The notes beneath the pieces were generated by a model. That model was not told the DNA's origin. It searched no databases and worked only from the letters and a program-made list of their open reading frames with translations. The position numbers and the translations under genes were made by a program. Shown here one piece after another: positions 1 to 64,000 of a stretch of DNA of 64,000 nt. The stretch lies in the NCBI GenBank assembly GCA_029168955.1, contig JAPDOI010000956.1:62001-126000 (forward strand), read 5' to 3'. Positions within the stretch are counted from its first letter, which is position 1; every line of letters starts with the position of its first letter. This DNA is from Aplectana chamaeleonis. Taxonomy: Eukaryota; Nematoda; Chromadorea; Rhabditida; Cosmocercidae.

Positions 1-1590
1 GAAGCCGAATGCATAGTCCACGAAGGGTAGCCAACGAAACCGGCCCGTTGTTCGGCGAAACCAGACGAATACTCTGATGGAGGGTGGCCAGCGAAGGCAG
101 CCCATCGTTTCGCGACGCCAAACGCATACTGGATGGAAGGTGGCCGGTGAAGCCGGCCCATCGTTCGGCGAAGCCAAGCGATTACTAGGTGGAGGGTGGT
201 CGGCGAAGCTGGCCCATCGTTCGGCGAAGCCGAGTGCGTACTCCACAAAGGGTATCCAACGAAGCCGGCCCATTGTTCGGCGAAACCAAACAAATACTTT
301 ACGGAGGGTGGCCGGCGGAACGGCTCATCGTTTTGCAAAGCTAAACGAAAGCAACACAGAAGGTAGCCGGCCCATCGTTTGTCGAAGCCAAACGATTACT
401 AGGTGGAGGGTGGTCGGCGAAGCCGGCCCATCGTCCGGCGAAGCCAAATGAGTACTACAGAGACGGTGACCGCCAAAGCTATCACTAGATGGAGCTTGGC
501 CGGCGAAGCCAGCCCATCGTTTGGCGAAGCCAAACGATTACTATGTGGAGGGTGGTCGGCGAAGTAGGCTCATCGTTTGGCGAAGCCGAGTGCATACTCC
601 ACGAAGGGTAGCCGACCAAGCCGGCCCATTGTTCGGCGAAACCAAACGAATACTACAGAGACGGTGGCCGCCAAAGCTATCACTAGAAGGAGGGTGGCCG
701 GCGAAGCCAGCCCATCGTATGGCGAAGCCAAACGAATACTCTGATGGAGGGTGGCCGCGGAAGCCAGCCTATCGTTTGGCGAAGCCAAACGATTACTCTG
801 ATGGAAGACGGTCGTCTAAGCCGGCCCACCGTTCGGCGAAGCCAAATGAGTACTACATAGACGGTGGCCGCCAAAGCCGGCCCATCGTTTGGCGAAGTCA
901 AACGATTATTAGATGGAGGGCGGTCGGCGAAGCCGGCCCATCGTTTGACGGAGCCGAATGCATACCACATGAAGGGGAGCCAACGAAGCCGGCCCGTTGT
1001 TCGACGAAATCAAACAAATAGTAGACGGAGGGAGGCCGGCGAAACCGGCACATCGTTTAGCGAAGCCAAACGAATACTCTGATGGAGGGTAGCCGGCGAA
1101 GCCAGCCCATCGTTTGGCGTAGCCAAACGAATACTACACAGAGGGTAGCCGGCAAGCCCATCGTTTGGCAAAGCCAAACGATTACTAGATAGAGAGTGGC
1201 CGGCGAAGCCGGCCCATCGTTGAGCGAAGCCAAACGAATACTCTGATGGAGAGTGGCCGACGGAGCCAGCCCATCGTTTCGCGACGCCGAACGAATACTG
1301 GATGGAAGGTGGCCGGTGAAGCCCGCCCATCGTTTGGCGAAGCCAAACGAATACTACACGGAACGTAGCCGGCGATGCCGGCCCATCGTTTGGCGAAGCC
1401 AAACGGTTACTAGATGGAGGGTGGCTGGCGAAACCAAACGAATACTGTGATGGAGGGTGGCCGGCAAAACGGTCCATCGTTCGGCGGAGCCAGCGTTTAG
1501 CGAAGCGTTTCGCCGGCCACCCTCCATCAGTACTAAGTGGATGGTGACCAGCGCCGTCCTCCATGTATGGGAAGCCAAACGAAGACCATA
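1..1590. repeat. 57-bp GC-rich minisatellite array, about 28 units
   Basis: A head-to-tail array whose unit contains GGCGAAGCCAAACG, a variable centre such as AATACTCTGATGGAGGGTGG, and GGCCCATCGTTTGGCG. Successive GGCGAAGCC landmarks near 721, 778, 835 and 891 are spaced 57, 57 and 56 bases. The half-motif CGGCGAAGCC occurs twice per unit, so the unit has internal structure. Near 1497-1545 the units flip orientation (GGCCACCCTCCATCAG), ending the array with a short inverted stretch. Because 57 is a multiple of three, open frames run through several units on both strands; I regard these as a by-product, not genes. The array starts before the window, so its full length is unknown. Confidence 0.9.
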
Positions 1591-1873
1591 TGGTTGATGG
1601 AAGGGGAAAGGGCCAAGTTGGACCTTCGTTTCACAAAGCTCGCACCCTGCTGAGAGTTATTAAATGGTGGCCATTTTGAGGGTGAGCGAGATGTGAGCGG
1701 CGCCAGACGGTAGCTGCAGAAATATACGGGTGTGCAAATAATACGTCTTGTCTTTGCGCGTCACCATTTTTATCACTATTGTGGGCGCGCCCATTACAGT
1801 GTGCGCTGTGTAGCTGCGGAAAAATCTCATGACGCACGGAAGATCGACGGATCGCGGCGTTACAGATAGGGAT
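1591..1873. other. Unique-looking spacer, no gene seen
   Basis: Between the minisatellite and the first hAT-like end. The reading frames here are short and lack recognisable domains. Confidence 0.4.
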
Positions 1874-2389
1874 CAGGGATGTGCGGAATTTTCTGTTTTC
1901 TGCCCATTTTTGAACCCTTTTTTCTGCTCTCTGTAAAAATATGCAAAATTCGGCAGAAAACATTAAAAGCCGTGAACCGCGATTCGTAGCAGGATTGCCC
2001 TTGCGGCCAAAGGCCGATTTCATCAAAGGTAAGCCAATAGATTGAAGGTTAATGTAACCTGGGTGTTCTACAGTTCCCCCACACCAAACACTTTTACTCG
2101 CTATACTTTTATCTATCCTAACGCTTATGGCGTGGTGGCAGGAGCCGCTGCTGCTAGCAATACTCGGTCGGACTCGATACTCGCCCAAGGTCAGCCAAAC
2201 CTACTGACCCCCTGGGGTCCTTGAGCAGAGACCAGATTCATGTCGGGGGAGACGAACCTACTGACTGGAAAGTCGGCTTGCCAACATGTCAATAAATAGC
2301 CCCAAAAAACATTCAAGCCTTTACGAATACGACGATGAATGCGCTGCGCAATCCAAAAGAGATTTAGGAAACCGAGCTCTTATCTTTAT

Positions 2390-2680
2390 CTTACAGTGGT
2401 TACCGTTATCAAGAGGTTTGCCGTTGATTAATCCTATAGAAGGTATGTGATGCAGTCAAAAGGCGCGAAAATTATGTTAATGTGTACTAACAATAATGAG
2501 CAATCAATCCTACTTAACGCCCGCTATTCAAAACGCACCGGCCCGGCATCCGAGTATCACTACTTCTACACGTGATCACAGACTATGGGAATTCCAGCGC
2601 CACCGCTTTAGTGTAGCCGGGAAAAGTTGGGCCCCAACTGTACCATACACACAATTTCCGAGTGCGTATTTTGACTCATT
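2390..2680. repeat. Dispersed repeat shared with 19740-20530
   Basis: Shares an ordered set of words with 19740-20530: TTATCTT..AGTGGTTACC, then TGCAGTCAAA.GCGCGAAAATTA, then CCCCAACTGTA followed by CACACAATTTC (CACGCAATTTC in the other copy). The spacing differs, so both are diverged copies of one family. I see no coding content. It continues to about 3110 as GC-rich sequence containing GTATAAACGACCCC, a word found again at 37489. Confidence 0.5.
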
Positions 2681-3372
2681 GCAACGCAGGACGATGCGGA
2701 ATTTTAAAAAGTTGAAGCGCTATGAAATTTATGGGGGCTATGAAGCAGATCAAAAAACTCTCACAGAGGTACGAGCGACTCCACCACGGTGGAGCAAGCG
2801 GCGTGTCAGGCCATTTAGGCGCCGTTTATACTTCCGCCGCCGAGCGGCGCGGCGAAGTGCAATCCTATGATATCGATCGTGCCGCGCCGCGTCATCAATA
2901 TTACAGAGATGCACGGTGCCGCGCCCCTCGGCAGCGGGAGTATAAACGACCCCTTATACTCGACTAGCACAGCCGCGCGCTACGCGCGTGACTTTCGGGC
3001 ACTGAGGTACACTGTTCAAATCAGCAGTTATCCCAAAACCAGTGTAACAATATGTAAACTAGGGAAGGGTAAACTCGCTGCCACTGTATCTACGTAATTC
3101 TTGCATATTGAGCTTCTGATCTAGTAATCTAGCTGCTATTGTATGAGGAAAGGATGGTTAGAGAGAAAATTTTAGTTTACGGGCTGATAATCTGCGTTTT
3201 TTGGGCATCTGTATTCATCACTCTGGCCAATTGTTGAATTTTCAAAATTAAGCTGAAAAACGTTTATAACCTGAAAATGTATAGAAGTTCATTGCTGTGC
3301 AAAAACTTATATAGTGTATTTTTTGAGTCGAATGATTGAAGCTCTGTTTTCTTGCGCTTTATTCAGGCAACG

Positions 3373-3399
3373 TTTCGAGGTTTTTACCCTCTTCTTCAG
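3373..3399 (-). ncRNA. Hammerhead-like ribozyme core in Penelope 3' tail (minus copy)
   Basis: On the minus strand CTGAAGA (fits the hammerhead core CUGANGA) is followed by GAGG, a loop, CCTC, then GAAAC. The same block is in the mirror copy at 6564-6590. Penelope elements are known to carry hammerhead motifs. An extra A sits between the core and helix II, and I cannot find a convincing helix III with a UH cleavage site, so activity is uncertain. Confidence 0.4.
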
Positions 3400-3576
3400 G
3401 CCAACTGTAAACAATCAGGCATACAATCAGATGACGAAGGCCCAGGAAGTTAACAAAGTTGAGAGACTATTCATATTAACGACTGACCGGTCTCTATGCG
3501 TTAGTGGGACGAACCAGGTGAGGGAGTGCTGTCCACGCTTAGCTGGAAATGGGTGATAAGGCATGTAAAAGGGTTC

Positions 3577-5085
3577 TTACAAAATTGCAGGACTGACCTC
3601 ACAGCAGAAACATGATGGGGAAATGGATCTGAGGAGGGAGTGGTGGGCAGAGGTAGGGCAGCGAAAGGATATGTTATCTTCGTGATACTCTGCAATTGCA
3701 TTTTTGTACTGAATGGCCGCTATTACACAGTGCTTAACGGGAATGAGTTCCATAGTAGACCTTAGTTCATCTCTGTTGTTTATGGAAGGGTTCAGTCTTC
3801 GGATTTCCAAAGCTTCTTTGATTTTCCTGTCGATGGTATCTGATATATTCTTATGTGGAACATAGACCTTCACCTCTGGAGGGCTTTCCTGTGCATGGTA
3901 CGAGGTGCGATGTCGGGAAAAAGGGTTCTCGGGGTATGAAGGAGGGTTGCGGAGAGTCCTTACGTGCTCGTCTAGTCTCCTGTAAAGTGGTCGTCCACTT
4001 TCTCCTACATAGGACTCTGAGCATGACATACAGACCACTTTGTAAACGGTGTTCTTCAGGAGACAGATCTTTCTCTCCTCATCACAATACAAACAGTTGT
4101 CACGTCCACAGAGGCTTTCGTATAACCGAGACGAAGTGAGAAGGCGTCGCAATGTTACAGGCGGTCGGAGTATCAAACGTATCGGTATTCTTAACCTCTT
4201 CACCAGAAGATTGACGTCTTTCGCAAATGGTTCGGATAGGTAAGGAACGACGAGAGGTTTTCCACCTGGTGTCTGATGAGGATGCCAACATCGGACATCG
4301 CTATTCTCATAACCATTTTCAAGTAATATTTAAGTCACTTTGTCCAACACTTTGGAGACATTTGTCGACGATGTTCTCTGAGCTGTAGTTATGAAGTTTC
4401 GAACGATGTTCCTTTTCATAAAAAGAGGATGCCAGCTTCTCGAATGAACTAAAATGTTCTTTGATGCAGACTTTTTGTACCACATTGAATGTACTTGATT
4501 TTCGAACATTTTCACCTTTGCGTTTAGAAAAGGGAGAAACCCTTCAGAATCAGGATCTTCGGTTGTCAGTGTGATACTTGGGTCTGCTGAACTTAGCATC
4601 AAAAATGTTCGACGAAGTGCTGCTCTTGATCTTCCGACCACAAAGATATCATCTACATAGCGTCCGAAGAACATCATTTCTGAGGATATTGACCGTCGTT
4701 CCAATCGATCCATGAATATTATTGATAGAAGCGGAGCGATACGGCTGCCCATTGCTAGCCCACGTGTTTGCATGTAGATCTGGTTTCGAAAACGAAACAT
4801 GTTGAAGTTAACGACAACTTGCAAAAGATCTTCAATATCTCTTATGGACAGCCCGTAAAGTTGGACATCGTTCTGATATTGACGAAGAAGATTTACACAG
4901 GCTTCTATCGCTGTCCTAGTATCTACATTGGTGTATAGTGCAGACACATTAAAACTTTGATAAGCCATCCTTGGACCGAGTTGGTTGCGTGTTTCTCTTA
5001 GTGTGTTCAAGAAATGTTCCACGTTTTTGAGATGAGATGGTACATTGTCAAGCAGCGGTGAAAGCATGTGCTGAATGTTTTCGAA
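3577..5085 (-). pseudogene. Penelope-like RT and GIY-YIG endonuclease polyprotein, one in-frame stop
   Basis: This would be a fused reverse transcriptase and endonuclease for target-primed integration. The frame enters the RT near 5085, reads SFNVSALYTNVDT (palm motif A region), QTRGLAMGSRIAPLL (motif B) and FGRYVDDIFVV (catalytic motif C). A stop codon at 4330-4332 separates this from the C-terminal part, which stays in the same frame: a cysteine-rich segment (CGRDNCLYC, CMSC) and YVGESGRPLYRRLDEH, the GIY-YIG nuclease core as found in endonuclease-bearing Penelope elements. The frame stops at 3577. The N-terminus is missing, since upstream of 5085 the sequence switches to the inverted copy. 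Apart from the truncation and the single stop, the catalytic motifs look intact, so decay seems fairly recent. Confidence 0.85.
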
Positions 5086-5148
5086 ACCAGATCTACATGC
5101 AAACACGTGGGCTAGCAATGGGCAGCCGTATCGCTCCGCTTCTAGCAG
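5084..5148 (+). repeat. Short Penelope fragment at the inversion junction
   Basis: A 64-base piece of the RT motif B region, plus orientation, is repeated almost identically in the longer plus copy that begins just after it. It sits between the two inverted copies and marks a complex junction, as expected if the reverse transcript switched template during insertion. Confidence 0.6.
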
Positions 5149-6386
5149 TCCTTTGCAAGTTGTCGTTAACTTCAACATGTTTCGTTTTCGAAACAAGATC
5201 TACATGCAAACACGTGGGCTAGCAATGGGCAGCCGTATCGCTCCGCTTCTAGCAATAATATTCATGGAACGACGGTCAATATCCTCAGGAGTGATGTTCT
5301 TCGGACGCTATGTAGATGATATCTTTGTGGTCGGAAGATCAAGAGCAGCACTTCGTCGAACATTTTTGATGCTAAATTCAGCAGACCCGAATATCACACT
5401 GACAACCGAAGATTCTGATTCTGAAGGGTTTCTCCCTTTTCTAAACGCAAAGGTGAAATTGTTCGAAAATCAAGTACATTCAATGTGGTACAAAAAGTCT
5501 GCATCAAAGAACATTTTAGTTTATTCGAGAAGCTGGCATCCTCTTTTTATGAAAAGGAACATCGTTCGAAACTTCATAACTACAGCTCAGAGAACATCGT
5601 CGACAAATGTCTCCAAAGTGTTGGACAAAGTGACACAAATATTACTTGAAAATGGTTATGAGAATAGCGATATCCGATGTTGGCATCCTCATCAGACACC
5701 AGGTGGAACTCCTCTCGTCGTTCCTTACCTATCCGAACCATTTGCGAAAGACGTCAATCTTCTGGTGAAGAGGTTAAGAATACCGATACGTACTCCGACC
5801 GCCTGTAACATTGCGACGCCTTCTCACTTCGTCTCGGTTATACGAAAGCCTCTGTGGACGTGACAACTGTTTGTATTGTGATGAGGAGAGGAAGATCTGT
5901 CTCCTGAAGAACACCGTTTACAAAGTGGTCTGTATGTCATGCTCAGAGTCCTATGTAGGAGAAAGTGGACGATCACTTTACAGGAGACTAGACGAGCACG
6001 TAAGGGCTCTCCGCAACCCTCCTTCATACCCCGAGAACCCTTTTTCCCGACATCGCACCTCGTACCATGCACAGGAAAGCCCTCCAGAGGTGAAGGTCTA
6101 TGTTCCACATAAGAATATATCAGATACCATCGACAGGAAAATCAAAGAAGTTTTGGAAATCCGAAGACTGAACCCTTCCATAAACAACAGAGATGAACTA
6201 AGGTCTACTATGGAACTCATTCCCGTTTAGCATTGTGTAATAGCGGCCATTCAGTACAAAAATGCAATTGCAGAGTATCACGAAGATAACATATCCTTTC
6301 GCTACCCTACCTCTGCCCACCACTCCCTCCTCAGATCCATTTCCCCATCATGTTTCTGCTGTGAGGTCAGTCCTGCAATTTTGGAA
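5149..6386 (+). pseudogene. Penelope-like RT and GIY-YIG polyprotein, frameshifted
   Basis: Reads motif B (GLAMGSRIAPLL) and FGRYVDDIFVV, then the cysteine-rich segment and YVGESGRSLYRRLDEH of the GIY-YIG domain. Compared with the minus copy it has a 9-base deletion after IIFM (residues DRL missing), a 5-base deletion near 5790 that throws the nuclease out of the RT frame, a Lys-to-stop change at about 6228 (GTTTAGC for GTTAAGC) and loss of the original stop near 6384. It retains Gln where the minus copy has its stop at 4330. The two copies therefore decayed independently after insertion. Confidence 0.85.
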
Positions 6387-6563
6387 GAACCCTTTTACAC
6401 GCCTTATCACCCATTTCCCGCTAAGCGTGAACAGCACTCCCTCACCTGGTTCGTCCCACTAACGCATAGAGACCGGTCAGTCGTTAATATGAATAGTCTC
6501 TCAACTTTGTTAACTTCCTAGGCCTTCGTCATCTGATTGTATGCCTGATTGTTTACAGTTGGC

Positions 6564-6590
6564 CTGAAGAAGAGGGTAAAAACCTCGAAA
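6564..6590 (+). ncRNA. Hammerhead-like ribozyme core in Penelope 3' tail (plus copy)
   Basis: CTGAAGA, then GAGG loop CCTC, then GAAAC, identical to the minus-strand copy at 3373-3399. The same caveats apply: helix III and the cleavage site are not resolved by eye. Confidence 0.4.
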
Positions 6591-6791
6591 CGTTGCCTGA
6601 ATGAAGCGCAAGGAAACAGAGCTTCAACTATTCTACATGCGACACGATAGCTATGAAGCTCAGAAATCCAGCTGTTCTAAGTGTATTTTTTATTGATTCT
6701 TGAGAACTTTCTGTTTTCCGTTTCCTGTTATCTGCCCGTTTCGAAGATTTTTCGCTGTTTTCTCTTTCCAATTTTTTTCTGCACATCCCTG

Positions 6792-7069
6792 GTGGGGATA
6801 ACTCAGGTTTTTGTTCGAATGTCCAACAGAAGCCAATAATTTTCGCAAAAACAACCCGCACATCTGTCAAAAATCTATATTCTATGGGTGCTCGCCTTGG
6901 AAAGCGGAGAAGAATATACGATAAATCAAAAGAAATACATGTCTATCAGTTTTTTTTTTGCCAAAAATCAGTGGAACAGGCACTTCGTTTCTTTTTTTTT
7001 GGGTAATCTGTTTAGGCACCCCTTTTGCCCTGTCTGCAGTGACCGATACGCAACCCCCCCCCCTGAGGT
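6792..7069. other. Spacer with no gene seen
   Basis: AT-rich with T runs and a C run at 7052-7063. No recognisable coding or repeat content. Confidence 0.3.
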
Positions 7070-7530
7070 TTAAGGCATCGTACGCGCTAAAAACTACCTA
7101 CCGTTTTTTTGAGTTTGAGTCATTGGTTGGGTCCGCCAGAGAACGTAGGAAGAGTTTTTTGAGTCACCGAAGCATTATTGTGAAGATATTGAAGATTGAA
7201 TGCTTCGAGTTCCGCCAAAAGAGGCCGGCCTTCCGACTGCCATGTGGCATAAATAGAGAAAGGAAAGTAGCTTAACAAGAAGATACACGTCAAGTTCCAC
7301 TAATTTACGCGATATAACTTGTTCATAAGCTACTTGCCGCCCTGTATTTTTGCCACATGGCTGTCGGAAGGTCGGGATCTTTTGACGGAATTAGAGGCAT
7401 TCGATCTCCCATATCTTCCCAATAATGCGTAGGTGACCCCACAAACTCTATCTACGTTGTCTGACGGGCTCAACCAATGATTCAAACTCAAAAAACGGTG
7501 AGTGACTTTTAGCGCGTACGATGCCTTTAA
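7070..7530. mobile_element. Foldback MITE at TTAA
   Basis: Left end TTAAGGCATCGTACGCGCTA and right end, reverse-complemented, TTAAAGGCATCGTACGCGCT. The pairing continues inward: CCGTTTTTTGAGTTTGAGTC pairs with its complement near 7480-7500, and CCATGTGGC.. near 7240 pairs with ..GCCACATGG near 7352, so nearly the whole element folds back. It is bounded by TTAA and shares its termini with 9822-10287. It has no transposase. Confidence 0.8.
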
Positions 7531-9120
7531 GCTGAGCGCGTGCTCTGTTCACCGCTTAAGGTTTACAAGTTAGTCTACGCATTCAAATACATCACCTCTT
7601 TTTCAACGTCATCGTCTGCCTTGATGGCTTTTATGGCCACGGAACGCTCACCGATCTTTTCCCATGATCCACAATATACTTCTCCAAATGCACCCTGAAA
7701 TTAAACTTGGCATTATATATTTTTTGAGCTCCGAAAGTCAAAAAAGTTGTGACCATATACGTCCAGGACGTTGTTCGCATTGCTGAACAAATATGCAAGT
7801 TTCGTTCCGCTATGCGGCAGGGGGGACGTAAAAATTTACGAAGTTTGGACTTTTTTTAGGGGAAGGGGCGTGAAATTTTCGGGAAAATTCCACAACAGTA
7901 CATGTGAGGAAAGTATCTACGAATAACTATGTAGCAACCTTGTTTTAGGCAGTAGCCAAGTTTTCAGCCCATAAGACAATTTTTAGACGAGTTACATTCA
8001 TTGGGCCCATTACCGCTTTAATTTTTCACTTCGCAAATTGGACAACGTACGTTCCCCCTGAAAATTCAAATTTTTAAAATTCTGGAAAAGGATTCAGAAT
8101 TTCCATGGAATTCACGACAAACTGATACCTAACACCCCTCCCATGACCTTAAAATCACTATGACATTTGCCTTAACACGATTTCTCGTTGTCCATCACCG
8201 TTGTCAAGAACAGCGCCTTTGGCCGAAATTGGACAACGCAGACTTTTCTTCCAAAAAGACAATCCTAAAGTTCCGGAAGTACTGTTTTCATTCTAAGCCT
8301 ATCCTCTACAAACTGCGGCGAGATCGCTCGGACACTACGCAACTTGAAGTATTTAAAATTAATATTTCAAATTGCAATGCGGCGAGCCGCCGAAAAATTA
8401 AAAAAAAACCCAAACCGATCAATGTCAGTTTGGCTTTAGGACGCTTTTGAACCTATGAAGGCTTGGACACCCTAACAGGGTTTCACAAACCCGGAGGTCT
8501 TGATACAAACCTAGTTAGAGGAACCTTTAAAATCTTATACATCACATTGAAGAATTCTACCGATATCTGCTCTCTTCTAGCGTTATTAGTCATTGTTTCA
8601 ACAGTAACCCCATCAAAATGCTTCGATTCCTGATAGTGTGTCATCCATCCCTAGCTCGAACCCTTGTTTGACCCCCTCCAACTAAGTTTGCACCGAGGTG
8701 TCGTTAAGCCTTGTGATTAGTGAGCTGTTATTGAGAGTCCAAAACTTCACGCAATAACGCTCGGCATACACCAGAATTTCGCTCTTTGCAAGGTTTAAAT
8801 TTATTGAAAATTAGGAAACGTTCTGCATCCATATCGTAATTTCCTCCACTACAGAAATGTCCTATCAGCTCAAGCTCGTCTATTTCGCCATTTTTTTTTG
8901 AAGTGTTCCTGACCTTTTGCTAGCTAACAGCACAATAACGATTAGGCCGAAAGTGTGCGCAAGCAAAGGAAAGTATCCAGTGATCTCTTCGATTTCTATT
9001 TTAATTTGCCATCATCTTCTGTACCCGTTGTACCATAATGAGATTGTGAGGCGATCAGTGTCAGAAATTCAATTGCTTGTTTTCCAACACAGATATTGTT
9101 ACCCTATTTTGAAGAGCAAG
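7531..9120. other. 1.6-kb stretch without recognised genes or repeats
   Basis: Contains only short open frames (for example 8160-8450) with no domain I recognise. I see no clear terminal repeats. It could be unique intergenic DNA or a decayed element. Confidence 0.4.
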
Positions 9121-9616
9121 TTAAAGGCACTGTTCGCAATGAAAATCGCTTTTCTGTTTTTTTTTGCCTATCTTGAAACCGGTCCCATTCTGATTTCAAT
9201 AATGCTTTTGGAATCATACAAGACCTTCTGGGAATGGAGTTATGGTCCCTCAAAAATTGAGCTAGGGAAAATGGTGGACGAGTTATCCGAGGCTTGTAAC
9301 TTCCGTCTTTTGCAGCCAATGTATGCGAGCTGACCTGAGTGAAGAGAGAAGTTGAGAATGAAGGGAAGAACGGGGCTTTTGATCGGAAACCATCGCTCAA
9401 CTCACGATTTCGAGTGTTCCTATGTTCGCGTCGAGGGGCGCAAAGGGGCGGGACCTGCCCACAGCGGCGGGGTTTGCCCACTTTTCTAAGCCGTTTCGCG
9501 GCTCCTGGGTAGCTTTTCGTCCCGTTTTTTTCGACGCTGTTCTGCTTCTGAGAGCCACGAGAAGCGTTTGTCATGGAAAATTTGATGATGAAGTTTATCG
9601 CGAACAGTGCCTTTAA
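9121..9616. mobile_element. TTAA MITE, family with CACTGTTCGC end
   Basis: Starts TTAAAGGCACTGTTCGCAAT and ends GCGAACAGTGCCTTTAA, a perfect 17-base terminal inverted repeat including TTAA. The interior contains GAGCTGACCTGAGTGAAGAG and GATCGGAAACCATCGCTCA. Related copies or pieces lie at 40392-40884 and 44668-44917. Non-coding, 496 bp. Confidence 0.85.
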
Positions 9617-9821
9617 AACTAAACTTCCCGAGGCTAATCAGTCAGATAGGGAGTGCAGTGATTATTGAAAAACATTTAAGTTGAAAAAACTTTTTAGAAA
9701 AATCTCACTGCAAAAACTACTAAACAATATTTTTAGATCCTGGGGTAACGTGAGAATTTCGCAAATTTTTCAAAAATTTTGATCTCCAAGAGGGTACGTA
9801 GCAGGGCTGTGCGTTATAACG

Positions 9822-10287
9822 TTAAAGGCATCGTTCGCGCTGAAAATCAATTCTCATTTTCAGGCTCAATTTCATGCTTGAGCCCGGTAGACTACGCTGG
9901 TAAATTTTGGCATGTCAAAAACGTTAGGCAATGAAGTTGGAAGGCGTCAAAGATGAAGATCCGCCACCAATTCTCACCAGTCATCTAGCACTTTTTCCGA
10001 ACATGTTGGCGCGATCGTAAGACAACATGAAAAGTAGTTACGGCACGAACTCCACATGCAGAAAAACTCCGAAAATGTCAGTGATGAGGCTTCCAAAAGC
10101 AGAAAAACTCCAAGGAGAATTTCGGCGCGAAATTCAAATTCGTATTTACAATGTGTTCCGATTGATTTTTCTTCACAAATGAAGGTTTTCCATGGGCCCT
10201 TTCGACATTTTCGTTCACTAGAGAGGCCAAGCTACACAAAAACATGAAAAAATAATACACGGTTTTCTGCGCGTACGATGCCTTTAA
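9822..10287. mobile_element. TTAA MITE inserted in the hAT subterminal repeats
   Basis: Ends TTAAAGGCATCGTTCGCGCT and, reverse-complemented, TTAAAGGCATCGTACGCGCA. It sits at a TTAA inside the TTAACG-rich left end of the 9802-14406 element. Same family as the interrupted copy at 43345-47458, which shares TTTTTTCATGTTTTTG and the GAACGAT end. Confidence 0.85.
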
Positions 10288-11721
10288 CGTGTTAACGCCT
10301 TAACGGGTTAACGCGGTTTTTTCTCGAAAATTAACGATTAACGCTTAACGAAAAAGTCTTGAAATTACGTTAATTTATAGTTCGTTAATTGTTGTGGGAT
10401 TATGGTCCAGGGTACTGCACGAAGGGCGGGTCGGCCAGTTCTGCCCGACCCCCACTCCAGTGCCGATTTCGCTAAGAACCCCCCAGTAGCGTGTGTAGGT
10501 CGATTTTTGACCGTGTTTCACCCCTCCCCCTCCTCGCCTAGAGCTGATCTGTTCGAACAGTGTTTATCCAGCAGGTTTGCCTCTGATCTTCGTTTACAGT
10601 AAAATTACTCTTGTCGCACTAAAATCATGAAGCCAGTGCTACGCGAAAAAATGCGGATGTTTGCGAGGACGAGAGCACAGAACAGCGCCTATCGCATTTA
10701 TGTAGAGAGAAGCTGAAAGTTCAAAAGTGTATGTATAGTCCAGTCCACCAAATTTTGCACATCTACCTATCAATGAGAAGCGGTCGACAGAAGATCAACA
10801 TGCATGAATTCTTATGCAGAACGCTTACCACCTTTTGAGCGGGAGCGGTTGTGCTGCTGTAAGTTTCAAACACATTGATCTTCGGCCAACCGCTTCTCAT
10901 TGGTAATTAGATGTGCAATTAATTGGTGGACTGCGGTATAACTGCTAACAGTCTGTGCTGTGCAATAAAATGCGGATGTTTGAGGGGGGGGGGGGGAGTT
11001 CGATCACGATTCTCAATCTGAACTCGTTGGAATCTCGTGGAAAGCTAAGAGACGCGTGTATGGTGTTCAAACTGCTATCGGGCCAGCTTAGTGTTAGGGT
11101 GTCCCGATTCTACAGTTTGATACAATCGGAAAACCAGGGGATGACAGATCAAGATATCTTTATCAATGCCTAAGACCAACTTGAGGAGGTATATGTTTAC
11201 ATGCAGAGCAGGCTTAAACTTTTTAAGCCTAAGTACACCGCCTCACCAAGCATATTTACATACGGTTCGTTCAAGCGTATGGCTGGTGCAAAATTATTGG
11301 CTTTCTAGATGTGTTTTAGTTCTAGTTTTACACCATTATTGTAGTTTACTATCACACGCCTTTTCTTTTACAGCGTAATAAATGAAATGAAATGAAGTTC
11401 GTATTTATGCGAAGTACGAATCATGAGAGAGGGATATTTGAGTCAAGCAGGGTCGATTTACACTTTGTATACAGTTTCATCGTCTAAAATGGAGGTTGAA
11501 TACTGCTACAGTATATGGGCTCACTATTTCTTAGGCGTGGTTCCGCCGGAAGTTGAAATTTTGAAAACTTAAAGTCGCGAAAGTAGGATACCGTAATTTC
11601 TCTTCAAGAAGTGCATGTACTTCTCTTCTAATATAGGTGTACTTCAATAAAGGATGCACTTTTATTTATCAAGCCTTGTTTTTCTTGAAATTTTCATCAT
11701 GAAAATTTTAACAACAAAACT
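10288..11721. other. Interior of hAT-type element, no gene
   Basis: Holds TTAACG-rich subterminal DNA (10288-10400), an inverted pair around 10750-10930 (GAGAAGCGGTCGAC.. and ..AACCGCTTCTC), a 13-G tract, and a copy of the dispersed ATTTGAGTC repeat at 11430-11560. Reading frames are short and unrecognised. Confidence 0.5.
10984..10996 (+). repeat. Poly-G tract, 13 bases
   Basis: Uninterrupted run of 13 G. One of several such tracts here (43710-43724, 49949-49960, 50377-50387, and 16 C at 58067-58082). Confidence 0.95.
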
Positions 11722-12965
11722 GTGATTTAGCTTCCTGGTAAAAGCAACGATTTGGTATTGATAAAAAAAGTTTCAAAAATGTCTTGAAATATCTCTGAAA
11801 AAATGATCTGGCGTAAAATAGCCTGGAAAAATAAAAAAGTTAGGAAATGAAAAATGCGTTTTGGTGGTCGACCACTTCACAAGCTTCTCCGTTAAACCTA
11901 ATAAAACGAAATCAAGTACGATACAGATTTGGAGCTTTGCGTTCACCTAGCTTGACCTATGCTAATTCCCCTATTACAGCTTTCAAAAACGGCTTAATGT
12001 TTCCGTTTCGCGCTTGATTTCGTTTTGGTAAGTTCAACGGAGAAGCTAGTGAAATGATCGATCACCAAATCGAATTTTCGTTTATTTCACTTCATTTCCT
12101 AACTTTTTTATTTTTCCAGGCTATTTTACGTTAAATCATTTTTTGAAGATATTTCAAGACATTTTTGAAACTTTTTTTATCATTACCAAATCGTTATTTT
12201 TGCCAGGAAGCTAAACTTTCAGAAATTTCACATATTTTTCCCGGAGGTTCCCTTTCTGACTTCAATTTTGCTCAACGATTTCCATTTCGGAATCATGAAA
12301 CATCTAACAACGAGATTGTCGAATGAGTACAATTTTTGAAACTTATTACCCAAAACCATAAACATACCACTCATTGCCGCATTTTGTGCATCATGTGAGA
12401 ACTCGATATTATTGATCATTAATATTTGATCTTGCATGATGAGAAGAATTTCCCAAACAAGTGACTTAAAGCCATCAACAATCGAAAATCATTGCGGCAT
12501 TTTATGCAACAGTCGAAAAAATCAATATTATTGATCGGTATTTATCGATAATGACTGATGAGCGAAATTCTAAAACAAAGAAAACCAATCCCATCAGCAA
12601 TCCCCACTCCAAGCCGCATTTGGTGCAAAAAGCGCGAAAATCGATAATATTGATTATCGATCGATGACGACATTTCCAGCCTCCTGTCCAAAAATGAGCT
12701 CCCTAGCTCAATTTTAAGTGTGCCAACAAGATCGTGTACGCCGCCTGAAAAAAAGTAGATTAACAACAAAAACGCGCGGTCTTTCATTTTTTACTCAAAA
12801 ACCAGTGAACCGTTCTAAGCCATTTTTGGGTACATATTCCAACTTTTTGCGCTCTTTTAAATGCAATTTAGCTCTAATTTCTACGTTCACTCTCAACTGA
12901 GATTTCGAAAAAGGGGTTGCGCGCGGGGCCGATTCAGAACCAAATCTGGTGCGCGCTTCGCGCGC
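11722..12965. repeat. Repeat family copy 1: 490-bp foldback plus 750-bp tail
   Basis: 11722-12215 is an extended palindrome: the left arm from TTTAGCTTCCTGGTAAAAGC pairs with the right arm ending at GCCAGGAAGCTAAA, and CACAAGCTTCTCCGTTAA pairs with its complement near 12030. Downstream sequence to 12965 runs parallel to 29226-30070 in the second copy (for example TTTTGCTCAACGATTTCCAT). The copy ends with the hairpin GGTGCGCGCTTCGCGCGCAC. No coding frame is recognised. Confidence 0.8.
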
Positions 12966-14340
12966 ACCACAACTTTCGCCATCAACAACCATGAGAAGTC
13001 AGCTAGTCAATTTCGGATGAGTCATGGCTTGCACACTCATTGATATTATCGTCCTTTTCTAAGCCGTAACACTGTTTTAGAGTCTGAAGTTTTATTCCTA
13101 ATCTTATTTAGTAGTGTACTACTAATAGGGGTGTACTTCAAATAGAGTGTTCTTCTAATAGAGAAAATACGGTATTTGAGTCAAGAGTGGTTGATTTACC
13201 CTGCATACGAAATTTCACCGTCTGGGATCAACGCTGAAGGGCGCTACACTGTACTCATAAACGTCGAAGAAAAAAACGTGCAAGTCCTCGAAAGAAGTAG
13301 GTTTTTAAAAGGTTATAAGTCAAATAGTAAATGAGCTGGCCTAAAAAATCCTGGCTTTGAGAAACTAGGCTTTCAATTACCTGTTGTGGGTTCTTCTCTA
13401 AAATGAACTGTGGGCCCACAACTAACAAAGTAAGTATTGAGAAAACGCAAATGTTGACGCAGAACCCACACCAGGAAGATTTTCGCGAAGGGCTCACTCC
13501 AGAGGTGCGGTAGGCTTCAAACAATAGACTACAGAGTGTAGTTTCCTATAGCTAGATTTTTTTCCAGGTACCTCATTTAGAACTTGAGTTACAACAGTTT
13601 AAAAACCCTAGGTTACATAAATTCGTCAACTTGGATGTTTTTTGTCTTTTCTCTCTATCAGTGTAGCGCTCTTCAACGTTCATTTGAGACGCTGAAACAC
13701 GGCATAGAGTAAATCTACCACGCTGGACTCAAATATACTCCCGTGACTCCTACTTCTCAAAATTGCTGACTTCCGGCGGGACCACCAATGAGAGAGGTGT
13801 TGGCCCTTATATTGTAGCGGTGTTCGGCGTCAATCTCAAACGAGGAGAGTTTTTGTAGAGGGTAAATCTACCACGCTCAACTCAAATATCAACTCTACTA
13901 ACTCAGAGAAATCTTTCGCAGAAATCATTCAGCATTTAATCGGCAAACTGCTTTAGACACTTCACATTGAGGATTCATATGTCTTGCCCATCATTTGGGA
14001 ACACCTTCAATATGACTTTACCCCGAACTTACTAATTGAACACCGTCACTATCAACTCAGTTCAAACAGCATTTCAGCCAAACCGCAATGTATAGTTGAA
14101 TTAATTGAATTCCATGTGAAAAACTGCTCCGGGCGGTTTTCACTCACATACACAATTGTCTATGGGTCTTCCTCCGGGGGTCACACATCTCCGGAGCCCT
14201 TTGACCCCTCCGGAGCTCAGAACCCCCTGTGGGGACCTATCCAGCGCCGAGCCCAGCATAGCACTGATTGATATGGGACATCTTATAATTTATTGATTTT
14301 TGACGTGGTAATGTTTTTCTTTGTATATTTTAACGAAAAG
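12966..14340. other. Inverted dispersed repeats, no gene
   Basis: Contains the ATTTGAGTC..GATTTACC..CACCGTCT..ACGCTGAA family in plus orientation near 13165-13250 and in minus orientation near 13660-13750 and 13810-13900, so the stretch can fold back. Frames between them are not recognised. Confidence 0.5.
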
Positions 14341-14406
14341 CAAAATTAACGTGTTAACGCATAACCGGGTTAACGCGGTTTTTTCCCGAAATTAACGAAT
14401 CCCCTG

Positions 14407-14952
14407 GTACGTAGCTTTGTCGAAGTTCTGCACAACGGCCTGCCTGAATCTGACCGCAAGCCCCCGTTCATATTCGAAAATCGCAGAATCGAATTTGAGA
14501 TGAGCACCCGCTCTCCCTATCCTCCGAAGGACATCTCTTGGCAAAGTCTCAGGTAGCATATTTGAAACAAACCAGCAAAAATTCTGGAACAAACCTCATA
14601 CATTACCGAGCAGATTTTTTTTTGCTCAAAGGCGGTTTTCAGCGGTTTTTGTGGGCACAAAGCGCCACATCAACATTACTTGCCTCGCGAAGGTCCGATT
14701 TCGATTTTGAGATCTTTTATTATTTTTCTTTTGATTGAGTTTTGTACAATAGTGTTGCGAAATGGTAGATCCAGCCCCAGAAACTCATTGGAAATCGCAT
14801 ATTCCCGCCTCAAAATCCGTCACTAACAACTGATCAGACGGCTATTATAGGAGACATCAGTCATGTTTTGACATGCGGTCAATGAGAATCCCAGGAGAAA
14901 ACGCACATTCACCGACAAAACATCAATGTCAAAAGGGCTCCCTCCATATGAG
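14407..14952. other. Spacer, no gene seen
   Basis: Begins with the second copy of the GTACGTAG duplication. Nothing else is recognised. Confidence 0.3.
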
Positions 14953-15229
14953 GTGTGTCCGAATGAGACTGGCCAACCATGCGGCCGTCGTAGGTGGCAG
15001 GCGGCTTTCGCGTGCGCCGCTCTCGAACGAGCATGCGAAACGACAGCGAGCCTTCCCCCACAGCCATTCATTAGAAGCGGGGCCGACAGCGGCTGTCAGC
15101 AAGCGATCAATCAGCTCAGCAGCCGAGGGGGCAACCGTTTGAACACTCGTCCGAGAGCGGCTCATGCGACGGCCGCTTGCCACGCACGACCGCCGCATGG
15201 TCGGCCATTCTCATTCGGACACACTTTGC
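14953..15229. repeat. GC-rich imperfect foldback element
   Basis: GTGTCCGAATGAGACTGGCC near 14957 pairs with GGCCATTCTCATTCGGACAC near 15204, and CATGCGGCCGTCGT and GGCAGGCGG pair with complements near 15165-15195. The flank CAGTAGCGGTCATGAATCTA (15229) recurs in inverted form near 55225-55255, so the family is dispersed. Confidence 0.7.
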
Positions 15230-15882
15230 AGTAGCGGTCATGAATCTACTGACATGGCCTTTTCGCGATTAATGTTTTTACGCATATCTTGGATTGACCT
15301 TACAAATACTTCGTTTCAGTATTTCAAAGTAAGACCATTGCCTCAAACATGGCTGTAAAATTCCCATACCCGTGGAAGTTATTCGCTATTCGAAGATGCT
15401 CTGAACCGTTGTATAACCTTGTGAGAAAACAGTCCCTATCAAATTTTTTCTGAAGACCGCAAGTTGAACAGGCTGGAGTTACTTTTTGGAAATTCACCCC
15501 TATAAAATTATTCGCCATAGAGCCACTGCAAAATATGTGCTTTATGAGCTTTGACAAAGTACAACTGGTATATGAAATTTGCTCTTTTTCGATAACGTCA
15601 AAGAGAGATATCTAAAAGGTGCAATATCACATAATCTTATTTCGAATTTATTTTTTAGAAAATTTCGCCAGAATTTGATTTTTTACAAGGTTATACAATG
15701 GGTCTAAAGAGCGCCGAATGACAAATAACTGCTGCGCGTTAGGAATTGTGGTACCCATGTTTTGACGGAACAGTTCCACTCATATATATTACCACGGAAT
15801 CATAAATAGGTTCATATCTAAAAACTGCAACCTTAGAACCTAATCTTGTGCTCAGACAGTCGGGTGGTTGTACATCGGCACA
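15230..15882. other. AT-rich spacer, no gene seen
   Basis: A near-direct repeat pair, CAAGGTTATACAA and GGTTATACAATGGGTC-like words, occurs near 15410 (minus) and 15690 (plus). No coding content is recognised. Confidence 0.3.
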
Positions 15883-16545
15883 ATAGGATTAGTACTCCAG
15901 GGCAAACATTGAAAACAGCCCCTATTTGTGAGCAGGAGCTGCTGCTAACGGCAGCATATCCTGCCAACGTATGCTGGAGTACAACCCCTAGTTATGAGCA
16001 GTAGCTGCTGCTAACGGCATCATGTCCTGCTAGCGTATGCTGGAATAAAACCCCTGGTTATCGACAGCTTTTTCTGCAAACGGAGAAGGAATTTGGACAA
16101 CCACCCTCTTTAGCCGTGTTGGGTATGGTCTTTGTCACGGCCAGTAGCAAAGAGACCAACCTCGTCACGATCCACAACGAGAAGGCTTCCCTTGCGATGA
16201 GCCATGGAGACGATCCCCTTAGCGTGCAAAATTTACGCCGAGAAAGTGACGCAAGGTCACTTTCTAGGACCGGCCTCTAATGCCCAACTGCCCCTCAGTG
16301 AGACTGGCCGCCTTATATAACCGCCGCGGTCGTACAAGAGGATGCTGCAACGTTCATTCGTATCAGAAAAATCAATGGAGGTGAGTGTCAGCAGACACTA
16401 GGAGAGGAGGCTGCCGATCTCGAGCGTGTCAGGGTTAACAAAGGGGTTGTATTCTAGCACAAATGGTAGCAGCTCCTGCTAGTTGGCAGCAGCTCCTGCT
16501 GTAAGCAGTAGCTACAGCAGGCGTGCTGCTAATCCCTTTGTGCCG
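15883..16545. mobile_element. Candidate TIR element with GCTGCTGC-rich ends
   Basis: Left CGGCACAATAGGATTAG and right, reverse-complemented, CGGCACAAAGGGATTAGCAG form an imperfect terminal repeat. CAGGAGCTGCTGCTAACGGC on the left is mirrored by AGCAGCTCCTGCT words near 16470-16515. No target duplication is seen, and no transposase. Confidence 0.5.
15919..16070. repeat. 66-bp tandem repeat, 2.3 copies
   Basis: The landmark CCCCT(A/G)(T/G)TTAT occurs at 15919, 15985 and 16051, exactly 66 apart; units share AGCTGCTGCTAACGGCA and GCGTATGCTGGA or ACGTATGCTGGA. Confidence 0.85.
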
Positions 16546-16767
16546 AATTACTGACTCTATTAAGCCGACGTACTAAATCCGACTGCCTTAGTGTATGTGT
16601 AGAGCAAGAGCTGTGATGCTCCATAACATACTAAAGCGCACTGCGACAGCGACAAGTTTATGCCAGTGGTATATTTTGTTGCGGAGATTGTCGCTGCCCT
16701 CGGACGCAAGTTCGCTAATGGTCCATTTCGCATTCGAGCCCATCACGGACCTGTGGGTGAATGGCTG

Positions 16768-17047
16768 TCGTGAATGACTCACGGTATTCCGGATGGGTAT
16801 ACAAACCGCCCCCGGCGGGCTAGCGGGTCAGATGGTCAGATCGCCTCAGGGCGGCCTTCGTGCCTTCGTAATACTATTCTTCTATCTGTTGTTATGAAAT
16901 GTCGTTATGAATCGGTTGATTGCTTATTTGTCCTCCACGTTTCTATGAAGAACCACCGGTGATCAAAACATGGTGCATCGGCCGGGAATCGAATCCTGGC
17001 CGCCCGCGTGGCAGGCGAGCATTCTACCACTGAACCACCAAACAACG
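16768..17047 (-). mobile_element. Candidate tRNA-Gly-derived SINE
   Basis: Read on the minus strand, a tRNA-Gly(GCC)-like head (17047-16971) is followed directly by a 200-base body (16970-16768). The same body occurs alone at 17728-17930. Order (tRNA head, then unrelated body), an encoded CCA at the joint, and a degraded acceptor stem all fit a SINE. Body landmarks include CGCCTCAGGGCGGCCTTCGT and GAACCACCGGTGATCAAAAC (plus strand). I see no poly-A or short tandem tail at 16768. Confidence 0.55.
16971..17047 (-). tRNA. tRNA-Gly(GCC)-like sequence, probably pseudogene or SINE head
   Basis: On the minus strand TTGGTGGTTCAGTGGTAGAA (D-arm, box A) leads to the anticodon loop CTGCCAC (GCC) and the T-arm TTCGATTCC (box B), all close to eukaryotic tRNA-Gly(GCC). 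The acceptor stem is broken: the first three pairs fail, and two pairs of the T stem mismatch. CCA is encoded at 16971-16973, which nuclear tRNA genes normally lack. Functional tRNA is therefore unlikely. Confidence 0.7.
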
Positions 17048-17727
17048 TGTGAAGATGTCGGTGAACCACCGACATCTCCACAAGTTGTTTTCAGCAGCAT
17101 TCACCCTCAACGTCTGCTGGAGGTGAACCCTGTAAACTGGTGCCATGCTACTACTGCACGGCACCGAAAAGAGAAATCAGATCGCACGCGTCAGCGCTCT
17201 GCCCGTATATGTTCCACCCGTGAAGTGGATCATCCTCGCAAGTCGCAATGCAATTCGAAACTCGTAAATTGACGCTGTTCATCGAATACTTATGATCTGT
17301 CTTACAGCGACAACGGCTATGATGCACTTCGTTCGGGTACAGCTGGGCCAGTGGCAAAGTTGTCACAAGACTGATTCGAATGTTTATTGTTTTGTTTTGA
17401 TTTGGTCGATTTTGTGAAATCGGATTGATTTCAATTTTGTCGATTTTTTTAGGGGGTTTTGTGTTATCCCCACCTGGTTGACTTTGTGGAAAACCGCGAG
17501 GGAGCCAGAAGTGATGCACACGCTCGGGCCGGAGAGTTCGTACATATTTATCCTGTCCCCAACTTCGAGAAACTCGTGCCAGGCCAACTGTGAAGGTCGC
17601 TCCTCGGCAGAATGGAGAGCATAGGGTAGTACACTAATGATCGTGACTAACTCACTTTCGGTTAGATGTAATAATCTATCGTAATGAACCTTCGTAAGTG
17701 ACTCGGAACTCTCGTGAGGCCGGAGTG
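17048..17727. other. Spacer between the two SINE-like bodies
   Basis: An inverted pair near 17044-17110 (GTGTGAAGATGTCGGTG and CACCGACATCTCCACAAG) forms a small hairpin. Frames on the minus strand are not recognised. Confidence 0.35.
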
Positions 17728-17930
17728 TCGTGAGTGACTCACGGTATTCCGGATGGGTATATAAACCGCCTCCGGCGGGCTAGCGGGGCAGATGGTCTAA
17801 TCGCCTCAGGGCGGCCTTCGTGCCTTCGTAATACTATTCTTCTATCTGTTGTTATGAAATGTCGTAATGAGTCGGTTGATTGCTTAATTGTCTACCACGT
17901 TTCTATGAAGAACCACCGGTGATCAAAACA
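17728..17930 (-). mobile_element. Second copy of the SINE-like body, no tRNA head
   Basis: Matches 16768-16970 almost base for base (GACTCACGGTATTCCGGATG, CTATCTGTTGTTATGAAATG, GATCAAAACA) but ends exactly where the tRNA head starts in the first copy, as in a 5'-truncated copy. Confidence 0.7.
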
Positions 17931-19303
17931 AGGGCAGCGACAGGTTCTGTGACGCAAGCATACCAAAGGCCTAAGACAGGCTGTCGCTGTCATTGTGTTA
18001 AGAGACAGCGACTCAGTTTCGCAGAAGCATGCCATACCCCTAACGACCGAAAATCAATTTGCTATGCAGATACTGCTGCGGTCACACGTCGTAGAACAAA
18101 ACCATGATAGGAATTCAAACAATATTCTCGATTTTGGTCTGAGAAAATCAATTTACCTTTCCAATACATTCGTGTATTTGGATAGATCCCATGTCGATGA
18201 ACGGTATAATTTGGCCGGAATAGTCAGAGGAAGAAAGAGATGAACGCTCCTCTAAACATCGTAGGTCGTCGAACTTGTTAAAAAATTATGAAATCAAGCG
18301 AATCACCCACCCAGTCTTAGCAAAGTTTCTTCAGTGACACGGCTTGTTCTTCGCGAATCAACACTCTCGCGCATTACTCTTCGACGCATCAGTATTACCT
18401 AATAGTACACAGATTGTATTAGGGCACATCGGTTGTAGATTTCCATTTCTTCAAAACACAAAAAGAGAACAGCTCGGTTGGATTCGAGAACCAAGTACTC
18501 AAGATTTCTGAGTACATACGCAGAATTACTTTGAAACTTTCCTATCTATTCTTGAATAAAACTTTCATTCGATTCAGGGATAAGACTAAGGAACAATTTC
18601 ACGTCTGCAGTATAAACGAAAACATAGGTTTCACAACTTTTGAATAATATTGCAGCTGTCGAGTACTGTGACTAGAAGCCCAATAGAGATGGATCAATTG
18701 TTTTCTTATGGAAAACACCAAGCTTCAACAACAGACAGTCATTCCGAAAACAACTGGAATTCAGTGTTCGAAGATTTAAGAGATTTATTTTCAGTAAATT
18801 AATATTCCTAGTGAACCACGGTTATGTACCGCAACCTACGATGAACCTCCGAATATCGACAAGCACACCGTAGATTCGCATTCAGCAATTTCAATAACCT
18901 TTTGTCAGAATTTGTGAATGAAGTCAAAAACAATTTTCGGAGCACTTCCAAAATCGCCAAATCGGTAGGTATGTTATCCTTTTTGCAAAGATTGAAAACG
19001 CACACAGCTCTGCTAAAAGCTGTTCGCAGCCAAATGCGACTTCAGATTCGAATTCTGCGCATCAAAAGTGACCAGAAAGCTTTAAACGGCTGTCTAAGGT
19101 TCGAAAAAAAGCCATGCGATCCTCCCTAGTAAGATGGCTTCAAGTAACATATAAACCCATAGATTTAGAGAACCTAACTCGCATTCTCTGCAGTTTCCTA
19201 TAGTAAATACGTGTATCTCGCTATGGAGGTTACTCGAGCTGGTGTAGTGTAGTGGCAGGCAGCGCTGCTGTTCGCTGTACACGGTCGGGTTGGGTCCTCG
19301 TTC
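17931..19303. other. 1.4 kb with no recognised gene or repeat
   Basis: Short frames only (for example 18808-19005 minus and 18902-19129 plus), with no domain identified. Confidence 0.35.
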
Positions 19304-19544
19304 TACAGTTGACCGCAATGTTAATAGGACATGGTGCGGTTGCGGACTCGCACTAAATTACGGTAGAATCTGGCACTTTGCCAGATTTCGTCATCGATCG
19401 GCGCCAACCGTCGTCTCTCTGCTCACGAGAATATCAGCTGTGGCGCTGATCGATGACGAAATCTGACAAAGTGCCAGATTCTACCGTAGTTTTAGTGCGA
19501 GTCCGCAACCGCACCATGTCCTATTAACATTGCGGTCAACTGTA
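19304..19544. mobile_element. 241-bp palindromic MITE, TA-flanked
   Basis: Begins TACAGTTGACCGCAATGTTA and ends with its complement. The arms run about 100 bases each with very few mismatches (TAATAGGACATGGTGCGGTT, GACTCGCACTAAA, ATCTGGCACTTTG). TA at both edges and the CAGTTGACC terminus suggest a Tc1/mariner-type target. Confidence 0.85.
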
Positions 19545-20680
19545 AGTCAACCGCGCATGCTATCCCTCCGGGGTCCTCAAATTGATAACAGATTTTTGAA
19601 ACGAGATAAAGGCACTGAACTGAAAGTTGGATTACCCTCTGAACCCGTTGCATACACCTGACAATCATACGAGCCTCTACGGAATAGACATTGAATGCTT
19701 CACGTGTCCCAATAGGGATCGAAGAAGTCGAATTTTCATCTTTATCTTGTAGTGGTTACCCTTACTCAGAGGTTCCATTTTTATGACTCCCCCAGAAGAT
19801 ATGCGTTGCAGTCAAATGACGCGAAAATTACAATGTTGCATGAAAACGAGAATGAGGTATTAATACTACTTGAAACCAGCATACCCGCTCTCAAAAGTTC
19901 CAAGATAGCTATGTTAATGGAGCCGTACGGATACTAGAAGAACACTCACGCAGTTGCAGGCGCCAAAAAAAACGAATTTAAATGACCGTATTTAAGCCCT
20001 ATTGAGTCACCGAATAGAACCTTTCTCCGACCTTCCAGTACCGGCTCCACCCCTCGGCACAAGTCCCTCTCAATATTTGTTGCTCGAGTACGGTGATTTT
20101 AGCTGTTTTTTTTACGCTTCTTACGGAGTACCAGTAGAGGCCGTACGACTGTATTAGCGGCGTCGTTTGAATCAATTTGCCTCTAGCTTCTCTTTTCCAG
20201 CCACTGCGGTGAAAATCGTGTACTTTCGAACCATTACAGGCAGAACCATTATTTCTTCCTTTCAATCGATTTTTTGGGTGTTTTCGTCATTTCTCAACAC
20301 AGCGCCAAGCTTTCGATTCATGCCATACAATTGATACCGATTCCGAGCGTGTATGCTGCCTCTAACGCCCGTTATCCCTACCCGGATACACGTGGCGTTC
20401 GACTATGAATACTTTCTACACGTGGGCAGAAACTGAGAATACTCACTGTCAAGGGCCATCATTTTTAAAGAGCGGAGTGAAGTTTTGCCCCAACTGTAGC
20501 ATTCACGCAATTTCTAAATGTGTTCTAAACTCATGCCTGTGCAAGATGATAATTAATTTAAATAAGATGAAATGCATCAAACAGATGGTGGAGCTAGAGT
20601 TAGCGTTATAATTTCAGTCTGATGAATTGAGGGGGCTGCGACGGTAGATCACACCGCGCGCGATCGATCGGATGCCCATT
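19545..20680. other. Dispersed repeat copy (19740-20530), no gene
   Basis: Copy of the family at 2390-2680 (see there). A MITE-like end GTGTATGCTGCCTCTAACG at 20349 matches the termini at 36511-36995 but has no partner here. Confidence 0.45.
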
Positions 20681-20851
20681 GGCCTGGGTATAGGGGCTCT
20701 CTACACACAGATGGAGGAGTTGTCCCGTTTTTGCAGTTCGAAACGTCACGCTACTCAATTCAAGCGAAGTGGTCCTGAGTGGAATTAGATCCACAGAAAG
20801 CGGGACAACTTCCCCTTTGTTGTGTATGTAGAGAGTCCCTATCCCTTGGCC
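20681..20851. repeat. Foldback repeat
   Basis: GGCCTGGGTATAGGGGCTCT and GAGTTGTCCCG pair with CGGGACAACTTC and AGAGTCCCTATCCCTTGGCC; arms about 48 bases, loop about 75. Confidence 0.8.
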
Positions 20852-22142
20852 TGTGATGTCGCCAACACCGCACGACCACCCACCTAGTCCATGCGTCAGA
20901 CTAAATCGAATACGTAAACCATATGATGTGAGGCATGAAACTGTCATAGAGAGATGATCGACTCCGCCATGATGGAGCGAGCTGCGCGTTAGTTCATTTA
21001 TACTCGAACGGCACACCTGCGGGGTTAGGGCTTCACTTTCAGGAACTGAGTAACAGAACAGTGTTCAAAGCAGCAATTTTTCCAGAGGTATCGAAAAATT
21101 GCCTACCGTCAGAGGAGCAAATACCGATTGTCTTTGTTGCTTGTCGACTTTATACTTTGTGAATACCTTCTGTTCTCCTCCTCCTCTCATGTTATCACCA
21201 AAGTGCGGGTGCGTGTTGTTTGTATGTACGTAATCTTTTCGTCATTTCTATGATTTCATGCGTTGCGTTTTTCTTTTTATACCCTTCGTCTATTGCTACC
21301 CAGTTACTCTCATATGCATTAATCCCAGTATGTTGTAAGGTCAGCTGCGATTTATATCAAAGCCAGTGCTGTTTTTTTAGTACATACATTTGATTTTAAA
21401 TTGAAAATTATGCTTACTAGGGTTTGCTCCATATGAATCTATGTACTAGGTGCACATATTGGACTGAGACTAGTGTTGCTGCCTGGGGAAAAGCATGGAT
21501 AGAAGGACATTTTGCATTTGTAATCTGTTTTTTTTTTGGCGTCTACGCTTCTTGCTCCGGCCAATTGATGGCTTTCAGATGTTGTGCAACAGAAGCATCC
21601 ATTACGGAAAAGTGTATAAAAACTTTGATGCTGTGGAAAAATCTCTATTATTTTACGTTGAATACTCTTTATTGATCATTGAGAACAAATTCTGTTTTCT
21701 ATTTTCTCCTTTCCGCCCATTATCGAAGACTTTTCTTTCTGTTTTCTGTCAAGCTGGATTTTCCGTTTTCTTTCAATTTTTTTTCGTACGTCCCGGGTCC
21801 CGACACGATCAATGATAGTTGTCGAAGCCTGCCACAACAGCGACGAGGAAGTATACCAATGCGCTGATGCTTTGCGTTTCTTGCTGTGCGTTGGTGCAAG
21901 CTCGGTGCCCGCATGCTGTTCCATGTGACACCTAGTTTTCGCCAACCTTCGATAGGGAACGCTAGGTATCAGCACGATCCTTGCGGGCAAATCCGTTGTT
22001 GCCCCGCACTCCGACGAATTTGAGAGACTCGCTTTACCTTCCAAGTTTTAGGTGCCCACCTTTGTCTCGCTGACCAGTAGTCGCTAGACCACGAAGCCAG
22101 CTTCCGAAACCATCGATTCTTTTGTTTTTATCCAAAATTTCT
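20852..22142. other. Repeat-derived DNA without genes
   Basis: 21600-21800 is related to the right end of the hAT-like element at 6640-6791 (both have TTCTGTTTTC, CGAAGA.TTTTC and a T-rich terminus), but ends CGTACGTCCCGGG rather than a clean CCCTG. The rest is unrecognised. Confidence 0.45.
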
Positions 22143-22686
22143 CTAGAAGGCAGTGGTCGCGATCAAATATGTTTGTCGTCTTTTTCTCTCTAAACCCTTT
22201 TATGGGTTTCGAGTAGAAGGGCCTATGACAAAAAATCGCGAAAAAAACCACTGTTTTGGGCCAAATTTGAAGTCTTCTATGGTAGACGAGCCCACTCCAC
22301 ATCATCGGCATCGATGACCTCTTTTATCAAGAACATCGGCTGGCTTGAAATTGGATTTCAATCAATGAACCTCTGGATTTATGTACACATCTAGTCAAAA
22401 ACATTGACTGTAGTGCTTTCTTTAATTGTTCAACTGTTTTTAATAGGTAAATTTGCATTTATTTCTTCCTCTGATTGTCGATGATTTTTGACTACTCGGC
22501 ATGAGACTGCGATCTTTTTGGTCGGCGCTGTGCACGTTTGCACCAACTGGCTTCTTTGGGCCCTAGAAACTCTAATTCTAGCCCGTTTTCCACCGCGCTA
22601 CCTTCATAGTCTTTCAGCTGTTTTTGATCTAAGCTGATTTTTGTAATTTTTTCGATAACGTTTCTCATCGCGACCACTGCCTTTAA
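22143..22686. mobile_element. TTAA MITE, GGCAGTGGTCGCGAT family, copy 1
   Basis: Left CTAGAAGGCAGTGGTCGCGA, right CGCGACCACTGCCTTTAA. The interior holds TTTTCACCGCGCTACCTTCA-like sequence on this strand, shared in reverse with 23316-23861 and 58890-59450. The right TTAA is shared with the next MITE. Confidence 0.8.
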
Positions 22687-23141
22687 AGGCACAGTCCAAG
22701 CTCAGGGACGAAAACTGAGATTTCTACATAAATAAAAAGTAGACCCACCGTGTGTGGCAGGTGTCAAGTGCGAGCTCTCAATTCCTCCGAATAATCGAAA
22801 TATAGGAGGAAGCCACCCTGGGGCGCACACATCGGGAGCCACTTTGGCACGCCCCTTTTTCGATCTTCCGAGCTCAACAGTGGCGAGATAAGCAACGGTC
22901 TCCGATCACTAGCCCCGTTCTTCCCATCATTCTCAGCCTCTCTGCTCAGGTCGGTTCGCCTCTATCGGTTGCACGGACAACTCGCCCAACATGCTTCCGT
23001 AGCTCAATTTTTGAGGGTCCATAAATCCGCTCCTAAGGGGTCTTGTGCGAATTCAGGGACATCATTGGAATCAGCGTGGGACCGTTTTTATGAAAGGCAG
23101 AAAGATAGAAAAGCGTTTCCGAGGTTGGACTGTGCCTTTAA
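22683..23141. mobile_element. TTAA MITE, GGCACAGTCCAAGCTC family
   Basis: TTAAAGGCACAGTCCAAGCT at the left; the right end, reverse-complemented, is TTAAAGGCACAGTCCAACCT. It abuts the preceding MITE through a shared TTAA. The same termini flank the element at 43372-47041, and a one-ended relic lies at 40306. Confidence 0.85.
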
Positions 23142-23315
23142 GTGGCCAGTAATTCCTAGAGGATCCCTATAAATTTATTCTGCGTAAGTTATTAGTTTTT
23201 TGCATTCCAGTGTCACGAATATGCGTAAAAATGAGTTATGGAGCTGTTACCAAAACGAAAAACTCAATTAGACCGCCACATCTTACTAGGGCTTGCCTTA
23301 TAATTGCGATGGGCT

Positions 23316-23861
23316 TTAAAGGCAGTGGTCACAATGAAAAATGTTATTGAAAAAACCACGAAAATCACCTTAGATATAAAACAGCTCAAAAGCTATGAAG
23401 GTAGCGCGGTGAAAAACGGGCTACATTAAGAGTTATTAAGACCCTAAATTTCCAGTTCGTGCACACGTGCACAGAAAGATCACAGTCTTATGCCAAGCAA
23501 TCAAAAATCATCGACACTCAGAGGAAGAAATAATTGCAAATTTACCTAATAAAACAGTTGAACAATGAAAGCAAGCACTTCAACCAATGTTTTTGACTAG
23601 ATGTTTACATAAATCCAAAAGTTCATTGATTGAAATTCAAGTTCAAGCCAGCTGATGTTCTTGATATTAGAGATCATCGATGCCGATGATGTGGGGTGGA
23701 CTCGTCCACCATCAAAAGACAAGAAAGTTCAGGCTTTGAAATCGGCCCAAAACAGCTATTTTTTCGCGATTTTTTCTTATAGGTTCTACTACTCTATACC
23801 CAGAAAAGGGTTCAGAAAGGAAAAGAAGACGAGCATATTTGAGCGCGACCACTGCCTTTAA
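23316..23861. mobile_element. TTAA MITE, GGCAGTGGTCGCGAT family, copy 2
   Basis: TTAAAGGCAGTGGTCACAAT at the left and GCGCGACCACTGCCTTTAA at the right, 546 bp. The interior (CAGCTCAAAAGCTATGAAGG, GAAATTCAA..CAAGCCAGCTGATG) matches 22143-22686 inverted and 58890-59450 direct. Confidence 0.85.
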
Positions 23862-24302
23862 CAAAACCATGTGTTGATAGTTGAGGGTATGGGACACAGC
23901 ATCGATAATCCTTTTTCCAAATCCCCTAAATGCCTCAGAGATTTACAGATGATTTCCAAAAGTCTTTTAGGAATGTCTATCCATTTGGGAAATCGATCAT
24001 TCGGAAAAGTGTGATTTCCGACTGTTCCGAAAAATTCGATTATTCGAAAGGTTGAAATTTCGGCTAAATCGTCCACTGTGCTTATCTGGGCCAAATTCCG
24101 GTCCGCAATTGCGTCTCGACACGCTTTGCGGCCGCACGCGCTCAAGTCAGTCGGGTTTCCAGCGCCAAAGCCGACTCGATTCGGCTTTTTTATACAGTTT
24201 TCTCCAATTTTTTAAAGTTTCCACTTTGCAACACCCAAGTATCTGAGAAGGAAATTGTTTCGTAAGAAAAGCCCCGGAGGTTAAGTTATTAACGGAAAGA
24301 GT

Positions 24303-26175
24303 GTGGTGACGGATACTGAGAAAGCGAATGTCTTTGCAGGCGAATTCTCACAAGTATTTTCACTAGATAATGGTGATAAACCAATCATCGATTTCGACAT
24401 TGAACGCCTTAAATATTATCCACGCATTGACCCAATAACCATTTATGATTACCTGACTGCATGGCCGTGTTCTAATTCTCTAACACCTGATGAGATCCCT
24501 TTCCAGTTCATACGAAATGTCGCACACACAATTTCAGGCCCGTTATCGTTTTTGTATAATCAATCGCTATTACTGCCGCAAGTGCCGAATCGGGGGAAAC
24601 ATTCTTATGTTACGCCAATTTGAAAAAAACAACCTGCGTCTGATCCCAAAAATTACAGACCAATTAGTATCACGTCAATTTTCTGCAGTCTCTTCGAGAA
24701 AACTATAAAGAAACACATAGTAGGCCACCTCAATGAAAATAAATTTTTTCCGAAAAGTCAGCATGGCTTCGTTAAGGGCAAGTCTGCTGTAACGAATCTC
24801 TCAGAAAGCCTAAACGATTGGACGAACTTTCTAGACGACAAAATGGGTTGCGATGTTACATACTTTGACTTCCAAAAAGCTTTTGTTCTAGTGAGTACTG
24901 CCAAACTTTTGCATCGGTTAGATGTTATTGGTTTCCATCCAACGATAAAGTCATGGTTGAGGGGGTACCTCATTGGTAGAACAATTCAGGTGAACATTAA
25001 CGGACTACTCTCTAGTGTCAAGAGTGTCACCAGCGGTGCAGGGAGGAGTCCTATCACCAATACTTCTCAACATCTATTCAGCAGAAGTACCAAAGCTGCT
25101 AAAAAAAGATGGTATACGTTGTGAACAGTATGCAGACGACGTGAAAATTTACGGCAATGTCTCACGGGTCGACGGCACAACGGTTATGCAGTCAGCGGTT
25201 GATCACTTGGTTACATGGTCTCGAGAGTGGGAACTCCCATTGTCTCCAGAGAAAACACTGCATCTAAGAATAGGATCTTCTGAAACACCACCGACATACC
25301 ATTTGAATACTAGTACTATTAATCCGATCAATTCAGTCAGGGATCTATGATTTGTTTACACGAACGAGTTGGATTTTTTAGCCCACTATGAGATAATGTG
25401 TACAGGCCATAAAACGGCCAATGTCTCACCGTCGACTGCGTACCACGCGCTGCGCGACCGCACGCGCGTCGGAAGCAGACGGGTTTTGGCCGCCGCGTGA
25501 CGAGTTTTGGCTGCCGCGCGACGTTTCGTCCGCCGCGCGGCGGCCGAAACTCGTCTGCTTCCGACGCACGTGCGGTCGCGCAGCGCGTGGTACGCAGTCG
25601 ACGGTGAGACATTGGCCGTTTTATGGCCTGTAAAAAGGCTATGATTCGAACGTTTCACATATTCAAGGCGTTATACACAAATGATAAAAATGTTCTTATC
25701 AAGGCGTATAAAACTTATATCCGACCACTAGTCGAATGGGGTGGAACGGTGTTCAATCCATCTAGGAAAAGAGATATCAACAGAATCGAGAAAATACAAA
25801 GCAACTTCTCAAGAAAGCTTTTTGTCAGATCTGAAAGCTATCAATACTCTAGTATCCCACCATCTACGGACAGGATCTCTATTCTGGGATTACCATCGTT
25901 CGAATCAGGAAGGAGGGTATACGATGCTTTTAAGGTTCACCAAATCATTCATCACATGTTCAGTGTTGATGCTACCGAGTTTTACATGTTTGTCCCTTCG
26001 GTCACCCGAGGAGGACAATTGAAAATCTCCTACCGTAAACCTTAATCCAGATATAGAGCCGTTAGTTTCACAGCCCGAGCCGGATCACTTTTTATCACTT
26101 TGAGCAAAACAGTAGACGCGTCGTGTAGAACAACCGCTTTCGAGCGCCGCATTGAGAGAAAGGTACTAAGGCCAT
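24303..26175 (+). pseudogene. CR1-like reverse transcriptase, broken
   Basis: Reads a LINE reverse transcriptase in order: a linker with LTPDEIPFQFIRNV, an RT start at KNYRPISITSIFCSLFEK, SQHGFVKGKSAVTNL, DVTYFDFQKAF (motif A), VQGGVLSPILLNIYSAEV (motif B), EQYADDVKIYG (motif C, catalytic DD intact), then a C-terminal region (TYIRPLVEWGGTVFNPS) typical of CR1-type elements. Damage: in-frame TGA at 24621, a frameshift near 25030, TGA at 25348, a 232-bp palindrome at 25401-25632, and TAA at 26043, after which the frame resumes (YRAVSFTARAGSLF). Non-functional. Confidence 0.85.
25401..25632. mobile_element. 232-bp palindromic MITE inside the CR1-like gene
   Basis: TACAGGCCATAAAACGGCCA at the left and its exact complement at the right; arms of about 100 bases with GTCGACTGCGTACCACGCGC and GCGGCCG-rich loops. 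TA at both edges implies a Tc1/mariner-type target. The RT reading frame resumes on the far side, which proves insertion into a pre-existing element. Confidence 0.9.
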
Positions 26176-26350
26176 AAGTATCTATGCAGCTATGTTGTTG
26201 TTTGATATAGCAATTCAATCAAGTCCAAGTGATAAGGAATTCTCCCCAGTACGCGGGCAGCTTGTATGTTCTCTCTATCATGTTTTCGCACGATTGCCTT
26301 ACACATCGTATTGAAATAAATAAAATAAATAAATAAAAAACAAATAAAAC

Positions 26351-26973
26351 TCGGACAGTAACACCGATGGAATCGCTGGCGCGTGGCGGGCCGAACAAAT
26401 CCCATCCCGCTATACGACCGCTATCGTTCTGGGATGAAGCCGGTATAGGGACACTACTCTAGTACTGTCAGCGATCCGACCGACGATTTAAGCATAGGCC
26501 CAAGAGCGTTTTGCTTAACGCCCATTTGCCTGCCATGCTCCCGCTATCCACTCGGAATGGTCTTTTAGCGCCGTCGGTCCAACCGGTCTTGCTAAATGGG
26601 TCCAAATGCCTTGTCGATACTCTGGAACTCTCAGCGCTATTCATCTCAAACTTCTGTATCTCAAGGGTCACCCCTTGCGGTCTGGTGGAGAGTTACTTTT
26701 TACAGAAGGGATTCAGTGATCAAATTTGGCTTTTTGCAGCAACTGATAAAGGTCAACGACAGCGATGTTCGTCGGTAGAGGTTTGGCAATATCTGATAAT
26801 ATTGAAGTCTGACCACAGACTTCCCAACCTCTGCTTCCCCACAGCTCGCACTAAGTTCGGCAGCAGTTTGGAATGCGTTCCGTGTGTGCGCTGCGGTTCG
26901 CGGAACGCTTTGTGCTGAGGGTGGCCGTTCAAGGGCGGCAGCCAGGTGCCGGTCAATCGATGTAATGGGACTT
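26351..26973. other. Spacer, no gene seen
   Basis: Two overlapping short frames (26511-26918 and 26596-26778) with no domain recognised. Confidence 0.3.
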
Positions 26974-27800
26974 ATCGGTCGTCGTAATCATATGTTTTCC
27001 CCCAGTGTCGACCGATTCCGGTGTCCTCCTTCCTCTATTCCTGGCTACTACTCCATATTCGATATTCTCTGCTTCTATTCGACCTCTGCCTACAATCTGG
27101 GTGAATTTTTGGTGCTATATGGGAAGGGGGGGGGCACTGTTGTATCGCACTTGGCCACGCCCATTTTTCCGTGCCGCAATGACTCTCCTGATTTTGGCAG
27201 GGAGGGGAACCCCGGGTAGGTGCTCAAATTTAGTGCGGCACAGTAAAATGGGCGTGGCCAAGTCCATTGCGCCATAGTGCCCCCCCCCTTCCCACATAGC
27301 ACCGAATTTTTTTCAGTTTCATTGTTTATCGGAGTGATTAATTAATTATTTATTTATTTTTATCCATATTACCATTCTTCATCAACATTCAACAATTTAA
27401 AACTGAATGCTAAGGAAAAAACATAATTGGGCAAATGCATTAACAAGTAAGCCATTATTTATTCAAAACAAAATTCTTGAATATCATTTTAACACTATTT
27501 GCCCTCTTCACTGAAGATTTTTATCAAATAAATAATTATTTACTCATTAACGTATTTGCTTAATTATGTTTTTCCTTAGCATCTAGTTTTAAACTGTTGA
27601 ATGTTGATGAAGAATGTGTATATGGATTAAAATAATTAATAATTAATCACTCTGATAAACAGTGGAAATGAAAAAAAACTCACCCTGATTGTAGGCAGAG
27701 GTCGAATAGAAGCAGAGAATATCGAATATGGAATAGTAGCCAGGAATAGAAGGAGAACACCGGAATCGCTCGACACTGAGGGAAAACATATGATTACGAC
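26974..27800. mobile_element. Large foldback element with a smaller foldback in its left arm
   Basis: CGTAATCATATGTTTTCCCC, TTCCGGTGTCCTCCTTCC and CTATTCGACCTCTGCCTACA in the left arm pair with complements at 27690-27800. The pairing continues across AATTAATTATTTATTT and CTTCATCAACATTCAACA to a centre near 27480. The left arm is split by 27110-27305. Confidence 0.85.
27110..27305. mobile_element. Small foldback element nested in the left arm
   Basis: GGTGCTATATGGGAAGGGGG pairs with CCCCCTTCCCACATAGCACC; CACTTGGCCACGCCCATTTT pairs with AAAATGGGCGTGGCCAAGTC. The right arm of the host foldback lacks it, so it inserted after the host arms formed. A diverged relative lies at 50353-50530. Confidence 0.85.
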
Positions 27801-28189
27801 CGCGTCAGGCGAAAGCCAACCGATTAAGTCAAGTCAAAAGTAAGTCAATTTAATGTGATTTAAGGACTTTAAATTTTGTCCAGGTTTTGCCCCGGTTTCC
27901 GGGATAAAGCCTGGACGAGATTCAAGGTCCTCAAATCACGTTAAATACAGAACCTATTGAAACTGAAATGTTAAGGAGATTCTCCTTTTCCTCGCAATAA
28001 CCTTTACTCTCATGTTTAATGCTACGTTCGAGCGACTAGGTTTGTTTGAAGGAACCTTCTCAAGGCTAAATAATTACCCCCGCGCCAACTTTGTTTATAT
28101 CCAGTAACACTTAGGAGACCGCGCGCTCCACGGCCAGTCTTTTCGGTGAGCTTTTAAATTGATTTTTTGTTGTAATTGCCTAAATCAAA
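27801..28189. other. Spacer with small inverted pair
   Basis: GATTTAAGGACTTTAAATTTTGTCCAGG near 27860 is partly mirrored by CCTGGACGAGATTCAAGGTC near 27910. No gene seen. Confidence 0.4.
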
Positions 28190-28498
28190 AAGAGATATTT
28201 GGTGGTCGATCATTTCACAAGCTTCTCCGTTAAACTTGTCAAAGCGAAATCAAGCAAGATACGGAATGGAGCATCGTGTTCAGCTAGCTTAACCTGTACT
28301 GATTCCCTTATAACAGCTTTCAAAAATGGCTTAATGTTTCCGTTGCGCGCTTGATTTTGTTTTGATAATTTTAACGGAGAAGCTTGTGAAATCATCGACC
28401 TGCCGCTAAGCGACTAGTGATCTCTCAATATTATCCTTATCCGTCTTATTGTTTGAATAATGTTTCTGTTTCGAATAAGAGGTTTCTCATATGACTAA

Positions 28499-28735
28499 TG
28501 GAATGGCACTTTTGCCGCGGCTTTCTCCTCGAAACTTTTCTCGCCTCCTATCAGCGTGGTCAATCGTTTATCGGAGAAAAACAAAGAGGCCAAGAATGCA
28601 CTTATCGCTGAGAACGGAGGCTTCTGGTATAAGAAGCGCGCGGTGGAGGCAAAAGTGCTGTTTCATCGTCTCCGAGCAGCGGACGAGAAATTCGAAAGAA
28701 TTTCGAATCCGCTGCTCCATTCTCCCTTTCTGTAG
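28499..28735 (+). other. Coding-like open frame of 78 codons without Met start
   Basis: Between TAA (28496) and TAG (28733) this frame encodes a basic, helix-prone peptide with SEKNKEAKNALIAENGGFWY and KVLFHRLRAADEKFERIS. It has a more protein-like composition than neighbouring frames. It could be the tail of a retroelement protein overlapping the LTR, or chance. Hairpin 1 overlaps its end. Family unknown. Confidence 0.35.
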
Positions 28736-28860
28736 AAGAAACTCGCAAGAGTTTCTGTTTTTTTTTTCTTCATGAAGAAACTCGAAAGAGTTTCTGTTTA
28801 CTAGAAGGAACTCGAAAGAGTTCCTGAATTCACTTTGGCAGGATGAATTCGCAAGAATTC
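28674..28860 (+). ncRNA. Row of five hairpins with C-GNRA-G loops
   Basis: Hairpins: 28687-28704 (GAAATTC, GAAA, GAATTTC) inside a further 10-bp stem 28674-28717; 28738-28755 (GAAACTC, GCAA, GAGTTTC); 28777-28794 (GAAACTC, GAAA, GAGTTTC); 28807-28824 (GGAACTC, GAAA, GAGTTCC); 28845-28860 (GAATTC, GCAA, GAATTC). Stem bases change in matched pairs between hairpins, while the C-GNRA-G cap stays fixed. This suggests RNA structure rather than simple repetition. As DNA the words also loosely resemble heat-shock elements, but the GAA-TTC spacing is not canonical. Confidence 0.6.
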
Positions 28861-28914
28861 TGAATGCATATCTCTATATGTATAATTTTTGTTGTTGTAT
28901 TATTTGTTGTTGAA

Positions 28915-28922
28915 TATATAAA
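28915..28922 (+). promoter_or_regulatory. TATA-like box next to SL1 sequence
   Basis: TATATAAA directly upstream of the SL1 match, after an AT-rich run. If used as a TATA box, a start 25-30 bases downstream would fall just past the SL1 segment. Confidence 0.4.
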
Positions 28923-28944
28923 AGTTTAATTACCCAAGTTTGAG
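28923..28944 (+). other. SL1 spliced-leader sequence, 21 of 22 bases
   Basis: From the second base onward this equals the conserved nematode SL1 leader, including TTTAATTACCCAAGTTTGAG; only the first base differs (A for G). After GAG comes GCTATT, not the GT splice donor of an SL RNA gene, so this is a leader joined to other sequence. That fits either a retrocopied trans-spliced transcript or an element that has adopted SL1 as part of its own 5' region. Confidence 0.85.
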
Positions 28945-30075
28945 GCTATTCGAGAAGTCGTCCATCGTTGCGAGAAGAGCCTGTCGAGACAAGAAGTCCC
29001 GCGTGGGGAATTGGCGAGTACACTCACAATCAAGAGAACAGGCCTTTTCTATGCGACCACCAAATCGCATTTTAGGTTATTTCGCTTCTTTTCCTAGTTT
29101 TTTCATTACTCCAGACTATTTTACGCCAAATCATGTTTTAAAGGTATTTCAGGACATTTTTGAAACTTTTTTGACCACTACCAAATCTTTGCTTTCGCCA
29201 GGAAGCTAAATTTTCAGAATTTCCACATGTTTTTCCAAGAGGTTCCCTTTATGACTTCAATTTTGCTCAACGATTTCCATTTCGGAATGATGAAACATCT
29301 AACAGACCATATTGTCGTATGAGTACAATTTTTAAAACTTATAACCCAAAACCACAAAAATTAGCACTCATCGCCGCATTTTGTTCAACATGTGAGAACT
29401 CGATATTATTGATCACTAATATTTGATCTTGGTATTTGGTATTTATCGACATTGACTGATGAGCAAATTTCCTCAACCAAGAACCAATCCCACCAGCAAT
29501 CACCACTCCTTGCCGCATTTTGCGCAAAAAGCGCGAAAATCGAGAATATTGATTATCGATCGATGACGTGTCATGAGTACGAATTCTGAAAAGTTCAGTA
29601 CTTACCTACGACGACCTGTGTTGATTAGATGCAGATTCACCTACACACTCAGGTCTCCACAGCCGTAGCAGGAAAAAGTAGTTTTCGTGCTCCATGGCTC
29701 ATTCAGTATGTAAACCCACGATTTTGAGGTACCCTTCAAAGTTAAGGTATCAGGCTCAAATTGGAATAGGAGCGACCTGCATCCATTTCCGACCTCCTGT
29801 CCAAAAATGAGCTCCCTAGCTCAATTTTAAGTGTACCAACAAGATCGTGTACGCCGTCTGAAAAAAAGGAGATTAACAACAAAAACGCGCGGTCTTTCAC
29901 TTTTTACTCGAAAACCAGTGAACCATTCCAAACCATTTTTGGGTGGTTTACCAAACTTTTTGCGCTCTTTTCAATGCAATTTAGCTCTTATTTCTACGTT
30001 CACTCTGAACTGAGATTTCGAAAAAGGGGTTGCGCGCGGGGCCGATTCAAAACCAAATCTGGTGCGCGCCTCGCG

Positions 30076-30985
30076 CACACCACAATTCGGCGCTTATTAT
30101 CTGCATACCGGTTATGGAAGTTGTATTAAGCAGAGATATGAAAGCAGTAATCAGGAGGAATCCGTTTCTCATGAAGTAATGTGAAAAAAATCGAGTTCTT
30201 GGCGTGGGTGCGTAGTGTGTACACGCGGTCCATTAAGTGGTAAATTTTTACAACGGTTACATCAAAAGTAGCCTATCTTTACCGTATACCGTTCCCTTTA
30301 GTTTCATCCCTTTTCTCCTCTTCGTTCTCCAATTAATTTCATTTTTCGATTATTATTGTGAGCGCGTCCATTTCAGGGTATGTTGTGTAGGTGCGGAAAA
30401 GTTCCATACCGCACGGCAAGTTAGGTTTCAGCAGACAGTGGCATTCTAGGTGAATACAACTCAGTTTTTCCAAGTCCCCAAGCATCACAATTACCCTAGC
30501 ATGTTTCCACAACACAGAATAATTCTGATTTCTTAACCAGAACAGTTAAATATTGATCCTTCATAGGTTCATGAAAACATTGGACAGAAAACAATAATTA
30601 CTGCGATAGTAGTGCATAGTTCTGTTGTTAAATTGTTTTGAAATCAAAATTGTTTCATCTCTGTCATAACTTACCGTCTTACTACCAATTCTTCTTGATG
30701 TGATTGTTTTGAAGTTTGGAAATTACACTACCTTTTTTGTTGACATTTTCACAATTTTCCCTATTAAATACTTTTCCGGTCACTTGCTTATCCAAATCAG
30801 GAAGCCAAAATCCTGGCTGCTGTGATAGACTCCCAATAAAACAGCCGATTTTTTATTTTACAAAGGATGGTGCCTAAAAAAGTACAGAGCTAAGGTGGGG
30901 GGGGAATGCATTTTTAAAATCGCCATTCCGGGACGTGTGCCCAGCCCTGCTCATGAAATCCTCGGTTAAATCCAGGCAATTCCTT
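30076..30985. other. Spacer, no gene seen
   Basis: AT-rich in the second half, a 9-G run near 30897-30905. Short frames only. Confidence 0.35.
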
Positions 30986-31424
30986 CCGGGGCGGCATGCA
31001 TGAACGCAGCCAAGGAGGTCAGGGAGCCGCTCCGCGTGCTATGCGCGCAGCGTCGAGCCACGGGACGGTCCGAAGTTCATGACGTGTATTGATGTGCCGC
31101 GGACTTAAACGCACAACCCACAGCAGAGCCTACGCGCGCACTTTTTGTCATCACAGTCGATTTTATCATTCCGATCATGTATGGGACCCTTTCGCTTCTC
31201 ATCTTCGGATGTTTCGAGTTTTCATTATTCTCACAAATCCTCCTGATTGAATTAGAGATGACAAAAATGCGCGCGTAGGCTTTGCTGTGGGTAGTGCATT
31301 TACATCCGCTACACATAAACACACGCCATTAACTTCGGGGCCATCCCGTGGCTCGACGCTGTGCGCATAGGACGCGGAGCGACTCCCTGACCTCCTTCGC
31401 CGCGTTCATGCATGCCGCCCCCGG
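30986..31424. mobile_element. 439-bp foldback element
   Basis: CGGCATGCATGAACGC, GAGGTCAGGGAGCCGCTCCG, GCGTCGAGCCACGGGA and AGAGCCTACGCGCGCA all have complements in mirrored order to 31424 (GCGTTCATGCATGCCGCCCC). Arms about 175 bases. No transposase. Confidence 0.85.
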
Positions 31425-31991
31425 AGCACTATGGTACGGGCTAGGCTCTAGTTATACACCAGCGGAATGAAAACGTCCTGCGATGACATTGCCGCTGCTT
31501 GCTGCGTGAATCAGGGACTCGTCTGCAATGTTGCGTCCTTGCCTTCTATGACGCGATGTTGCAGACGAAAAATTCTCGGGGGTTTCAATTGTATTTCATA
31601 GACATTTCACGCCCCTATCACTTGTTTATTGCAGAAAATCAATAGAAATCTATTGCTCTGGCCATAACAGTGCTCGTTATAACGTTTTGGTGATATTTTA
31701 ACAAGTTTAGTAATCAGCTGATGGAAACTGGCAAATTTCCAACAGGGTATGTCCCACAAGGATACGGTATACAGTGCCTTGGAGTGGATAACTGCTCGGT
31801 GCGGGCTTCCTGCGCGTTTTTCTGGGACAACTCTTCCTTTTGGCATGCCTCAGCACATTTAGAACGCTCATAAGTGGTAGTTGTCTTGCTATTTCTGGAG
31901 AATCCCGCCGGTGTATGTCTACGGCCTTACTGCTAAGACTCCTCGACGATGATTTGGTTGACAGCGTTCATTAGTGACAACCGATTGTCAG
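31425..31991. other. Spacer, no gene seen
   Basis: Contains ATTGTCAG at 31984-31991, the left copy of a target duplication. Nothing else is recognised. Confidence 0.35.
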
Positions 31992-32296
31992 CAGGAATGA
32001 GCGGAACAAAAGTATGAAATTTCGGAAATCGGTTTTCGGGTTCCGGAACAGAATTTTTTTCTCGGGTTTCGGAAATCGGGCGCGAAACGCATGAAAATGC
32101 GCGGAAATGCGGTTTTCGGAACGCGAAACGCGGAAGAATTCAGAAATCAGCTAATGTTTTCTTACCTCCCAGACGACCCGATATTTTCGCATTCCGCGGC
32201 GTTTTCTGCGGTTTTCGGAATGCGGAACCCGGAATGCCGAAAATGCACGAAACTGCGGGTTTCGGAACGCGAGACGCGGAACTCCGCTCATCCCTG
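31992..32296. mobile_element. 305-bp hAT MITE with exact 8-bp duplication
   Basis: Left end CAGGAATGAGCGGAAC, right end reverse-complemented CAGGGATGAGCGGAGTTCCG; flanked by ATTGTCAG on both sides (31984-31991 and 32297-32304). The interior is a degenerate repeat of CGGAAATCGG and CGGAACGCGAAACGCGGAA words, some inverted. Confidence 0.9.
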
Positions 32297-33150
32297 ATTG
32301 TCAGGTAATAGATTACAGCAAACATCACCAAGAAACACCCAAAAAGACCTCGAACCTTATGAAGTGATCACATAGTATAGAAAACGGAACGATTAAAGAG
32401 ATTAGGAAGCCATGAGATGAAGGCAAACAAACCTTAGCGCGGCATGACTGCAAAACCCGAACTCGGCACAAAACCATGAAAAATATTGGAGCTAAGAAGA
32501 AAAAGAATGCAACAGGAGTCACCATCTGCCAAGACCAAAACGATCCACTCCAAATGGCTGTCTGAAGCGACGATAAACCAATTATAAGCACGCAAACATA
32601 TGAAACACCTTGCGAAAAACTGGAATCGCACTTCAGCAAAAAGCGTATTAGTTCATGCTTTTGAATGAGGTATTTGACGTAGAAAGTGAAGCTCTTTTGA
32701 GTACGAAAGCTTCTACGTAATTTCGAGAGTGTATGTGTGCCGCTCCTAACTGATCATGAGTGTCTTTGGATTGGCGCACTTGGGAATAATGTTGGAAATC
32801 AGATGTTCTTAACACAAAACGTTTAGTAGGGCAGCAGCTTCAAGTCGTCAGCAGCCTGACCCGTGGCAACCCCCCCCCACCCCGATATTGGTAGCTCAGT
32901 GCTGCCTCCGTGCCACAAGCAGGTGGCTCACGTCTGAGCTGCAATACTTGAGTGACGCCCTATCAAACGCATGCGGGCCGCCATTGATAGCGACAACTGT
33001 GGCAGCCATTTGACAACGAGATGTGAGCCACCCATGTATCTGAGCACGGTGCTGAGCTCGCAAATGGCATCGTGGTGTGCAAGACAGCAAGCGAAATAGA
33101 GCGCAGAGCCTCGAGAGCCGACGGCCAGCATCTCGGTCACGGATGAGTAA
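32297..33150. other. Spacer, no gene seen
   Basis: Minus-strand frame 32325-32639 has hydrophobic runs but no recognised family. A 9-C run lies near 32871. Confidence 0.35.
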
Positions 33151-33346
33151 TGGCCCCCGTCAGACCTAGTCGATCGACTGAGACGAATAGTGGCAGATGG
33201 TTGCAGAAAATCAACCGAACGAGTCCGTCTGAGTCCGTCTGCTTGCGTCCGCATTCCACCTAGTCGATATATCCACCCGAAGTATGTTTCTCCGCCCCGG
33301 ACTCAGTGGGAGTCAGTCGGTTTTTCGAACAAGTCTGACGGGGGCC
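33151..33346. mobile_element. Small TIR element with GGCCCCCGTCAGAC ends
   Basis: GGCCCCCGTCAGAC at the left and GTCTGACGGGGGCC at the right; inner words GACTGAGACGAATAG and GACTCCCACTGAGTC-like also pair partly. The ends resemble the PIF/Harbinger-type element at 57753-57891 (GGCCTCTTTCAG). The flanking trinucleotides AAT and TAT do not match exactly. Confidence 0.65.
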
Positions 33347-34512
33347 TATGACCGAAATGGTGAGGGCTAGGAAAAATAATACGATTCAGTGACGAACACT
33401 ATTCAGTTCTGATCACCCCTATCGAGGTATAAGGGCAGATTCAAAGAATGCAAAAGTGTACAGTATTTAAGCAGAGACAACAGTTTTGGTACTGTACCGC
33501 TAGTCTTGTTTAAGAAAAGGAAGGTGACCAACCTGGAGAAGTTTGTAAACTCCACTGCCAGAGTCAGAGGCAGAAATCACTATCGATGAGAGTTCACTGT
33601 CCGCTACAATGGTGGAAATCAATCGTCCCATCAGCTGCTTATTTTTTCGCCGAGCTTTGGCATTCCCTTCATTTTACATCATTCTCCCTGTATGTCCGCT
33701 TTCAGGTTAGTTTTCTTTTCATAATCCAGCTTACTCAGACAATAGCAGGCCCCGGGCGCAACCGGCTCCGCCTCTCCCCAACCACTGCAACCGAAATGCA
33801 GAGCAGTTGATATTCGAACATGCGGTGCGCTTCGGTTGTGATTGCAATGTGCAGTGCGTTCAGGTTGCTCTCCGGGCCATATACGTCGACTGACGCGCGC
33901 ATTTCGAAATAGGATGAATCAATTGTAACAAGGATGAGCATCTGGGCTTCCTGCGATTTTCGAGCGGGATTCTAACTGTTTCTCGTGTGGGGCTTGTAAT
34001 TGATTTCCTCTGCTTCATTTGTGCTCAATATTCGACCATCCTAGAATTCACTATATTTTTCATATTTGTGCAATATTGAGACTGTATTCAAATAATGAAA
34101 CGTTAACATGACTTTCCGAACGCTCTTTGTAAATATTCATGGAGGGAATATTTTGGATTTATTCAACAATTGGGAGAAAATGAGAAAAACGAATCGCTCG
34201 GATATTTAAATTTAATCATCCACTCCGAAAAATTACAAAGTTCGAAATCAAAAAAAAAAACAATCGATTCGGAAGGGGCAATTGGATTTAATACGCATTT
34301 TGAGTGTTCTAAAATGCGATATTCAGCTTATCATCTGTTTCCAAGTGAAATTTATTGCCATTCATCGCGTGCATCTGCTCCCGTACGCTGCGTCTCCTTC
34401 TCCCCACAGTTTCTCGCTGACTCTATCTCGCTCCGCAATATTCATATTACCGGTACATGATTTGCACGGTTGCCTTGAAGATGTTTGAAACAAATATGTG
34501 TCATGCTTACAT
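33347..34512. other. 1.2 kb without recognised genes
   Basis: Short frames only. An AT-rich part at 34030-34270 includes a run of A near 34249-34261. Confidence 0.35.
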
Positions 34513-35004
34513 TTAAAGGCAGTGTTCACGGTAATTTTCGTTAACGCATTCTCCACTGAAAACAAAGCGTTGGTCACCGAGTGTTACAAAAATTACGAAG
34601 AAACGGCGAGAAACGCACTAAAATGTCATATTTCAGTGGCATTACTCTCTGGCCTGGACTAGTTGTCCAGTTGTATGAACATGTTCACGGTGGTTGTCAC
34701 CAGTGAAAAATGGGATCAGTCGGAAATGGAAGAATATTCCAGGCAAAACAGTATTAGCTAAAGTCTGAAGGAAAGGACGGAGCAGTGGGGAGTAGAGAAC
34801 CGCAAGGGACGGGTCCACAAATGGTTTCATGGTCACAACGAACAGTTCCTGTGAGAGTAAAGAGGTGGGGTGAGAGTAAAGGATTACGTGACCCTATAGT
34901 GCGTTTTTCTCGGTTCCTTCGTCGTTTGTGTTCTACCCGGGGGCCAAACAATCGATTTAGCTATTAATCTCAGAATCGAAGATTATCGTGAACACTGCCT
35001 TTAA
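34513..35004. mobile_element. TTAA MITE, GGCAGTGTTCACG family
   Basis: TTAAAGGCAGTGTTCACGGT and, reverse-complemented, TTAAAGGCAGTGTTCACGAT. Immediately outside lies a 24-base near-identical direct repeat (GTTTGAAACAAATATGTGTC and GTTTGGAATAAATATGTGTC), far longer than TTAA, so the MITE sits between two copies of a pre-existing or co-created repeat. Confidence 0.85.
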
Positions 35005-36035
35005 TGTTTGGAATAAATATGTGTCATGCATGCTTTTCATTGTTATCTTTGAATCGTTCAACGAGATCATTAGAAGGACTGAGAAAAGGCGGATGTCATG
35101 AATTCCTAATAATTTCAGGAATTCCTGGAGATTACCTAATAATTTCAGGGGAATATACCTAATAGTTGGAGAAAATCAGGTGAAATCAGAAGATAAATGG
35201 GTGAAGTTGTGAGGCAAATTGTGACGGAATCAAAATTCTAAGCAGGGGAAAGTGTATCAAGCTTAAAGGTAATTCATAATCAGCACTAGCTTAGAAAAGG
35301 GACAATTAAGGGTCACATAAATCCAAGATATTCTGAAGAGTGGGGTAATGCGGTGAATGTGTGGAAATCGTTAGATTCTTTCTCGAAAAATGGATTAGCT
35401 AAAATGGGTGCAATAATCGATCAGCGAAGCGTCTGAACCACTTCGAGGTATCGATTTTTTCAACTGTGTTGCTTAAATCGGTTTATAGTAAGCGCCCGGG
35501 GCGCAACCATCTACGCTGTATGATACACTGTGACGTCATCAGCCGACAGTTGCGCTCAGGGCGCTGCGTGAATCAATCTCGTCGGTAGCACCCGGAGCGC
35601 AACGTATGAGGCCTGGATCGCAACATATGTGGCCCGTAAATTGCCAAATTTATCACCCTGAGCGCAACATGGACGCGACTCCGGGTGCACTCGGGGTGGG
35701 CTCAGGGCCTGCTATTGCCTGAGTTATATGTAGGAGCTTTGTTGTGATTCGAAATAGTTCATCATTTGCACCTGTTACCAAGTGCTCAATGTTTTAGCAA
35801 AGTGAGAGTCATGAGAGTAGGATATTTGAGTCGAGCGTGCTGTGGTTCCCCTGTATACAAGCTTTCACCGTATAACATGGACGCTGAAGGGTGCTACATT
35901 GTATGGGCACACATACAAATGGCTGCAGGTGTGGTAGCGTCGGAAGTCGACAGTCTGGAAATTACGAGTCACGGAAGTAATGTATTTGAGTCGAGCGGGG
36001 TCAATTTACCCGATGTATTCACTTTCACCGTCTAG
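35005..36035. other. No gene; dispersed ATTTGAGTC repeats at 35815-36030
   Basis: Two tandem copies of the family seen at 11430, 13165 and 37060: ATATTTGAGTCGAGCG, then a stretch ending CTTTCACCGT. 35490-35700 holds GAGCGCAAC words in direct and inverted order (GCGCCCGGGGCGCAACC). Confidence 0.5.
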
Positions 36036-36511
36036 AGCCACGTTTTGACTGCATCGCTGCTGTTTTTCATCGCAGCGATTTGGTACCTGCTGCTGTAGCG
36101 ATCTGGCAGCGGCAGCGCATTTGTTCATAGTGTATAGCCTCACGTATGATCGAAGAAACTCAATCGATCAGTGAAATTAATGGCTGGTAGTCATAAACAA
36201 CACGTTTCAACTCGTAAATACCGGTCTTGTCATGTGAAAGAGTCAACATTCACTAGACGAAACGTGTCATTCGCTGGCAGTCGCTACATCGCTGCCAGAA
36301 TGGCAGTGATGAAGCGATGATCAGCGACATTCGAGAATCGCTCCTCCAGCAGCGAAGCAGTAAAACATAGGATTTCGTCGCCGCGACCCAGCGATGAAAG
36401 ACGTCTGCCACAAAGCAATCACAATTGGAGCGCCTTTCCTTTACCCGGGATGAGAAGAGAACAGTGGTCCCTCGCATGGCCGCAGCGACCACCTGCAGTC
36501 AAAACATGGCT
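36036..36511. mobile_element. TIR element with AGCCATGTTTTGACTGCA ends
   Basis: AGCCACGTTTTGACTGCA at the left; AGCCATGTTTTGACTGCAGG reverse-complemented at the right. The interior is rich in CGCTGC and AGCGAT words. The right end shares its last base with the TTAA of the next MITE. Confidence 0.7.
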
Positions 36512-36995
36512 TAAAGGCAGCATATACGCTCCTAAACGTTGTTGAGACAGCAACGTAAACCGAACCGTAAGGCTTGCATCATAACGCTCACGCATTTGAA
36601 AGCGTCAAAAACGAGCCGCAACTACTACAAAAGAGTGATATCCGAGTGCTACCCCTGTAATTGCCCGCCCCCGCCGTATTTGGCCTCCCCCAACAGGGAA
36701 CACATTGAATCACCGACCTCGATAATGCAAATGGTCAGCAAGAGAAATAGCACAGCCAATTGAGAGGCAACGCAAGATATCGCCTAATTTGATTGAGAGA
36801 TCATATTTTCGCGTACTGGCCAATTCCTCCACTCTCATGTGTCAGCTGCAATAACACTGGATCGTTTCAGGCCCAGTAAATGGATTTCAAATCATTTTTT
36901 GTGACTTTTCTCAGCGCAGATGTTGTTTAGAGCTCCGGACCTTCCCCAACCTGTGAGAAACACGGGAGCAAATTTATCGTGTATGCTGCCTTTGA
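36511..36995. mobile_element. TTAA MITE, GGCAGCATATACG family
   Basis: TTAAAGGCAGCATATACGCT at the left; CTCAAAGGCAGCATACACGA reverse-complemented at the right. The right TTAA has decayed to TTGA. Same terminal word as 20349-20367. Confidence 0.75.
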
Positions 36996-38937
36996 GACGA
37001 AGGCTGAACACCGCTGCAGTACCTGGGGTGGCCCGCCGGAAGCCAACAATTTGAAAAGTAGGAGTCACGAGAGAAGAATATTTGAGTCGAACGGAGTCAA
37101 TTTACCCTCTAGCTTCACTTTCACGTCTACTATGAAAGCTGAACACCGCTGCAGTACCCGGAATCACACCTTTCTCATCCGTGGTCCCGCCGAAAGTCAA
37201 CATTGTGAAAATTAGGTGGCAAGAGAGTAGGATATTTGAGTCCAGCGTAGTCGATCTACTTTGTATGCAAGCCCGCTTCATATGCAGATAGCGGAAGAAA
37301 ATGGTAAAAAACGTCGAAGTTTATGAACCTAAACTAAGGTTTCAAAACTGCAATAACTTGAAGGCAGTGGTCGCGATCAACTATGTTATGCTTATGTTTG
37401 CGTATCCTTACATTAGTCTAGTTAGAAAACATTAACTCCATCTTCTCTTCAATCGGCTGTATTGCTTCTCGCCGCGCCGCTTCGGAAGTATAAACGACCC
37501 CTATAGGCGTATCACGAAGGGAAAAGCTGCGGCTGGTGTACATACTATAGCGACAGCTGCCGCCTATCCGCGAATATATTCGGCTAGTTTTTTTTTGCGT
37601 GGAATGGGTCGACCAACCCCCCCCAACTCTTCTTATCTCCATCAAAATCTGTAATCGTGTTGCTACTACGCGAACGGTTCCACGAGACTGAGAACACGGT
37701 AGGTGACATAGGTATGTATTACCGACGAATTCAATTTAATCGAATGCTTTTTATTATATTTCGTAAAGATAAATGCTGAAAACGTAATAGATCGTCGAGA
37801 ACTCAAAAGCTGCTGCGAAACAGTTTCAAAGTAATAAGAGGTACTTAACGGTTTGTCTTGAGATATCGTTCCTTAAAATAAGTTTAGACAACTCACTTGA
37901 TTCCCTACATGCTCGATGTAATTGTGCAACCGGAAGCAATTTGTCGGGGAACAGAAATCAAGAGAGTAGTTTCCCGAAGGATGATCGATTGGACATGTTG
38001 AACACGCGAGAGCAAACACAGAATATACCCTCCGGTAGAATAGCGACTGTCTGAAGCGTTGCTGGCATGAGCGCTTGGTATCCTCGTTCTCTAGACGACG
38101 GGTAGCTGCGTCGAATCCGTGTCATGCGTGTGGGTGGCGCCGTCATGAAAAAAAAACGACGGATATAGCACATCGTTTCATTCTCCCCATGGCAAGCACT
38201 CCTTCCTCACACTTCTTTTCCCTTTCTTTCCTTTCCGTCCTCTTCCCTCATATTCTTAGTTGCCTGATAACTTTCTATTAGTTGCTCGTGTTTGAGTTTT
38301 GCGTATTTAGCAGCTTATTCATGTTTATATCCAACGCTGGATGGTTTTGTTTCAGGAAAGCACAGAAGCAGCGGAAATTTCGCGAGTTTTTTTATACAAA
38401 TATAAGATATAATATGAGGAAAAGGATGGAATGGGAAGAAAGGAAAAAGAGAGGTGAGGAAGAAGTGCTGGCCAAGGGAAAATGAAACGCTGCAGCATAC
38501 CGACCTTTTTTCCATGACGCCTCCACCGCACACACACGACACGCGCAACCCCGAATTCGAAGCGGCTACCAGCCGTCTAGAGAACGACGATACTTCAGCT
38601 AGGATAAGTGTCATGACAGCTATGGTAGTAAGATTGAAGACATACCCCTTATCAGGACGTACGACGAGATTGCTGAAAAATATGACTGTATTGTGGTCCG
38701 ACAGAGTTCTTGTTTCGATTTCATCATTCCATTCTATAGTGAGATTAATAGGAAGAATCGGCCAACCAGATACGACGATAAGATGTGAGTCGCCGCGATC
38801 CTCCAGGCGACCTCGTATTGGAACTCGAACACGAAGCTGAAGCAAGCAAGTCACATACTTACAGTCGGCAGGGATCGTATTGATACTTTGCGTTCCTTTT
38901 CGAAGGTTGGCGCAAGCTCTGTGACATATGCTATAAG
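36996..38937. other. Dispersed repeats and related 38-kb pair, no gene
   Basis: 37060-37260 carries three ATATTTGAGTC/ACCGCTGCAGTAC units. 37363-37400 is a 40-base relic of the GGCAGTGGTCGCGAT MITE. 38040-38290 (plus) and 38320-38640 (minus) share CTTTCCTTTTCC-like, CATGAAAAAAAAACGAC and ACGACG words in opposite orientation, forming a loose inverted pair. The long minus frame 38315-38998 crosses this pair and shows no domain. Confidence 0.5.
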
Positions 38938-39724
38938 AAGGGCTGTGCGGAAATTTTTTCAAGGTTCTCGAACACGGAAACGGAACAAAAATGGCCAAAT
39001 AATTCCGGAAACAGAGGATATCAAAGAAGTATGGGTTGTCTCATTCTCACGTTCTGTCGCTGCTCATTGGTTACAGTTCCCATTCGATTATCTATGGTTT
39101 CAACCAATAAATCAATAATTATTCAAATTACATAAAATCACTATGAGGGATTCCACGATTTCGAATCTTCACCCCAGAAAAGAAAAACCGAGAAGGCAGT
39201 TCAGAAAATTACTTAGTACATGTAGCGGCCCCTCCGAAACAGTGTACAACCTATCCTCCAGAAAGCAGTCCAGCCTGTACCAGGTGCAAATTAAGCGCGC
39301 GGCCGCGTTGCGTGTTCAAGACCGATAGAAGTGAACATCCAGGTTCTCACCGACGACTTTACAGATTTTCAGTTGAACCTCTACTTTGAAGCCTGTCGGA
39401 GCCAATACCGCACGATTAAATTCAAAAAGAAAAAAAAACTACTCGGTGACAACTCACTCTTGATCTGCCTCTAATTTTAGAAACCCGAACTTTGCTAAGG
39501 ATCTCAGCCAGGCTTAGATATTCGACTGAACACAGGAGGTCGAAAGTGTTTCTCAGCCCCTCATGATGCTCCAAGCACTCTAGTCTACGCCCACTACCAT
39601 TACCCGTGTAGCACTATTTTCTTCCGTTTCCGAGCCCAAACAGTTCGAAACGGCAGCGAAACGAAACAGCCCAAAAGACACCGGAAATACGGAATTGGAA
39701 ACGCAACATTTCAGCACATCCCTG
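38938..39724. mobile_element. hAT-like MITE with decayed 8-bp duplication
   Basis: Left AAGGGCTGTGCGGAAATTTT, right reverse-complemented CAGGGATGTGCTGAAATGTT. Flanking octamers GCTATAAG and GTTATAAC agree at six of eight positions. The subterminal regions share ACGGAAACGGAAC and CGAAACGGCAGCGAAACG-like words. No transposase. Confidence 0.65.
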
Positions 39725-40391
39725 GTTATAACATACATACACCGAATTTGAGCCAAGATTCAACAGGGAACGCAAAGTCTTGGAGCGTTCAGCGTCGACT
39801 GTATATCATATGTTTATCAATGCTGGGTGAAACTCGAAAATTTCAAAAGTAACAAAAATCAGTGGAAGAGCAAATTTTCTTAAAATAGTATGGAACTATG
39901 CCGGAGTCCTCTACCTTCTTCAACTACCAGAAATCCCTTACGCATGCGTCGTTGTTTTCTAATACTCTATTAGATTTCCGAGCCGCCTCTAAAAAGCATT
40001 ATTCTGTGGCTTCCTCATGGCTAACTAACAGAACATCTTATCGCAATCCGAAAGTAGTGCCTTATACCATCCGTGTACCCCATCTATAGTTCACTTATTT
40101 GGAAGAACTGAGATCTCAAACTTCACGTGTATGATATTGGGTGGATATTCAGTATGCTCCGCTTTTTCAAGTGTCGATAGAAGTTCACTAACTCACAGGT
40201 CTGTGGAACAGCAAAATTACGTTCGAGTAGTCACAGAATCACTAGTAGTTTTTCCACAATCATGTTCAGGGAATGTATTCTCCTTGAGCTTTTATACAGG
40301 CTTGAAGGCACAGTTCAAGCTCGCGGGTGAAATCCAATATCACGGTCCATCCGATGTGTGTAGCAACCCTAACAAACGCGGAATCCTAACT
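39725..40391. other. Spacer, no gene seen
   Basis: A single MITE-type end, GAAGGCACAGTTCAAGCTC (40304-40322), has no visible partner. Otherwise unrecognised. Confidence 0.4.
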
Positions 40392-40884
40392 CTTTGAATG
40401 CAGTGTTAACGATGGAAATCGTTTTTCTGTTTTTCAGTCTACCTTAAAAACGGTCCCATGCTGATTTCAATGATGTATCTGGAATCATACAAGACTTTTT
40501 AGGAACGGAGTTATGGTCCCTCAAAAATTGAGCATGAGAAGCTTAGTGGACGAGTTGTCCGAGGCTTGTAACTTCCGTCTTTTGCACGCGGTGTATGCGA
40601 GCTGACCTAATAGAGTGAGAATTTGAGAATGAAGGGAGGAACAGGGCCTTTGATTGGAAACTATCGCTCATCTCACGATCTCGAGTGTTCATTTGTTCAC
40701 ATCAAAGGTGCGTATATGGGGCACGGGGCGGATCTGGGACTCCGAAACGCTGGTTCGGAGCAGCTATTTTGCCACTCCTGGCTCGTTTTCTACCGTTCCT
40801 TCAACACTGGGGGCCTAAGAACCTTCTTGTTTATCATTTCACTGAGGGAAGTCTCCGAGTATGATTATCATGAACGCCTTTGAA
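40392..40884. mobile_element. TTAA MITE related to 9121-9616
   Basis: Decayed ends TTGAATGCAGTGTTAACGAT and, reverse-complemented, TTCAAAGGCGTTCATGATAA. The interior follows 9121-9616 closely (TATGGTCCCTCAAAAATTGAGC, GCGAGCTGACCT, TTGGAAACTATCGCTC). Confidence 0.75.
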
Positions 40885-40924
40885 ATAGTCTAGAAAAATC
40901 GAGCACCCTTTCCCTACCCCCTCA

Positions 40925-41010
40925 GATCAGCACCCAATCCCTCCGCCCCCGATCAGCATCCAATCCCTCCGCCCCCAGATCAGCACCCATTCCCTCCACC
41001 CACCTTGGGA
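40925..41010. repeat. 27-bp tandem repeat, 3 copies
   Basis: GATCAGCACCCAATCCCTCC or a variant occurs three times with CCGCCCC spacers. 41020-41060 (GGGACGAGACGCCATATGGA) recurs inverted near 43650, so this is part of a family also present at 43620-43760. Confidence 0.8.
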
Positions 41011-41194
41011 TTCCGGTCTTAATAGGGACGAGACGCCATATGGATCTTGATCAAAACCTTCATTCTTCCATTTTCTATCAGTCTATCATTAAAGTTTGGT
41101 CTGCCCCAGTGCGATTACGGCTAACCTTGATACCTTGATGATTCATCTTCACTGCGCGTCGCCGCCGTGTGGACCACATCTGAACGGGCCCTCG

Positions 41195-41349
41195 TAAACA
41201 GGCAACAGCGACCGTTTATCCACACCGTTCATCACGCTGAATGCTGAAGAAGTTGGCACGTTGAAACACGAAGAAACTTGTAGAACATCTCCACTGGCAA
41301 AACAGTGTGGTGGGACACGTATGGATAAACGGTCGCTGCCGCCTGTTTA
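41195..41349. repeat. 155-bp foldback with 28-base arms
   Basis: TAAACAGGCAACAGCGACCG is mirrored by CGGTCGCTGCCGCCTGTTTA at the right. It lies just past the 3' end of the truncated RTE-type element and may belong to a separate MITE. Confidence 0.75.
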
Positions 41350-41357
41350 GGTTTTCT

Positions 41358-42655
41358 TCATCTGAACCAGCTCGCCCGATCCCGAGCGAGGGACATCAAG
41401 TGATGGTGATTTTCTGGAAGCCCTTGCTCGGTGCAGAACGTCTTGACTCTGCCTGAAAATACAGAGTTCCATCTTGTGGGAGGACGGCCTAGAGGCCGGC
41501 GGCAATCACGGGGTAACCAGACTGTTGTACGGAGGCTCCATCGTTCATCCATGCGGCGCAGCACGTGTCCTGCTCATGAACAGCAGAGGGTCCATTAACT
41601 GCGACTGCTTCCGAAGATCAGCACTGCGTAGGCCAGCAGCTTGCTGGGCACGACGACTAGTTTTTAGTAGTCTGCGTTCCAAGCTCCTGTGAGCTGTGCT
41701 TGTGAAATATGTGGTCGCCTTCGTTTCCGCCCATGTCTCGGTTCCATAGCACAACGCAGGTAGCAACGTGGTGTTGAACAAACGTGCTCGTCCCGCAATT
41801 TGTCTGTCACTTCCACTATCGATCCCAGTGCAGACCAGGCGGCTCGCCGTCTCCGTTCAATCTTCGTAGACAAGTCGTTTTGCATGTTCACCTCTCTTCC
41901 GAGGTAGACGTAACTGTTCGTAGTGGGTAGAGGAACGTTACAGAGACGAATGGGGCTGTCGTAGCACCACTGGTTAGGCATCACTTGGGTTTTCCTCAGA
42001 TTCATTGTAAGGCCGATCACTTTGTTTGCAGCGTCCACTTCGTTAAGCATTCCTTCGAGTTCTGCGGAAGACGAACCCAGCTGCACAATGTCGTTAGCGA
42101 AGCGCAGATTGGATAGTCTGCACCCATCTATGAGAATACCCTTGCTATACCAGTCGATGTGGCTCATTACGTCTTGTAGGGAGGTCGTGAACAGTTTGGG
42201 CGAGGCGTTATCTCCCTGTCTGACACCTTCCCAATCAACACCTTCAGTTTCCGCTCGAATTGTTGAATAATGGTGTTGCTTTCGTTGTTACACTCTTCCA
42301 GAATTCCGATGTACTAGGCTACAACACCCGCGTGAATAAGAGCGTTAAGAAGAGCCGGGACTTCAACCGAATCGACTGCCCCTGTATAGTCTACGAAGAC
42401 GAGCGCTAGAGGTAGATGGTACTCCCTTGTCCGCTCAATGACTTGCGATCGCGCCTGGATGTGATCAAAACAGCAGTAATCCTCCCAGAAGCCTGCCTGT
42501 TCTCTGGGCTGGAAGTCATTCAGAGTTTTATCCATCCTGTTGAGCAGAATCTTCGTGAAGACCTTGTATGGCACTGAGAGCAGAGCGATTGGGTTGTATT
42601 TGTTAATGTCGTCACGGTCACCTTCTTCGAATAGGAGTATCGTTCTTGATGACTG
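41358..42655 (-). pseudogene. RTE-type reverse transcriptase, truncated and inactivated
   Basis: On the minus strand: EEGDRDDINKYNPIALLSVPYKVFTKILLNRM, LNDFQPREQAGFWEDY, QVIERTREYHLPLALVFVDY (motif A), then after stops DWYSKGILIDGCRLSNLRFANDIVQL, where the usual catalytic FADD is FAND, and LTMNLRKTQVMPN. The C-terminal RRRAAWSALGS segment and a final RPLGRPPTRW block are RTE-like. Motif B is broken by a frameshift and stops near 42170-42310. The endonuclease is absent; the element is 5'-truncated near 42655, where MITE-like sequence begins. Length about 1.3 kb against about 3 kb for complete RTE elements. Confidence 0.85.
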
Positions 42656-43344
42656 CTAACGGCGAGGAAAAACAGGCCCGATACAACTCTTCCAGGTAAT
42701 TCTCACTGTCCAATTTTCCAATCTTCGAGGGGCCATAATCCTTTTGCCTTCTGAGCGGCTGTAAAGACACCATTGTGATCAGCTCGAACTTCTCTCCAAG
42801 ATGGTCAAAAAAACTGGAAAACGATTCCGAGCTGGGAACAACATTTGAAAAACGATTCTGAGCTGGGAACAACGTTTGACAACCGCTTGGTTTAAATAGC
42901 CGAGCTAATGGTGAAGTGATTCTGATAGAAGAGCTAATAGGCTTGAGGCCAGTATCTGAACAATTACGTCGTCGGTAGCTTTAAAAACTAGCAAAAGTGA
43001 CCGTATTGGAACAAAACATCTAAGCGAGTTCGGATTAGGGGGGTGAAGACTTTAAAGCAAATTGGCGGACACTGAGTTTTTTTTTTTCGATTTGTTATCG
43101 CTCACATATAGCAGTTTTGATTCTTTGTTGAGGCTTCTAATGGCGTGAGCGTTCTAGTTAGTAAGAACCTTAGTAACGTCTTTATCTCAACAACTTTTTC
43201 GAGCCTTTATACTGCCTTTCACCGACACGTCTCTAACACTGCCACGCTTTGACCTGCGATCACCAGCAGTGGCTTTTGATTCCAAGAGGCAAGGAATTCG
43301 AGGAATGGCTGTCGAGAACATTTGAAATCTTCTTCATGCTTAGA
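42656..43344. other. MITE-like fragment and spacer
   Basis: 42700-42900 has words similar to the inner part of the TTAA MITEs (CGAGGGGCCATAAT, TTCCGAGCTGGGAACAA twice about 30 bases apart). A 12-T run lies near 43078-43088. No gene seen. Confidence 0.4.
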
Positions 43345-43709
43345 GGCATCGTACGCGCAGAAAACCGTTAAAGGCAGAGTCTAAGCTCAGAATTGTTCGC
43401 TCATTTCTCTGCTCAATTCGGAGAGAATTTCACGGCATCAGCGTGATCACAGCATTGCCTTCAAATTCGCTCAGAACCCGCTACGAACGGAGTTGCCCCC
43501 TCAAACGTTCTGAATTGGGATAGTGAGAAATTCGTGGTCCAGTTGTCTCGGGCCTGTTTTGTCCCGTCTTTCGCAGCCATCAAACCGGAGCAGACCACGC
43601 AGTGAAGCTAGACCGATATCAAACTGAAGAAGGTAGATTTTGATCAAAATCCATTTTGCGTCTCGTCTTTATAGACACCGCAAATCTGATGTGAACGGGT
43701 GCTGATTGA

Positions 43710-43724
43710 GGGGGGGGGGGGGGG
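43710..43724 (+). repeat. Poly-G tract, 15 bases
   Basis: Uninterrupted run of 15 G inside sequence that otherwise parallels 40890-41050 inverted. Confidence 0.95.
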
Positions 43725-43896
43725 CGAGGGAATGGGTGCTCGATTATTCTCGCTTATTTAAAAGAGTTGAGACTCCGCGTTCAGCAGGGTTGCTACACAC
43801 AGCTTCTTCTTCTTCAGCGTTCGTCCCGCTCCAATGCCGGGTCCGTTTTTCTTATGCGCTGGCGCCGTTTTTCCCTGTCGTGCACGCCGGTAATTT

Positions 43897-46764
43897 TCAA
43901 ATCGGTGTGCAGCGTATCAAGCCACCGCTGCCTTGACCATTTTTTGGGTCTTTTTCCAGGCACGTTGAGGTTGAGCCCAGCCTAGCAAACGGTGCCACTT
44001 CCAGCGCGAAGAACATGCCTATACCATAGCAATCGAGAATCGCGCAATTTTTCGGCAATCGGAGCGACACCAAAACGCTTCCGGATGTCGTCGTTCGTGA
44101 CGTGGTCCAAGCGTGTGACACCCGCTGTCCAGCGTAGCATTTTCGTCTCCATTGCGCCGAGCCTTCACTCTGCCTCTTTGGTCTCAGGCCAGCACTCTGC
44201 TGCATACAGCGCGACAGGCCGGACGACATTTCGGTAAATCTTCGACTTTGGATGGTCGTGCATCTTCTTGTCACATAGCACTCCAGTCGTTGACCGCCAT
44301 TTCAACTACGCACCATTGACCCTAGTGTTAATCTCGCCATCTAGACTACCGTCAGACGTAACGGTCGCGAACCAAGGTATTCAAAAACGTCAGTGCGCGG
44401 GAGCTCAGTGCCATCAATATTGATGGAGTCACGCTCACTTCTATCCGTAGTTAGCTACTCAGTCTTTTTGACGTTGAGGCGGAGACGCAAACGAGCCAAT
44501 CGGTCACTCCAGTCTTGCACCTGTCGCACGAGATCCAATTTATTTCCAGATGCAAGTATCACATCATCCGCATACGAAAGCGCCCATGGCGTCGGTCTCT
44601 GCAGGTCTCCTGTGATAGTATCCATCACGATGACAAATAAAAGGGGGACAGAGCAGATCCGTGGAGCTGACCTGAGTAAAGAGAGACGTTGTGAATGAAG
44701 CTTTTGATCGGAAACCATCGCTCATCTAACCACGAATTCAGGTAAACTGTTTTAGGACGTGGGCGGAGTGGCCCAATGGGTTGGCTGGCCCACGGGATTT
44801 TCACCCATTTACCGGCCGTTTTTCGTCGCACTTCCGTTCTTAATCTTCTTAGAGGGACCCAAAGCTTACGTTTTAGCCAAAAGAACGTGCAACTTTTTCT
44901 TCGTGAATACTGCCTTTAACCCAGTCTATGATCTCCTCTGGGACACCGTGCCGCCGCAATGCAAACCAGATCACTCCATGCGGTACTCGATCAAACGCCT
45001 TCTCTAAATCGAGAAAAGCAAAATGTATTGGTTTCTGTTTCTCGCGCTGCTTCTCAATCAGTAGTCGCGTAGCGTGGATGGTGTTCGTCGTGCCACAGTT
45101 GGTAACAAAGCCACACTGACTGCCCGTGATCTCGAAGATTTCACGAAACGTATTGGGCGGTAGTTCGCACACTCCGCTGGATTGCCTTTCTTCTTCCAGA
45201 TCGGAATGGTTGTGCTTCGCTGCCAGTCTTTGAACGCTTTCTTTTCCGCAACGATCTGTTTGAAGAACTGCGTAAGCTATTCAGTGGAATCCCAGCACCG
45301 TGACTTCCACACCTCTGCCGCCAGATCGTCTGGCCCCGTCACCTTTCCAGGCCTCATACGTCCCAACGCCATCTTCACTTCTTCGATGGTGATAGGCTGA
45401 ACAGGACCGCTTGTGGATGGGTATTCAGGGATAGGCAAATGAGGGAATTCTCCCGTCGAGATTTTCTCAAAATAGTCGCGCCACCTCCTCATCACCTTAC
45501 CACGGTCCATAAGTAGCTGACCAGGATCGTCATTAATGCCCTGGAACTTCTCGATGTCTTCAGTACCACGCTGACGGGACTTCGCAAGTCGGTACACGAG
45601 ATGTTCACCGTCACGCGTGTCCAGCTTCTCATACAGCTCTCCGTAATGCGTCGTCTTTGCTTTCGCAACGGCCCTCTTGGCACACTTCTTCGCATCACGG
45701 TATTTCTGCCAATTATCAGCCGTCTTATTAGCAAGGTAATCGTAGTACATTTTCTTCTTCTCTTGAACCATCATTCGCCAATCATCTGCCCAAATCCGCG
45801 TTTCTTTATCAATCTTCCGTCGTCCGGGCTTCGTCACCCCGAGTTCAGACCGCGCCGAATCAATCATCGATTTGACTGCCTTCTGCCAAGATTCGCACAC
45901 AGTCGTGACTGGTAGCCGAACACTTGAAATGACGGCAGCTTCTCTCTCCTTCAAACGCCACCACTTTAATCGAGGTGGTCCGCACCATTCAGCAATCTTA
46001 CGTTTTGGAGGCATAATGCTCATCGTGCAGATCAGCGGTCGATGTTGCGTGACGACTGTCTCGTATGGCACCACCTTCGCATCTGTGACTATCTTCTCGT
46101 CGCGATGCCGAACAGGCACAAAGTCAATTTGACGTCATGCTGCCGCCACTGTAATATGCTGCAAGGTGGGACTGCCGCTTTCGGAACGTCGTGTTCACAT
46201 TGACTAGGTCATGTGAGTCGGCGTAGTCGAGGATGCGTTCGCCATCCGTGTTCCTTGGGCCGTAACCGAACCCTCTGTGGCATCTATAGCCTTGGCTCGT
46301 CTCTCCGAATTGGCCATTCATCTTATCCGCAACGGCAATAATATCTTCGGGTGGCACCTCGGCGGTCTTCTCATCGAGCATCATCCAGGAATCATTTTCC
46401 ACTTGCTCAGAACAACCCGTCTGCGGGGCATACACAGAGAAGAAATGGACTCGTTGTTCCTCACTCACGATGACTATCTTCATCAAACGATCGTCAAAAC
46501 GATGCACTTCGCGTCACGGAAGCGTTCAGACACGACAACGCCAACGCCGTTCGTGGTCCTAGCGTTCCCATGATACAGGACCTTGAAGCCTCTACCAATG
46601 TCCTTGGACTTACTACCCGACCATCCCGACTCTTGCACCGCACAGAGATCAATACTTCTATGCTCCAAAGCAACAGCCAGTTCGCTCGAGCGGCCTGACA
46701 ACGTGCCGACATTCAGCGCAGCAACGAGAGTCTTAGAAGACCCTAGCATACTTTCACCACTCAC
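43897..46764 (-). pseudogene. RTE-type APE endonuclease and reverse transcriptase, near full length, broken
   Basis: Minus strand, in order: endonuclease start LVAALNVGTLSGRSSELA with CAVQESGW (metal-binding Glu region) and GVGVVVSERF; frameshift near 46490; FFSVYAPQTGC and HLAAYYSGGSMTSNIDFV (catalytic IDF region); frameshift near 46130; a linker with KAVKSMIDSARSELG; RMRPGKVTGPDDLAAEVWK; FAFLDLEKAFDRVPH (RT motif A); an interruption by MITE DNA at about 44668-44917 that removes part of motif B; SYADDVILAS (motif C intact); and after more shifts a C-terminal part including VVRPVALYAAECWP. Upstream frame 46754-46960 may be the N-terminal leader. Confidence 0.85.
44668..44917. mobile_element. 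MITE fragment inside the RTE-type RT domain
   Basis: Internal words GAGCTGACCTGAGTAAAGAG and GATCGGAAACCATCGCTCAT match 9121-9616; the right terminus is CGTGAATACTGCCTTTAA. The left terminus is missing. It falls between RT motif A and GSALSP, interrupting the domain. Confidence 0.75.
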
Positions 46765-47726
46765 CGGGGCTCCGTGAGTCGGCGTCGGTTACCGCGGAAG
46801 TCGTAGCATTAACAGATACTTTAAGCACCATTGCATGTGGTGTGACAGAGATGACCATCGGCCGACCTGTCACAAGAGCGAAATGCCCAGGTCTGTCGCC
46901 GAAACACGTCTCGGCGTTCGGCTCACCTCGACAGAATCGAGGAGTTCCCAGTGGCACCAACGTGGAGCAGCGGACTGCGATACCTTGCTACACACAGCTG
47001 CCGGACCATAATACCAACGAGCTTGGAGGACTGAACCTTTAACTATTTTTTCATGTTTTTGAGTAACTTGACAACTCTAGTGAACGAAAATGTCGAAAGG
47101 TCCCACGAGAAACCTACATTTGTAAAGAAAAGTCACTCTAAACACACTGTAGGTTTGGATTTGAATTTCGCGCCAAATATCGTTTTTGAAGTTTTTCTGC
47201 ATTTGGAGTTTGCGCCAAAACTATTTTTCATGTTGTTTGACGGTTGCATCAACATTTTAAGAAAAAAGGCTAGGTGGCTGGTGAGAATTTGGGGCGGATC
47301 CCAATCTTTGACCACTTCCAACCTCAAAACACTACATTTTTGACACGCTGACGCATACAGATGGTGTCTACCGGGCTCAATCATGAAACCGAGCTTGAAA
47401 AATGGAAAGTAGTTTTCAGCGCGAACGATGTCCTTGATGCTAACAAATCATTATCCATTTCAACAAGAAAATCGCTGCTGGTTATCGCAGGTCAAAGCGT
47501 GGCATGGTAATGCAGTGTTGTTGCTGATGAAAACAACTAGACTCAAGCGGGCCGGCCCTGTCCAATGGAATAATCTATAAACCGTTTTTTTTTTCCTGTA
47601 AGCTTCTGAAATCGTTTTCATCCAACGCTATTTTCCTTCTAAAGGCCACGGCAACTGTAATTTATTGAATACTCAAGAACGAATTTCATCGTGAACAGTA
47701 CCTCTATGAAATTCGTGACGCCCGTG

Positions 47727-47759
47727 AGTCTTGTGCGTCCCAGAGGAACGCACAAGACT
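47727..47759. repeat. Perfect 12-bp hairpin
   Basis: AGTCTTGTGCGT and its exact complement ACGCACAAGACT around a 9-base loop. Confidence 0.85.
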
Positions 47760-48099
47760 TTAGGCGTTTCGGACACACAAAAGCGTATTTACTCGCATAA
47801 TCGCTGAGCAGCTAGGACGCATCACGGAGGTTTCTAGGCCCAGGCCGTTCCCTGGCTGCTGAAAAAGTGGGCGTAACGGGGCGGAACCACCGCAGCATAT
47901 GCTGCTGCCAGTTTTGCGTTTGAAACCCCAGTTCACGGGACATATGCTGCTCCCAGCGCGCGTCCGAGTGCGACAAGGTGCGCTCACCGTCGGCAGTGTT
48001 CCGAGACGCGCACCATCACTGAAATTTCGCCGTGAGCGCACCATCACAAAAATTTTCCGGCCCGACATGCCCCGGGGACATGCCACTGTGGTAATCCGC

Positions 48100-48230
48100 T
48101 TTGGGGTCCCCAGAGGGGGGGTCACCCCACTGCCACAGTCCGCAGTGGGTGCACCCCACCGTGGACCGTGGGGAGGTGACCCCACAGTTGGGTACCACCC
48201 CCCGAGCCGTGGGGAGCCCCTCCCTCGGCG
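48100..48230. repeat. GC-rich near-palindrome with GGGGTGACCCC words
   Basis: Alternating GGGGTCACCCCAC, GTGGGTGCACCCCACC, GGTCCACGGTGGGG-like and GGAGGTGACCCCAC words, several self-complementary. G and C runs suggest strong secondary structure or G-quadruplex potential. Confidence 0.6.
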
Positions 48231-50352
48231 ACAAAAATTATCCTCCATTATCCGGTGGATCTTGTGGTGAGTGACTCGATGCCACCTTCCAGGTCCGACT
48301 CCGAAGAGCCGACTGAAACACACTGTGAAATGAGAAGCCTTTTATACCAGCAACATTATTAATACTTTTGTCTAAACATGACCAATTAGGAATAGGGGTG
48401 GGCGGAGCCATCCAATGGCGAGCGGCCGCTGGCTCTAGGACATTTTTCTTCCGTGGGGCGCCGGAGTTCCGCGGCATATGCTTCACTTTCAGCATCATGG
48501 GACGATATCCTGCGACGATGGGGTTTGTAACGCTGAGTTCAACCACCAATCACAAACTGGTGGGCGGTCGTCAGCAGATATCTCCATGATGCTGCTCAGA
48601 AAATGAGAGGCCGTTTCAGTGCCCTAGCTGTTCAGCGAGTTCCTGAGTATGTGTATACGTGGGTGAACAGCATTTTTTTTCGGTCATCCACTATAATTTC
48701 AAGATAAATTTGTGTAACTCTAAGGATGTGGAGAATGTACTCTCAAAGTCTATTGTTATGTTGAGCAAAAATGATTCACCTGCCTTCTATGCCACAGAAG
48801 TTTAGCCCCTCAGCTCATCCGAATGGATTTCAATGGGCTTCTCCATCTATAGATACATAGTCTGAGTAAATTGTAATAACACCACTATCAGAAATGCTGA
48901 AACTTGACTCTCCAATTCAGTCTCTCGCATGTCGATGCGGTGTGATTAATGGGGACTATTGCTGGCTGTTACTACCGTAATTCCACGTCATTTGGATAGT
49001 GCTCAGAAGGGAAGTGCTTGTGGAGGTAAACGCATCTGCAAAAACAACTTGTACTGTTAGTATCTCTTGGGCCTAGGTAGTAATTCTGCGCAGTATCCCG
49101 TTCATAGCTGTATATGAACTGCATCACGGTCCAATGACTTTGGTGGTTCATATATACGATTTTCAACCTTTAACTCAATCTTGCGTAGATGAAGCGGACA
49201 CAGTATTATACAAATTTTATTTCCCAACTTATAAATCTCTGAATGCAAACATGAGAGAAGGAGCAATTAATTGTTTCTTATATGAAGTTACTGTTGTTCT
49301 ACTTGTACCGAATCTTGTCCAATTAACTTGTTGTCCTAATAGTAAGCGGGTCCGCTCAGGGTGTTCTTCTGAACGTTCTTTTGTCTCTCAGCCCAGTCGT
49401 GCCCGTGGCTTCCCTTTTGAACGGCTACAAGCCGTATAGGAATGTTACACACAGTTACATTCCGTAACCCTGTTAAGCTATATTGTTACAACGGAAACGC
49501 CGACGGATCGGGTGATGCATGGGAAACGACTGGGTATGACTTATCATGACAAACTGCAAGTTTCAGGAAGTTACAAGCCTGAAACGGTAGATTTTTTTGT
49601 GTCGTTTTTTGTACTTTTTGTACCTTCCAAAACCAGCAGTAATCTTTCGAAATCTGGAAACTGACCTTTTGATCGCGTTTACCGCCAAAAACAGCCCCCC
49701 CTCCGCACGGAGTTTGGCTGAAGGCACGTTCTTCGAACTTTGTACAGAGTGATGGCGTTCTGGACTAGTTCAAATATTTTGTTAACCAATTCTTTTAGCA
49801 ATTTGGGAGTTCTGAGAGCGCTGAAATTTTTTGTCAGCTTTGACTTAAAACTTCCTCGTGGGTGTTATATGATGTGCTAATGACGAATTTGAGGTTTATC
49901 TGCCCATTTTCCAAAGCCTTCGACTAAATTCGTTAAAAGCCTCCGATCGGGGGGGGGGGGAATTTTGAGAGCAAAACGCGACTTTTGGCATTTTCCGGAA
50001 CGCTACGATAGAAATGGCTGAAAATGTTTCTCTAGAGGTTATCTGGAGTGCTAACCAAAAACGCGCTAGCTCGATGGCGTGAAAACCGACATAGCTGAAG
50101 CACGCCTCACTCTGAGAGACGCAGCTGACAGGAATAAGTGAAGGACAAGAACGAAAAACGGACCTTACATCAACTTGGGACAAACGCCAGGAAGAAGAAG
50201 GTGGACTGCGTCTCTAAAGACACGGTACACGCTCTAACGTAAAATTCAAGATTTCCGGGTGTTTGTGTAGTAGACCCTGTACAGCTATAATCTTATTTGA
50301 GGCTGACTTGTCTTATCTAATTTTAGTTTGTCGATTTTCCTGAGTTTTCGAC

Positions 50353-50530
50353 TTGATCCGTTCAGAGCTCCCCATAGGGGGGGGGGGAGATTTAGGTTTG
50401 GTGCTATCGCAACCGGGGAGGGAAGGGAGAAGGCACTGTGGCTTCGTAATTGGCCAAGCCCATTTTTTGTGCCGTAGCGAATCTCTTAATTTTGGAAGGG
50501 GGGACCCCGGGTATGTGCTGAATTTCAGGG
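50353..50530. mobile_element. Diverged relative of the 27110-27305 foldback
   Basis: Shares GGTGCTAT, GGGAGAAGGCACTGTGGCTTC, TTGGCCAAGCCCATTTTTTGTGCCG and GGACCCCGGGTA.GTGCT in the same order. The right arm is missing. Includes an 11-G tract at 50377-50387. Confidence 0.65.
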
Positions 50531-50954
50531 GCCGGGTTCATCAACGATAAAACCGTGGTTCTAGGGTATAAATCACTCCACAGGGTAAACTTTAGCGATT
50601 CATCAAAAAGTAAACCCCAATTTTTAGGGTATATATGGGGGTATCCGATACCCGGCTGAAGGAAATTGAACCATTTAGGTTCAACTTACAGTCTCTCTTC
50701 CTCATTTTGAGATTGTCGAAGTAGGAGCGGTTTTTATATTTCTTCCAATATTCTGCATTCTCCTTAGCTCCATTTCGTATCTTGTTCGAACAATATCGGG
50801 CCTAGATTTGTCAATGCAGTGGCCTTTTCTCTGATTTATTGAGAGACTTTGGTTTTCGTAGCTCTAAAACAGAAAATTTTTTTAAAAGTTGTGTTTTTAT
50901 GGTTTAATTGAATGAGCTGTTTCAAATGAATATTTGACTGTAGTGCTCGTGATG

Positions 50955-51050
50955 TGCTCAAACTGCCAAAAGGGCGGGGAAGAGCGAAGAGCCGTGATCG
51001 GAGGATCACAGCCCTTTGCTCCTGCCCCGCCCTTTTCGCAGTTCGGGCAC
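50955..51050. repeat. 96-bp hairpin with 25-base arms
   Basis: TGCTCAAACTGCCAAAAGGG pairs with CCCTTTTCGCAGTTCGGGCA with three mismatches. The inner GATCGGAGGATCA part also folds. Confidence 0.8.
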
Positions 51051-51924
51051 ATTACGACCACCGCCCATATTTGATTAATTGTTCGACAAATGCCCAACAG
51101 CCAAATTCTGCAGGGTACAGAAATTCTTATTCCATAAAAAAATTATTAAATTCCGGCAAAATACGGAATACTGTCGTGGGCGCATGATTATCTCTCGAAT
51201 GGTCAGAGTCAGGGGTGGGGGGCCAAGGAATTTGAAATTCCGGCAAACCCCAAAAATGACCGGCAAACGACAAATGGCAGAACGGCAAAATCTGTTTTGT
51301 GCTATAATACCCCAACATTTGCTTAGTCATGTCGTATTCCATGCTATATCTGCCAGTTACTATAAGCCTGGCGTTTCAATAGCCTTTGAATAAAAAAATC
51401 CTTTCAATCAAAAGCTACTTGAAAGCCTCAGGTGATGAGGAGTCACTATCAAGGTCAACAAGGTTTTAAGCTCTAGATAATTCTGTTAATTCCTCCCCAC
51501 TATATGAAGTTCTCGTTGAAATCAATGCTAGAGATCCAAAATATGGGCGTCCTTTTGAGCGGTGCAAAGTGTGATAGACCCGCAAATGATTTTTTCTCAA
51601 GTGGGCTTGCGGCCAGCGCGCACCAGCCTTGTCGATCCGGGGACGATCAGCAAACCGTAAGCAAGCTTGGTGCGATGGGATTGTGAGCCGATGCAAAGAC
51701 TGTGGCCGATACCGGTACGACATTCAGGTGAGAATACGCGATGATTGGTTAATTGATGGCAATTGACAATCCATCAGCAGCTCGCGGTATAGGTTATGAC
51801 CGGAGTCATTCACAGTTTTGTTAGTAGCAAGTAAAAGGCTCAAGGTTCTCAATTTCGCTCACTCAAAACTACGATTGAATGGTTTTCCTTGTGATGCTAC
51901 AGGAGTGGAGTAAAACTAGTCTAG
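51051..51924. other. Spacer with a GGCAAAC-type repeat
   Basis: 51220-51300 (CGGCAAACCCCAAAAATGAC) shares a word cluster with 53060-53130 (CGGCAAACCCCAAAAATGGC). No gene seen. Confidence 0.45.
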
Positions 51925-52554
51925 TTAAATGCAGTGCCCACGATAAAAACAGCCTTCGGATTTCCACCGGGAATCAAGAGCTCCGAGGGGCATTCTGATC
52001 GAAAACACAGATTGAGAGGCACCTAAAAACAGTTCGAGTGGTACATGCAACGGACTGCCGCTGCGCTCACGTCGTCGCTGGAGCTCCGCGTGCAATGTGT
52101 TTAGTCAGCCGGACTGCTCTTGGGCGCGTCCCTTTCTGTGTATTCGGCCTAGAAGCCGGCAAGAGGCCAATTGCAACAACAACGTCGGCTAGAAGCGAGC
52201 AAAAACCTGCTCTATAAGGTCCCAAAAATTGCATGTGATGTGCCCGCCCCACCCACTTCCCCTGCGGCGACCGAGGAGGTGGGTGGGGCGAGCACACCAC
52301 ATTCAAGTTTCGGGGCCGTATAATTCTATTGGTTGCACATTTCAAGTCGGTTTTCGACACTGTTGTTGCAATGAGCCTCGGACCCTTCAATTTCTGGCAA
52401 AAAGTTGAATGCGGTTTTAATCGTTGCCTTTGAGGATTTTTCATTTTCTCATCTTTATAGCATTTCTTAACAAACTCAGCTCTGTCACAGAGTAAACCCC
52501 TCATTTCAGCTAATGATCTCGGAACCGAAATAGTTATTGAAGACTGCCTTTACT
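51925..52554. mobile_element. Decayed TTAA MITE, GCAGTGCCCACG family
   Basis: Left TTAAATGCAGTGCCCACGAT; right reverse-complemented GTAAAGGCAGTCTTCAATAA. An inner inverted pair, TGCCCGCCCCACCCACTTCC with GGAGGTGGGTGGGGCGAGCA (52239-52295), is strong. Confidence 0.65.
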
Positions 52555-53731
52555 GACCGCTGTAAAGATTGCTCACTTTTAAAAAAGCCGGACAAAGTCA
52601 TAGCAGAATCGATCAACTTCCTGTCCCAATTATTACCATCAGCCCACCAACCGAAGATAAGCGGACCGATTTACACGAGTTCTCAACTGGTTCATATGTC
52701 TAAAAAAACTGCTTTCACGCGACAACTTTGATATCACTTGGTTGTAGTAACCGGTATGCTTTTTGAGAAAGGTTTTTTTTTGCAATTTCGGCTTATTTAA
52801 TGGGATAAGAATTTGATGATTAAAAAGCACGTTCGGAGGCTCCCGAAAAACCTAGAACTCGAAGGAACTCCTCTGATTATCCAGTGAATATGCTTTCATC
52901 GGTTACCGATTGGATGGGTACAATTAAACATTACATGATCTGGAACTACTTAAATTAATTATTTGTAGCAGCTTCAAATCGCTGACCGAAACAGAAGCTG
53001 TGGTGAAGGCGAATCCAGTTGATTCAACGTATTTTTGCCCAAATTTTGCCGTTTTAGACGAAAATTTCGGCAAACGGCAGCGGCAAACCCCAAAAATGGC
53101 CGGGAAACGGCAAACGGGAAACGGCAATCGCCGCACACTCCTGATCCGGCCCCAGTACGACACGGTAGAATGGGTATCCCGCCATGGTGCCACCCACTGC
53201 GATAGCACCCATAGTTTTTCCTACTCTTGAAAGTGCACAACATTCACTAAATTTCAATTTGATTTCAAAGCTAATAAGATTTCAAAACATTGGTTTGGGA
53301 ATGGAAATAAAAATGGGAAAATGTAAGCGAGATTTGCAGATCATCGAAGATCAAAACGGTGAAATTAAGAAAAATGGATTTGTAAAATAAACGAAAAAAA
53401 GGAGAGAATATATTGAAAGGGCCAAGATATGGAGAAAACGTCATAAAAATTTTATAAAACATTTTCTAGACAAGACGTGCTGTAGTGGAATGGAAAACAA
53501 AAAACAGGCGAAAAACTCGCTTGGCTCCGCGAAAATTGCCCACGAGCTGATTTGGTTGAATGGCGCAGGCGAACTAACCATGGCCCACGCTTTCGTGGAG
53601 TATACGAGCGGGGGTGTACCGCATACCCCGGCGCCAGTGTGGGGTATAATATACTCCAACCTATCTCCCGAATCGGCAGGGTATAATTGTTGAAGAATAA
53701 CATTATCCGGGGGTATGCCAACGGTTATATA
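52555..53731. other. 1.2 kb, dispersed repeat words, no gene
   Basis: 53040-53130 repeats CGGCAAACGG-type words (see 51220-51300). Around 53590-53720 GGGGTATAATATACTCCAAC and CCGGGGGTATGCC-like words occur in both orientations. Confidence 0.4.
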
Positions 53732-54386
53732 CTGCCTTTATTCGGGAGTGCACAAACCCCCCTTTTCACCCGCAACCGCTTCTACAGTATTGCACCACGG
53801 CGGCGCGGTCTGTGGTGGCCCTCTTTTATCCAATCTCTCCCACCACAGATGGCAGGTATCGACCTTCGTATGACCATCGTCTGATCGTCGGCATGACCGG
53901 CGATCATGTTCAGAAAAGGTGAGTTTTCTCGAAAATTTTCGCCTTCTTCAGTTGTGTTGGTAATAATTTCATGGTCATCGTAACGGGTAGTGTATAGATG
54001 AAACATCGATTCGAAAACCACAGATAATGTTTAGAAAGAACTACTTTTTTGTTGAGAATGAAGAGCAAACGTTTTCTCGATTTATTGGTAGCGTGAGGAA
54101 TTGTTCAAAGCTCCGAGCACAACCTAATCTTTAGTCAATACGATGGCATTTAAATTTACTCCTAAACAACTAAGAACGGTGAAAATTTTGGAAAGAAACT
54201 CATAGGCTCCGAACATGATCGCCGGTCATGAGGACGATCGGACGGTGGTCAGTCGATGCCCGCCATATGGGGTGGGAGGGATTGGATGAGAGAGGGCCAC
54301 GACAGACCCCGCCGCCGTGGTGCAGTAGTGTAGCAGCGCGTGCGGGTGGAAAGGAGGCTCGTGCACTCCCGAAAAAGGCAGTATAC
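53732..54386. mobile_element. 655-bp foldback element
   Basis: TATATACTGCCTTTATTCGG, GGAGTGCACAAACCCC, CACGGCGGCGCGGTCTGTGG and GGCCCTCTTTTATCCAATC on the left are mirrored at the right (GGATTGGATGAGAGAGGGCC, CCCCGCCGCCGTGG, CGTGCACTCCCGAAAAAGGC). Arms about 150 bases; a further inner pair is GACCGGCGATCATGTTC and GAACATGATCGCCGGTC. No transposase. Confidence 0.85.
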
Positions 54387-55148
54387 TATACTTGTTCCGA
54401 ATCGAATAATCGGATGAGTATCCGACTGTTTCAGTCGGATAAAAAAGTCGACTTTTTATTCGACAAGTCGGTTATTCGAAAAAGTGCGATATCCGACTAC
54501 AGTCGAAAAGTCGATTATTCGAAAAAGTGCGATATCCGACTACAGTCGAAAAGTCGAATATTCGAAAAAGGGCGATATCCGACTACAGTCGAAAAGTCGA
54601 ATATTCGAAAAAGGGTGATATCCGACTACAGTTGAAAAGTCGAATATTCGAAAAGGTGTGATATCCGACTACAGTCGAAAAGTCGAATATTCGAAAATGT
54701 GCAATATCCGACTATAGTCGAAAAGTCGGATATTCGAAATAAATTCCATCTGGAACAAGTATACTGCATAGTTTACATGTTCCGAATCGAATAATCGGAC
54801 GAATATCCGACTGTTTCAGTCGGATAAAAGAGTCGACTTTTTATTCGAAAAGTCGAATATTCGAAAAAGTGCGATATCCGACTACAGTCGAAAAGTCGAA
54901 TATTCGAAAAATGGCGATATCCGACTACAGTCGAAAAGTCGAATATTCGGAAAAGGGTGATATCCGACTACAGTCGAAAAGTCGAATATTCGAACAGGTG
55001 TGATATCTGACTACAGTCGAGAAGTCGAATATTCGAAAATAAGCAATATCCGACTATAGTCGAAAAGTCGAATATTCGAAAATGTGCAATATCCGACTAT
55101 AGTCGAAAAGTCGGATATTCGAAATAAATTCCATCTGGAACAAGTATA
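54387..55148. mobile_element. 43-bp-repeat element with 12-bp TIRs and 8-bp duplication
   Basis: TATACTTGTTCC at the left and GGAACAAGTATA at the right; CAGTATAC directly outside both ends (54379-54386 and 55149-55156). The interior is two blocks, each starting GAATCGAATAATCGGA and followed by 43-bp units GTCGAAAAGTCGAATATTCG plus AAAAAGGGCGATATCCGACT. The blocks meet near 54764-54780 at a decayed end-to-end joint. The internal TCGAATATTCGA is itself a perfect palindrome. Non-coding. Confidence 0.8.
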
Positions 55149-55156
55149 CAGTATAC

Positions 55157-55705
55157 CCCAATGCGCCCATACATATACCCGGGGTATAGTCCTTGACGAA
55201 TCCGGACTCGGTATTCGCGAAAAGACAATGTCAATAGATTTATGACCGCTACTGTAAGTACGCGACCGCCCCACCTTTTTTTCCGTTGCCGTGGACTGCA
55301 GTTTATTGAGTAATATTCAAATATTTCCAAATTGGTTGTAGCAGTTCTGCGATTGGACAGAAATTCACTTTTCCACCAATTGGAGGACCCTTTACCATCA
55401 CGAATATTTGGTACAATTACAATCATTCTGTGGCTTTGAGGAGATAATAGAATCAGCTAGCGCCTTAGCCTTGGCCTCTCTATTCAGACTGCAATTATTA
55501 CCTAGTTGTTCACAATGAATTCATGCCAAGTGAGTGCTGAGGAATAGCATCCCGCTGCTGCATAATATCCCGGTCGTGAAAGTGCCTCACTATTGATTGG
55601 TGGTCGCCGGCCACATTAAATGTGGAAGCACAGAATGCATTCATTTCTGAAAAGGGAAATGGTTTTAGCGTGTAGCTCATATGCGAAAACGGATTGTGTA
55701 GGTAA
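55157..55705. other. Spacer, no gene seen
   Basis: 55225-55260 carries the inverted form of the CAGTAGCGGTCATGAATCTA word at 15229. Otherwise unrecognised. Confidence 0.35.
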
Positions 55706-57316
55706 TACAATCCGGCGCATAATTATAGGGACAGTTGAATTTTTGCTGTAATTTTTGCAGCTTCATAACTATAACATTATAGTGTGGGCCATTGGATTTC
55801 TTGGTAAAAAAATATACTCGCAGACCAATTTTCAGCGAGTGGGGCTGTCTCTGGAAGGTTTTTTGCTTGGTTTTGCTCAAAACCCCCATTTTTGATCGCC
55901 GCATAATTATAGGGACACCCATTTTTTTCTTAAATTTTCCAGTTCGACTGGGGTTGTTCAATAGGGAACATTTTCCGTTCCCCATCCATTACTGGTTTCT
56001 ACAATTCCAAAGGCTACGATGCTCTCAAATTCGACCCCCATTTCTGCCCACCACGACTGTGGATTGTCAAACATTGCGAATTCTCGCCAATCTGTACACT
56101 CTGTGAATGTTATAAGCAAGTTCTCCGCACACACACGGAACCGCTGCACATCCGGTAAGGTCAAAGAAGGCCAGTGAACGTGAAAGAAGACTTGTTATAC
56201 GCGAACCTTCGAACTCAAGGGCGACCATCCGCCGGCTACAAGCTCGCTGAGGACTTTCTGTTGGCCGTGACGCGATCCATCGCATCATCGTCAACTTGGA
56301 ATGGCTGCGCCCAGCGAAGATAAAGCCTATTCCGGGAATGAGCGACTCTAACAAGGTGATACGACTCGCTTTAGACAAGAGAACATGGGCCACGAACGGA
56401 AAAGGTGTGAATTTCTTTCATCTTGGCTAGATTATGTTTCATGCTTTATTTCGGCTAGATTATGGGTCCAAGTCGGACTTTCCGACCACAAGAAGTGAAA
56501 GTTGAATGGTCTTCATGGATATGCACATCACTGGAGGGATTTTCGGAAGGACGAATGCTACTTTTCTATAAGGAATTTTGGAGGTGGGAGTCTCATGGTT
56601 TGGAAAGCGCTTTAGGCTTCTGGTGCGGTGGCTACCGCGGCTATTAAAATCAAAACCGATTCATTGACTTCCAGAACCTATTCCAAACGCAATTGGTTCC
56701 ACGTTAAAGGTTTGCGCCTGAGCACGATACACTTTTGAACGGGAAAACGCAGCTGTCCATGCGAGTCGCTCGACCATGGTTTGGTTTCAAGCCAACAGCA
56801 TCTAACAATAAGTACATATGTGACGAGGTGGTCGGCAATCCTAATCCCAGTGGAAACTTTTTAGACATTATTTTGCGTCAGGTGTATGCAAATGGGAAAC
56901 AATATTCCACCGTGCAAGAGCTAAAAAAATGCGGTCATCAACGCCTGGCAAAACATTCCTCAGTCAACGATCAGCAATCACACTTCTTCTATGTCGAATC
57001 GTATTTGTTGCGTTTCCAGAATCGGGTATATCCATTGACCATTAATATATGTTCTAGTATCGCTCCTTTTTTCAGTTTGAAATAAATATGCTAGTGAACA
57101 CGCCAGTGTCCCTGTGATTATGCGACGGTCAAAAATAACAGTTTTCAGCGAAATCAAATGTGAAACCTTATAGACACAATAAAACTCGCTGAAAATTGGT
57201 CTGCAAGTATATTTTTAGCAAGGAGTCTAGTGGTCTTCACTATGATAGTTTAACTACAAAGCAGCGAAAAGTAGAGCAAAAAATCAAGTGCCCCTATAAC
57301 TATGCGACGGACTGTA
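55706..57316 (+). mobile_element. Tc1-like transposon with about 220-bp bipartite TIRs
   Basis: Outer ends TACAATCCGGCGCATAATTA and, reverse-complemented, TACAGTCCGTCGCATAGTTA, with TA at each edge. Each terminal repeat contains a second, inner copy of GCATAATTATAGGGAC (near 55902 and inverted near 57112), plus AGACCAATTTTCAGCGAGT between the two. Paired sites within long TIRs are known as transposase-binding sites in Tc3-like elements. Confidence 0.8.
56040..57095 (+). pseudogene. Tc1-like transposase, heavily decayed
   Basis: Fragments in all three frames align in order with a Tc1-type DDE transposase: an N-terminal helix-turn-helix remnant with RREPSNSRATIRRL-like sequence, then HHWRDFRKDECYFSIRNFGG, GGSLMVWKALGFW, IDFQNLFQTQLV, NAAVHASRSTMVWFQ and NPSGNFLDIILRQVYANGKQ. 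The catalytic positions are gone: the SDEK.F block is destroyed, the QDN block reads GEN, and NPIEN reads NPSGN. Several frameshifts and stops. Clearly inactive. Confidence 0.75.
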
Positions 57317-57646
57317 TATGTATATCAGTTAGTCATCCATAATAAAACAGCGCACTATCCCGTAGCGAGCGCCGATTCCAAGAAGTTATGAGCTTTTTTC
57401 AAGCCCCACAGAAAGGGAAAGGTACCATCAATCACTTTTTTGTGGTGTTTTGAGAAAATTTCCGGATTTGGCTGAAAACTTGTATGTAGAGAATGATTGG
57501 GGCTTTCAGCACTATCATGAGGTCCGTTTGTTGAGGTTCCGAGGTTTGCTGTAGGTTATGGTAGGTACCATGCCATTTAGGAGGCTAGAACGACCTTAGT
57601 TTTACAGAAATCGGCAAATGGATATGGAAGTCGTAATCAGCATCTC
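57317..57646. other. Spacer, no gene seen
   Basis: Nothing recognised between the Tc1-like element and the next hAT-like end. Confidence 0.3.
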
Positions 57647-57752
57647 CAGGGATGTGCGTAATTACGACTAACGACTAACGAAAATTAACGACTAACGAGC
57701 TTTTTTTGGATGTTACGTCTAACGACTAACAAAATGAAAAATATTTCCGTAA

Positions 57753-57891
57753 GGCCTCTTTCAGCGTGCGATCGCCGCTGATCGCCGCGATGGCATGTTT
57801 TGAATGCAGATCGACGTGCGACGCGATCTCGATCGATGCCCATGATTATCATCCCAGCGCGTCGCGCGGCGATCGAACTCTGAAAGAGGCC
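57753..57891. mobile_element. 139-bp PIF/Harbinger-type MITE
   Basis: GGCCTCTTTCAG and CTGAAAGAGGCC ends, each flanked by TAA (57750-57752 and 57892-57894), matching the TWA target of PIF/Harbinger elements. The interior pairs in part (GCGATCGCCGC words). Confidence 0.8.
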
Positions 57892-58066
57892 TAAGCAATC
57901 CCAGAATTAGTTAGAAACTCAATAGTCATTCACATCGCGTTCCAACCGAAGCATTAAGTAGGGAATGGTACATAATTCCCTGTTGGTTGTTCGAGGTGGA
58001 TGGTACAAAATAACCATAGCCTTCACAATTCAATACTTCTACCGACTCTGCTTCGCAATTCTGGAA

Positions 58067-58082
58067 CCCCCCCCCCCCCCCC
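58067..58082 (+). repeat. Poly-C tract, 16 bases
   Basis: Uninterrupted run of 16 C, the longest homopolymer G/C run in the window. Confidence 0.95.
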
Positions 58083-58889
58083 ACATTATGACCCCGACCC
58101 ACCCTTGCGCAAGGGTAGACGCAGCATTTATGCGACCTCGTGCCGCTCGCAAGACTTCATGGTAGGCTAACTAAACAATTTCCGACCCTCACCGGCTCCG
58201 GTGAAGATTTTTACAGAGGGCACTATCAGAGCATAACTGCGCACCGACGGAAACTGTATCCGATGATTGGATTGTGAAGGGAGTCGTCCTCCGATTTTCA
58301 GACATAAAATCGAGATTTCTATAAAGTGGTGCTGGGACCTCTCAGTGGCTGAAAATTCCAATTGAGCGTTAATTTCTTTCGACCTTTCCCCCATTATGGG
58401 GACAAGCTCGAATCGACGCGCGCGCAGAACTCGCAACGCTGAGAAAAAAAAACAATTGGAGCAATGTTGGAGCAGTTCTCCGTGTTGTCACCATGGGGTA
58501 GATTTCATTTAACCTCATATAGAGCAGAACGGCGAATTTCGCACTGAAAAAAGCGAAGAGCTCTAGGTTTCTCATACTGATTCGTTCCTCACCCAAAAAA
58601 AGGACAAGAATCGACAAACACACACTCTCGAGCATAAGGCTTTCACTTATATTTTTAATTATGTATGAGTAGGTTTGCAGTTTGAACTAGGTTCTCCAGC
58701 GATGAATGTTTTGTGTGTTTACAGGCCATGAATTTTTCTGCCTCAACTGCGCTTATTTTTAGAGCCTGGATTTTTAACGACTAGCGAGGATTTTGGCCGG
58801 TTGAACGACTAACGACTAACGAATTAGAAAATTTCCGTTACCCACATCCCTGGGTACAGGCCGTACAAGTGTAATAGCATTGCTATCTC

Positions 58890-59450
58890 GAAGGCAGTGG
58901 TCACGATGAAAAACGATCACGAAAAAGCTACAAAAATCAGCTTAAGTGGAAAACAGCTGAAAAACTATGAAGGTAGCGCGGCGAAAAAAAACGGACTGGA
59001 ATTAGAGTTTCTATGGCTCAGAGATGCCAGTTCGTGCACACGTGCACAGAGCCGCCCAGAAGGATCGCGGTCTCATGCCGAGCAGTCAAAAATCCTCGAC
59101 ATTCAGAAGTAGAAACAAATGCAAATTTACCTATTAAAATCAGTTGAAGGATGAAAGCAAGCACTTCAGCCAATGTTTTTGACTAATTGATTACTTAAAT
59201 ATTCGAGCAGGCAGTTAAAGTTAAGTTAATGAGTAGTTATTGTTCATTGATTGAAATTCAATTTCAAGCCAGCTGATGTTCTTGATATTAGAGATCATCG
59301 ATGCCGATGATGTGGAGTGGGCTCATCCACCAACAAAAGACAAGAAAGTTCAGGCTTCAGATCTGGCCCGAAACAGTGGTTCTTTCGCGATTTTTTCATA
59401 TAGGTCCTACTACTCGAGACCCAGAGAAGGGTTCAGAGAGAAAAAGACCA
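58890..59450. mobile_element. TTAA MITE, GGCAGTGGTCGCGAT family, copy 3, right end lost
   Basis: Starts TCGAAGGCAGTGGTCACGAT and follows 23316-23861 (CAGCTGAAAAACTATGAAGG, GATCATCGATGCCGATGATG) but has no GACCACTGCCTTTAA end; the similarity fades near 59450. Confidence 0.75.
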
Positions 59451-59879
59451 ATACAGCAAGAACGTTATTTCTTAATTTTAAACGAATTTCTTCGGGTTTT
59501 TATGTCATTTCTGAATAACAAGAGCTCCAGCTTCTACTCATGCCACACAAAAAAAGATATCGTTTTAGAGCGTTCATGTTTGCAAGAGAAGCCTTCATCA
59601 GCTAAAAACACAAATTTGAAAACGCCATCGGAAGTACATTAACTGGCATGTACAGTTCGCGTTAGGGCTGCGATGACTAAGCCGGGCGGCGCTGAGTAAA
59701 AGCGGGCGGGGGGCGGCTGTGCCGCGCCGCTTGTATTAGATCGCCCCCGCAAGAGGTGACTCTGCTAGCCTGCTGCCCATATTCCTAGCATATTTCGACT
59801 TCTTCATCCTTAAATATACAGGAATATGGGCAGCAGGGCTGTGCGTAATTACGAATTACGGTTTACGGTTTACGATTTA

Positions 59880-61558
59880 CGAATGACGGGCGTTTTTGGC
59901 AATTTTTTTACGATTTACGAAATTTTGGCCAGAAATCGTAGCGAATCGTAACAAATTGTAACAAATCAAAGGAAATGCGGTGGAGTGAACAATGTAAGTT
60001 AGCGGTAAAGTGCATAGAGAAATGTAGCATTTCTTTCACATTCCTGATATTTGACTACTCTTTGCGATTTCAATTTGCGGTGAAACCTTGCCCTGACATT
60101 TCCAGCCGGGAGTAGTCAGCAGATTGGTCATGGCGAAAACTAACTGTTGATAACGAAGTTCAGGTATGACCAACCGCTCTGCAACTCACATTGACAGGCT
60201 CAAACTTATTATTTGGTTCCGACCTTTCCCACTTCAATATGCGAGACAGGTCGGTGAAGCCGAGCTTCACATTTATTTATCTCCATGGAATGCTTTCGCC
60301 CCATGATGAATACGAGAGAAGCAGACATTTGATGGAGCAACTGACTATATTGGAGTAAATTTCGGTCCGCAGTTGCGGACAACCGCTGTTGCAACACGTA
60401 GTGCGAACAAAATCATGCTGGCACCACGTAGTACTGGCACGGTTAATCTTTGAATATCTTCAAGCTGCAGGGCAGGCTGCAAAGCGGTCTTCTGCAACTG
60501 TGGACGGGAGCTCCACTCCGATATATACATTGAAAATGGGGCTTCGCTCTCAGGAGACGCGACTGACCTACGAAGCAAATAAAAGTTGGAACACAATATA
60601 CCTTTTATTGCAGAATTTCAAGGAGATTTGGAAAACAGCCTTTACCACTCATCCATCTTCAGCTATTGAAAAGTTACCATACATAACGAAAAACAGGTAA
60701 TTCATGAAATGAAATCCGCTAAAGGACCCGGAAAATATTTTTAGCCCGGGAACTCTATTTGACGAAAAGGTCTACGGGGATTTCCGAAATAGCCTCTCTG
60801 GTAGATGCCTATTTCCAAAGGCAGTTAAGATAGAGAAAAAAAAGGGAATTTTCAAATTTCAATTTGAAACAATTACGGCTGCAGAGCCACCAACACACCT
60901 CTTAAAAAAGATTACTGAATGCTTTCAAATTGGATAATTCAAGCAATTTATAATTGCGAAAGAAAAGATTAAGAAATTGTTGAATTGTAAAATCACAGAT
61001 TTGGAGAGAACCTTAAACTTTTTGCATTTTAGGATCCTAAAAATTCTTCCCCTCTCGGACCGCTTTCTCCACCCCAACAACCTGATATTTTTGAAAAGGA
61101 ACGTTTGTAACTCTGTTCGCAGGAATGGTTCACAAATATAGAAGGCAGACTCGATTTCTGCGTAAGAGGATGCTTTTGCAAAAGTACATGTGTCCTCTTC
61201 AGAATGGCCACCTTGTCCATCGATCTCTCCGAATTGGGTTGGCGCAGCGCTCATTCGAAAGAGGATCAAAAACTAAAGCGGTAGGCCGAGATGCGGGTCG
61301 ATTGGTTCCATTTGAGCCGAGAACGGGACGTCGGTGACCGAGGGTCGTTTTTCAAAGCCATAATCACGGGGGTGGCGCTAGGCGGGAAATGCTTCCAGGG
61401 AGGTTTTAACTGTTTAAAAAGAGTTTACATTGAGCATGGTTGTGATCGCGGGCACCTTGAGCCCGAGCGAATGACGATGACTGTGTCTGCCGGGGCGTCG
61501 AAACGGCTAAAAATCATTAGTTTTCACTTTCACCACCTTCATAAATTGGTCTATAATA
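59880..61558. other. Left interior of the hAT-type element, no gene
   Basis: After the TTTACG-rich end the sequence has only short frames (60389-60700, 60925-61269 minus, 61291-61605) without a recognised domain. Confidence 0.4.
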
Positions 61559-62817
61559 CCAGGCCGTCCAATAATTCCTGTCCGAAAATCTTCAAAATTC
61601 TATAGTTTCCCTTAGAAGTGTTATAATATCAGGCAAGTGTAAGAACCTTTTAGAAGGTCCTCCAAAGTTCTACGCTAGGGGTAAATAAGGCGCAGTCGCC
61701 GCGTCTAGCTACCAGTACAAGCTAAAATGGACCAAGGTCGAATTCGTACGTTCGTGTACTACGAGTGGCTGCTGGGCAACGACACGGGCACCGCGGTCGC
61801 CAACATCTGCAGAGCGTGCATGGAGGATGCAGTGTCCCAACGCACAGTCAGCCGCTGTTTCAATCGTTTCGAGAGCGGCGACACGAGCCTCGAGGACAGG
61901 CAGCACAGCGGGAGGCCTTCTACGGTGGATGATGACGAAGTCCGTCACTGTATCAAGGAGAAGCCGGAAGCCACCACCCGTGAACTGGCGACGACGCTCG
62001 GCTGCAGCAAGTCCACCATCCACAATCGACTCAACTTACTCGGCTACCACAAAGTTCTGGCCCGTTGAATCCCCCACCGTCTGCCGGACGCCACCAAGCA
62101 GAGCCGCGTGGCCGTCTGCCAGTCCCTCCTCCTTCGTCCGCATCGCAAGGAGTTTCTCGAGGACCTGGTCACTGGGGATAAGAGCTGGGTCCTCTACGAC
62201 AACGTCGCCCGCCGTGCCGTCTGGATCCCGCGCGGAGAAGAGCCGCCGACGACGCCGAAAGCCGACCTGCACCCGCTGAAGATCATGCTCTGCTGCTGGT
62301 GGGACACCAAGGGCATGCTGTACTTCGAGCTGCTCCCGCAAGGCAGGACGGTCACCGATTCCATCTACACCGATCAGCTCGAGAAAAAAGCCGCCGGCAT
62401 CCGAGAAAAGCGTCCCCGATGGGCCTCGGTCCACCTGCTGCACGACAACGCGCGCCCCCACGTGGCGAAGAAGACCCAGCAGAAGTTGGCGACGCTCGGC
62501 TGGGAGACGGTTGCCCATCCGCCGTATTCCCCGGACCTCGCCCCCTCCGACTACCACTTGTTCCGCCCGCTGAAGCACCATTTGGCCGGAAGAAAATTCA
62601 CCAACTACGACAACCTAGAATCCGACATCGCGGACTTCTTCGAGTCGCAGCCCCCGGGGTTCTGCGCGAAGGGCATCGGCGACCTGCCCAATCGATGGAC
62701 CACTGTTGTGGATAACTGTGGTGATTATATTGTTGATTAGACTTGTTTTTCAATAGAGTTGAAAAAAATTAAAAATGGTGAAATTTTTAGACAAGAAAGA
62801 ATTATTGGACAGCCTGG
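61559..62817 (+). mobile_element. mariner transposon, complete, TA-flanked
   Basis: Terminal repeats CCAGGCCGTCCAATAATTCC and, reverse-complemented, CCAGGCTGTCCAATAATTCT; TA on both sides (61557-61558 and 62818-62819). 1259 bp, the usual mariner size. Its coding part is GC-rich (about 60 percent or more by eye) in an AT-rich setting. Confidence 0.95.
61727..62740 (+). pseudogene. mariner transposase with a single in-frame TGA
   Basis: A DDD transposase that would cut at the TIRs and insert at TA. The frame is continuous over 337 codons except a TGA at codon 114 (62066-62068), where the context is LAR-stop-IPHRLPD and Trp is conserved in relatives. The N-terminal half has two helix-turn-helix regions (SQRTVSRCFNRFESGDTSLE; TTRELATTLGCSKSTIHNRL). 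The catalytic triad is intact: D151 (VTGDKSW), D240 (LLHDNARPH) and D275 (YSPDLAPSDYHLF), the last pair 34 residues apart as in mariner. The WVPH-type linker lies at the stop. The start at 61727 gives the normal MDQ-type N-terminus. A hookworm mariner (bandit) is known, and this may be kin; I could not compare them. Confidence 0.9.
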
Positions 62818-62819
62818 TA

Positions 62820-63480
62820 CTTGTGTATGACTCGTCCTAGACCTGCACGGTTGATATGAAGTCAAATATTTACACCCATTTTAATGTATAGCTTCAGTTT
62901 TCGCACACTCGATTGATTGTGTTAACCCTATATGCCTTGTTTGCCGACTAAGACATGTGTGAGCTCAAAATGAAGAGCTCTCGATGCTAATTCTAAGTAT
63001 GCCCCTTGACAACCCAAACGGACCACTTTGAACGAAGTTATGAGGAAGCGGCGCTTTCCGGCGGAAAAAAGCGCCGAAAACGACGTTTTTCCCAAAGTCG
63101 CGGGCGGTATTGTATCATTCCTTTAAAAGATTGAGCCAAAAACTGTCGAACCGCAAATTGTTTTCTCATCACTTTGTGGCCCTCCTGGGCTTCCAATAAA
63201 CCATGTTTGGTAAGCTATGATTCTCTATTTCTCGTATTCAAAAATGGGCAAAACGTGGCACAGGTTTGGCGCTTAATTAGGCTCAGAGTTTTCGTTTTGT
63301 CTATTAAAGTCGTCTCTATCCTCTGTACTGAATATTTCTTGGAGTACTGCTCACAGCAGTGTTATTTTGAAATCATAATTCAAACCTCCTTCGATAAGGA
63401 AACCCATTACCACTGATAAGCTGTGGTGTTTCCACATCGAATGAGGCTTGAGTTATTTGTGGGCTGATTACTCATTATCA
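62820..63480. other. Right interior of the hAT-type element, no gene
   Basis: Short frame at 63174-63416 only; no domain recognised. The ACGAATTACG-rich right end follows from 63480. Confidence 0.4.
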
Positions 63481-63600
63481 CTTACGAATTACGAATTACG
63501 ATTTACGAATTACAAGGATTTCGAAATTTACGATTAACGATTTACGAAATTACAAAAATCAGTTACGCATAGCCCTGATGGGCAGTAGGCTGGCGAAAAC

Positions 63601-64000
63601 ACTTGAATAACAGTGAAGGGCAATCTCATACACGCTGCGCGCTGAAGTTTTCGATAATGTTACGGGCAGGTTAAAATGCTAAAATCATGTTTCGATGGTC
63701 CTTATGAGCTTATAGAAATTTGCAGTATAGTTATCGTTAGTTACGAATAGCGCTATTCGGCAGGCAACCTAGTAGACGTCGGAAGCGTGACAAATATTTT
63801 CAGGAGCAACTAACTGAAAGGCTTTTGCAACCTCTTCCTTTATTGATCAGTTTCATCGTTTTCCACCCTTCACTTTGCTCGTGCGTTACACATCCTTTCT
63901 CAAATCTGTTTTCCACTGCCTATTAAATTTCCTGTTAGAAACCTGTTGTTTGTGTTAATTTTGAGACCAGGAAGCAAGCACGAGTAAAAAAACAGCGTGT
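63601..64000. other. Right edge, no gene seen
   Basis: AT-rich, without recognisable repeats or coding content. Confidence 0.3.

What the first reader, a model, noticed from the sequence alone, without database searches (positions are those of the whole stretch)
28923..28944. SL1 spliced leader embedded in an LTR-like insertion
Seen: a 21-base exact match to nematode SL1 (22 nt) with only the first base different, followed by non-donor sequence, 1-9 bases after TATATAAA, inside a precise 653-bp insertion. Known: SL1 is added to mRNAs by trans-splicing, and in Ascaris the SL sequence itself is a promoter element of SL RNA genes. Inference: the element either captured a leader from its own trans-spliced RNA during reverse transcription, or uses SL1 as a built-in promoter or 5' tag so its RNA mimics a trans-spliced mRNA.
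Basis: partly seen in the sequence, partly recalled or inferred. Interest (0 to 1): 0.88.

Follow-up and report, generated by a model that had tools for sequence, protein, structure and literature searches.

The report
Host spliced leader inside retrovirus-like repeats
In a roundworm genome, many families of retrovirus-like jumping genes carry the worm's own messenger-RNA leader (SL1) at one fixed spot in their end repeats, probably because the worm puts SL1 on the front of their RNA and the element needs the same letters at the back to copy itself.

Summary
In detail: 28923-28944 matches SL1 in 21 of 22 bases, inside a solo LTR (28401-29053) flanked by a 5-bp duplication, CGACC. It is not a one-off. 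The genome has 40 other matches to this LTR; the 20 fetched all carry SL1 at the same place, and three of seven LTR pairs compared are identical over 645 bp. The 21-mer occurs 1,215 times. Of the first 100 sites I class 38 as LTRs of multi-copy families and 6 more as LTR-like. SL1 LTRs fall into 26 sequence groups (16 at a looser threshold). The elements read are BEL/Pao-like, primed by tRNA-Gly. In a sample chosen by primer site, 21 of 47 carry SL1. SL1 lies at the U3/U5 boundary. Where a TATA box is found it is mostly 60-120 bp upstream, and poly(A)-like hexamers touch SL1 in 13 of 32. Two copies switch away from their own U3 at SL1's first bases. Best model: SL1 is the R region, supplied to the RNA 5' end by trans-splicing and encoded near the 3' end so first-strand transfer still works. 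No RNA data were available.

The parts
28396..28400 (.). left target-site duplication CGACC
   Evidence: empty paralogous site at 11860-12155
28401..28922 (+). U3 of a solo LTR (5' end TGCCGC; 18 of 20 relatives TGTCGC)
   Evidence: relatives with matching ends, pairs mostly 9.6-11.7 kb apart
28917..28922 (+). TATAAA, poly(A)-signal-like hexamer abutting SL1
   Evidence: hexamer within 1 mismatch of AATAAA ending 0-6 nt before SL1 in 13 of 32 representatives, control bins mean 0.9, max 4
28923..28944 (+). SL1 (21 of 22 bases), proposed R region and trans-splice acceptor end (GAG|G)
28945..29053 (+). U5 (most relatives end CTACA; those with an interior after the LTR are followed by tggtgcatcg)
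28999..29006 (+). CCGCGTGG, complement of the tRNA-Gly anticodon arm, recurrent in U5
   Evidence: within 2 mismatches of CCGCGTGGCA in 23 of 32 representatives, shuffled 5%
29054..29058 (.). right target-site duplication CGACC

Best explanation
The insert is a solo LTR of a recently active, BEL/Pao-type retroelement family. In this family and many others of the same genome, SL1 stands in the place of the element's own R region. Pol II starts upstream (at a TATA box where one is present), so the primary transcript begins with an AU-rich outron. SL1 is trans-spliced to the AG|G(T) at the end of the encoded SL1, so the mature genomic RNA begins SL1-U5-primer site. At the 3' end the RNA runs through U3 and a poly(A) signal and is cut in or just after the encoded SL1, so it ends ...U3-SL1. 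SL1 is then the terminal repeat through which the tRNA-Gly-primed strong-stop DNA moves to the 3' end. Shown: position, recurrence, LTR anatomy, recent movement, junctions at SL1's start. Inferred: trans-splicing of the element RNA, cleavage at SL1, the strand-transfer role, and BEL/Pao membership of the window's own family.
For: SL1 in both LTRs at one place; three of seven window-family pairs identical over 645 bp. In 40 primer-site elements fetched without reference to SL1, 14 carry it: 12 with 0-2 mismatches, 1 with 4, 1 with an indel; the other 26 are at background (8-12; reversed control 8-11). SL1 LTRs form 26 groups by U3/U5 similarity at E 1e-6. TATAAAA-to-SL1 gaps: 16-45 bp 1, 60-90 bp 8, 91-120 bp 26, 151-180 bp 2. 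U3 just upstream is T-rich and C-poor; the base after SL1 is G in 30 of 32, then T in 25 of 32. L162 is a mosaic: U3 of one family (74% over 104 nt) switches to SL1-U5 of another (100% over 69 nt) at TTTAATT, the start of SL1. L102 has SL1-U5-PBS without its family's U3 before it.
Against: No RNA was examined. A search for SL1 followed by a run of 12 A within 28 bases found 0, so no genomic fossil of a poly(A) end at SL1 was seen. A poly(A)-like hexamer touches SL1 in only 13 of 32. Only 7 of 35 representatives have TATAAA at -140..-60, and the gap counts come from about ten families with many copies each. TTTGAG is a weak acceptor against the UUUUCAG consensus (recalled). SL1 is well but not uniquely conserved in the window family (0.976 against LTR mean 0.89; rank 32 of 633 windows). 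C. elegans Cer1 full-length RNA is reported not to be SL1 trans-spliced at its site (PMC3315495, passages). 26 of the 47 primer-site elements have no SL1. The interior of the window's own family was not read.
Confidence: 0.6

Rival explanations
1. SL1 is a core promoter/initiator: Pol II starts at its first base, as in Ascaris SL RNA genes, so the element makes an RNA that already begins with SL1 and needs no trans-splicing.
For: L102 and L162 suggest RNA or cDNA ends at SL1 but do not say how the end was made. SL RNA promoters of Ascaris use the SL sequence (recalled). Most families show no clear TATA box elsewhere.
Against: No TATAWA at -36..-22 in 32 of 32; where TATAAAA is found it is mostly 60-120 bp upstream. 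No LTR site clustered with the dispersed SL1 repeats that are mostly followed by GTA.
Confidence: 0.15
2. SL1 was captured once by an ancestor through trans-spliced RNA and is now inherited passively, with no role in the life cycle.
For: The SL1 families tested share the tRNA-Gly primer site (six of seven pairs in full, L035 in part), and nine match a BEL/Pao RT-A17 query in fetched pieces or supplied it. Capture of SL1 by reverse transcription does seem to happen: 14 of 100 sites are repeats that begin at or just after SL1.
Against: Passive sequence should have decayed as U3 and U5 did; SL1 matches are near-perfect or absent in nearly all of the primer-site sample. SL1 and non-SL1 elements are interleaved on an RT tree of 10 tips.
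Confidence: 0.12
3. SL1 followed by GT is a cis 5' splice site: the encoded SL1 exon is spliced to an env acceptor, giving env messages a normal-looking leader.
For: T is the second base after SL1 in 25 of 32 representatives and G the first in 30; two families have Phlebovirus_G2 env.
Against: Donor positions +3 to +6 are not conserved; the window family has GC after SL1.
Confidence: 0.08

Closest known systems
BEL/Pao LTR retroelements (Belpaoviridae): Tas of Ascaris, Cer7 of C. elegans, Atlas virus of the hookworm Ancylostoma ceylanicum
   Same: DUF1759 gag, RT, Peptidase_A17, integrase and Phlebovirus_G2 env domains in pieces of SL1 elements; identical LTRs in young copies, as reported for Atlas (PMC9094657, passages)
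   Different: SL1 inside the LTR. 'Spliced leader' does not occur in the held main texts of the Atlas paper or of the BEL/Pao survey PMC3118150. The original Tas and Cer papers were not seen; what I say of them is recalled
Cer1 (Ty3/gypsy) of C. elegans
   Same: LTR element whose spliced 2.4-kb mRNA is found with and without SL1 (PMC3315495, passages)
   Different: The 8-kb RNA was reported not trans-spliced at that site; SL1 is not described as part of the LTR in the passages seen
Retrocopies with relict spliced leaders (Schistosoma elements; dinoflagellate retrogenes, the latter recalled)
   Same: Genome-encoded SL in six Schistosoma transposable elements, which the authors suggest may be trans-spliced retro-transcribed elements or assembly chimeras (PMC5832876, passages)
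   Different: Those are described as SL inside gene bodies; here SL1 is at one place in both LTRs, in many copies and families
Canonical U3-R-U5 LTR
   Same: One non-SL1 family of the primer-site sample (L147, L150, L154, L157, L170, L171) has TATAAAAG about 95 bp before the primer site, with AATAAA between in the two printed
   Different: In SL1 elements SL1 occupies the R position and TATA, where found, is farther upstream

Membership tests
LTR retrotransposon (solo LTR) | target-site duplication flanking the insert | tested here: met
   CGACC both sides, empty paralogue. Relatives: TACCT, TGATT, TTGTT in three pairs and TCTAC in a solo copy; none seen for the C17, C1495 and C85 pairs; C498 not assessable
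LTR retrotransposon (solo LTR) | full elements with the same LTR at both ends, PBS and PPT | tested here: met
   pairs, tggtgcatcg after 5' LTRs, purine-rich gcggaggcggag before 3' LTRs
BEL/Pao | gag-pol domain set with Peptidase_A17 | tested here: met
   For other SL1 families: Pfam A17 and RT in L023/L024, gag and integrase domains in L021/L022, integrase in L035/L036; tblastn with L070 matches pieces of eight further SL1 families. One L053/L054 ORF had no Pfam match
BEL/Pao | pol of the window's own family | not tested
   interior of the window family was not fetched; membership rests on shared primer site, LTR ends and U5 motif
SL1 RNA gene | GT donor directly after SL1 | tested here: not met
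   window has GC after SL1
SL1 RNA gene | Rfam match to an SL RNA family | tested here: not met
   only weak bacterial or snoRNA families far below cut-off in 28301-29200
SL1 as R region | SL1 between U3 and U5 in both LTRs | tested here: met
SL1 as R region | RNA 5' end at SL1 by trans-splicing | not testable with these tools
   only genomic junctions L102, L162
SL1 as R region | RNA 3' end in or just after SL1 | tested here: inconclusive
   hexamer in 13 of 32; no SL1-A12 fossils

The most novel reading that the evidence does not exclude
A whole radiation of nematode retrovirus-like elements has outsourced its R region to the host: the 5' terminal repeat of the genomic RNA is added in trans by the spliced-leader machinery and the 3' one is an encoded copy of SL1. 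Because every SL1 element then has the same R, strong-stop DNA of one family can jump to RNA of another at SL1, which would let U3 and U5 reassort freely (L162 would be one such jump).
Probability: 0.5. Interest if true: 0.9.

Novelty: new variant of a known kind. Interest (0 to 1): 0.8.

Why it matters
Trans-splicing removes the 5' end of a transcript, which should break the terminal redundancy that LTR elements need. Encoding SL1 in the LTR would solve that problem and explain how retroelements survive in hosts that trans-splice many messages. It also gives a testable route for mixing of LTR halves between families, and predicts that host SL1 and LTR SL1 evolve together in each nematode.

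Tried and rejected
One-off capture: rejected, all 20 fetched relatives carry SL1 (40 other matches exist, 26 of them covering 500 or more of the 653 positions). SL RNA gene fragment: rejected for the window (GC after SL1; no plausible Rfam match). SL1 as initiator: disfavoured by TATA spacing. The 15-bp duplication inside SL1 in L137 first looked like a strand-transfer scar, but its partner LTR L138 lacks it, so it probably arose after insertion.

Led nowhere: SL1 in viral contigs and genome contigs, 0 hits each, so no other species could be compared; plasmids, no match; poly(A) fossil search, 0 hits. SL2 occurs 53 times against 1,215 for SL1, but the SL2 sites were not read. 25 sites that I first took for SL RNA genes: 0 Rfam matches in the 7 tested; the strict Sm motif is in 0 of 25, a looser A-T-run-G motif in 7 of 25. 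I do not call them SL RNA genes.

Weak points: the 100 SL1 sites and 47 primer sites are the first listed, from the first contigs, not random. The 14-mer also asks for an LTR ending in TA, so it misses, for one, the window family. The classes of the 100 sites are my own sorting. The 32 representatives were picked by me: 23 chosen by SL1, 9 from the primer-site sample; at E 1e-6 some are related (L013/L048, L112/L164/L179, L067/L161, L148/L178). The RT tree has 10 tips, several partial; of 20 pieces fetched for it, 10 non-SL1 pieces gave 3 tips and 10 SL1 pieces gave 4, three more SL1 tips came from earlier loci, and support at other nodes is 39-73 save one of 100. TATA gaps 46-59 and 121-150 were not searched, and the gap pattern asks for G after SL1.

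Print check: among the listed titles and abstract starts of library searches (open-licence PMC only, 4-20 rows listed each) I saw no paper on SL1 inside LTRs. Passages were seen in PMC3315495, PMC4558846, PMC7652881, PMC5832876, PMC7986045, PMC9071541, PMC9094657 and PMC3118150; a term search of PMC10309623 found nothing. Older Tas and Cer papers were not seen, so prior description cannot be excluded.

Full report
What was checked. The window has one SL1 match, 28923-28944 on the + strand, 21 of 22 bases, none in 100 shuffles. It lies in a 653-bp insert, 28401-29053, with CGACC on both sides, in the right arm of a host inverted repeat. A second copy of that host repeat at 11860-12155 runs through the site without the insert. 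So the observation and the insertion boundaries are right.

The family. The own genome (1.04 Gb, 2,087 contigs) holds 41 matches to the insert, the window's own included; 26 of the 40 others cover 500 or more of its 653 positions. I fetched 20 of the 40. All 20 have SL1 at the same place: 13 exact over 22 bases (one of these, L137, with a 15-bp duplication behind), 4 with one mismatch, 2 with two, 1 with three; 19 start GG, so the A in the window is private. Seven pairs were compared: three are identical over 645 bp, the others 96.7-99.7%, so the family moved very recently. Six pairs lie 9.6-11.7 kb apart and one 19 kb; one of them (C498) is not a simple pair, since both LTRs are followed by a primer site. 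Most LTRs run TGTCGC...CTACA; 5' LTRs are followed by tggtgcatcg, 3' LTRs preceded by a purine-rich tract. 5-bp duplications are seen in three pairs (TACCT, TGATT, TTGTT) and a solo copy (TCTAC), not in the C17, C1495 and C85 pairs. The window copy is a slightly decayed solo LTR.

Other families. The SL1 21-mer occurs 1,215 times, read backwards 0 times. The first 100 listed sites were fetched and sorted by me: 38 as LTRs with relatives beyond SL1, among them 12 same-strand pairs 1.4-16 kb apart; 6 single sites with LTR-like flanks; 23 in two dispersed repeat classes, SL1 followed by GTA in 18; 14 repeats that begin at or just after SL1; 19 others. With the 14 SL1 elements of the primer-site sample and the window, these LTRs form 26 groups by U3 or U5 similarity at E 1e-6 and 16 at E 1e-3. 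Seven LTR pairs were compared end to end: four show 5-bp duplications (ATCTG, CTACC, TATAC, GCAAC), and six have TGGTGCATCGGC directly after the 5' LTR, L035 a shorter TGCATCGGC. This is the complement of the 3' end of tRNA-Gly(GCC); that identity rests on recalled nematode tRNA-Gly and on the extended matches of L048, L101 and L134, while the window's own tRNA-Gly copy is imperfect. Ten ORFs from interior pieces were sent to Pfam: DUF1759, RT, Peptidase_A17 and integrase domains and, in two families, Phlebovirus_G2; two ORFs had no match. A tblastn with L070 matched pieces of eight further SL1 families and 3 of 10 non-SL1 elements; 6 of 10 SL1 pieces fetched for it had no match. So the elements read are BEL/Pao elements of the Tas/Cer7/Atlas sort (names recalled, Atlas). 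A search for Peptidase_A17 scored 150 matches of 1,073 candidates.

An SL1-blind sample. The primer-site 14-mer TATGGTGCATCGGC has 134 hits, reversed control 1. Of the first 47 listed, 7 were SL1 LTRs already read and 40 were fetched. 14 of the 40 carry SL1 (0 mismatches 5, 1 mismatch 3, 2 mismatches 4, 4 mismatches 1, one with an indel); the other 26 have best scores of 8-12 mismatches, like the reversed control (8-11). So 21 of 47 carry SL1 and 26 do not. One non-SL1 family (six of the 26) has TATAAAAG about 95 bp before the primer site, with AATAAA between the two in the copies printed, the usual R arrangement.

Where SL1 sits. In 32 representatives none has TATAWA at -36 to -22. Genome-wide, TATAAAA-to-SL1 gaps are 1 at 16-45 bp, 8 at 60-90, 26 at 91-120 and 2 at 151-180; the 34 at 60-120 come from about ten families by their first bases. 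In 35 printed representatives only 7 have TATAAA at -140 to -60, so most families have no clear TATA box. U3 just before SL1 is T-rich and C-poor. A hexamer within one mismatch of AATAAA ends 0-6 nt before SL1 in 13 of 32 (control bins mean 0.9, max 4). After SL1 comes G in 30 of 32 and then T in 25 of 32. AG|GU is the preferred site of U2AF35 and outrons are AU-rich (both recalled), which fits a 3' splice site at SL1's end; a 5' splice site is a rival reading.

Junctions at SL1. L162 has U3 that matches the L002 family (74% over 104 nt) up to TTTAATT, then SL1 from its third base and the U5 of the L037 family at 100% over 69 nt. This is what a strong-stop DNA ending in SL1 would leave after landing on the wrong RNA; recombination of DNA at the 7-nt identity is not excluded. 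L102 has SL1-U5-primer site identical over 80 nt to L101 but not its U3.

Evolution. An RT tree of 10 partial sequences (7 SL1, 3 without) mixes the two states; nodes with support 87 and 76 hold both. The tree is small and unrooted, and other nodes have support of 39-73 save one of 100.

Model. Trans-splicing cuts away the start of a transcript and would destroy terminal redundancy. With SL1 encoded at the U3/U5 boundary, the RNA has SL1 at its 5' end (from the host) and SL1 near its 3' end (encoded), and first-strand transfer works. Position, recurrence, recent movement and junctions are shown; trans-splicing, the poly(A) site and the strand-transfer role are inferred. Against it: no RNA data, the poly(A)-fossil search was empty, SL1 in the window family is well but not uniquely conserved (rank 32 of 633 windows), and Cer1 8-kb RNA in C. 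elegans is reported not to be trans-spliced at the tested site (PMC3315495, passages).

Known work. PMC9094657 (Atlas virus), PMC3118150 (BEL/Pao survey) and PMC10309623 (Cer1 CERV) contain no 'spliced leader' in the held main text. PMC5832876 suggests that six Schistosoma SL-bearing elements may be trans-spliced retrocopies, or assembly chimeras (passages). Most SL2-like hits of this genome read GGTTTTAACCCAGTATCTCAAG, the SL2 given for Haemonchus contortus in PMC7652881 (passages), so the host is probably a strongylid; that is inference.

Counts of relatives (40 others, not 41), TATA coverage, duplications missing in three pairs, Sm motif counts and the number of families were mended (one search was run for the last).

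Noticed in passing
L030, L046, L051, L061, L097; L019, L041, L059, L089; L029, L098, L107; L047, L117 (sites at +0): 14 of 100 SL1 sites are repeats, most shared over 700 bp or more, that begin at or just after SL1 with unrelated DNA upstream, LINE-like copies of trans-spliced RNA; L046, L098 and L107 joined SL1 at a different upstream point.
   Followed up: partly
L001, L004, L012 and 15 others; L005, L006, L055, L060, L093: Two dispersed repeat classes with SL1 mostly followed by GTA; no Rfam match in those tested, strict Sm motif in none, a looser one in the smaller class and L065. Their nature is open.
   Followed up: partly
U5 of many SL1 LTRs; window 28999-29006: CCGCGTGGCA, complement of the tRNA-Gly anticodon arm, suggests a second contact between primer tRNA and template.
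   Followed up: partly
L048, L101, L130, L134 after the 5' LTR: Primer site extended far beyond 18 nt into the tRNA-Gly complement, as if reverse transcriptase had copied deep into the tRNA.
   Followed up: no
L137, 3' LTR of a window-family element: 15-bp tandem duplication inside SL1, absent from the partner LTR L138.
   Followed up: yes
window 11860-12155 and 28198-28400 with 29054-29150: Two copies of an inverted-repeat element; one is the empty site of the LTR insertion.
   Followed up: partly
window 3577-6230 and 62069-62740: ORFs that look like Penelope-like (GIY-YIG-like motif) and mariner-like elements, by eye from the translation; not searched.
   Followed up: no
elements of L021/L022 and L023/L024 (pieces L077, L072): Phlebovirus_G2 envelope domain in BEL/Pao elements, similar to the reported hookworm Atlas virus.
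   Followed up: no
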